A stretch of 64,000 nucleotides of DNA, taken from positions 5,208,001-5,272,000 of the forward strand of contig CM034549.1 in NCBI GenBank assembly GCA_020055645.1, in the 5' to 3' direction. Below are positions 1 to 64,000 of this stretch, one piece after another. Source of the DNA: Tomocerus qinae (lineage: Eukaryota; Arthropoda; Collembola; Entomobryomorpha; Tomoceridae). Below the pieces are notes generated by a model. It did not search any database. It was given only the letters and a program-made list of their open reading frames with translations, and was not told the origin of the DNA. The position numbers were made by a program, and so were the translations under genes. Numbering within the stretch: the first letter of the stretch is position 1; each line of letters opens with the position of its first letter.

Positions 1-975
1 CAAATTATCATAGAGTCAATTAATTGTCTCTACTTATACAATGCACAAGTGCTTTTATGTTGTACTCATGTTTATGGAAAAGTCAGTACACAACGCAGTG
101 TATGTAAAGTAGACTGTACTGTAAGGTTATTATCGAATGAATAGTAGTAGAACCATTTTAAGAAGCCACTACATTTATGCAACAATGAAGTGTGTCATCA
201 CACATCTTTTTCTAGTTGTTACTGGTAGCTGTTTAACGTAGATATTATTCTACACAGTCGTGTTCAATTCAAAGAGAACTTTTGCATGTGAACGTACGAC
301 GACATTGTGAAAGTCATACATAAGACTTCACAGTGGGTGAAAGTTGTATAAAAGTTTAAACAACTTGTACATTATTAAGGAAATTATTATTAACATACCT
401 ACGCACAAATTGTAACTAATCTCAATCCCTCTAACGTTTATTGACCAGCTATATAACCAAGTGTCTTGTTTCCTACTTTCCAGTGTGAAAGTATGAAATA
501 AACCCAGGATAAACCCAAACCGAATTACAACAATGACTAAATAGAAACACTATTACCATAAAGTTTCTGCCATACAGCTATGGTAGCTTCTCAGAATACC
601 TTTGAATTAAAAAAGACAAGTAAGCAAAAGCACATAAATACTATAAATTATAATGCATTTACATTCATGCTTAGAAGCATTGAATTTAATTGTGAATTTT
701 ATCATGAAAGGTAATTATAGTATATAGCCGTGCCAGAGCTGTAATAGCAAGTAACCCCAGCATTATTTTTTCATTTTCCCTTTGTAGGCATGTTTTTCAA
801 GCTAATCCTGAATTGAGTTCTATGAGTATGACTTGTTTTGTTAGCGTGCAGTGTGTAGTGTGTAACCAGCTATATATTTAATGAAGAAGTTGTCAAACGT
901 TATTTTGGTGTAATATTTGTATTTTTGTTTTTCCTTTTAAAACATTTTCAAATTAAATTTTTGTTTGATTTTCAG
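1..975. other. Intron or upstream flank of the E(z)-like gene
   Basis: No coding exon, RNA gene or repeat is recognisable here. The polypyrimidine stretch and TTTTCAG just before 976 act as the splice acceptor of the first visible E(z)-like exon, so this DNA is probably the 3' part of an intron whose upstream exons lie outside the window. Confidence 0.6.
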
Positions 976-3900
976 AAGAAAAAGGCTGCTACATCTGACG
1001 TTCATTGGACACCATCCGAAATAGCAATGTGTGAACTTCTTACAAACAGTCATAAGCCGTGCCATATTTCTTCAATAATGATCACAAAAACTTGTCGCCA
1101 GGTAAATTCATGTGTTTATCACAGTCATAGTCATAAGGCTATGTTCCATCCAAAAGTGACTCAGGTGGGAATTAGAATGCATAAAATAAAAATAAAAATT
1201 GTGGAGTAATTATTATAAGTTGTTATGATTCAAATGCTCATTTTCGCCTGGGAATTGGGAGTGTGGGTTAGTACACTACTATTTTGGTGTTTTGCCTGAC
1301 TCCATATTTCGATCAGTTGTAGTGATCTTTTTGTGGTGCTTTCTGAAAAAAGATCACGGTAGACAATCGACAACCAATAACGTTTGGACTTTCGCAGACC
1401 ATTTTGTACAAACTACATTTCTTTAATTATTTTATGGGTATTCAGCCACTTTTTGGATGAAACTTGTCAATGAAACATCACCAATGTGTATGATAGTCTC
1501 TTACACTAATGTTTCAATATTCTGCGTTTATTATTTAAATTATCGTACCAACAAAAGTTTATTTATTTAGCTAAATTAGCTGTTTATGTGATTTAAATCA
1601 TATATTGAACTGGTGAGATAACTGTCTAATACTACTGTTTTGTTAATTTTATAGATTTGGAAATTTCTTGAAACAAATTCACCTAATTCTTTGAAGCAAA
1701 TCAGTAGTGAATCTTTCAGACATGTTAAAGATGATAGGAAAGAAAATGATATTGGTGAGAAGTATGTGCGAGTGCGCCCAAAGGAGTCCGGTGATATTCC
1801 TCACTACCAGCCATGTGTACATGCAGATAACGGAGCTTGTAATGCAAAAAATAATTGTTACTGTGTTGAAGGTGCTACGTACTGTGAACGATGGTGTTGT
1901 TGCCCTCTTGATTGTAGGTTTATCCCGAAAATATAGTATCTCAATCTTTTATTTAATATTGTTTGCATTTTCCTGTACCTCTTTGAAAAGTATCTTAATA
2001 TAAGATAATTTTATTATTTATTTTAAATTTTTGTTTGCAGGCATATTTTATTAATAGCTTACCGACATTTATTAATCAACTTTTGAAATTCTTAGGTCCG
2101 AGGCGCTTTAAGGGTTGTACCTGTAAAACAAATTGTGGTACACCAGCTTGCCCATGTTATGTAGCTCATCGAGAGTGTGATCCTAGACTGTGTCGTCAAT
2201 GTGGTTCAGAAAATACAGACCCTAATTCACAAAGATGTCGAAACGTGGGTATTCAGCACAACTGGGGTAATTGAAAAAATAAATGGTTTACGGTATGCCA
2301 TTCAAAATGAAAGGGTAGCAGTTTTGAAAGAACGAGTAGTTTTTGTCTTTGTAAGAAGGTTACTTATTAGTATTTATATTTTGAAGGTCCTTAAAAATTG
2401 TCTGTCTCAATCTCAACTTCAGATCACGGATAACTTGTATAAAATATGTCGTACATGGGCGTAGTGACGTCTTGTATATATGCAAATGGATGAAATAATT
2501 TATACAAGATCCGAATACTCTCAATCTCTGTGTCAATCTCTGTCTCTTCAATTATCAGTATCACCGACCATGTAATATTAATTGTGTGTGATGTATTGAA
2601 GACCACATAATATCTTAAGTATTTCAACAATTTCAACTTCTTCGACTTGATAAGCGGGGCAACAAGTGTGATCTTTCTATATATTTAATTAATAGTTGAT
2701 TAATATTAATGTATTAGAATAATTAATATTAATAATTAAATGTGATATTATTTCACTGTTGGTAGTTAATTAACTAAGTTGCCTCTCTCACAGGAAAGCC
2801 AGTAGAAGTGAAGATTTCCAAAGTGGTTGGCTGGGGTGGTTTTATCGGTTGCGAAGCCCTACCGGGAGAACTGATCTCTGAATATCGAGGAGAAATTATC
2901 TCTAATACCGAATGCGAAAGACGTGCTCTTTATTATGATAAAATTCAGCACACTTATCTCTTCACTTTGAATCAAAGTTAGTTTGTCTGCATAAGATCGA
3001 TTGAATTTTAAAAGCATGAACTCATAACAGTTTGTATTTATTTATTCTTCAGATTTTGTAATTGATGCAACTAGAATTGGTTGTCGGGTTCGATTTATCA
3101 ATTCGTCAAAACATCCTAACTGTTATGCCAGAGTAATGATGGTTAATGGAGACCACCGAATTGGAATATATGCTAAAAGAAAAATTGCTGCTGGGGAAGA
3201 ACTTTTCTTTGACTATGAACACGGTATGTTTTAAAGAGATCCATAATTTTTTAAAGGGGGTATCGAGTGTGGAGGTGGTTATTCGAGCTAAGGGTGGTAA
3301 TAAAAAAATTTAAGATCAAATCAAAAGTGTGGAAATTAGACTATTGTCCCGGCGAGGTTGGCTTCCCCAAATGTGCAAAGAAAACTTATTATTATATATT
3401 TAGCTCGATAGCATTCAATGTACGAGTTTTTGGGGAAACCACTTTTTTAGCCAGTTGAATAATATTAGTGTTCTTGCAAAAAACCTGTAATATTATATTA
3501 CTTAATTGTCACAAAATCAATTTTCAGCATTACTTTGTAGCCACCCTGTCACTATTTTTGTCTATTTTCTGATCGAACATAATAGAAGTAATTTACTTGT
3601 CAAGTAGCAAGTCAGAAAGGAGGCAAAATAGTGAAAATTTATTTTCTAGACTTATAACAGACAGAAAACCATTTGACTTTATTTCCTGACGTTGCATCTA
3701 ACCGATTTTTTGCTATAGTATGTTTTGCTCCTATATAATTTATAACATACTTTTCATACCCCAATACCCGATACCCTTATTTTCAAATTGTAAGTATCCC
3801 CACTTCTAGATTTTGAATTTAAATGTGGCAGTTTTATTTAGAGGTTTTTTCGGGACTTGGAAGTAAAAATCCCCATATTTTTCTTTCGCTACCAATATGG

Positions 3901-4080
3901 AAAATGGTTATGGACAAACTATTATGAATTTTGATTTTGATCATCATAATATTTCTTTTAGCTGCATTCATTAATTCGTTTTTTGAAAGCCTATTAATTT
4001 TTACTTTTACAGTGGTCAATAAACCAGTTAAAAGGAAACGAGGAAGAAAACCTCGAAAACCTCAAAAAATCTCAAATTAA
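976..4080 (+). CDS. E(z)/EZH2-like SET-domain protein, C-terminal half (six exons), divergent
   Basis: Partial gene, with 5' exons outside the window. Exons are 976-1101, 1655-1913, 2096-2266, 2794-2976, 3053-3223 and 4013-4080; every junction is GT/AG and keeps phase, giving 325 residues. The first exon matches the second SANT region of E(z) and ends in KTCRQ. Exons 2 and 3 encode the Cys-rich CXC (pre-SET) domain, with HYQPC, CPCY and RECDP. Exons 4 and 5 encode the SET domain, with [26 protein letters not shown] and GEELFFDY. E(z) is the catalytic subunit of PRC2, which methylates H3K27. Oddities: the family NHS motif reads NSS, the DKY of EZH2 reads DKI, one CXC cysteine (CKNC) reads CRNV, and the usual ending after FFDYRY is replaced by a lysine/arginine-rich tail containing [10 protein letters not shown] infer a diverged paralogue rather than the standard orthologue; catalytic activity is doubtful. 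It converges on Ack. Confidence 0.88.
1102..1654 (+). other. E(z)-like intron
   Basis: GTAAAT donor and TTTATAG acceptor. Nothing else is recognised within it. Confidence 0.8.
2267..2793 (+). other. E(z)-like intron
   Basis: GTAATT donor and CTCTCTCACAG acceptor. It contains a short AT-only stretch around 2680-2750 made of repeated TTAATATTAA-like words and no coding signal. Confidence 0.8.
3224..4012 (+). other. Last E(z)-like intron
   Basis: GTATGT donor and TTTTACAG acceptor. No hidden exon resembling the missing E(z) post-SET tail was found on reading through it. This supports the unusual basic C-terminus encoded by 4013-4080. Confidence 0.7.
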
Positions 4081-5176
4081 ACATGGAAAAAGTGAAAGCC
4101 GAAATATTTCGATGTTAGTGATTTCGGAAAACATTATAACTGGAACTGAAACAGGAACCAAACCCTTTTATACTAAACCATATTCTTCGATCGATATTGA
4201 AATTGAAGTGTAGTGTATACAGTGGAGTTGAGAGTGAATATTGTTTAATGAAGGTGTAATACTATAAGATATCAATTACTAAACATGTTAATTTTGTCAT
4301 CTTTCTGTTTTTCGGAACCAATAAAATGTTAGTATGAAGCGTAGTATGCGCATAATCTATCTCTTAATATCAATATCTGCAGTAAAAATGAAATTCGGTC
4401 ATTTGTAAAGAAAACAATTAAATTTTACTGGTATCATGAAGTATAACTATTACAAATACAAAAATGAACTTAATTTGCGAAAACACAGAATGACGATTTT
4501 TAGCATACATACAAGGTACAAAGTATACAAAAAAGATTCTTTGGAATTGAATTGACATTCTTTTAGTACAATCAGATATGATGCACATTCATAAGTCGTA
4601 ATCGTAGACAAGCTTAACTTACACAAGAATGCCTAAATTTGTAGCATACTAGTCAGATTTTCCAATTTAATTATTGACTCCATTTTTTATGTTGACGATC
4701 AAATCCCATTTATCAAATCATCGTTCTGACATTTCGCACACAAAGCCAAAGTTCATCAAAAACAGTTTCCAAAAAAATCACAAAACATTTTAACCTTCTG
4801 TTTCTTTTTGTTTTTATAAATACTTTCGTGGTAAGGTAAAGGTAAATATTGTACAATTTATCAGTGTACATCTATAATATTCTCATTTGTAACATCTGTA
4901 AGACTTAAGGAGAATTGTGATGTCTGAATGTGTGGTAAGGTTTATACTTTCTTTTAACATTTAAAAATACGATTATCCATAATGCACATTAATTTATGAT
5001 TTTGATACAGAGCACATAACATAACTATAAGTAGACAATTTACTAATTAAGTATAATATACGCATTGTGTTCGTGAGTGTATGTAAATGAAGGAAAATGA
5101 TAACTTTTTCCCAATTGATGCCTTTCATTCAATCGTTCATGATACTTATTTCATTATACTTTGCATACGAATTTTG
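4081..5176. other. 3' flank between convergent E(z)-like and Ack genes
   Basis: This holds the 3' untranslated regions of both genes. The E(z)-like side has a canonical AATAAA about 240 bp after its stop. I did not find a canonical signal on the Ack side. No gene is seen. Confidence 0.6.
4320..4325 (+). terminator. Polyadenylation signal of the E(z)-like gene
   Basis: AATAAA lies 240 bp downstream of the TAA stop at 4078-4080, on the coding strand, with no competing gene before it. Confidence 0.5.
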
Positions 5177-16028
<10,852 letters not shown>

Positions 16029-19000
16029 ACTTTCTTCTTGTCTAGGAATATATTCGGCTCGCAAACACCACAGTGAATTAAAGCAAGTTGTGAGAAATCA
16101 GTTCTTTCACAAGTCAGACAGAGCCGGAAGATTGGGACGAAAATTGGCAACAGTTGATGCTCATTAGGTGCTAGGTTTTACTTACAATCCTAAAACCAAA
16201 ATAAATAAGAAAATAAGACTAGCGGAGCCCAAGATTTATCTTGAGTTAAGCCTCGTTCACGGATTACATTTTATCCACTTCACACTTGCTACACTATGCG
16301 GTAAAGTAAACACAGTTCGATACAAACAAACAGCTTGATGTAAAATCAAAAATCAGTGAAATAAGAGGCAGCAACGGATTTAATATTTTAGAGAGTCTTG
16401 CTTGTGCATTAATTACTTTTGCCAGTAAATCACTATTAAAACCTTTACTTGGTCTGAGTAAACGAGAGAAACAGCACGCCCGCCGGTTCAATTAACTATA
16501 CTAACAAAGTCGCTTGGCGTGTAATGATAATCAGCTTCTCTGCATCATACGATTCGTAACACCAACCAGATAACACAATTTAACTCTGGGAAATTAATAA
16601 ATTGTCATCATTTCATTTGAAAATGATAACGTATGTTTTAATTTTAATATAAGAATCAACCACAAATTACGTGTGCACTTAGCTGTGTACATTAAAGTTA
16701 CAGACTAGCTGTTATTAAACAGACACTTATTATAGCACAACACCAGCAGCCAGCCGATGCGATGGACCAACTCACACTAACTGAGCAGTACACTGAGAAC
16801 ATCAGCAGAAACTGTGATTTGTTCTGCGAGGGGCGTGATGAGTTTATTGCATACAACTGAAGTATAAATTGCACAGTGAAATGTACTCTACTACATGTAA
16901 GTTATGTTTGTAAGCTAACGGCCTGACCATGCTTGTTTCATTTAGATAGATAGAGATAGATAGGTCAAGGTATTGTCATTAAATTAACGTGCAAAGTTGA
17001 TAGATAGGTTCTTTATACGCTAATGTGGGATTATTTTCTCTTTGGTTGGGCTGGGAGGCACCGTTACTTTACAACCGTTGACAATGTGTGCGAGACAATA
17101 GAACAAACTGATACGGACTGAAGACAGCTCTTCTTTAGTCTAAGCCTTCACTTGGCTTCGTAGAAGACACATTCTTCCAAAGGCACCTTTGCTTGACGAT
17201 TTCATTCATGTTGTATACCCATCGCCCAATCGCTATGTGTACTAACTACACATAAGCATATCTTATGCCTCCAACCTAAACGGACAAACTTGAGTGAAGT
17301 GTGCTCCACGTAGAATCTTTTTTAGACTACAATAGAACTGACTGTGAGTTTGTGAGAGCTCTTCTTTAGTTCAATTATAAGTGGTTCTGCATACAATTAC
17401 TATATAAATATTTCGTAATTGACAGTATTATAAGTCGACCTTATGACCAACAATTAATTATGTAAGGACGATCGGAGGAATTCCGACGCGCGTGCTAATT
17501 GACTGCAAACTGCAATTCAAATTCATTAAACTTAGCTTTTCACACTTCAGGCTAAAGAATTATTTGCTAAAAATAAAACATCTTTATTAGTATATATTAG
17601 TAGTGATTCTCAAGCATCCTTTCATAAGTGTCCTTACACTCTTCCTATTGTATTTAAGATAGAAAATATGTGGAATTATTATTATTAAAACTTCATTCGT
17701 CGGTTCGCCGAGTGAGGACAGATATAAATAGTGATAGGTATATATAGTAATCAAGCTTTCACTTTTGTACTCTATTCTTTCAATTGTGTAGAGTTCAGTT
17801 GACATTTCGACAGTAGTAAACAACTTAAGGATTAAAAATGAAACAACTTTTAAACATTATTTACCTAACCAATTTGACATTTTGCTGAGTTTGTATTAAG
17901 ACAGTTTTAGTGAGAGTATTAAGGTGTTACATTTTCAATTGATCAAACCAAAGAGTGAAATCTGAGCACATTGGTTTTAAACTGACTTAAACTCTGTACA
18001 CAAATATTTACTACATATACAACTTGATATATATATTTGTCTACCACTGCAGCTAGTATTGACATCCGCAGTTCAGCTTTAGCTGACGAGAAGTGTGATG
18101 TCAACGTGTAATTACATATCTCGCTCGGAACCGCAGCCTAAGAGTGATTATTTTCTATTTATTTTCATTCGTCTCTGTTCTCTCTAAGAATAGTCTCCAA
18201 AGTATCAGTACTGTCTTCAGAAAAGCTGCAACCAAAGCCAACAATAAATAAAATCTCTCCTGCCTCCACATTTCATTGTATTTCTTTTATTTCATTTTAA
18301 GAAACACAAAACAAAGCATTTTCTTTCTAGCAACCATCTTCCTTCAAAAGAAAAGAGAAACATCTGCCTACCTGAACCCCAAACTGTAACAAAGAAATGA
18401 AACCCTATTTGTGTTAGATATCAGCAACCTTTCGTACTTAGGTTATCCACGATGCATGTGACCATATGCGACGAAAACAGATCTATCATATTGGCTTCTA
18501 CTCTACTTACATATAACTTGAATCCTTCCTTCACAAACAGTTTTTATTTCTTATAAAGTAGACCTCAACTCTAAATGCAAATAATAATCTAGGAAGGCCC
18601 TAATGGAGTGAAAAAGGTATACCATAAGGGTTTCATGTTACGAAGGACTTCATTTATTTTAATGATTTTCTGTAAGATATACCATCCCTTGCCCTTCCAA
18701 TTTTAGCCTCAGCATGAAAAATACTTATTTAAGAGACAGAAATCTTAAGCAAACTAACTTATCAATCCCCGGCTGCAAATAGCGGAATATGAATGCAATA
18801 TACAGAATATTTCGAATAAAAGCAAATATTTTCCACATGCGATGACTGAAAATTAATTGTACGATAACTTTATGACCGCAGACGATCTATATAATATTAT
18901 CTATCAAATGTCAGTGGTCGCATGTCGCGTTATCACCCAATGCTAATACTTTGCTTTAATGCCTTGAAAAATGAGATTTGTTGAAACATTCCAGTATTTG

Positions 19001-21968
19001 TTTTAGTTATTGAAGCAACAGATCACTCAATCACTCACCAATGATAACTATAGGTATAAAAACACGTGCAAGATACAACGCTACAGAATCAGCTCACTTG
19101 CTTTTTGCAGAAGATTTCTAAGTAGCCTAAAGCAAACCATTATCTAATTCACTAATGACGTTTCTAATAAATATTCAAGTCTGGGCAAACAATTTCAATG
19201 CATATAAGTTAATATGTAGCTGGTCGTATTTTTATGATGCTGCTGACGACGTAGCTGACTTTGACTCATATCCTAAGAATAGTGGGTACATACCTAAAGG
19301 ATTCAAGGCGCAAGTTTAGAGATTGTTTAATCTTTGTACATATGCATTATACATAACTTACAATGTCTACGTCTGTACAAGTTGTCTGTAAAAACGTACC
19401 CCACTGACTTAGAATTCTCTCTAAAAACTCACATTATACTGCCGTTTCTAGGTTTGCTACTTCGTATTGAAGTAATTAACATTAGCAATATAGATATTTG
19501 AGTAAAGTCTTAGAAAATGAAGTGTAGAACAGCTCTAATAAAAATCAATTGAAAGTAACACAAATGAATTAGCGATTATTATCATGCTGTCAGTGATCCG
19601 AGTATAAGGTACAATAAACATAAAACATCCATTGCATAAAGCTGCAATGTACCAAGCTTCATATTGCACATTACACTCTAAATGTAAACAAATACGTATA
19701 TTTAATGGGAGAAAATTACAGATAGTACTATTTATATTATTCGCGAGTGTTTTTGTATATAAACTGTATTAGTAATATATACAGCTATGTGCAGCCATGC
19801 ATTCAGAATTAATTAAATTAACACAATATGTCTATCAAATATTATAGCAGAATATTTGTCAATTACGACAAGGATATACTTCTATGAAGCACTTGCGCAA
19901 ACACTACAATCGTATCGATTGATAGAACCGTTGTTTACAAATACAGCTTCGAATCAATAACAATTAAATTACATGACCATGCAATTAGCTTATTTCTCAT
20001 TACCCTTTTGCCATTAATTCTCAAAATCTCAAAACAATAACAGAAAATTATTAATGTTTAAGAAAGTGTGTAGGAACTATTTTCACTCTCATAAAGAGAT
20101 TAATTAATAGTTAGCAATAAACAAGTTCAAATACCTTACCTTGATTAATAGATTTTTTGGCAGTTAGAAGGGATTCCTTTTTGCTCGTAATAATCAATTT
20201 CTTCCAATCTCATTCAGATAATTTCTACTTGGTAATGATAGTAATAGTTCTTCAAGTCTTAATGTCACAAATTGCAAATTGGTTCAGAAGATTCAAAATC
20301 GATTGCAAGAGCAGTACATATAACAAGCACAGAGTAGGATGATTTAATACTGCACATGATTTATACTGACGCAAGAGAAAAATCCGTCATTATTGATTAC
20401 AAATTCTCCTCTGCTTGCATCTCGCTATTTAAAATGGTTTCACTGAGCATCGCTTTGATAATATCCAATGTCTCAATCATATTCTCGTCAACGAACCTAA
20501 ATTGGAAGATACAATAAGTAAATGTATAAAGACATTAATTAGTATGTATGTACATATACAATGTATACTGCAACTTTGATGGCTTACCTATTTAAAAATA
20601 TTCGGTTGGTTTATTTTCTTGTTTAGTTAACACTTCTTATACGGTCATGGTGAGTAAAGCTACCAAATGTACTGTCTAATTGACAATTTGTGACTACGAT
20701 TCAGTCAGTATTTGGATCAACAAAAATTATTTCCTTTCAGCAGTGGGCACTTTTCAGTCAGTCTTTCAAGAGTTTCAATCTCCAGAATCTGAATAATAAT
20801 GAAAAAAGAGCTATAAAGACATAACTCTATCTTGTAAACATATATTTTATTGTGTGATGTGCTTCGAAGAATTTTTATAAGCAATTGTCTTTAGATAACT
20901 TACACTTATCAATATCAATCTGTATTGTGTACCATTTCTTGCATTATTATTAGATTTTCTTAAACATAATCTACAACTATAACAAATGTGAACAAATAAT
21001 ATAATCAAAGCGCAGAGTAACAAGAATAAACAATGTACATCATTATAAAATCAATATATTATGTAAACGATAGTCTTGAGTCTTGGGTATCTTAAATGTA
21101 ACTGTTGGTCAATTTTTTTAAATCGAGATTGTGTGATTGATCAACTAATATTTAACCTATGATAATATTTATGTAGAGTATAATGAAAAATGATTCCGAA
21201 GATGGAAATAAATGAGTTGAATTCCTTTCTTGGAACTGGATCAACCCTTAGCAGGTAAACGACTGTTGATTTGTCTAACGACAAAGATTGTGTACACACA
21301 ATCCATTACACGACAAAGACAGATGGATAGGCATAAGATGTGTATGACTATTCCGAAGTAGTCTGCTTAAGTATTCTACTATGTAGTATTACGTAGCTGG
21401 TCTCCTCTCTCCAGCAATGTGCAAGATATCCATAAAATATATCTTACTATAGCTATCTGTTTATTTGTTATTTGAAGAAGTGTGCCTCAAGGAATGAAGA
21501 AGAAGGAAGTCTTCCCAAGAAGTAGTTTAACGAGCAAAGGAGCAAGACGAGCATCTGTTTCTGTTTACCACTTTGTGCTCTCTACCTTACTTCACCACTA
21601 CTACGCATCCTGAGACATAAACTACTACTCTTCGCCTTTTACAGATGGTACCTGAGTATCAAACTCCAACACCCACACTCCTCATCGAAATAATACTCTC
21701 CTTCATGCATTACAACTTTTACTACATTTTTCCCATACCACATTTGTAAAATATCTCCAATAACAGCGCTTAATAATTAATGCCTTTATCCGTGAAAAAT
21801 GAATTATTATGAATCAAAAGGCTGGAAGCACATTAAGCATGCATTGATGTTATTAGTTTTAATATTCTGTTACAGATATACTCTCAAATGACATTACAAG
21901 CATACATTTTATAATGCTGGTCATATTCTATCAAAAATGCTTGTAATTTTTGCTTAATGAGTACTAAG
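16029..21968. other. Intergenic DNA upstream of Ack
   Basis: No gene is recognised. On the minus strand, a GTAAGT donor near 16180 and a CCTAG acceptor near 16040 could mark a 5'-UTR intron of Ack. A short GATA tract lies at 16945-16963. The promoter cannot be placed from sequence alone. Confidence 0.5.
16945..16963. repeat. GATA microsatellite
   Basis: Four GATA words with one GA slip (gatagatagagatagata) lie about 0.9 kb upstream of the Ack start codon. It could be a simple-sequence tract or a GATA-factor site cluster. Confidence 0.6.
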
Positions 21969-22182
21969 TAGAGAGTTGCACGGGCACAGGCTGCCCGTAC
22001 GGGCAGCTGCCCGGCCCATGCCCGTACGGGCACGGGCGGGCACGGGCACTAAATTGCCTGCCCGTGCAACTCTTAATAGAGTTGCACGGGCACAGGCAGC
22101 CCGTACGGGCAGCTGCCCGGCCCGTGCCCGTACGGGGACGGGCGGGCACGGGCACTAAATTGCCTGCCCGTGCAACTCTCTA
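21969..22182. mobile_element. hAT-type MITE, tandem dimer
   Basis: A GC-rich island in AT-rich DNA, bounded by inverted ends TAGAGAGTTGCACGGGCA. It is flanked by the 8-bp duplication GTACTAAG (21961-21968 and 22183-22190), which fits the hAT target pattern nTnnnnAn. Inside are two roughly 106-bp monomers, about 21969-22074 and 22075-22182. They differ at only a few positions, and each is itself bounded by AGAGTTGCACGGGCA inverted ends. There is no transposase, so it is non-autonomous. The TIR, TSD length and GGGC-rich subterminal repeats all fit hAT. Confidence 0.85.
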
Positions 22183-22190
22183 GTACTAAG

Positions 22191-25123
22191 TAGGGCCATG
22201 TAGAATATTTAATTTATCGAGAATGGGTACTATTTATCTGAAAATAGTTTAAATGTAAATAGTTTTTCTGTGCCATCAGGTACCTGTTTAACCTGTGTGT
22301 TTTATGAAAGTATTCTACATAGTATTACCATTTACCATATATGTTCAATAGCCTAAGCATCTTTTAAGATTTACTATTTAGGAAGTTTAATTAAAGAAAA
22401 GCATAACTAATAAAGGAAATGGAAGTCTTAGCAAAGAAAGCTAATTATGTAGGATTAAGAATCACTAGAACTAGTAAGTAGTCGGGAATTTATTTCAATA
22501 ATCTGCAGTGCCAGCACAATCATGACTGCTAATTAGATAATCTAAATTGGTGCAATCAATCATTCACGGTCGCATATGAAAAACAATTATTCTTATCGTG
22601 TAACATGGATTTACAGATCAAACAAAGTAAAATCACATAAAACTAGCATGACTAACTACTAAAATATTCATTCTTTACTGCATAATCACTCTATATAATA
22701 CAGATATGGATATAGCAAGTGCTACTTCTATTTCGGAGTCTCCAATTTATTATTTTATTATTAAACATCCAAGCCGGCCCTCATTCTTGCATTTCAAAGT
22801 TTCCACTTTACATATTCTTCCGAAATTTGTTTTTTGACTGTCTCATAAAGACCTTCAAATGATTGCAAACTCCATTTTTTATGACTTCATAGGGGAATTG
22901 TGTGGTTTTGGAATATGCAAAAGTTTTCTTTTTATAGTAACTTGTACCCTATACATACAATAACCTGTGGGCTGATAAAGTTTTGTGTGCTGCTGATTAG
23001 ATAGTCATTTAATCTCGCAACTTGAGTAATCGTTCATGCCAAAATACATTCTAGAGCTAAAGGCAATTTGACATAGAACCACAAAGCATTACTACAGAAT
23101 TAATTGCCTACTGCATATCATAGTACCTTAAACTGCGGTTCAGTTTTTGGCGATTTAATTTTCTCTATAAATACAACGCTTATGAATATATTCAAGTTGC
23201 CTGTCCTATGTCTACTTGAACTAACATTTTAATCTGTTGATAAAAAACCAAGATTTAACCTTACCACTGAGCAAAAATGAAGGAAAGTTTCTGGGTTATA
23301 ATAATAGCACTAGGCAGACTATATTTGAAAAACCTGATTGTTTTTCAAATAGGCATGTTTGCATTATTGAGCTTTTAGCATGACAAGTTAGACGAGTTAG
23401 GTCGGGAGGGCTAAAGATATACCTGGTGGGGGTGGACGAACTGCGTAAAGTATAGAAGGCGAAAGCGATGCACAAGGCTAGCCAGAGCCGTAGAAATTAG
23501 GTACAACAATAAATATGACCATGGCAAGCAGGCAACATTCTCTTGAAAAGCTGTCATAATTTAGTTAATGCAAGCAAGCTGTAGGACTAGCCAGTGAGAC
23601 TGAAGCCGTCTTTTTTGCATTACATACACATAGAGCATTATCGGATAGCCATCATATATCAAGCTGGAGCTAGTCGACTGAAGTAAACGGCCGGTGGTGG
23701 GTCGTTGGCGAATTGCTGAATTCATAATAGCTAGAGAGGAGGGAGGGGTAATGCAAATGAAGCAAAAGCTAAGACTAGCTCAAGCCAAGTCAAATCGTTG
23801 TTGTTGGGTTTCCCTTGTTGAGCCCGTCTTGTCCCTGCAAAAGTCTCATGCACTACTATATAGCGAATAATAATAAATATGTCTGTGCATAATAAAATTA
23901 GGCATCTATAGCTACGCATTATAGATAAAGATAAATAGTAGAGAAGAGCAGTCCTCCTCCTTAGAGGTTTCCTATTTCCTTTCCCTTTTGGTTATTCTTA
24001 CTGTTGTTGTGTAAAGAGCATAAGGTTCTGCGATATTATTATGAGTCTCGGTTACTTACCTAAGAGTTGGTTTCCTTTGCTTGTTGCTGTAGGCTCATTG
24101 TATGTATTGAGGTAACCACTACTAGAGCTAAGCATGAGGCAAACGGCTAACCCCACTACTACTTACTTACAACTTCTCTCTGCACTCTTCTTGACATTAC
24201 TTCACTGACTGTGGTGACTTCACCCTGACTCACACACATACACAGACACTGGCTAAGATACACGCAACCAATGCTCACTCACATCACATCATCACAAAAG
24301 TACGACCGTTTGGCTTACTCCTCTCTGACATCATCCTTCCATACCTCATTCCATAAATATTTAGTGAGCAACTACTATTTAGTGTTCATAAATATAAATA
24401 TTTAATTTCAATAGGCATTTTGTTTGTGATGGGGCTATTGATACGTTCTTACATCATAGCTCCAAATATTATATACTACTAGACTTCTATTTGGATAGCT
24501 GCACTTTACACAATTTCATTCATTCGTACTACTGAAGTCGTTTACTACACACGTAGCACAGGAGGATAGTACAACCGGCTTGAACAGTATTAATACAAGC
24601 ATCGAGTTGTAGTGAATAGAATTGGGTTTGATCCTTCTGCATTTGTAATATAGATTACATATTCTCATTTTATTGTTGACTTACTATTTGTTTCTATTTT
24701 CCTTGTGTGCATTAGAGTACATATTTAAATACCTACCATTTTATCATCGCTGTGTAACAAAGGACACATTCAACTGATAAATACATAGAACATTGTGCAA
24801 AACCCTTTGAGTATTTACACACTAATTTAATTTCATCGCTTCACATTTAAATCCTATCAGCTCATTTCAATGGAACACATTTAGATAATAATGAGATTGT
24901 GCTCTTCTCATCAAATATAGATTACAATCCAACCAATATTCAGTAATTGAGTTTCCAGTTCATGGCAAAACCTACATTGAGTTCCATGTAATTTCCATGA
25001 GCTATAACCAGATTGAAAGAACAGACCTACTATTAATCATCCCTAATGAAAACTAGTAACTAGTTTTTTGTGCTGTGTTTTTAATTTATAAATTTCAAAA
25101 GTGACAGTGAGAAAACATTTACA
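22191..25123. other. Intergenic DNA upstream of Myo1D
   Basis: No gene is recognised. Composition is slightly less AT-rich around 23390-24300, which may reflect promoter or 5'-UTR sequence of Myo1D, but no core promoter could be identified with confidence. Confidence 0.4.
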
Positions 25124-28100
25124 ATGGCTGTACATGACAATTGTGGAGTTGGGGACTTTGTCCTCCTCGAAAGGATCACCATGAATAGTTTCATGGATAA
25201 CCTTCAAACAAGGTAATACTTACAGAAATCCATTTCATGGATAATTTCTCCTTTACGAAGTGAAAATAATCATACATCATAATTTTCACATGCTTTCGCA
25301 GTTTTATTACCCTCGTAATTAATCTGCTAAAAACTGCAGTCTCCATAAAAAGCAATTTGTCTTAAAAATGATAGTTCTTAATTTTTGGAGCTGAGATTAG
25401 TTAGATATAATTTTTAAATTGAGCGAATAACGATGAGAAAAGATACTTAAAGCAAATTAAGTAAATACCATAGTTTACTTTCAGTTTGTATTCGTCACAA
25501 TTTAGTCCTCGTTTTAACATGATTGTTTCATTATCTGCTGTGGTTTGAGTTTTTTGATTGGTTATTCGTTTTCCTTTACGATGCAAAAGTTTATCTCTTC
25601 CATTAGAGTTTATTTTAGTACTATTATTCACATTAAATGCTGATTTTGATAACAAAAGATTATAAAACGAATGATTCATGGCTGGTACGTGGAATGGATG
25701 AAATAAATCATATTATCAGCACATTAGCAAGTGCAATGTGCAGGCAAATTGAGAGAATTCCTTGGATTACGAGCAAACAAGTGTTTTTTCTATGCATTTG
25801 CAAACACGCTATAACATTATGAGATGTATGTATAAGATTCACTGAGGATGCAATGAATGTTTGTAATTCCATAACATTCTTTCGAATCTTAGTTAAGGTT
25901 GAGAGATTAGTCTGTAATACTAACATTGTTTTATAGGTAGGTATGATTGAAAGAACAAAAAGAAATCGCTGAAAGTTGATTGAATTTCATCTTTGCTCAT
26001 CAAACTCATTCATAGTTGAACACATGATATAAATATAGACACAAGGAGAGGAGAGGTGTAATAATATTTGATGTAATTAACTAGCATCACCTCCTAAAAG
26101 AAATGTAAAGAGGTGGGGTGCCTGTAAAATCTTCATTCAGCTCTGTTTTTACGTTTACGGATGGATACCTGAGTTTTCCATTATTTGTACAATTACATAT
26201 TAGGTATATCCTCCTTTATATATTGACCAGAGATTAGTAAGATTCTGTCAGTGATAACTCGGCCGTTCTTGTACATCTGTATTACAAATACTGAGCATGT
26301 ATATCTGTTGGTTTCTGACTTTATTTACAAGTGAATTGATATGATCTAATTATTGATATGCAGCAGAGAAACAGACAGGTTACTTTATTTTTTACTATTG
26401 AATTGATTGATGCAAACTTTTCCTTAGCTCTCTTGAAATATTTCAACAAGCTTCCATTGCTTCTGAATAATATGCAATTGAAAGCACTATAATAATAGTT
26501 TGTGAAGCAATAAGTAGTTATTATTAACAATAACAAAATCCAATCAATTGCGACATTAAAATATCAATGATGGCAGAAATGACTACTGCAGTAAAGATTG
26601 AGACAACAATAGATGATATTGATAGCAATCTTATTTAACAGTTCGTTTGCAAAATGGTATTTGTATAAGTCATGCAAGTATATTGTATCAAGTGATGACC
26701 CGGGGCTAATTTTCTAACCGTCAATTCAATTCCTTTCCTCTGCCACTCCAGAAAAGAGCATCGCCTAGATGTGCATCTGCGTCTATTAAAGAATGCAGTT
26801 AAAGTACATTGTTCCGTAGCCTATTCGTGCTATACTCTACCATTTTATAGTGTGAAACATATAATTTCATATCTATACTTTTGTTAATAGGATTTTCAGA
26901 GGAACACATGTAACGTAACTTCCTTTCTCACATGGGCTGACATGACATCGCATCACATGCATTAGATACGTATGTAATCATATTATAATATACAATTCAT
27001 AATTGTATATCCTCCGACTTTTGTGGGATGGGGTTGTTTGTGTCTCACTTCTTCCTTTGCCACATCTACTATACCTGTATCATTAATTTTAGAATATTAT
27101 ACCTATAATAAACATTTATAACAGTATAGTATAACAGGAGGTGAAAATGAGATAACTATAATATGAATGTATAGCTACAATAAACCAGATGGAATGCAAT
27201 ATATTATATTTCAGTTGAAATAGTTGTCACAGGCTGCAAGCGAGATAATTTCGTCCAGTAGAGAAGATATTCTTTGTATAGGAGGAGCATGTAGATTTTA
27301 TCTTATACTTACTTGGCTAATAGGACTTGCAAGGCCAGGATCAAAGTGTAATGTACTTGGTTCGTTATACCTAAGTATTAAATGCATGGATATCGTTCTA
27401 AGAATTTCCAGTAGACATGCAGTAAAAAATAGGGTCTTTGTAGTGTAAGTAGTTTTACTCATCCCTCATACAGCTATTAGTGCACCGGCTTAGCTGGTTT
27501 TCCAGGTAGTACAATAGAATTGCATTTACGTGGTGCATTCACTACTTTTTTTACCTGGCCATAGATTAGGTACATTCAAATCGCAAATTGCACCGCTTCT
27601 TTTCTCCCCTTTGTGTTTGTGATATTTTGATTAACTGTAGATCCTCTTCGTATTACTTATACGTCTTATTCTGCACCACGTTTTAACAGATAGTTGCTTC
27701 TTCTGAAGTAAGTAATAGAAAATTCCAGCTATAGAGTATTTTCTTATTACCTAGTCATAAATGATTTTACTTCTACTGTCAGATTTATGTAAGAATGATG
27801 GAGCCACACACAGAACTCGGAATATTTTTACAGAGTTGAAGAAATGATACATACATAGCAGTAGCAAGATAAACACGTGTGTAGAGTGATGGTGAAATTC
27901 TTTTGCCTATTTTAGTGAAGTTACATATTTGTAGGTATACGTAAGAGAATTTGAAGGGCAAGAGCAAGAAAAATAAATGCGTGTTATTTTGTGGTACTAA
28001 GAAAGATGAAACAGAAAATGATTTAAGAACAAAACTCTTCTTTGTATCTCGATCTTTAGATCTGTTGCACGGAATGTGCAGGTACAGATATTATTATCCT

Positions 28101-31100
28101 CGTGGATTTAACTCATAGATGAACCTTCGCATGTTGATATAGATATAGAGATTTTGGTTTATTTCAGCAAATGAAATATGAAGCACGTAGAGAATAAATG
28201 TGCAGAGATTAGCGTTAAACAGGCATGGAGAGAGGACTGTAAAGGTAAACTACATGCACAGCTATTAGTGATTAGTGACGTTTATTTGCACGTAAATGGC
28301 TTACATTTTATTATTCATCCTCCCACCTCCAATCTCTCTGTACTAAATTAGAGCCAGAGACTTTTAGCTACTTATGTTTGGTTCTGCATTTATTATTGCC
28401 GAATTTTACTCACAATTTATTGCCTACAATTTCTTTCGCATTATTTTATTACTGTGCTCATTCTTCATGCAGAAGAACCTAATACCTACGTGCATTGTAT
28501 GTAGTTAATAGTCTTTGTCTAGCTACTCCACCATTACGTACTTTTACTGCTTTTCTTTGACCTGAGGAAGTTAGTCGAGATGAGAACCAGAATAAACGTC
28601 TCATCACCACCGTATTGCATCGTCATAAAAGAAATGCTAATGCCACGAGCACTCGTAAAAAATCACGTTCCTTCTCATATGTATTCTCAGACATTGAGAC
28701 TTACGTGTGTTTGCTAAGTAGTCAGCCAGTTTACCTATCTCTGCTCAATTGCTACTTCTTATGGCTCCACTCTATAGTTTGCATTTAATTGCACTCTCCA
28801 AGCTATTTGCTCCTCTATTACATTCTGCCTTGTCTACCTAAATTGAATATTTCACTCGATTCTGTGTCATTATAGGGGATGCGAAGTATGTAGAAGGAAA
28901 TAGAAGAAATGCTAAAGTGTAATTAAAATTGCCTCTTTTTCTTAAAGCTAAGTAGCTTAGAGTACATTTAGGAATGTACAACGGCTACTTCTAACTGTCT
29001 TTGTCTTTATCTCCAATCTTAAAATGTCAATTCAACCGGTAATTAAAATTGTAGTCACAAACCGTTTTCGAAAGACGTGCCGACTACATTTACATCTTTG
29101 ATCTCTTTGTAACCGATTCTCTTTACCGTCAGCTATTTATATTTTTAGACATGATAACAAGCTTGTAAATCACGTCGCACTCATCCCGAGGCATTAATTG
29201 CCAATACTTTTTGAATATCTAATGCCTTTCCTCATTCTACACGTGAATTTACCTAAATCTTCATGTGTATATTAGTTAACTGTTTTACAACTGCATCAAC
29301 ATGTCCGATCATAAATCTCCTAATGAAATCTTTCACTACTATGCTTAAATTACATTTTAGATTTCTCTGTAGCTGGATCAAAGTTGCTTGAATGTAAACA
29401 AAATGAGATTCTTAGAAAAAATAAACGATAATCCGGCTTAAAACTGTTTTACATTGCAGGCTACCTACTAACTAGTATCTCGAGTCTTGCATCACTAGCA
29501 AAAAAATACTTGTAAAATGTTTGTCCAAGTTATTGCATCGTCACGTAGTTTCTATTTAACCTTACTCAATAATTACTAGCTAAATGCAATTCTTGTTTTA
29601 TATCATCTGTCTGTATAACAGTTCTTGGAATTGAACTATTGGACATTGGACATGAATGCAATCGCTATTAAAATAAATAGCCAACAAGATGTAGAAATGC
29701 AGCATAGTGTCAATATCCTGATTAAAGTATTAGCATTTAGCAGTAGAAAACAAATTGGACAAATGTTGACAGAGGGGAGAAAGCTAGATAGCCGACGTGA
29801 CATGACACGGCAGCTGTTTTGCTTCATTCGTTCCCAACATGAAATTCTTGTATTTCATGCTGTATGTTTGTTTTGAGTGCTCAGTTCAGTTTACTTTAGT
29901 TTTATTCCTATTTGGGTGTCAGCAATGCAGACGAGAGGGATAAGTACCTTCTCAGAGCAGATACAGAACATAGCATAACTGCATGGGGTGAAGATGATCT
30001 CGTATTATTAGATACTTTGGGAAAATATGAACAGATAGACAGATAAGAGTGCGTATACGTTCTTTAGCTACCTGCCTGCATTAATCCACATTGTGGTGGA
30101 GTAGCCACTTGACGCAATACGCAACACTGCGCAATAATAAATTGTTAAAAAATTACTACGAATCCGTCCGAGGCACATGTTCACTACACACAGTCATGAA
30201 ATAGTTATGCTATAATGATTTCTGACAGTTTGGATGAAACTCTTCATCCAAACTGCTCCTCTGCCATGTGCAATACAATTTATTGCTGAAAAACTTATGT
30301 GTAGGAGTATTTATTAACAAAAATACTATTACCAAGTGAAAATACCTAAAAGTATTGCGTAAAGAGATGCTTGATTGAATAGTACACATGTTTATTGCTT
30401 CTAATGGCCAATCACGCTATTATTACGGAATTCGTGTTATTCGAATGTTATTAAATAAATGATATTTATGCAAGTCGAGAGTAGTCATTATGTTCTCTAA
30501 CATCTGCTGCGGCTGCAAATATATTGTGCATGTATATCTTATAGCGTAGTTAGAAGCATTTTATTGCAATATCATTATTTACACATTGCATTTCAATTCT
30601 TCGCCAAAAATAATTGGGGATCTTCTCCTAATGAATTTGGTACCTGACTTACATCATCTTGAATCTTGAATAACTATACCTTCTTATCTTCAATTTTCCC
30701 GAGGTAATACGTATGTAGCATATTTTGTACAGCAACTTAACTGGCATGTACTTACATTGTACATGCTTTTCATGTTTGAATGGATGACTCGTGTATGTAT
30801 ATGTGCATTGAATAAAGATGTCTAAGATTTGTGCTTTTTTTCTTTTTCTCTGTGTCATCTGCTACATATAACCAATCCTTTTATGGTAGTAAATGCATAA
30901 ATTGGTTACAAGTGTATAGTTTAAATCTAATCAGGCATTTATTACATATATAACATAATATAAATGTAATACATTGTAAGGTGGGGATATAACTATACGA
31001 AAGGGTCTGCCGCGTTGCATTTATTTACTCAAGGCAGTAGAGGGTAATAATTAACACTTGTTCTAGGGATGCAGTATATAAATATTAAAAAAAGGTTGCC

Positions 31101-34100
31101 TTTGTCTTGAATGGCGAATTGGCTGTTGAGCGATAAACTTTCCATGTGTTTTCAACTGGGTCGAAGGATGACTCAAGGCGAGAAATGCATCACTCTCAAT
31201 CTCAGTGAGTATTATCTTACTAGACAGAGTGGTTTCATTTTTTAGGTTAAGTGAAGGGATGAATCATTGATAAACATGGGCAGACGTTGCCCATAAAAGA
31301 TGGAAGTCCAAGATGCGTCTCTCACGTTGTGTAAAGGTTGACAGTCATAAACATTAAGTAATCTAAGTCCTTTCCCAATTTTATTTAGAAATAAATTTTG
31401 AAATGTCAAATGTCTGGGGAATGGGCCAATAAAATACGCGTGGAAATATTTCCGCTGTGGTAATGCAATTTGCAATCTGAAGCAGGATATTTTCGCATGT
31501 GAAATTGTCTTAATATAAATTCCTACCTACTTACTCAATTTGTTTACTCACAATTTCCCAAATGGAACTAATTCTGCATGCATCCATTAGATCGTACACT
31601 TTCCATTCCTTCAACCAGTCTTTTGATATTGATTAGAGATTAGCAGGGAGTGAAGGTAGCTTAATTTCATGACATTTTTAGGAGTGCTCACAAGGCTAGT
31701 ACATAAAAACTGTCTGCCAAGCCCACGAGTTCTTTTATAGCTAAAATGACATCACCTAATGAGTTGGCTTGTAAGTCATTGTCATGTCAGTTTACATGTA
31801 AATGAGGATGATCCTTCATTCACAGATATTGTAGCCACAGAACTAAAAGAAATAGACAAAAATATCTCAAAGTCAACATTATTCTTGCCTACACGTATTT
31901 ATCAGTAGTGTCATCACATCACTTAAAGTAGGAGGAAGAGTGGTCAGATAGAGGAAAAGGAATTGGTCATCCTGTGTATTATACGATGACGCACTTTTGC
32001 CAAGTTTTCCTACTTAGTTGCCACTGAAGTGTGAAAAACAAAGTTGCATTGTGATAAACTGATACTTACAAGATATTGTTCTGCCTTGCAATAGGTTCTG
32101 AATGCCCCATCATCTCATGCAATATAATTATTCTTACTCTTATTAATTACATCACGGTATGACTCATCCGTGAAGCTCTGTAGATTGACCTTCTGCATTA
32201 AATAGCTAAGCCACTACAACATCGCATTATTTCCTTTCGCATTAACTTCTTCCTAAATTGGATCGCTCGTCATAAATAATCTAAAACTAGCTTTACAGTT
32301 GAAATGCATGTAGAATCTTTCAGGTACATTTTGGTTAATGCGTCATTATATAATTTTAAAAGCGTTTTAAATGGGTCTCAATGACAATATAGTTTATAAA
32401 TTTGACCACAAACTGGTACTTGCAATGTTACAATATAGGCGAACATAATATGTTAAATACTCAGAATGTGATTTATTACGTGTTACGATGTAATCACTAT
32501 TATTTATTTAATCACGAGCCCGTTCTCGACCCGTGACTTCGTCACGGTAGCAATTGTTCGAAAATCTTTATTCATAAAATAGAAATTAATAGTAAAGTTA
32601 ACAGGAAACCAAAAATTAATATTTTTCAACCAACATATCTACCTAACCAATTATAAACATCTTTGATGTGGTCTCCTACTCCCCAACCTATCCGCCAACC
32701 CCAAAAAAATCAGTTTTTATAACCTCCACTTAATCTCCACTTTCCAACGCATTGACTTCCCTAACAAAAAGTAATTTCTATTTGCTAAATGGTGTCTCCA
32801 CTTCCTCACACAATGCCCTCCCCCAGACCAAAGTTCCATGTATGCTCAATTCCCTACCAAATCCTTCAATCTACAAAATACTTGTTTTGAGCTCCATGCT
32901 ATTTTCTTATCCATTTTCCAAAACTACTACCAGCTACCAATGAATCAGTTTCATGTAGGCCCCAACTTGCAACCAAATTTTTATTAGTTCGGTAAACGTG
33001 TTTATATATCCAGTTTATCCCCACCTCCTAACCCTCCCTAATTTAGTAAGATCAACGAATTTTTTAGCTCTGCTCTCCAGTCCCTCCCCCAAGTATAAAA
33101 ATTTAACCAGCCTCATATATTTTCCATGTGATATCTGCCCTTCTTTTCTCCACTAAAAACAAAAAAATTATATTACTGATCCGTTTCGCCCTCCATAACC
33201 ACTTCCCACGCACGCTTCCCATAAAAGTTTTTGAATATGTTATATTAAAATTGTTCTTACTTTGGCCCAAGAACTGGATTAATGTGGATCCCAAAACTAC
33301 ACATTTTGTCTTTTTCATTGTTCGACTAAATGAATAAGAGCAATTGTTTTACAACAAAATATAAGTTTCATGTAGCCTCCAATTTTCACCAACTTTCCCC
33401 TACTAAAATATATTTCTATTATTCTCTATATCTTATATTATTGTATTGTCTCTGCTTCACTATTTATTCCCCTCCTACTAAACAAAAAAAAACAATTTTA
33501 CTTACTTTTCCCTAAGTTAAAATAATATCAGCTTCAGGCTAATGTCTCCACCTTCCCCATCCCTCCCGCTAATTTTATCAGCTCCCTACTATCTTCAGCT
33601 TCCCACCAATTTTCTTCACTCTAAATAATTTTTTTATCAGTTTCAGGTGAATTCAACCCCTCAAAACCTAACCCTCAAACCAAAAAATTATTTTATCAGC
33701 TCCATGTATTACCCATTTTTCTACTCATTCCTTCCCATGACCAAAATACGTTTTTATGAGTTCCACATAGTCTTTACTTCCCCACCCTTGCCACTCCTCT
33801 AATCAAAAAATATAAACTTCACGTAGTCCCCATTTCCCCACCCATATCCCTCTCACAACCCAAAACATATTTTTATTTGCTCCACGTAGCCTCCACTTCC
33901 CCGCCCATTTCTCTCCTACAAACTAAAAAAATATTTTTATTAGCTCCACGTAGCCTCCACTTCCCCGCCCATTTCCCTCCTACAAACTAAAAAAATATTT
34001 TTATTAGCTCCACGTAGTCTCCACTTCCCCACCCATCCCCCTCCCACAAAGCAAAAAAAGTTTAATAAGCTCCACATAGTCTCCACTGGCTCGCCCATTC

Positions 34101-37100
34101 CCCTCCCACAAACCAAAAAAAGATTTTTATTAGCTCCACGTAGTCTCCACTTCCCCACCCATCCCCCTCCCACAAAGCAAAAAAAGTTTAATAAGCTCCA
34201 CATAGTCTCCACTGGCCCGCCCATTCCCCTCCCACAAACCAAAAAAAGATTTTTATTAGCTCCACGTAGTCTCCACTTACCCACCCATCCCCCTCCCACA
34301 ATGTAAAAAAGTTTTTTATTAGCTCCACGTAGTCTCCACTTACCCACCCACCCCCCTCCCACAATGTAAAAAAGTTTTTTATTAGCTCCACGTAGTCTCC
34401 ACTTCCCCACCCAAAACCCGCCCCATAACAAAAATAATTTTTTCATCAACCCAGTTGTACAACATTTGCGTATTTAATATATAGAGACTAACTCTAACTG
34501 AGGCCTAAAATATATATGAATGTATGTGAAAATTGAGGGAAATATGAGATATGATACAGCTGCCATCTCTTGTTCTGTTCTGTTACTTATTCGCTCGGCT
34601 CAGTCTATTCACTGTATTGCATTTCTTCCAATCCCAATAGCCTGTATCTCCCAACCAACATAACAACCAAAACCTTCCCTACTACGCACACATTGCCTGC
34701 TATATCATCGTCTCTCTCCTCCTCCAACTCGCGCATGATCAGAACGCAAAAGTCTACGGCATTCCGTAATTTAATAATATGAGATGTGAAAATTGAGGGA
34801 AATATGAGATATGATACAGCTGCCATCTCTTGTTCTGTTCTGTTACTTATTCGCTCGGCTCAGTCTATTCATATATACTTGCTTATATCTCGATTACAGC
34901 CTTGGCGGGAGCGAGCCTCGACAAATACACTATATTTTCCTCCCAAAAAATTAGAAATTTCTGCTCCAAAATTACATTTTTTTTTCTGTTGAAAACCTAA
35001 GTTTACTATAAGGAAGAATTCTCTTTTCCATATTTCCTCGTAAATTTGTTTTCAAAAATTAGTAAATTAGTGAATTTTTGATAAATTCCAAATACGAACT
35101 CAAAATCAAGAAAACAAATTCTCTAGCTCTGGACTTATCTACCGCTTTGGAAATCTGGCAACAGTTAGAGGCAGTTTCAACTCAAAACAGAGATAAGTTA
35201 AATTTTCTTGTATATGTACGCTAAGGGTATCAGCTCCTTTCCGTTGCATTGAGTCTGTGAGATACTGGCACAGCTTTACGTTTCTATCTAGAACTGAAGG
35301 ATGTCGGGAAAAGGAAAGAAACTGAGCCAAAAACGTAAGAGTGTATCATCCCTACAACCAGAAGCAGATAGGAAGAAGAAAAGCAAGACGTTGTCAGTTC
35401 CTGTTCATGATGACTTAGAATCTACAAATTACACCGATACTGAAATGGAAGAAGATGAAGATGACCTGAAGACTGTATTAAAAAATATGAATGCCAAACT
35501 ATCAAGAATTGATGAAAATGTCATAAAGATGAATAAATCCTATGCCAAACTTGAAAATCATGTGCTGCAGTTAGAAAATAAAGTCCAGTTTCTGGAACAC
35601 AAAGTTGACCGTCTCGAAACTGAACTTCGAAATCGAAATATTCTTTTTATGGGGGTGCCAGATGATGCTTCCGAAACTCAAGAAGAATGCTTTAACAAAA
35701 TAACCCATCTCATTGAAAATACACTGCAACTTAACGGTATTCAGATTGACATTGCACAACGTATATCAACCCATACTACAGGCAAAACAAGACCTATCAA
35801 AGTTCAACTAGTCAAACAAAGTGACTGTATTTCTGTGATCGCAAATGCTCATAAATTGAAAAATGAAACCGGAGGCGGCCGATCCACTTACATAGTTAGG
35901 GACTTGCCAGTCAACGTACGAATTGCCAGAAAACTCCTTCATCAGAAGCAACAAGACTGCCGTTCGAAAAATATCGTCGCAACAATTAATTACAGTGCAA
36001 ATGAAATAAATGTGAATGGCCAAATCTTCAAAGTGATCAACAAGTCTCTAGTTCAAAAACAAGTTACCGTATTAATCGATTTAGTTCCCCAGGGGAACTC
36101 CCATTTGGAGACCATTTTTTGGTCAAAAATATTCTTATAGCTCCCCACATGGGGAATTATTATGATATGGGGAACTATATTTCGAATGGCAAATTAAAAA
36201 ATTTCAATGTCAAATTTTTGTATTATATCAAAGCAAAATAAAATTGTTGATATAGTGAATGAGCATATTAGTAGGAATTTAGATTTCAACGTCGTCGTCA
36301 GAGGATAGAGATACGTCCATAAGTTCGGTTAGATCAAAATTCATTTCTTCGTCATCCTTGTCATTCTACTTTACAAACTTTACCACCTTTTAGCCTTTTT
36401 TACCATCACAGTGGTATAAATGCTTTTAATGGTACAAATGGTAAATTATAGTGCAGAGATACACAAACGACAAATTAAAATAAGTTTTCATGTTCTATTT
36501 TCTCTAAAATAATTCTAATTAAGATTTATATTTGAATGTCCACTGAAGTAGTGAAATAACCATTTAAACGACATTATTCGCTTGGTATACAACCAACTTT
36601 TATTTAATTAGAAAAAGTACTCATTTAATTAAAATTAATTATTTAGTAAGGATGATTTTGTCCCAATTAGTTGATCCTTTCTTGGATGAATTAACACACA
36701 TTAAGTTGGGCAGTCAATTTAGTATAACAATCGTCAAACGGTATTTTATGTATTAGTGTCGAATTTTATTCAAAACTGTGTACGTAATTTAAATAAAACT
36801 ATTTGTTACCATTTCTTACCAGCTCTATCATTTACCACCAATGTTTAGGTGGTGGTAATAATTAAATACCATTAAAAACCACTTACCAATCATATGTGGT
36901 AAATAGTATTTTGTACACTGGTTGGCGCTGACTGGGTACAGATGCACTGGCTGAGTACAGATTCACTGATTTGATTTGTATAATAATATGGTTCTTATGC
37001 CTTTAATTTAGGATTTTAGGGTGGGGAACTATTTCGATATGGGGAACTAAACATTTGGATTGCCATATTTTCCCAAATTTACTCATTTAGTTCCCCAACT

Positions 37101-40100
37101 GGGGAATTATTGCGATATGGGGAACTAATTCGATTAATACGGTATGCAACAACCCCGTGGAAATGAAGGACCTGTGCCGAGTGGATCTTCTGCTTTTTTA
37201 GGGAAGTAAAAAATAATACCTCAATAAATTGTAAGTTCCTAAAAATAAGTCATTTAAATTGTCAATCATTACGAAATAAGGTTTTTGAGGTTAAAAATTT
37301 TATTGACAGTAATTCTTATGATATATTCTGCGTTAGTGAATCCAACTTAAAAGATACTTCTAAATCACCAAAATTTAAGGGATATAAATTATTTAGGAAA
37401 GACCGTGACGAATTTTCAGGGAGGGGTGTTGCTATCCTATGTAATGAAAGTTTAAAGACAAGTCCTTACGAATTTAAAAATATTAACACAAACTGTAACA
37501 AAAATACAGAATATCTGGCTATCAATGTGCAATATAAATATTATAAAACTTTTATTGTTGTATGTGTATATAGGAAACCTGACTACACTAAGCAGTGCAT
37601 AGAAAATGATATGCAACTTTTTGAAAACATGCTTTCTGATCTGGTAAATAGTGGTAAGATATTTTATATTTATGGAGACTTTAATCTCAGAACTTCAATC
37701 TTACTAAATAACTTTAATGAACTTATGACTGAATTTAACAGTGTACAATTAGTGGATAAGCCAACTAGAGGTAATAATATTCTTGACTTGTTCGTAACAA
37801 ATAATCCTAATAATATTTTAAATGTAAATATAATACCTCCACACATTTCCGACCATTCTGCAGTTGAATCTGTGATTAACTTTAAGAAACCTCCGATCCC
37901 AACGAAGCAAATCACATATAGGAATCTAAAAAATGTTGATGAAATGCAAACAGCTGAGTTAGTGTCGGAGTTAGACTTTGTGGTGACAAAGTTTGATAGT
38001 GCTGAAAATTTAACGGATAACCTTTGTAAAAATATAATTAAAGTAATTGACCAAGTTGCGCCTTTAAAAACAAAAGAAATCAGAATCAAAAAGAAATTGA
38101 TTTTGTCAGAAAACACTAAAAATTTAATCAGACAACGTGATGAGTTTTATAAAATGTACAAAAGAAATAAGTTTGTTACTGATGGAATTATGCTAAGAAT
38201 TCTTAATAAGTATGTTAAGAAATCTATAAGAAATGACTCTAAGGATCAGTTTACTTCCAGTGTTGCCAAACTAGGACTACACAAATCTGTAGAAAACCTT
38301 ATCGAGTTAAAAAATAATAATAAGAATGTAATAGATATGCCAGCTAAGGAAATCAATAGTCACTTTGCTAAAATTAGTACTACGGATATTACTACAATAC
38401 AATTACCTAATAAGCCTGTTGAGTTACCTACTGTAAATCATACTTTTAAGCTACACTATGTTCAATATCCTGAAATGTTGTTTGCTCTTAAAAAAATCAA
38501 AAAAAGAACCACTTGTACATTAGATGCTTTATCACTCTGTCCAATGTACTTCAATATACTCTTATGTAATCCAATATTTAGTAACTATGTTCATGATATA
38601 ATTAATATTAGTATAAAATCGGGTAATTTACCAAAAACATTGAAAGTGTCCAAAATTATACCGATTCCAAAGATTGATAATCCTTTGTTACCTGTACATC
38701 TAAGACCTATTTCTATACAGTGTTTCCTTTCGAAAATAATGGAAAAATGTATTCATGCACAATTACTTAAACATATGACTGAAAATGATGTACTACATGA
38801 AAGACAGTTTGGTTTTCGTAAAAACCACTCAACAATGCATGCACATGTAGCCATTACTGACATATTATTTAGAGAAATATCAAATGGTAATATATGTATT
38901 GTCCTTGCACTAGATATGGCCAAGGCATTTGACAAAACAAATTGTAACATTTTATTGCATAAACTTGAATGGTATGGAATCGATAAACACTGGCTAGAGT
39001 CATATCTTACTGGTAGAGGTCACTTTACGTATGTAAATGAAAATAATGTTTCAGATGTAGAAAACATAAATCTCTCAGTCCCCCAGGGGTCAATACTTGG
39101 ACCATTATTATTTACTTTAATGATAAATGACCTTCCGTATCATGTAAAGCAATCTCTAATGTTTTTATTTGCAGACGATAACACTATTATTGTAAGTGGT
39201 AGACCAGATGACATTTATGTACTTAAAGAAAAATTAGAGTCCGATATTAATAGTATATTAGATTGGATGAAGTCAAATTATATGGAAATTAATGCAGATA
39301 AGACTGTAATGATGATAGCGGGTAGACCTTGTGCTGTTGAGAGTCTCAAAAACTTTACTGTGAATGTTGGTAGTGAACAAATAACTCCTTCAGATAGTAT
39401 AAAAGTTTTGGGTTTACATATTGATTCCAATTTAAAATTTGGTTTACAGATAACTAATATGAAATCTAAGTGTAATCCTATTATAATATCACTGTACCCT
39501 TTTAGATATTTACTAACGGAGCAAAATCGACTTCTCATTATGAATGCATACGTCCAACCTATTATTAATTATATGTCAATCATTTGGGGCACGGCTTCAA
39601 ATGAAAACATTAAGTGTGTTGAAAGAATAGTAAGACTAGCTGGTAGATTTGTTTTATTGGCCCAAAAGTTTGAAAGTGTGAAAGAACAAATAACAATTAA
39701 GCTAAAATGGTTATTCCCTAAATACCAATATAAGTATGAATTGTGCAAACTAATATATAGCATTATGATTAATGAATGTCCCCCGTACTTTAAAAACTAC
39801 TTGTCGTTTGATATATCTAATACTATGACTACTAGAAGTAAGACCTATGTTAAATTGCATGTGGATGGGAATGTTGATGCATTCGGTAAACGTAGTTTTA
39901 CAGAACAGGCTTATAAGTATTGGCACAGTATCCCAGTTGATATTAGAAATTGTAATTCAAGTAAACTATTTAAAAGAAAGTTAAAAACATTTTTGTTAGA
40001 AGAGCAACTTAAAGAGACTGATCTTCCATTATCAGTCGTACCTTGTGATCTTACTTGCATTGATTCTGTTTGTAACAATTTGAATGACTCATTTCATTGT

Positions 40101-43100
40101 AATTAACTACAACAATTTCGTTTGCTAACCGTGTAATTTTGTAACTTAGAGGGTTTCCTTTTTCCTGTCGAAAAATTATATTCTAAATTAATACAAGTGT
40201 TTTTTGACAGCTGTACAATTGCCTCCGTGTGAGGAAGCAGTATGATTCGAAATAAATAAATAAATATTCACTGTATTGCATTTCTTCCAATCCCAATAGC
40301 CTGTATCTCCCAACCAACATAACAACCAAAACCTTCCCTACTACGCACACATTGCCTGCTATATCATCGTCTCTCTCTTCCTACAACTCGCGCATGATCA
40401 GAACGCAAAAGTCTACGGCATTCCGTAATTTAATAATATGAGATGAGATGAGATGTGAAAATTGAGGGAAATATGAGATATGATACAGCTGCCATCTCTT
40501 GTTCTGTTCTGTTACTTATTCGCTCGGCTCAGTCTATTCACTGTATTGCATTTCTTCCAATCCCAATAGCCTGTATCTCCCAACCAACATAACAACCAAA
40601 ACCTTCCCTACTACGCACACATTGCCTGCTATATCATCGTCTCTCTCCTCCTCCAACTCGCGCATGATCAGAACGCAAAAGTCTACGGCATTCCGTAATT
40701 TAATAATATGAGATTACTAAAAGTAGCCAAATATTTTGTAGTCAATGATTGTCGTATCGTGTATTGCATTTGACATGCTTTGTTTATTGTTAATAAATGC
40801 TAATGCTAAAGACTGTCTGTCTACGATATACAATGACACCACAGCAAGTTACTCCCTGTGAGCCTTCGTTTACAGGAGTGATTTTGATTTTGTGGTATGT
40901 TTGTTGTGTAGCAGTGGGTGGGTGTGTGCTTAGGTTGGTTATAGTGGGTAAATGACATAATCTTGGGTAATAGAACATGACTGCATTCATTATTTTAAGC
41001 CAAAGCATGAAAGACTGTTATAAACAACAATAATGTAATATCCTGAAATAAAATTATCTTGTAAGAACAGAGGTACAGAGTCTGAATATTGAAATAAACG
41101 AGAACTGCTACCGCAAGCCATAATTTCGATAGTAAAATGCAGTTTGTGTAAACGTGAACAAGGGAGCATTCACAAAATGGTTAATATCTATGAAAATGTA
41201 TATCTGGTCTGACTACCGGAACAAACTGAACTGTGTAAGCAGAGCCATGCCAAGTCAGCAAAAACTAAAAGTTTGCTCTCAAAAAATCTATAGATTATAC
41301 CTAGAAAGGACTGTGACTCTCGTCCTAAGTAATACTTATGCGTTATTGCTATGGCTGATAAAACTAAAAGTATCAGAACTAATGCTACTTCCCTACTCAG
41401 GCAGCCCGCAGTACATAATATTATTCCGGTCATCATTCTCATGATAGTAGTACTTATGTTCCGCAGTTCTTAGTATTGAATCACATTGTACATCATAATC
41501 ATTGTTATATAAATGTCTAGTCCGGCCTAGTCATTTAATGCCTACTTACGCAAACAGTAAACGGAGCAACTAAAGCCTTCCTTCCATTTGCTTTTCCACC
41601 ATCATCCATCAAAATTATTGTGAATACAAAGGCAATGACTTTTCCTACCTACATTTTATGAATTTGTTCCACATAGATAAAATTTCATTTGCAGTAAACC
41701 TTTTAGTCTCTCTTCCGCAAATCTATTCTGCCAAACTGCTTCCTCCGTGTCTTCTTCTGCATAGTCCACTAATAACAAATCGATATCCCTTCACATCATT
41801 GGCAAAGCGATCAATACAACCTATTAAAATTAGTTCGTGAATTTCCACATGCAAAGTAGTCACAAAACATCTCACAATTCACTATGCTTTCAAAATATTT
41901 AAATACTGTACTTTTTAATTTTCGTGATCTTGTAGTAACTGGAGTAATTTGGAAAATCACGCTTCGTGATTGATACTTTCATTTTCAACTAATTCTCCTA
42001 TAATTAGCATTGAAAAAATCCAATCTTAAATAAATGTTTACATTTAGCTGCATGGCCCATGGCCATTAAGATTGATTAGTAATACTTGTACTTCTGATAA
42101 ATAGATCTTAAACTGAAGGTCCTGATATTTAAGAGATACTTTACTGTAATCAATTTTCAATAGCGTTTGAGAGAACGTGAATAAAAATTGTGTAACGACA
42201 GAGTAATGTGAATGTTGACAACAAAGCAAAAGGTTGGATGATATTGAGACAGTTTCTTTTGTTTTGTGTGTTAAAAGACAAAGTACAGGAGAAATTAATT
42301 CTTGTGAGAAAATGTATCTGATTGTTTTGTGTTTGTGTATCATGGCTTTTGACTCATGGGATCTTGCCATGACTTTTGGTTTTACGATAGCTAGGTTGGC
42401 ATGAGTTGTCAGATGCTGGCAGACCTTACTCAGCTGTCTGTCGGCAGTTTCTGTCAGTTTTTCTCCTTACAAGACAAGAATCCCAGGGCCAGGCGAAGTA
42501 AAAGTTTATTTTTGGGTTTCTTCCTTCGTTTTTTGCTCAGATATCTATAAAAGTCAAAGTTTTTACGGCAATTTGAAGCAAAGTAACCAATACGTCTTGT
42601 CAGTAATGTGTGTACACAGAGCAGAACGTTATGCTATAGTGTTCACACTATGTGTAAATGTGTCCAATAGAAAAGGACTGTTTTTATTCTACCACACGAC
42701 AACTTTGGCTCTTGCCGTGATTCTTTTTATACATGAATTCTCATCACAACTGCTGACTTTGTCTCAAACTAGAGTAAAAAAAGGAGCTCTCACATCTCTC
42801 GACACTCTCGTAAATGATATTACACTCGCCACGTGTATAGGCATTATGATTGTCACTATCTATAAGCTATAATTGCTAGGAGATGAACCCACATATTCAA
42901 GTATAGTATATATTACTAGTTTACGAGTGTAATGATAGTAGCTGAAATGTATGACATGGCTGATACAAGTAGAAAAGCAATAGAATTACATTTAGGTGTA
43001 CATTATCATTTTTTGTCCAATTAGCTGTGGTGTACTAGTTGTAGTAGGATGACTTGGAGCTAATAGGAATTTCATCCTATCTCCCTTAAGTAGTGTTTGC

Positions 43101-46100
43101 TAATGTTTTCCCTCCTTATGTATAATCCAAAGATAAATGTTAATACACTCAGGAGGAATAAGTGCAACGTAGACTCCCATTACATTGAAATTTACAAACA
43201 GACGACGTAACCTATTATGGCAGTACAACAAAATAATATTATAATCCGTTCAGTTACATTTTCCTTACCAAGTAACAACCACGAAAAAATTATGCATATA
43301 GATACCTTACTGGTTTAAACTACTTCAGTTAAATGAAAAATGTTTTTGCTTCAGCTTATGAAAACTTGGTAGGTTACCTTTGCTATGGGAGTTGTAAATA
43401 AAGTTCTGTGATACGGATGAATAGATGCCATAAATGAAACGTGGAACGTTGGAAAGGAAGGATGGAATCTTATCTCGAAATAGATTTTAATAAATGCACA
43501 TTCCATGCTAGACGGGATATGTAAACGAGATTCAAAGTAACATCCAAAGGTAGACACTTACATAAAAACTCACGTCAAGTCAACCAGAACAAAACATAAC
43601 ATTGCGTAGCATTCCAAACGATCCGGAACAGTCTGATCCTGAGATGAGATGTCAGTGTGTGCGTGTATGCCTAATGTTCTGTATAAAACCGAATTTATAT
43701 TCAATGTCCTCCGTAGAAACAAATCACAAAGTAACCAAATGTGATCTCATGTCAAGTCAAGTCATTGAGACGTAATCCTGCGTGAAATGAAAAGATTTTC
43801 CTATCTCCATTTTTACCTATACCTTTTATGTCGTTTCTATTGGGAGATAAATATTCGAGTTTTCAATTACGCGTTTTAACCAACCCGTGGCAGATCCCCA
43901 TGGAAAAATGAAAAAATGAAAAGTGGGTGGGAAAGCTCGCCAATTGACGTCATTGGCGAGTGTGTATTTAAATTGAGATCCCCAAGTGGGGGGAATTAGG
44001 GATCGGCTGTAGTCATGTAAATTTTCCACACATTTTCACTTGTTCCGAACCCCCAATAAATCGAATAATCTGCCATTCCTTTTCTATAATATTATATTCT
44101 ATATTCCTTGGTTTTAACCAACTCGCATTTAACCTTATGAATGATGAATACCGCGTTGTCATCTCATTTGGATTGAATTGTGATGTGAATGAGGGCGAAG
44201 GCGTAATAAATGGTAGTAAGGTCAAATAAGAGATAAACTTTGAGATAATGTATCATTCACAATGGATCTGTGACAGCTTTATTATTCATTCAATTTTTGT
44301 ATATTAGAATACAGAAGAATGTATGCAGCATAAACGCATTTCGAGTCAGTACGTGTAAATATGTATCGATTGGCAGACAGGTATTTCGTCTGGTATTATT
44401 TTTAAGCTTGCTCCGGGCTTTTTGCCACTTCCAATCGAGTTGACAATGAGATTGATTAGCAATTGTCCTTTTGTGTCTTGCACTAATGCACTATAGAGGT
44501 TAAACTTGAATTTTTCCAACATTCGCACTCATTCACAAGGTACCACTGAATGCATGAATTTAGCCACCACAAGATTTCCTAAGCTACTCAGTCTTATGGG
44601 AAACAGCAGAGTTGGGAACAATGAATGCTAATACAGATTAATGAACTTCTAAAGCTCCTATGTTCACAAAATTCTGCTCATTATCCTCAAGAATATTAAT
44701 TAAATTAAGTTTTTTTTTACCGAATTCTAAAAAAATCAACTAAATAAAATTTTGATCTACACCTGTGTCTTTTTGCATTTGATTTAATTAAATAAGTATG
44801 ATATAAGTGTATAGATCGACTTGAGAGGAATTAAGTTAACGTATAAGTTGTCCCAGGTAGCAAAATAATTTATGATAATAACTTACGTATTCATAATAGA
44901 GAAGGAATTATTTGACTCCTGTTCATGCGCCCTTTAGTGATAAACATTCCAGTATAAATACAATAAAAATAGTAATTTTAGTATTCCGATGATGATGACA
45001 TTGTATCATTGTGTTTGGATAGATTATGTTTTGATATTGCATATTTACGTGTAGTACTACAGTGTCCGTAGTGCTCGTACTGGTAATGAGTTAGTAAGTA
45101 ACAACAATGAAAATCTCGGAACAATATGCGTGTCTATGAGAAAAAGCTGAGCTAAAGGTCGATAGGAAACGCTGCAATAAGAAACGTCCTTATTGAGTCT
45201 CATACTTGGTATGAGAAACCTATTAATAAATATGCAAAAAGAATATGAATAAAATGGTTGCGCTTTGCACTGTCATTATTATTATAGTTGGAGGAAGACG
45301 CAATTATAAGTCAAGTTCGGTTTACAATTGAAGGTTAATTATGTTTTGTTAATTGTCATTTAGAATTGTGACTTGAGATTGTAGACATTTAGACATTCCA
45401 AAATTTGGAACTATCACCTTTATGACATTATTCACTTACAGGACCTGAAGCATGATATCATTCAAACAAAAATATGATCTATTTGACTATCTAGAATATG
45501 TAATAATAGAAATTCATCTGAAATCGAAAATGGCATTTTATTTTGCGATAGGACAAGTAAATTGTGAAATAATAAATAGGGTAATAGCTAGATTACAAGA
45601 TGTTTCTTACTTGCTTGAATTTATACTAACTATATGTTCTTTATATCTTTAGATTCAAAGGAACTCGAATCTACACTTACATTGGAGAGGTGTGCGTTTC
45701 TGTGAACCCATACAGAACTCTGAATATATATGGAAATGACAAGGTCAACGAATATAAAGGTACAAACAGCTATTACAATTACATAGTTAAATCATATCTT
45801 TTCCTTCACACCTGTTGTCACACGTGCAATGTAATAGTTACTTTGACTTTCAATTTAATTAATGTATTATGATACATATAGTACAGATATTACTACAGTT
45901 TTATGGAGAAGTATTTATGAAATAATAATAATGTAACTGAATTTAGGGCGAGAGTTGTATGAGAGAGCGCCGCATATCTTTGCGATAGCGGACTCTGCGT
46001 ATAGAACGATGAGACGAGCCGGAAAAGACACTTGCATTATGATAAGTGGTGAATCCGGAAGTGGAAAGACTGAAGCCTCAAAAATTATAATGCGTTACAT

Positions 46101-49100
46101 CGCAGCCGTAACGAATCAAAGTGGCTATCAAGAAGTGGAAAGAGTGAAAAACGTTCTCATCCAATCCAATTGTGTTCTCGAGGCATTTGGCAATGCCCGC
46201 ACAAGTCGTAATGACAACTCCTCTCGATTCGGGAAATATATGGATATCCAATTCGACTGGAAAGGAGACCCCATTGGTGGACTCATCGAAAATTACTTGC
46301 TGGAGAAATCTCGGGTCATTCATCAGCAGGCCAATGAAAGAAATTTTCATTCGTTCTATCAGGTAGAGACAAAAACTCTTTTCCCGTCTGTTAAATAGGC
46401 TGTAAATGAGATTGCACTCCGGCTCCATTATATAGTGTCTATAAGCATATCTTTATTATTACCTATTGTGATAGTCTTGGTCGATAGGTAAACTGCATAC
46501 AACTATATAGATAGTCACTTTTGGCAAACTGGCAAATTCTTCCTAGTATTTATAATTGATTACATGCTTTAAATTCCTAAGCCAAAATAATAGAAGGGGA
46601 AAAATTGAAAAATGTTGGCTTATCATATCAATTAATGCTTGTAATTACATGTTGGAATATCTAAACTGTATATCTGCCACTTCACTTACTTTGCCAGCGA
46701 TTAAAAGACTCATGTAAGCGTAATTGACGTGCGTTGAGTATAATACTTATCTGCATTAATTGCATTATCGTAAATTACAGACTGTTGTGGTTTAAGCTAC
46801 AAGATTATAAGTCTAACATATTAAGAGGTGCTCGACAAGACTTGGTTTTAGGCAGAGATAACGCTTTTGTTTACAATTATGTGATATACACTCACGATCT
46901 CACGATACGATACATTCACGCTTTGACTCTACTCAATTATAGCACTATATAAGTGCAGTCACATTATATATCTTTAGTAGGACTTTAAATATTCAACGCT
47001 GTCATTCACACATATACTTCCACGGACATAAATCCAACCTATTTACAAACTCCTTAAACGTGCGCGTACAATTTAACAATTTCGAGACACAAAGCAATAC
47101 TGAAACTGAAATGGTATTGCCATTCTCAAGATACAAAAGTTTTGCTATTATAAAATTATAACAATTGAAAATAAGAGAGCATTGTGTCGAGAGTAAAAAA
47201 TTAAGGAAGTGCCAACAGAAAAAGTATCAAATAATAACGGCTATTTGCATTAGACACTTAAAATGCAGTTAGTAATCAAGAAAATATAAATTGTGCAATG
47301 ATGTGGTTGCCAAAATGTCAATTTATTTTACTATGTTCGTATAGAGCAATGGATAGCTAATTCAAAAGCATTTCCAGGTAAAAGGCACATGAAACTTAAA
47401 TACCAACCAAAATACACTTTCACTTTGTCTCATTATGAGACTTTCATTAATCCTAATTTGGTTATGCTCATTATAAAATTTGCAAACGCATAATCATTAT
47501 ATTGCGAAACTCTGCTTGGATCTTTAGATTCAGTTGAGACTGTACTCACTGTGGCTAAGTAATCTAATACTATCCTGCACCGCATTTACTTATTAACTAC
47601 CCTTACCCATTCTTTATTTGAGGTTTTAATGATTTTTATTGGTCCCTTTAATTACTGAGGTTAATGAAATTGCAGAGGTACGATTTTAGCATGATTAGTT
47701 TTACGTGGCAATTTGTATGAACTTATCTGTGAATTTACATGTCAAGAGAATTAAGAATGCTTTAAAAATTGTATTTCAAGACGTCGTAAGTAGAGAGTAT
47801 GTTTTAGTTTATTCTGAGATGAAGACTGAAAATTATTATTTTTTGGATTACTGCTTAAACTATATCTCACATGTCACATAACCGTAATGCACATTGCTAG
47901 AAATGGAAATGTGAAAAAGAACTTCTGATGACTTTGTGTATGGCATACCATTTTATGTAATCAATCTTTAATTTTATTTCTATTTTATTAACTTTGAATT
48001 ATAAGCATTTCTTTACTTACAAAATTGTGAGTAGAATGCGTCTTGGTGTTAAAGCACATTTTTAGCAATTATGACAGGCTAAGAATTAGTGTGGATGATA
48101 CAGTCAATGTGTACATATTTTCGTGTTTAAATGTTTGTGGGTGGTCCATCAACTAAGCATCAATAATAAATGTATAAAGTGCTTATCTTTGTCTTGGTTG
48201 TAGTAGCGCAGCGTTACTAATAGCTTCATGCAGTGAAAGGGAAATCTGCATTTACTTCACTCGATTCATTTGCGGTCGAGCTCAACAGAAATTGTAAAAC
48301 CAAAGAAGGCGTGTGCACAATTTCCTTCTCTCTACTGCTATTAGACTTACAAAATAGTACACATAATATAGATCAAGCCTTCCCAATCGGCTTATCTATT
48401 CTCTAAGCTTGTGTACTGATCGCGCTAATACAATATTTATCATAGATTAAACTCAATCGTTTTCAATTCTAAGTTACTAATGCCATTATGGTATACATTA
48501 GGTATTAATATGCACCTATCACTTACGCAGAACTAAGTTTGGTTTACATTTCGATAAATACAGTGAAATAGATTATTATCGTTATAATCTCCTTTGTGGT
48601 TATAAGTAGAATAACTTCCAGTTTATACAGTTGTAGCCACAGACACGACTAAAGTCACTTTGTACTGTACGTGACTTGCTATTCAACACAACTATTTTTT
48701 AAAGCACAAATAATACATTAATAATTAATACTTCAATTTTAAACAACATTTTGAAGCTGAATCAATCAATTGTACACCTAAAACTTAGAAAGGAAGTTAT
48801 TTACAAGCGAATATAAACTTCTAATGGATTCATCCTACATGATTGATTATGGTATTGTAGAACGATATTGATGAACGGAGTAGTCAATGTAAACATATTC
48901 CAAACTCTATGCATTATGGCTGCAAGTGCTTCTAACATTCATACATATTTGTATTCTGCTATTTGAGTAATGACTTTGAAGGGAGACTTTGTTATCATGA
49001 GAAGAGATCACGAAATGAAGACATCATGAAATGGAATAATCGGAATTTAGATTTTAGATAATGAAGATGTTTTTCCTGTGTATTTGAGACACACCCAGCA

Positions 49101-52100
49101 ATTCCTTGTTTACAAATCCACAACGATACAATATACTGATGTCAATTAAAGATCTGTATAAATAGAGTTACAAAAACTACAAACTACTAAGTAATTTAAA
49201 TAGGAGCGTATGAAACAAACCCTAACAAAAAATCTAGTATATCGCGTCTTAAGTGCATAGACAGGAAATAATTTTTTAAGTCAGGATTACAATTGTTTAT
49301 TTTTGTTGGAACAATTAATCCTTGGAAGTACAAAGGAGTTCTCCTGACAGTGATGTGCAAGGACAATAATGTAGAGTGAAATGTGTACATTAACGGTTGG
49401 CAATATTTTATGCACTTTGAAGTTGAGATTTTTAAAAAACGGTCAGCTTTGTTTTCTATTTATTTTCTACTCTTGGGGTAGCGGTGCTTACTCTCCTTAA
49501 GTGCATCTAATGCAAGTATTGTCAAGTCAAGTCTAGATTTTCTAGTCCATTTATTTGATAATTGTTTGCAAATAATAATGCATTGTTTTAATTGTCTTAT
49601 GTAAGAGCACTATTTCTTCTTTTTCCTCATGTTTCTAGTTCCTTGTTCAAAGATTGCACTTTCAAGGAGGTAACTATATTCAATTTAATTAACAAGTACA
49701 TTATAGCTGCTCTTGTTTTGTTGCAGTCATTGTTGTGCACAAATAAAGCACATTTTTGTATGCATTAATTGTTATGTACCTAGTTTGCATTGAAACACTT
49801 TGATTATAATCTCATGCACGTCATGCAGTCAGGTGGAAAATTGAGAGTAGATTTATGTATTCAAACGATGCAGTATGCAAGCCCAAACTATTGAACCAAT
49901 TATTTCGCTAAACTTAATTGTGTAATTACAATAGCATTCTATATTCTATAAACACGATTAATTATTTTAGTAGATACTAATAGATAAGACACGCATAATA
50001 TACTATTGACATTACATAAGATTGCTTTTTCATCTTTGTGATGTAACCCTAGATAAATTACATTAGACAGATAATAATTAATTATGAAAAGCTACTTACA
50101 CGTGCATAAACATTTGGCCAATCAAGCATCTACAAAGCTCGCTTTGCAGAACTCTAATGCAAACTATTTGTAATAGTACTTTTAGCACTCAACCTAGAAC
50201 TCGCTACTGAAATGTTAGAAAACTCATTGTGTTTGCCGTTTGTGTCAACAAGACAGAAATTGCAAAGTTAAGTTTATAACAAAACGATAATTTCTTGATA
50301 ATGAGGAAAATCCGTATTTCATTGTTAGTAAAAACTTTCTGAAGGTAATCATGCTAGTTCACAACACAAAGTTGTAGAAAAAAACTGCAAATAAAGAATA
50401 GGATTTCCTATACCTTTGGCAATGCAAAAAATATGCTATAAAAATGAAATCATGAAGTTTTGTTGAGATTTCTATGTCAAAATGTTTTCCTAGGCGGATT
50501 TACAGGCGTAAGAATTTATTTAGGCTGATTATAGTTATAGCATCAAGAAAAAAATGCATTTTCTATATGCATTCTCATATACTTGAAGTTCAATGCACAG
50601 TTCAGTGGGTTTACTTCCCTTCGTGTTTGAACAGAATATCATCCCAAAACAAGGCTGTCCAGTTACATTAGTTGCATTAAATTCACACGTCAACTTCTAT
50701 CACAAAGTAATTCAACTCTTATGCAGACAGCGTGTGGATTTAATCCGACGCTATAATATGACGTGCAATGTGCAAAGTCTATAATAGACATACATATGCA
50801 TAGAGGTCGGTTCTTGCGATCGAAATAGATTAGGATAACCGTTATCTCAATTCATGTAGTGATCGTAACGAGTTTCGTGTTATTTGCTAGCTTGATGTAG
50901 CAGTAATGAAAATTGGATTAGAAAACGGCAATTATAATAACGACAGCTTATTACCAAAAAGAAACTGAAAAATCTCTAAAGCAAACGTTCCTTTTTTATA
51001 GCTCCTCTCTGGCGGATCAGAAGACGACCTGAGAAAACGAGACTTGAGCCGTTCTTCAGACATTTACCATTACACTAGACAAGGCGGAGTCACCAAGGTG
51101 GATGGTATCTCCGACAAAAACGATTTTAAATCCGTCAACTCCGCCCTGAAGCTATTAGGACTTAATGATGCAGATATTCGAACAACTTGGGATATCATCG
51201 CTGTCATTCTTCACTTGGGAAACGTATCTTTGACTCCTGATGGAGAGGTAAGCAGAATAATTATCAGTGCAAACTGAAAATGCACTATTTTTAGTACCTA
51301 AATATTATTTTTGAATTCGGTTATTATTTGTCACGGTTTTCCTTAGTCTTGTCGGTCTATAGTAATGGCTTTGCCAAGTTTTACTTAGACTAACCTTATT
51401 TATGTCAGATGCACTTAACTTAAATGTTTTTTGCAGGCAACAAAGATTTCCTCGTCGTCGAAATCGACGGTGGAATCTGCGGCTAAACTTCTTCAAGTCA
51501 GTTCAGCGGAATTGTCAAAAGCTCTTTGTGAGCGTGCCATTGCTGCCGGAGGTCAAGTAGTCAAGAAGAACTTGACAGCCGACCAAGCCATATATGCTCG
51601 TGATGCTTTAGCTAAAGCTGTCTACGAAAGACTTTTTAACTGGCTTGTCACTAGAATTAATCAAGCCATCAAACCTGGGGACACCCAAGGCTATAAAGGA
51701 ACAGTCATTGGAGTGCTGGATATATACGGATTTGAAATCCTCGATACAAATAGCTTTGAACAATTCTGCATCAATTATTGCAATGAAAAATTGCAACAAC
51801 TTTTCATCGGTAAGATATAGGATCCTAGTTAATTGTAAAGTATGTGATTACGGTTCGGCCGGATCGGAGAGTTCAATAATTTTTGTTTGTGACGGCCTAT
51901 TTACTTTGCATAGTCTCTTATTGTAGTCTCTACGATTACAGATTTCAATACGAGATAAAATTATGTCACTGCAATTTCATTTTCATCACTTTTGAGAGGA
52001 ATTTAAAAATGGAAAAAATCTAAAAATGGTGTATTTAGGTGTAACAATAACAACAGTAAAGCAAAATGTTTGTGGAAAATTATTTGTTAGTGGCAATTGA

Positions 52101-55100
52101 TACAGGTTCAATTCCAATTAGGCAGCCGATTTCAGGACAGACATTTTTTCCCTCATTTCCTTTAGCGCATTTCACTTTATTCTCTCATCATAATCACAAC
52201 AAAGTACAATTCGTGCGTCTATTATAACAATGTGTTGATTTTATGGACAAGTAGGTGTACAATGAAATTTTAAATATGGTCATGTATTGTTTAAATTGAA
52301 CTGATTGAAGATGCACGATGAGCATAGAGCGTAAATACGCTGGCCGCCCAAAGCGAATCGAAATTCTCAGTGAAGATTCAGACGTGTTAGCACACCAAAA
52401 CGAAAAAAATCGAGGAGGGACCGAGCCGCGATTATCATTTTGTCAGAGACTATTAAATCGTCTTAGGAATTTCTTCCGGGGAATTTTCTCGAAAAGATCT
52501 GCTCACAGAAATCGAAGAGTGACTCCTGGTATATCGCATAAAATGAGTGGCTTGCCTAAATTAAGTAAAAACATAAATTCGAATAAAACTCTTCGGAGAG
52601 TCTCCACAATTGAACCAAGCTCAATGACACTGGCTGCATTAATGAGACAAGAATTTACCGTGGGGAATAAGGGTTTGCAAAATTCTATTGCCAATTTTGA
52701 GAGAAGAAGCGTTACCATCAAAATGGCGATGGAAATTCAAGAAAATCAGAGATTAGAAGCCATGAAAGGTCGTTACGAAGTCAGCAGTTCCAATCCTGAA
52801 GGCATTTTTGAAAATCCTGAATTTCATGTTGATGGATTTATACCTAGAACTCGCCGTGGACGAAGAGTTACAGAAGAGACTTCAGAGGATGAAATTCCTA
52901 TCAATGTATAAAATTTCTTTGGCATTCGTCACGCAGTCTTATGTCCAATTTCTGGGGAAAGATTTCGCCCCAAGTCTCTCTCAATTTTATAACATGAATT
53001 GTACCAGAGCAATGTAACTGAAATGAATTAATTTTCTTCAATGTATTCTAATAGTCAAACTGAACATACTAAATATTCATGCATATATCGACATATATTT
53101 CCCTTCAAGTTTGATGAATTCATAAAAATTTTTGTTTACCTTTCCGCACTAAATCCGTAAATCCTCCTGCAGTTTATTTATTGCATTCGCGAATAGCAGA
53201 CTTCAATAGTCACAAAATTATATATATTTTGGCAAGTTTGAATTGTCTTCTTCGGGGATCTTCGGGAAAATCTGTAGCATGTACATTATAGCACATAGGA
53301 AATTCCATGCATGTTAGATTTACATTTGTTAGGTTTGTAGGGTGGGGCTTTTAGTCTGAAATCTGGCCGATATTTTGATATAGTTAGAGAAATCTAGGTG
53401 AGATATTGTTGAACATAAAAATGTTATTGTGACAAATTGTGAGGATCTGAGACGAGAGAGGGTTGATAGATGAAAGAAAAATTCGATAATAAGTTACTAA
53501 AATGTTTTTTGTGTTGTTTTGCAGAATTGGTTCTAAAGCAGGAGCAGGAAGAATACAAACGGGAAGGAATTGAGTGGACACATATTGACTATTTCAACAA
53601 TCAAGTGATTTGTGACTTGGTCGAATTACCGCACAAAGGAATAATTGCCATCATGGATGAAGCCTGTCTTTCAGTTGGGAACATTACGGACCAGACATTG
53701 TTAGATGGAATGGACCGTAACTTAAAAGGTCATCCGCATTATACTAGTCGTCAAGTGAGCCCTTCAGACAAAACTTTGGCTCATGCACAAGATTTTAGAA
53801 TCAAGTAAGGGAAATTATCTAGTAATAAAAATTATGGAGACATCATTTTATGGAAATTATACTAATTGTGTGTAAATTGAAATTAGGCATTATGCTGGAG
53901 ATGTAGTTTACAAAATAACTTCATTCCTGGACAAAAACAAAGATACTTTGTTTCAAGATTTGAAAAGAATGCTGTACAGTTCTAAGAATTCTATAATTTC
54001 CGATATGTGGCCGGATGGTGCTCGGGATATCACTAAAACAACAAAACGACCAATGACCGCTGGGACTATCTTTAAAAACTCAATGGTTTCACTCGTAAAG
54101 ACACTGGCCAGTAAAGAACCCTATTATGTCCGCTGTATCAAGCCGAACGATGCAAAATCACCGAGTCTTTTCGATAAGGAAAGAGTAGAGCATCAAGTAG
54201 CTTATTTGGGATTGATGGAAAATGTCAGAGTGAGAAGAGCCGGTTTTGCCCATCGAACTCCTTATGACAGATTTGTTCAACGATACAAAATGCTCTCTAG
54301 GAAGACTTGGCCCAATCCTAAAAGGAACAATATGAAGGATGCCACCTCAGCTATCCTTACGGACAGGAATTTAATTAATGATGTAGCTTTTGGAAATACA
54401 AAAGTTTTCATCCGTCATCCTCAAAGTTTGTTTGAATTAGAGAAGGTAAATGTTTGTAACTTTTGTGTGCGAAATTCAATGAGAACGACCATCTAAAAAT
54501 GTTGAAAAAGAAATCTAATACAATTATTTATTTTGTAATTTTTTCTAGACTCGTCAAGCAATGATTCCAGGTATTGTGACCTTTTTACAAAAATTATGGA
54601 GAGGATACTTAGCCCGAGAGCAATACAAACGAATGAGAGCGGTTCATCGAATAATGGGGGCATACAGAAAATTCAAATTGCGATCTTGGGTGTCGGCAAC
54701 ACAAAAAACACTTGGCTTCCCCACATCCACCGTTCCAGGAATTCACAAAGGAAAAGTTCCAGTACCTCGTTGCGGTCTTCAAGTAAATTGGCCAAAAGCT
54801 CCGGGGCCTCTGCGAAGAGTTGTTGGTATTATTCAAGCGGCTTACGGGCGTTGGTGGGCTTTACAAATCCTCCGAAGAGTTCCAGAACACGATTGGCCAC
54901 AATTACGTCTTAAGATATTCTGCGCCACTGAACTTATCAAAGGTCGACGACAGAACTGGGGTCTTAATAGGGATTGGAAGGGAGACTACCTGTTGTCCGA
55001 AGGTCTTAATCAGTCTCGAGATTATCAACAGAGTGTCCAGAAACTGCAAAAGAAAGATAAGTTCCGACAAGTAATTTTCAGCTCAAGAATTCTTAAGGCG

Positions 55101-55885
55101 ACGCCAGGCAGCGCGGGAAAATGTGCAGAAAGGTCCATTTTGGTCACAGACACCTCAATTTATAAGCTAGATGGTCCTAAAGGGACGTTCAAGGGAATGA
55201 AAGCGCCCATCCCTCTTAGTCAAGTTACAGGCATCACGATAACCCCCGGGGACGATCAACTCACAGTTGTCCATCTGACAACGGGAAGAGATATGGTCGT
55301 TGCTCTGCATTGTGGATCAGTTCAAGGAGTCAGCTCTTGGGTTGTTAGTGCACCGAACGGTGGACCTTCTCCTGATTTAACTGGAGAATTCATCACCATG
55401 ATTGCCACTCAATGCCTGAGGTACATTTTCTCGAAAAAGATTTAAAACTTTGGGAAGAGATAGATCAAGTAATTAATTTGTAATCTCTTTTGAACAGATA
55501 CAACGGTAATCCGATTCAAATAAATGTAACTCCAAATGTGGAATGTAAATTGGGTAGGAGATCCACGAGTATTCGTGTCCAGTTCAACGAATCTGCCGTT
55601 CCTATATTTACAAAGGATGGAGCTAACAGTCTAATCCTGACTTGGCCACAGACGCCACCAAATACTCGACCTACTTCTGGAAGACAACCACTAAGCAATG
55701 CCCTAGGAAATAATACCAATATTTCTAATGTGAATGGCAATGGAAACTACAATGGTAATGGCAACGTAAGGAATGGCCACAACAATAATTTCCACTCGGC
55801 AACTGGAAAGCCGAATTTGCCACCGCCACCAATTCCACAAAGAATTCAATCTACACAACGAACAAACGGATATAATAACTATTAA
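25124..55885 (+). CDS. Myo31DF: Unconventional class I myosin, Myo1D/Myo31DF type, complete
   Basis: Actin-based motor; the fly orthologue sets left-right asymmetry. Exons: 25124-25212, 45653-45759, 45947-46362, 51002-51247, 51437-51809, 53525-53804, 53887-54445, 54549-55420, 55498-55885, summing to 3,330 nt (1,109 aa). All junctions are GT/AG and in phase. The start exon encodes [20 protein letters not shown], matching the N-terminus of fly Myo31DF, and has an ACAATGG context. Motor motifs: P-loop GESGSGKT (100-107), switch I NSSRFGK, switch II DIYGFE, and the [16 protein letters not shown] relay, which is split by an intron. The neck has two IQ-like motifs from about 697 ([12 protein letters not shown] and a second at [10 protein letters not shown]). 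The TH1 lipid-binding tail runs to about 1035, with WPQLRLKI and IYKLDG. A further 70-odd Asn/Gly-rich residues ending with PPPPIPQR extend past the usual Myo1D end. There is no SH3 domain. Intron 1 is 20.4 kb and repeat-filled. Confidence 0.95.
25213..32515 (+). other. Myo1D intron 1, 5' part
   Basis: AT-rich intronic DNA without recognisable exons or transposon ends, apart from one perfect hairpin listed separately. Short open frames (for example 29625-29876) lack protein-like features. Confidence 0.6.
30226..30255. repeat. Perfect 13-bp stem hairpin
   Basis: CAGTTTGGATGAA, a 4-nt loop ACTC, then the exact reverse complement. It lies inside Myo1D intron 1. It could be an RNA hairpin, a dimeric binding site or a transposon footprint; the sequence alone does not decide. 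Confidence 0.6.
32531..32547. repeat. Short hairpin at the left edge of a repeat block
   Basis: CCGTGAC, loop TTC, GTCACGG: a perfect 7-bp stem, embedded in a relatively GC-rich phrase (about 32515-32555) just before the pyrimidine-rich minisatellite. Similar short hairpin phrases occur at the ends of some non-autonomous arthropod transposons, but no matching right end or target duplication could be fixed. Confidence 0.4.
32640..34440. repeat. Roughly 60-bp minisatellite, degenerate to homogeneous
   Basis: Head-to-tail copies of a pyrimidine-rich unit containing AGCTCCACGTAGTCTCCACT, a C-rich run and an A-run. Units from about 33850 to 34440 (around ten) are very alike. Those from 32640 to 33850 are increasingly diverged, with variable spacing. 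Near 34030-34260 two variant units (CACGTAG...CCCCACCC and CACATAG...CTGGC) alternate, which indicates duplication of a two-unit block. Because the unit is close to a multiple of three, long repetitive open frames appear on the minus strand; these are artefacts. Confidence 0.85.
34526..34871. repeat. 260-bp tandem repeat, copy A and left part of copy B
   Basis: Copy A spans 34526-34785, starting GTGAAAATTGAGGG and ending TAATAATATGAGAT. Copy B starts at 34786 and is cut at TATTCA (34866-34871) by the LINE. Copies A and B agree base for base over the shared left part as far as I compared. Confidence 0.85.
36067..37142. mobile_element. 1,076-bp TA-flanked inverted-repeat DNA element nested in LINE ORF1
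   Basis: Bounded by TIRs that match over 25 bp with one mismatch, beginning CCGTATTAATCGA and ending AGTTCCCCA, and flanked by TA on both sides (36065-36066 and 37143-37144). Subterminal copies of TGGGGAACTA occur in both orientations. There is no full transposase. One short acidic frame on the minus strand (about 36280-36370) could be a remnant, but this is weak. A TA target is typical of Tc1/mariner and pogo-like elements, and removing the element plus one TA restores the LINE frame. Confidence 0.85.
37194..37200 (+). promoter_or_regulatory. Putative -1 ribosomal frameshift heptamer
   Basis: T TTT TTA in the ORF1 frame is a canonical X XXY YYZ slippery site, three codons before the ORF1 stop (37207-37209). 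Slipping back one base enters ORF2 exactly. I did not identify a clear downstream pseudoknot. Confidence 0.55.
37194..40106 (+). CDS. LINE ORF2: APE endonuclease plus reverse transcriptase
   Basis: Open for 970 codons from the TTTTTT run at 37194. The endonuclease begins with [10 protein letters not shown] and SES, then YGDFNL and SDHSAVE (the Asp/Asn and His catalytic motifs). Next comes the reverse transcriptase, with [36 protein letters not shown] and FADD at 39168-39179, and a C-terminal region. These enzymes nick target DNA and copy the RNA onto it. The frame has no ATG before the one in ENDMQLF, which would cut off the endonuclease start. The frame is -1 relative to ORF1, so translation probably depends on the upstream ORF. 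No stop was seen in ORF2. Confidence 0.9.
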   Translation, partial: FFREVKNNTSINCKFLKISHLNCQSLRNKVFEVKNFIDSNSYDIFCVSESNLKDTSKSPKFKGYKLFRKDRDEFSGRGVAILCNESLKTSPYEFKNINTNCNKNTEYLAINVQYKYYKTFIVVCVYRKPDYTKQCIENDMQLFENMLSDLVNSGKIFYIYGDFNLRTSILLNNFNELMTEFNSVQLVDKPTRGNNILDLFVTNNPNNILNVNIIPPHISDHSAVESVINFKKPPIPTKQITYRNLKNVDEMQTAELVSELDFVVTKFDSAENLTDNLCKNIIKVIDQVAPLKTKEIRIKKKLILSENTKNLIRQRDEFYKMYKRNKFVTDGIMLRILNKYVKKSIRNDSKDQFTSSVAKLGLHKSVENLIELKNNNKNVIDMPAKEINSHFAKISTTDITTIQLPNKPVELPTVNHTFKLHYVQYPEMLFALKKIKKRTTCTLDALSLCPMYFNILLCNPIFSNYVHDIINISIKSGNLPKTLKVSKIIPIPKIDNPLLPVHLRPISIQCFLSKIMEKCIHAQLLKHMTENDVLHERQFGFRKNHSTMHAHVAITDILFREISNGNICIVLALDMAKAFDKTNCNILLHKLEWYGIDKHWLESYLTGRGHFTYVNENNVSDVENINLSVPQGSILGPLLFTLMINDLPYHVKQSLMFLFADDNTIIVSGRPDDIYVLKEKLESDINSILDWMKSNYMEINADKTVMMIAGRPCAVESLKNFTVNVGSEQITPSDSIKVLGLHIDSNLKFGLQITNMKSKCNPIIISLYPFRYLLTEQNRLLIMNAYVQPIINYMSIIWGTASNENIKCVERIVRLAGRFVLLAQKFESVKEQITIKLKWLFPKYQYKYELCKLIYSIMINECPPYFKNYLSFDISNTMTTRSKTYVKLHVDGNVDAFGKRSFTEQAYKYWHSIPVDIRNCNSSKLFKRKLKTFLLEEQLKETDLPLSVVPCDLTCIDSVCNNLNDSFHCN
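40271..40714. repeat. 260-bp tandem repeat, right part of copy B and copy C
   Basis: The remainder of copy B is 40271-40454. It carries a few substitutions and two extra GAGAT units at its end. Copy C is 40455-40714 and looks nearly identical to copy A. With the LINE and one TATTCA removed, the array is a head-to-tail run of three copies. Confidence 0.85.
40715..45652 (+). other. Myo1D intron 1, 3' part
   Basis: AT-rich intron with no exon recognised. It includes the CRE/CCAAT palindrome at 43936-43960 and ends with the acceptor TTTATATCTTTAG before exon 2. Confidence 0.6.
43936..43960. promoter_or_regulatory. CRE flanked by inverted CCAAT boxes
   Basis: A 25-bp near-perfect palindrome: CTCGCCAA, then TGACGTCA (43945-43952, the consensus CRE), then TTGGCGAG. 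The arms carry CCAAT on opposite strands, and a TATTTAAA stretch follows within a few bases. It lies 1.7 kb upstream of Myo1D exon 2. This could be an internal promoter or enhancer; function is inferred only. Confidence 0.4.
46363..51001 (+). other. Myo1D intron 3
   Basis: A 4.6-kb intron between FHSFYQ (exon 3) and LLSGGS (exon 4). No hidden exon, RNA gene or transposon end recognised. Confidence 0.65.
51810..52317 (+). other. Myo1D intron 5, upstream of the nested ORF
   Basis: Intronic DNA of about 500 bp from the GTAAGA donor to the nested ORF. An in-frame TGA at 52306-52308 just precedes the nested ATG. A promoter for the nested ORF, if it exists, would be here, but none is obvious. Confidence 0.5.
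52318..52911 (+). CDS. Single-exon ORF of unknown family nested in a Myo1D intron
   Basis: A 197-residue frame in the intron between 51809 and 53525, on the same strand as Myo1D. The start is ATG with an upstream in-frame TGA. The N-terminal third is very basic, with a hydrophobic/arginine stretch ([16 protein letters not shown]). The middle has [10 protein letters not shown], a possible basophilic kinase site, followed by a probable helix ([20 protein letters not shown]). The C-terminus has RTRRGRRV then acidic TSEDE. No known domain, signal peptide or membrane segment is seen. Its length and richer codon composition contrast with the surrounding AT-rich intron, so chance is unlikely. There is no poly-A tract to mark a retrocopy. 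Confidence 0.6.
   Translation: MSIERKYAGRPKRIEILSEDSDVLAHQNEKNRGGTEPRLSFCQRLLNRLRNFFRGIFSKRSAHRNRRVTPGISHKMSGLPKLSKNINSNKTLRRVSTIEPSSMTLAALMRQEFTVGNKGLQNSIANFERRSVTIKMAMEIQENQRLEAMKGRYEVSSSNPEGIFENPEFHVDGFIPRTRRGRRVTEETSEDEIPINV
52912..53524 (+). other. Myo1D intron 5, downstream of the nested ORF
   Basis: Intronic DNA ending in TTGTTTTGCAG before exon 6. No canonical AATAAA on the plus strand was noticed after the nested ORF. Confidence 0.5.
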
Positions 55886-56250
55886 TTACCCACGTGTGAT
55901 TTGATCCTATAAGTATTTACATTTTACAACCGTTGTCTCTCGTTCATCACATTTAACAGCACGGGAGCATCAATACATAGAAATGTCTGTAATGTTACTT
56001 TACAATTTTCTTATAATTATTATTTAAATCTGGAAATACCTTTTTTGAAGGTGTAGAGCGTACTTAATGCAACAAACAGTATAACATTGAAAATACAAAC
56101 AAAGCAGTATACTTAAACTTTTAAACCTAAATTACCTAATAGCTACCTACCCTTTACCATTACATTATTACGATAGTTATTTACTCTGTTCTGTATATAA
56201 TTATTATGTAACCGTTAATAGATTTTATTGTCCTATCGAACTTGGTGCCA

Positions 56251-56256
56251 AATAAA
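56251..56256 (+). terminator. Myo1D polyadenylation signal
   Basis: AATAAA, 366 bp after the Myo1D stop and before the TMEM19 coding end. Confidence 0.6.
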
Positions 56257-56331
56257 TAGTTTCCGCTTTGAATTATCTGTACAAATATCATCAGACTGTA
56301 TTTATGTAGCACTCTTTTCAACAATATAAAT

Positions 56332-56337
56332 TTTAAT
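56332..56337 (-). terminator. Possible TMEM19 polyadenylation signal (ATTAAA)
   Basis: ATTAAA on the minus strand, about 160 bp past the TMEM19 stop. No canonical AATAAA was seen on this strand nearby. Confidence 0.35.
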
Positions 56338-56495
56338 GCTGTGCTAGATGCAGATTACAGTATTATTTTGGCTTCACAATGGAATATTTACGACATCAAA
56401 AGGTTATTTGAACCTGGAATCATCGATGCTGTTTTTCATAGAACATGATATTACTGAGAGTGGTTCCTTTCTGCTCTGCAGCGAGATATGGTTGA

Positions 56496-58093
56496 TTAGT
56501 TTGAAGGCCATGACTGAATAGCAATGGTTGGAAGAAGTAGTCCAGTCAAAATAGTAGACATAAGATTCACGCTGTGGTTATCCAAGATACAAAAACCACT
56601 AATGTGCTTAATATCTGGTCCAGGGATTTCTCTGACTTTCCCTTTGCTATCAATTCCTGTAAACGTGAAAATTATGATGCAGATCAAAAGGTTAAAATAA
56701 ATACTAGATATAGAGTAGTTGTGCTGCTGTACTGACGTACCAGAATATTGAAGCGTAGCCCCAAGAAGAGAATCAATTAAACTTCCCCCTAAACCTCCAA
56801 CTCCGCCCAGGAATATCAAATGATACTGTTGCAACAAATAATAAATTAATCAGACTAAACACCACAGCATCATTTTGATAATTAGAATATTCCACCGTTT
56901 TCACTGATAGATTAAAAATTAATCACCTGAGGAGGACTTCTCGCTAAAATAGATGAATCTACACCGAAGAGCAAAGTAAGGTAATATCCCAGTCCAATAA
57001 ATAACCCGCCGGCGAAACTAGCAATCAGGCCTTGTATGGTGATCCCCCCGTTAGTTCCTTTAGGCACTAAACGCATCGTTGTGATTAATCTCGGTTGGAA
57101 TGATCCGATAACAGTTCCCAACTCCGATGCCCAAGTATCCCCATTGGCACAGCTTAGAGCACCAAGAACTCCAATCCCTAGCCACGAAGCTCTGTAGTCA
57201 CCATTGAAGTTGATTGCTCGTTGACCAACACCCACGTCCAGTAGATAAAGTATTGCCAATTCTGTTGCCATTCCTCCATTGCAAATCACTTGTATCCAAT
57301 TTCTTTGTCCACCTGCACATATTTAATTAGGCTTAGTCGATAATTTATTGATTTACTAATTAGATTAATAGATTCTATATTGTATATGGAATAATAGCAA
57401 GGAAAATGGAAGTATAAATCGTACCTTCTTTGAAATCGTCTTCGAATTCTCGTTTTTTCATCGCTCGAAATTTAGTTGCTTTGGAAGATGATAAGAAGAA
57501 AATGAAAAGGCATGTCATAAAGCAGTAACTGCTTAAGGTCAACAGGAATCCTATAAATAATCCTATAATTTCCAAAGTTAAACGAGATTTAGTATATATA
57601 GTTTGAGGTAATTGGTATAGTAAATCAATTACTACTTTACTATCTTAAAGAAAATACAGAAAAAGATTCTTTTCAACAAATTAAAAATTCAAAAATAAGG
57701 ATTTATATATGTATTTTAACATAAATAAAGTGAAATTACCCAGAAATGCACCACTCCCATTTAGACTTTTCTTCTTCAGGCCATATAAGACAATCGTAAT
57801 GGGAAAGGCAACAGAAATCAGCCACCGACTAGGAGTTATATTTTCTGAACCTGTAATTAAAAAGAATACGATCTTTGTGCATTCAATTATAATTTACTTA
57901 TCTCTTCGAAAAATGATTTCCAACCTGTCAGATGATCAAGCTCTTCTTCACTGTCAAAATTAGTTACCCATCCTAAGAAGTAATTTAGAAACCACAAAAC
58001 GACAGACACCGGGAAAACAACTGCAGCTGCTATCACCGGTAACAGCGAAGGTCTCACTTTTGGACCCAATTTTATTTCTTCATATTTGGCCAT
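56496..58093 (-). CDS. TMEM19: TMEM19 family (DUF92) multi-pass membrane protein, complete
   Basis: Exons in transcript order: 58093-57925, 57850-57740, 57562-57425, 57312-56927, 56825-56741, 56656-56496. They sum to 1,050 nt (349 aa plus stop); human TMEM19 is 336 aa. All junctions keep phase; the first donor is an atypical GTTGGA. Family landmarks: SRWLISV...GLKKKSL near the N-terminus, FFLSSSKATKF, QRNWIQVICNGG, CANGDTWASELG, PRLITT, PKGTNGGIT, GGSLIDSLLGATLQYSG and ILDNHSVNL. Several hydrophobic segments indicate an integral membrane protein. DUF92 also includes plant VTE6-type phytyl-phosphate kinases; the animal protein's substrate is not evident from sequence. Confidence 0.93.
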
Positions 58094-61054
58094 TTCGAAA
58101 CTACATAAGGTGAAAAGATAAGAATCATAAATTATGCTGATCCGATATTATGTTTAATGATACACTGTTCTATACTACTACATATTTAACTCGCCGCTTG
58201 GATCTACAATTTACGAAGTTATGTGATGTGATTAAATCTGAAAATGGAAACTCACATAATCAGTCAGTTGATAATTTTATTTAGTGCATATTGTGTCAAA
58301 ATGAAATTGGAGTAGAACATATTTGACGTTAGTGCTTGACTTTACCGCACCAGAGCACTTGCTCTTGGATTTTAGCTGTATATCTTGAGATATCACTCTC
58401 TTTCTGTTTGGGGCTCATTGACTCTTAGTGAAAACGCTTTGAGTTTGGTTGGGTGTACTCTCCGTACCTGTATTGCTCAATTGCTCCTCACTAAAGTCGA
58501 TGTCTGTCTCAAATATGAATAACATGAACTTCAGTGCCCAATTTTATGACTTTATTGATATGCTAATGTTACCCAATCTTTTCCTACAAAACACATTAAC
58601 AAGTTCTCAGATTCGATATATCTGTGCCCTTGGTCTGTCACCTTTTCCCGGACGCATGCATGACAAGACAATGCATTGAGTACTATTGTGCGTAGCTTAT
58701 AAGTGATTTAATATCTTGCAAAATATTTCGACAACTCCTTCAATCATCATAACTTATGGATTTATAGTCAGACAAGTCAGAGTTGCTCTATATTGCTCTA
58801 TACAACTTGCTCTATCTAAATATGGTAGTTATATTGTAGAGATATTAACATTAAACCACATTTTGTAATTTATAAATTCAAAATTAATGAACTTCTGCTT
58901 TTCGTTACAAGAAACGCTACCATTTTACTGATGGGTTCAGCGTTTACTTCATAGTCCTTTTGAGACGACCTTTCCAATGGTATACGCCTTCTTCATGTAT
59001 CTTCACAGCAAGTGTTTATTTTACGTTTCGAAAGTTAAAAAATGTTTCCCCCCAGAAAACATCATTACAAACGACAAAATTTGTAACGAACTGTGACACT
59101 TTCATCAAAGTGATATAGGCCTGAAAGGCCTGGGTCCTCTAGAACTTGTAGTGCGGATTTTTGCCCAAGGCTACGCATCATAATCTATAATAAAGTAAAC
59201 GATATAAATATGTGACCCTTATAAAATAATATTAGACTAAAATCTCTTTTTGTAATTTATCGTTTTCAAATTTTTCAACTTGAAACATGGATCGCAAGAA
59301 ATGATGTCATTTTAGTTGAGGGTTGAAAATGTCCAGGATTACGATTATCAGTTGATAGTCCTTGAAACGGATTTTCGAGTGCTGTGTCTGGTATGCTTAA
59401 TATAATATAGCTTGATGGAAAGTATTTCTTTTAGGATTCGAAAGTTGAAAATCGTATCATTATAAGCGACACTTTTGAAAATGAATTGGAGTCATTTTAT
59501 CGTAAATGACAAAGGCCATTATATTATAAGCGACAGTTACTATTTTAATATATTTTATTTCTTAATATGTACTTTGTGGTAGAGTAAAACGCGATGCATA
59601 TAGTAGGTAGTTGTTTGACTAAATTATTACAGATATAATTGTAATTACAGGGTTACTGACATAATATATAATTTACAACTTCCGACATGTCATGTATATT
59701 TACATCTGAAAGTCATGCATTTTCATAGTAATCCAGAAAAATTAGTTAAAGAAATCTTTAGCAATAGCAATTTTATCGTTAAGCTGTTTATGTAACATTT
59801 GAAGGGTATTTTATAGGGAAAATAAAAAAGTTTCCGCATATGATCATATGGCCGGAAGTCACTTATTATGAGACGTCTCTTATGACCAACCAAAGATAAA
59901 TATTTCCCCTATAACTATATTAGCAAGGCTAATACCAGTCGAAAAGTCGTGGCAAGGACTAAGGTGATATTTTCCAATTTTCAACGCAACGGTAAATTGG
60001 TGGATTTTCTTATCTATTATAATGAATTTCAAATTTCAAATGATGTGTTTAGTTGATCAAGAGCAATGCATTTGGATAGCTCAATTTTACCACAAATTAT
60101 GTGCATACCACATACACATGTTCATCCACGATTATAGAGTACACCAAGATGCCTCGAATCTGAATTAGGAGCAGTAATGTAATCAATGCGTGGTATAATA
60201 GTGTAATGTGGCTCTCCAATGAATTAATGCGTTATAAAAAGTATACATTTGACATGTAATAATTAAAATGGGAATCAAATGTTAATCGGGCAATGTTTTG
60301 CGATGGTGAAAATCTCCGAGTAAGAGGGGGAGGAGCGAACTAGATTCCTCAGAAACATATTCATTATGCATACTTGGATTTACATATAGAATAGAGAATC
60401 GTATTTATTTAGAGCTTCTAAAGGCCTAAACTAAAGACTCAGCAGATATCTCACTCTAAAATTGCAAGAATTGCAAAAATGAAGAGAGAAATGTGTATTG
60501 GTAGGCGAATTTGTGAAGAGATGGGAATTATTTGTTGCTTTCCGTCTGTGCATATTTATTTCTATGTTAGGACAAACAGGGCAGAGAAAGAATGCTAGAT
60601 TGGAGATTCATAATAACAAGAACGTAATTGCAAAAAAGTATCTTATATGCAGACGAAACGGAATGCGCAGTTAATGTAGAATTTTCCATGTATTTGGTAA
60701 TCGGATTCTGTGTCCAAAAATAATCTTCCAGGTCTCGAGTGCCCTCAATCCTCGTCTTTCACTCCAGTTCTCTTCAGCTCCATTCCCATCAGCTCTTTTT
60801 TCCCTTTCCCTTCTGCGTTCTATCTTTCTATATTTACATGATCATTGGGACGAAAATAGCTTTCACTTCCCATCTCTCCCTTTGCTTTTCTTTCGTTTTG
60901 TATTTCATAGTACAGTGCACCTAGTATTTACTAGGGGTATACTACGACTACAGTTCATCTCTGTATCTCCAGGTTAGGAATTCTAATATATAAGCTGCAA
61001 TTTTGATGCCCGATGTACAACTGAGGATGCGTCAGCATCAGATAAAATTGCTGT
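58094..61054. other. Region upstream of TMEM19
   Basis: No gene is recognised. The first few hundred bases should hold the TMEM19 promoter and 5' UTR. A diverged repeat pair lies at 59013-59121 and 59421-59518. The rest is featureless AT-rich DNA. Confidence 0.5.
59013..59518. repeat. Diverged direct duplication
   Basis: Segments 59013-59121 and 59421-59518 share the order TTTCGAAAGTT or ATTCGAAAGTT, then ATCATTA-AA/GCGAC, then a TGGAGTCA/GTGACACT-like block, then GGCC. They are clearly diverged, so either an old tandem duplication or two copies of an old repeat family. Confidence 0.4.
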
Positions 61055-61590
61055 GCTAAAATTATTTTCATGCTGAGGGGTGGAATTTAGAGTAAAAAAA
61101 AGAGATGCTAAAACTATTTTCATAACGAGGGGCGGAATTTAAAGTGAAAAGAGAGATGCTAAAACTATTTTCATAACGAGGGGTGGAATTTAGAGTAAAA
61201 AAGAGATGCTAAAACTATTTTCATAACGAGGGGTGGAATTTAGAGCAAAAAAAGAGATGCTAAAACTATTTTCATAACAAGGGGTGGAATTTAGAGTAAA
61301 AGCAGAAATGCTAAAATTATTTTCTAGGGAGTGCAAATGGGATTTAAAGAGTGAAAATTGATTTTTAGTTAGATTGATTGATTGATTTTAGAAGCTAAAT
61401 TAATTTTCGTGACGAGAGAGTTTTATAGAGTGAAAGTGGAGATGTTAAGATAATTCCTAGGGGGTGGGGTCTATGGACAGAGTTGCTAAAATAATTTTCA
61501 CAACCGGGGATTTATATAAAATTATTTTTAAAACGGATGTGAGAATGGTGTAGGTTCTAATGGCGCAGACGCAGACAGAGTTGCTAAAAA
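61055..61590. repeat. 51-bp minisatellite
   Basis: Units begin GCTAAAACTATTTTCATAAC and continue with GAGGGGTGGAATTTAGAG and an A-rich end. Unit starts are at 61055, 61107, 61158, 61208, 61259 and 61310, a spacing of 50-52 bp. Farther right (to about 61590) the unit persists only as decayed fragments. Confidence 0.85.
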
Positions 61591-61786
61591 TTCCTTAGTT
61601 GATGAATTAATTAATGTTGTTTAGTAAAATGAAGAATATAAAATTAGTCCATTTAATATTTGTTAGTCAAAATTCATTTTGCTTTTTTGGAGTTTTGAAT
61701 TACTACAATTTTTAGTTTAGTAGTAGTAACGGGTAAAAGTCGAGTATTAACATATGGTCGTCTCCCAGAATTAGAATGGAAATAAA

Positions 61787-62199
61787 CAGTGTTGTACTGT
61801 TGACCACTTTTTTGCATTTTGACCGGGCCACTGGTCAAAATGGTCAAAATGGTCAAAATGGCTAAAATGGTCAAAATATCAGTATACAGTTACTTAGGCT
61901 AGCAAATGAAATTTAAAATATTTAGAGAATGAAATATGGCCTAAAAACAATGAAACGCTATTCTACTAACATCAGACTACAAAATGACACTCTCTAATCA
62001 TTTTTAACTGCAGTCTTTAGAAAGTTGTATTTGCTGTTTACTGGTGCAGTAAAAGCTACCTTGGGGTCTCAATTAACCCCAAAAAGGCATTTTGTCCATT
62101 TTGGCCATTTTGACCACTTTTTGAGTGTATTTTGACCGGGCCATTTTGACCATTATGACCATTATGACCCTTAGTGGTTTTAACCACTGCACAACACTG
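61787..62199. mobile_element. hAT-type MITE (413 bp)
   Basis: Ends begin CAGTGTTGT on both strands and are flanked by the 8-bp duplication GAAATAAA (61779-61786 and 62200-62207). Subterminal tandem copies of GGTCAAAATGG, and their reverse complement near the other end, plus GACCGGGCCA on both sides, are typical of hAT subterminal repeats. There is no transposase. The exact TSD indicates a recent insertion. Confidence 0.88.
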
Positions 62200-62207
62200 G
62201 AAATAAA

Positions 62208-64000
62208 TACTACTTCGTCCCTGCTCATTTGCAACAATACAGTTGTATAAGTTATAATATAATCGTGTTGTAAAGCCGTGGAAATACCTGAAATTCAGAA
62301 CGAGTACTTGAAAGAACCTCTCATTTCCTTTTCTTCTTCAAAGGTCTATTGTTAAGTCTGAGTTGAGCTTCTGCTTGTACGAATTTGGCCCAGCTACCAA
62401 TAGAAATCTTTGTATGGGTTGCGATTTTGTTGTGTAAGCTGTACTGTAATGATCATATGGACCTTATGTACTGCTTAACATCTAAGCAAACTACTTAGGC
62501 ACTCTACAGAAAGGCAAAATTCGCATCAGATGTAATTCAAGACGCAGCAGTTTAGTTTGTTGCCCCAAAACTCGACTTATCTTTAACCTTTGTCAAGGCT
62601 TTCCATGCGAATTCGTTTGGTTTGGCATATGGCAAGGCTGGAGCAAAAATAAAAGGCAATAGGCTTGATTCAGTCTCTAGAAACTAGGACACGGAGAGAA
62701 TTCTGTGGCGTCGCATGCAATGGAGAAAGTTAATTTATAAGTATATGGAACATGACATGGAACAAGCTGCAGATTCCCGTGAAAGTCGGCAAGTCGGTGA
62801 AATAAATGCTATTTGTGAATTCATATTGTAGGCAGCTATACATTTGTACATTACAAACGTGTTAAACGACTTTTCGAGATCCACAGCTCCAAAAATCTTC
62901 AAATGCCATATCTCTGTTATTAATAGGTACAAAGGTCCAACCAGAATTTATTCTTCATACGCCCTCCAAGTCTATAAATGCGGAGCTGTATTTCCCATCT
63001 CTTTTCTTTGGTGCATTTGTTAAGTTTAGATGCGTGTACTTGATAGAATGAAAACCCCTGCATACCTAAATGGAATGAAAGATGTTTCTCCACTTAATTT
63101 ATGAAAGCTAAGCATAGCAAAGCATTACTATATACTTCTGTGTATTTTATAAGAAAATGGACAAAACAGCAACGACGTGTCTAACACTAAATTAAAGTTG
63201 TTCTTATTTCAGTCGGCTAAATTGAAAATTCAGAGAAAGAAGCCTTGTGAAATGAAAATGAAGTTGTTTTCTTTTCCTGTCTGTATGTAATGTGTGTAAG
63301 CGTGTATAAGTCATGCATATTCATATGTATACATGTACAGTGTATACTTATGTACTATCCAATGGGATTAATATATACACATATAGGCAGAGGCAGGTAG
63401 GCTTGCTTTCGGCATATGGCAAGGAGAAAGTAAAAATAGAATCATTACCTTCGAAAGTTTCTCGCTAACCTATTTACTAAAGAACATTTCACTTGACTAG
63501 AGTTAAGCCTAAATTACTTGAGCTGAAGTCAAGGATGTTCTTTATGGGAAATTCGCCTGCTGTGATTCCATAGTTCTCCTAGCTGGCTTTCCAATGCATG
63601 AAAATAGGCTAACACTGTTATCAAGGTTTCCTGATTTGCTAAAAATAAAATTTATTTATTACACTATATTTGTGTGTGTGCTATTTCCAATCTTCCATTG
63701 AACATTATACACTATACATTATTCAGTTTGCTCGTGTACTAAGTGCAAATGTTCACTTTCCCACAACGCATTTCCTATAGAGAATTTTTACTCATTTACT
63801 TGCTTAGTAGAAAAGTGTATTGTACCAAATGTATATTAGAAGTATTGCTTAGTATATAAGTATAGGCAGTATATTATAGAAGTTTGTATAACTATATTGT
63901 GTATACTATATTCTACTATACGTTAGATCACGTTATGCCTAATCAATTTAATTAGGTACCTGCATTAATGTCCCCAATATCATAAGGTGACTTTATTCAA
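62208..64000. other. Terminal non-coding stretch
   Basis: AT-rich DNA without recognisable exon, RNA gene or transposon ends. Confidence 0.5.

Follow-up and report, generated by a model that had tools for sequence, protein, structure and literature searches.

The locus and its gene model

The window (the whole 64,000-nucleotide stretch analysed here) covers positions 5208001–5272000 of Tomocerus qinae contig CM034549.1, which we refer to as C4, in a genome of 334 Mb and 115 contigs. Its first 4,080 nucleotides carry the last six exons of an E(z) paralogue. The full model, built using DNA upstream of the window as well, has 10 exons and 656 codons with no internal stop, and each of its nine introns is bounded by GT-AG; exon 1 and the acceptor of exon 10 are predicted. 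The initial annotation had described the stretch 2794–4080 as an E(z)-like methyltransferase with an altered catalytic motif and a replaced C-terminus; this stretch corresponds exactly to the last three exons of the model (2794–2976, 3053–3223 and 4013–4080), joined in frame across GT-AG introns. The parts of the gene are as follows (EZH2 numbering for residues):

window −2552 to −146 (L046 6448–6592, 7311–7872, 8476–8639, 8733–8854): exons 1–4, upstream of the window; gene model
1–975, +: remainder of intron 4; gene model
976–1101, +: exon 5, SANT2-like stretch, ending TKTCRQ; gene model and EZH2 alignment
1655–1913, +: exon 6, end of SANT2, linker and first half of the cysteine-rich pre-CXC region; gene model and EZH2 alignment
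2096–2266, +: exon 7, CXC domain (PF18264, 29.9 bits, cut-off 23.3); gene model and Pfam
2794–2976, +: exon 8, N-terminal half of SET, with Y641 kept, C642R, Y661I, C663H and S664T; gene model and EZH2 alignment
3053–3223, +: exon 9, C-terminal half of SET, with NSS at 3100–3108 (Ser689 codon 3103–3105), A687I, V691K, R727E and Y728H; gene model and alignment
3962–4012, +: candidate longer last exon, from a weaker acceptor in the same frame, with 17 extra residues; acceptor score
4013–4080, +: exon 10, 22-residue basic tail and stop, with AT-hook-like KRGRKPRKP at 4036–4062, replacing the post-SET tail; gene model

Intron 1 of the gene contains a MITE-like inverted repeat (L046 6690–6891), its two 66-nt arms being 95% complementary and 70 nt apart. 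A neighbouring gene on the minus strand (window 5434–7674) combines a GTPase_binding domain (PF09027) with a stretch resembling SH3, as expected for an Ack-type tyrosine kinase.

Four E(z) genes in one genome

Genome-wide searches, for which the queries were the window protein and two Pfam families specific to E(z), give four E(z) genes for which complete models could be built: a canonical gene on C2 (882 aa) and three diverged genes on C1 (775 aa), C3 (758 aa) and C4 (the window copy, 656 aa). The C2 protein has the NHS motif and the normal post-SET tail (GPTEQLKFVGIEREM; YGPTEQLKFVGIEREMDFL), and is thus the second, intact E(z) for which the initial annotation had suggested looking; its description of the window gene as a ‘diverged E(z) paralogue’ was right. 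All three diverged proteins read NSS. Three paralogues with the altered motif, a change that is most likely ancestral to them and a parallel duplication of EED all go beyond what had been noted before.

Against PDB sequences, the canonical copy matches EZH2 with 883 bits and the window copy with 288 (287.7 bits, E 1.5e-84, over 531 residues, 104–634 of the paralogue), and each of the 15 PDB sequences that match the latter with E of 1e-60 or less is EZH2 or EZH1. Over the 210 positions of the CXC–SET region, identity to EZH2 amounts to 179 residues for C2, 129 for C1, 114 for C3 and 109 for C4. An LG+G4 tree of this region, rooted with EZH1 and EZH2 as outgroup, unites C1, C3 and C4 in a clade (bootstrap 98, 100 replicates); trees that place C1 with the canonical gene (AU p = 0.0145) or with the vertebrate pair (p = 0.002) are rejected. 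The three paralogues also have in common ten derived residues, present in no canonical or vertebrate sequence, at EZH2 positions 528 and 541 together with C642R, K656L, C663H, S664T, H689S, V691K, F711Y and R727E; six of the ten lie adjacent to the active site. Taken with the last intron common to the three genes (see below), the clade and the derived residues lead us to think that His689 was most likely replaced once, along with its surroundings, before C1, C3 and C4 separated. The active-site region was rebuilt, and the post-SET tail lost, in a single diverged copy, from which the three genes then arose.

As a control, 20 SET loci were fetched from the genome, with the motif pattern near the match, on either strand, in 13. 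Two of these patterns (L013, L018) are on the strand opposite the SET match; the other 11 comprise eight NHS, the canonical E(z) included, and three NSS, which are the C1, C3 and C4 copies themselves. A search of viral contigs with the SET domain returned no relative.

If an offset of up to two alignment columns is allowed and identical phase is required, 6 of 9 introns in C4, 7 of 9 in C3 and 6 of 8 in C1 match introns of the canonical gene. The window gene is therefore not a retrocopy, and we set that origin aside. That we are looking at a decaying gene, a gene-model error or an assembly artefact is scarcely credible, even with a first exon and a last acceptor that are predicted: the four models are open with GT-AG introns, pN lies far under a saturated pS, and an AT-hook tail is present in C3 as well. 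An assembly error behind the NSS motif, which the initial annotation had named as something that would overturn its reading, is spoken against by the occurrence of the motif at three separate loci with different codons (TCT for Ser689 in C1, TCG in C3 and C4). On the open gene models, pN below pS and the three-gene clade together, we reject both assembly error and pseudogene.

For C3 against C4, 649 codons give a pN of 0.309 and a (saturated) pS of 0.762; the 210 CXC–SET codons give 0.193 and 0.769, respectively. Synonymous sites are saturated in every pair of E(z) genes and amino-acid sites are not, such that a dN/dS ratio is unusable; this same pattern points to purifying selection, and the diverged genes, open throughout, look to be constrained by it.

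Duplication of E(z) within one genome is known from vertebrates, where EZH1 and EZH2 both have NHS; in Tomocerus qinae just one of four copies does. Several E(z) genes per genome are also found in the multigene families of plants. The plant copies are active H3K27 methyltransferases, and are not known to have an NSS-type motif change or an AT hook. Insect genomes, as surveyed in PMC5459927, almost always have a single E(z): its Table 1 gives 0 to 2 copies in every genus row, and springtails are absent from the table. Set against these insect counts, four E(z) genes are unusual, as is a set of one normal and three co-derived copies, the latter with a SAM-cleft residue replaced. In the literature searched, with most subscription papers outside it, we found no report of E(z) copies in springtails or of an AT-hook tail on E(z).

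Domains and their conservation

As in E(z), EZH1 and EZH2 (KMT6, the catalytic subunit of PRC2), the window protein has CXC and SET domains and stretches resembling SANT2 and SAL/SRM. Its SET domain scores 69.9 bits, and SET and CXC both exceed their Pfam cut-offs. Neither MCSS nor SANT1 is matched by the window protein with an E-value of 1 or less; for the C3 and C1 proteins, MCSS scores above its cut-off and SANT1 below. The MCSS cysteine pairs (FCPRCLMYCCLTH and CPYPDC) are nonetheless kept and aligned in the window protein, as is a SAL/SRM-like stretch (YRVEDGEYLQNYPYLEE).

Comparing C3 with C4, we see that conservation is highest in SET (82/116), followed by CXC (60/95), SAL/SRM (31/52) and SANT2 (29/59), with SANT1 (46/96), MCSS (35/75) and pre-SAL (36/100) forming the lower blocks. 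Between C4 and the canonical gene the N-terminal half is poorly conserved, with 8/88 identities in pre-SAL and 17/74 in MCSS. Figures such as these, alongside the lack of an MCSS or SANT1 score in C4, could mean that the protein works outside PRC2 altogether, its CXC, SET and AT hook acting alone and its N-terminal EED- and SUZ12-binding parts being vestigial. We consider this improbable, given that the SAL/SRM-like stretch and the MCSS cysteine pairs are kept and aligned, that MCSS still scores in C3 and C1, and that EED has also been duplicated.

The active site

We set the EZH2 numbering by the NHS motif, and it is consistent with the residue numbers given in PMC7000746. On this numbering the window copy has Ile for Y661, Ile for A687, Ser for H689 and His for Y728, with Y641 and Y726 kept, all as the initial annotation had read them from the letters; alignment likewise bears out its Ser at His689, within codons 3100–3108. 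The motif is thus NSS where active H3K27 methyltransferases have N-H-S in the SAM cleft. Position 687 differs among the paralogues (Ala in C1, Val in C3, Ile in C4), F724 is Tyr in C1, and Y728 is lost in C1, C3 and C4. Tyr661 is lost in all three (Ile in C4 and C3, Val in C1), as is Tyr111 (Ser in C4, Ile in C3, Leu in C1).

Kept in all three are V621, W624, Y641, F667, A677, R685, N688, S690 and Y726, of which we take W624 and R685 to be pocket residues. Y641, F667, Y726, A677, N688, S690 and V621 are described as channel, cofactor-cleft or interface residues in the part of PMC7000746 available. The window copy and E(z)/EZH1/EZH2 thus have Y641, F667, A677, N688 and Y726 in common, and differ in Ser689, in the ten derived residues common to C1, C3 and C4, in the loss of Tyr111 and Tyr661, and in the AT-hook-like tail that stands in place of the missing post-SET tail. 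C642R and R727E are present in all three paralogues, beside Y641 and Y726, and being of opposite charge might form a new salt bridge.

What such changes do to catalysis can be approached through EZH2 mutants. H689A is called catalytically deficient in the accessible text of PMC4741719, making it a sound comparison when the initial annotation invoked it as a catalytically dead mutant, and H689R is reported, in the available part of PMC7000746, to abolish activity. Within the literature searched, itself seen in part, we found no published assay of Ser at position 689. The contact between Tyr111 and Tyr661 in EZH2 is tied to activation and to inhibitor binding, according to the portion of PMC4853478 available; from the same source we would predict that the changes at both tyrosines lower sensitivity to pyridone EZH2 inhibitors. 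Judged from sequence, the methyltransferase activity of the window copy is probably reduced or changed.

The extreme case is a dead scaffold or decoy: a protein that joins PRC2-like complexes yet transfers no methyl group, H689 and the post-SET segment being gone, and that occupies EED and SUZ12 or holds chromatin through its CXC domain and AT hook. We see this as a real possibility, nearly as likely as the variant complex discussed below, because the reported H689 substitutions inactivate (PMC4741719, PMC7000746, both as far as their accessible text goes). Impaired or abolished activity in H689A and H689R (same partial sources) is what it leans on, together with the loss of Tyr111, Tyr661, Tyr728 and the post-SET tail. 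It sits less easily with the retention of Y641, F667, A677, N688, S690 and Y726 in three genes, in a SET domain that is the best conserved block; and with six of ten derived changes adjoining active-site positions, the pattern looks like remodelling more than drift. Active-site positions are not significantly better conserved among the three paralogues than the remainder of SET (10/13 versus 53/104, Fisher p = 0.14).

A replaced C-terminus

The window protein ends in a tail of 22 residues with a net charge of +10 and the core KRGRKPRKP. Its acceptor at 4013 scores 10.1 with a matrix derived from the other 35 acceptors of the four models, the full set of 36 (4013 included) ranging from 3.7 to 12.6; a second acceptor at 3962, in the same frame, scores 6.5 and would add 17 residues ahead of the same tail. 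Searching the plus strand of the window from 3224 to 64000 for a normal post-SET tail, we obtain a best match of 19 against 30, 22 and 23 in three shuffles, the canonical gene being 100, and so find no hidden normal last exon there. The initial annotation's claim that the usual tail had given way to a 22-residue, basic, AT-hook-like one therefore holds.

Its AT-hook reading finds independent support in C3, whose last exon, after the equivalent intron, encodes IIKKSEDGGETSRRRGRPKSSKTEVSKAVKSSK with the canonical core RRRGRPK. Of the three derived genes, two (C3 and C4) thus have a C-terminal AT hook or a sequence like one; the last exon of C1 encodes a short, near-neutral tail (+1) without an AT hook. 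Among 3340 short acceptor-to-stop tails drawn from the window and the four loci, the pattern [KR]GR[PK] occurs in 11, and the stricter combination of [KR]{2}GR[PK] with a charge of at least +7 in five, each of which is a nested version of the tail of C4 or of C3. The Pfam AT-hook model matches none of the four E(z) proteins at E up to 1.

The core of an AT hook is Gly-Arg-Pro flanked by Lys or Arg. The tails described here have, like AT-hook proteins such as HMGA, a short basic Gly-Arg core, in this case at the C-terminus; C3 has the canonical RGRP, whereas the window copy reads RGRKP, with GRKP instead of GRP, and is better called AT-hook-like than canonical. MLL and ASH1 also carry AT hooks. 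Evolution has here added an AT hook, or a core resembling one, to E(z).

The structure of the last intron offers a route to this exchange. In C1, C3 and C4 it is in phase 1, 13 coding bases past the start of the Asp codon of a DY pair; in the canonical gene it is in phase 2, after eight (L045 6579/6877; 3223/4013 in the window gene). A donor moved five coding bases on, from phase 2 to phase 1, would leave the former last exon in the wrong frame, and this could be how the loss of the post-SET tail began.

Partner subunits

With a stretch of human EED as query, we find a canonical EED on C5 (C5:8121246–8122116, L067; 53–71% identity in the individual pieces), along with three diverged places at 45–54%, two on C1 (C1:21339427–21340118, L069; C1:21296006–21296696, L072) and one on C3 (C3:28890984–28891431, L071). 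Five further matches, at 25–32%, look like other WD-repeat genes. The C1:21339427 and C3 copies have open frames across the five WD exons that the comparison covered, are 48–63% identical to canonical EED per exon, and differ from each other by a dS of 0.171 and a dN of 0.048 (ratio 0.28, 313 codons). The place at C1:21296006, 43 kb from its neighbour, has a stop in one exon and is 99.8% identical to C1:21339427 over 1,400 bases, with no mismatch and three gaps; it may stem from a very recent duplication or from the assembly, and is left out of the gene count. EED is thus present as one canonical and two diverged copies, and its having been duplicated in parallel with E(z) points to a module more than to a lone stray gene.

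We aligned the aromatic cage by eye, and the cage residues presumably fall where we place them within the aligned sequences; at these positions the diverged copies have aromatics throughout, with F97 as Tyr, Y148, W364, and Y365 as Phe, the last being Phe in the canonical copy too. The cage residues are those given in the accessible text of PMC7000746. Using the Pfam model and the genome's own sequence as queries, the VEFS box of SUZ12 is found at one place only, so a dead scaffold of the kind set out above would need to share it, in keeping with a decoy role.

A proposed variant PRC2-like complex

The window gene belongs to an old, apparently lineage-specific E(z)-like subfamily. The reading that we tentatively favour, whilst putting it somewhat short of probable, is that its product takes the place of E(z) in a PRC2-like complex of variant composition, in which methyl transfer is altered or weak and an AT-hook tail makes contact with DNA. 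In such a complex the window protein would probably be accompanied by an EED-like subunit and the common SUZ12; the SET domain would be retained because its cofactor and substrate pocket is still used, methyl transfer being changed or weak; and the AT-hook tail would keep the complex on DNA, replacing the post-SET segment. Counted for it are homology to EZH2, the SET and CXC scores, the six introns matching canonical ones, the clade with its ten derived residues, the intact frame, pN below pS, a SET domain better conserved than any other block in the C3–C4 comparison, the pocket residues kept, the likeness of the C3 tail, the EED-like copies with aromatics at cage positions and the single SUZ12 VEFS box. 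It has to be weighed against the behaviour of H689A and H689R, which destroy or strongly cut activity (PMC4741719 and PMC7000746, in their available parts), the Tyr111–Tyr661 contact lost in all three paralogues, the active-site comparison at p = 0.14, the weak conservation of pre-SAL (8/88), and MCSS and SANT1 models that do not reach C4.

A bolder version, which we regard as rather unlikely, extends this variant complex to a second Polycomb-type complex, assembled from a duplicated and diverged pair of E(z)-like and EED-like subunits sharing the single SUZ12. Here the SET site would have been re-engineered once (H689S with C642R, C663H, V691K and R727E) towards a different product, substrate or cofactor-sensing role, and the AT-hook tail would provide the complex with a DNA address of its own. 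The Tomocerus qinae genes offer a natural test of whether the histidine of NHS, the standard dead-mutant position, can be replaced if its surroundings change too.

Other features of the window and genome

Further along the plus strand of the window there is a non-LTR retrotransposon-like stretch (35298–40106). Its first open frame, of 280 codons, has coiled-coil-like matches; the second, of 979 codons, matches reverse transcriptase and, below cut-off, an endonuclease. Beyond it, at 53876–55445 on the same strand, an unconventional myosin resembling class I is represented by exons for the end of the motor, an IQ motif and the TH1 tail. Rfam at gathering thresholds gives no match in the whole window. 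In the genome, no match above cut-off was obtained for biotin-synthase or carotenoid-desaturase, acquired genes of the kind seen in mealybugs and aphids.

Mitochondrial cox1 is present, whole or in part, in several copies in the assembly (C1:36670928–36672268, L065; C1:139.1–139.9 Mb; C81; C11). In a nuclear mitochondrial copy, cox1 is followed by a leucine tRNA (anticodon TAA, read by eye) and then cox2; ARAGORN reports no tRNA at this place. The assembly also contains an 18S gene of ~1.82 kb; so short an 18S, along with this mitochondrial gene order, suggests a hexapod or crustacean. One of the cox1 copies can be read from end to end without a stop using the invertebrate mitochondrial code.
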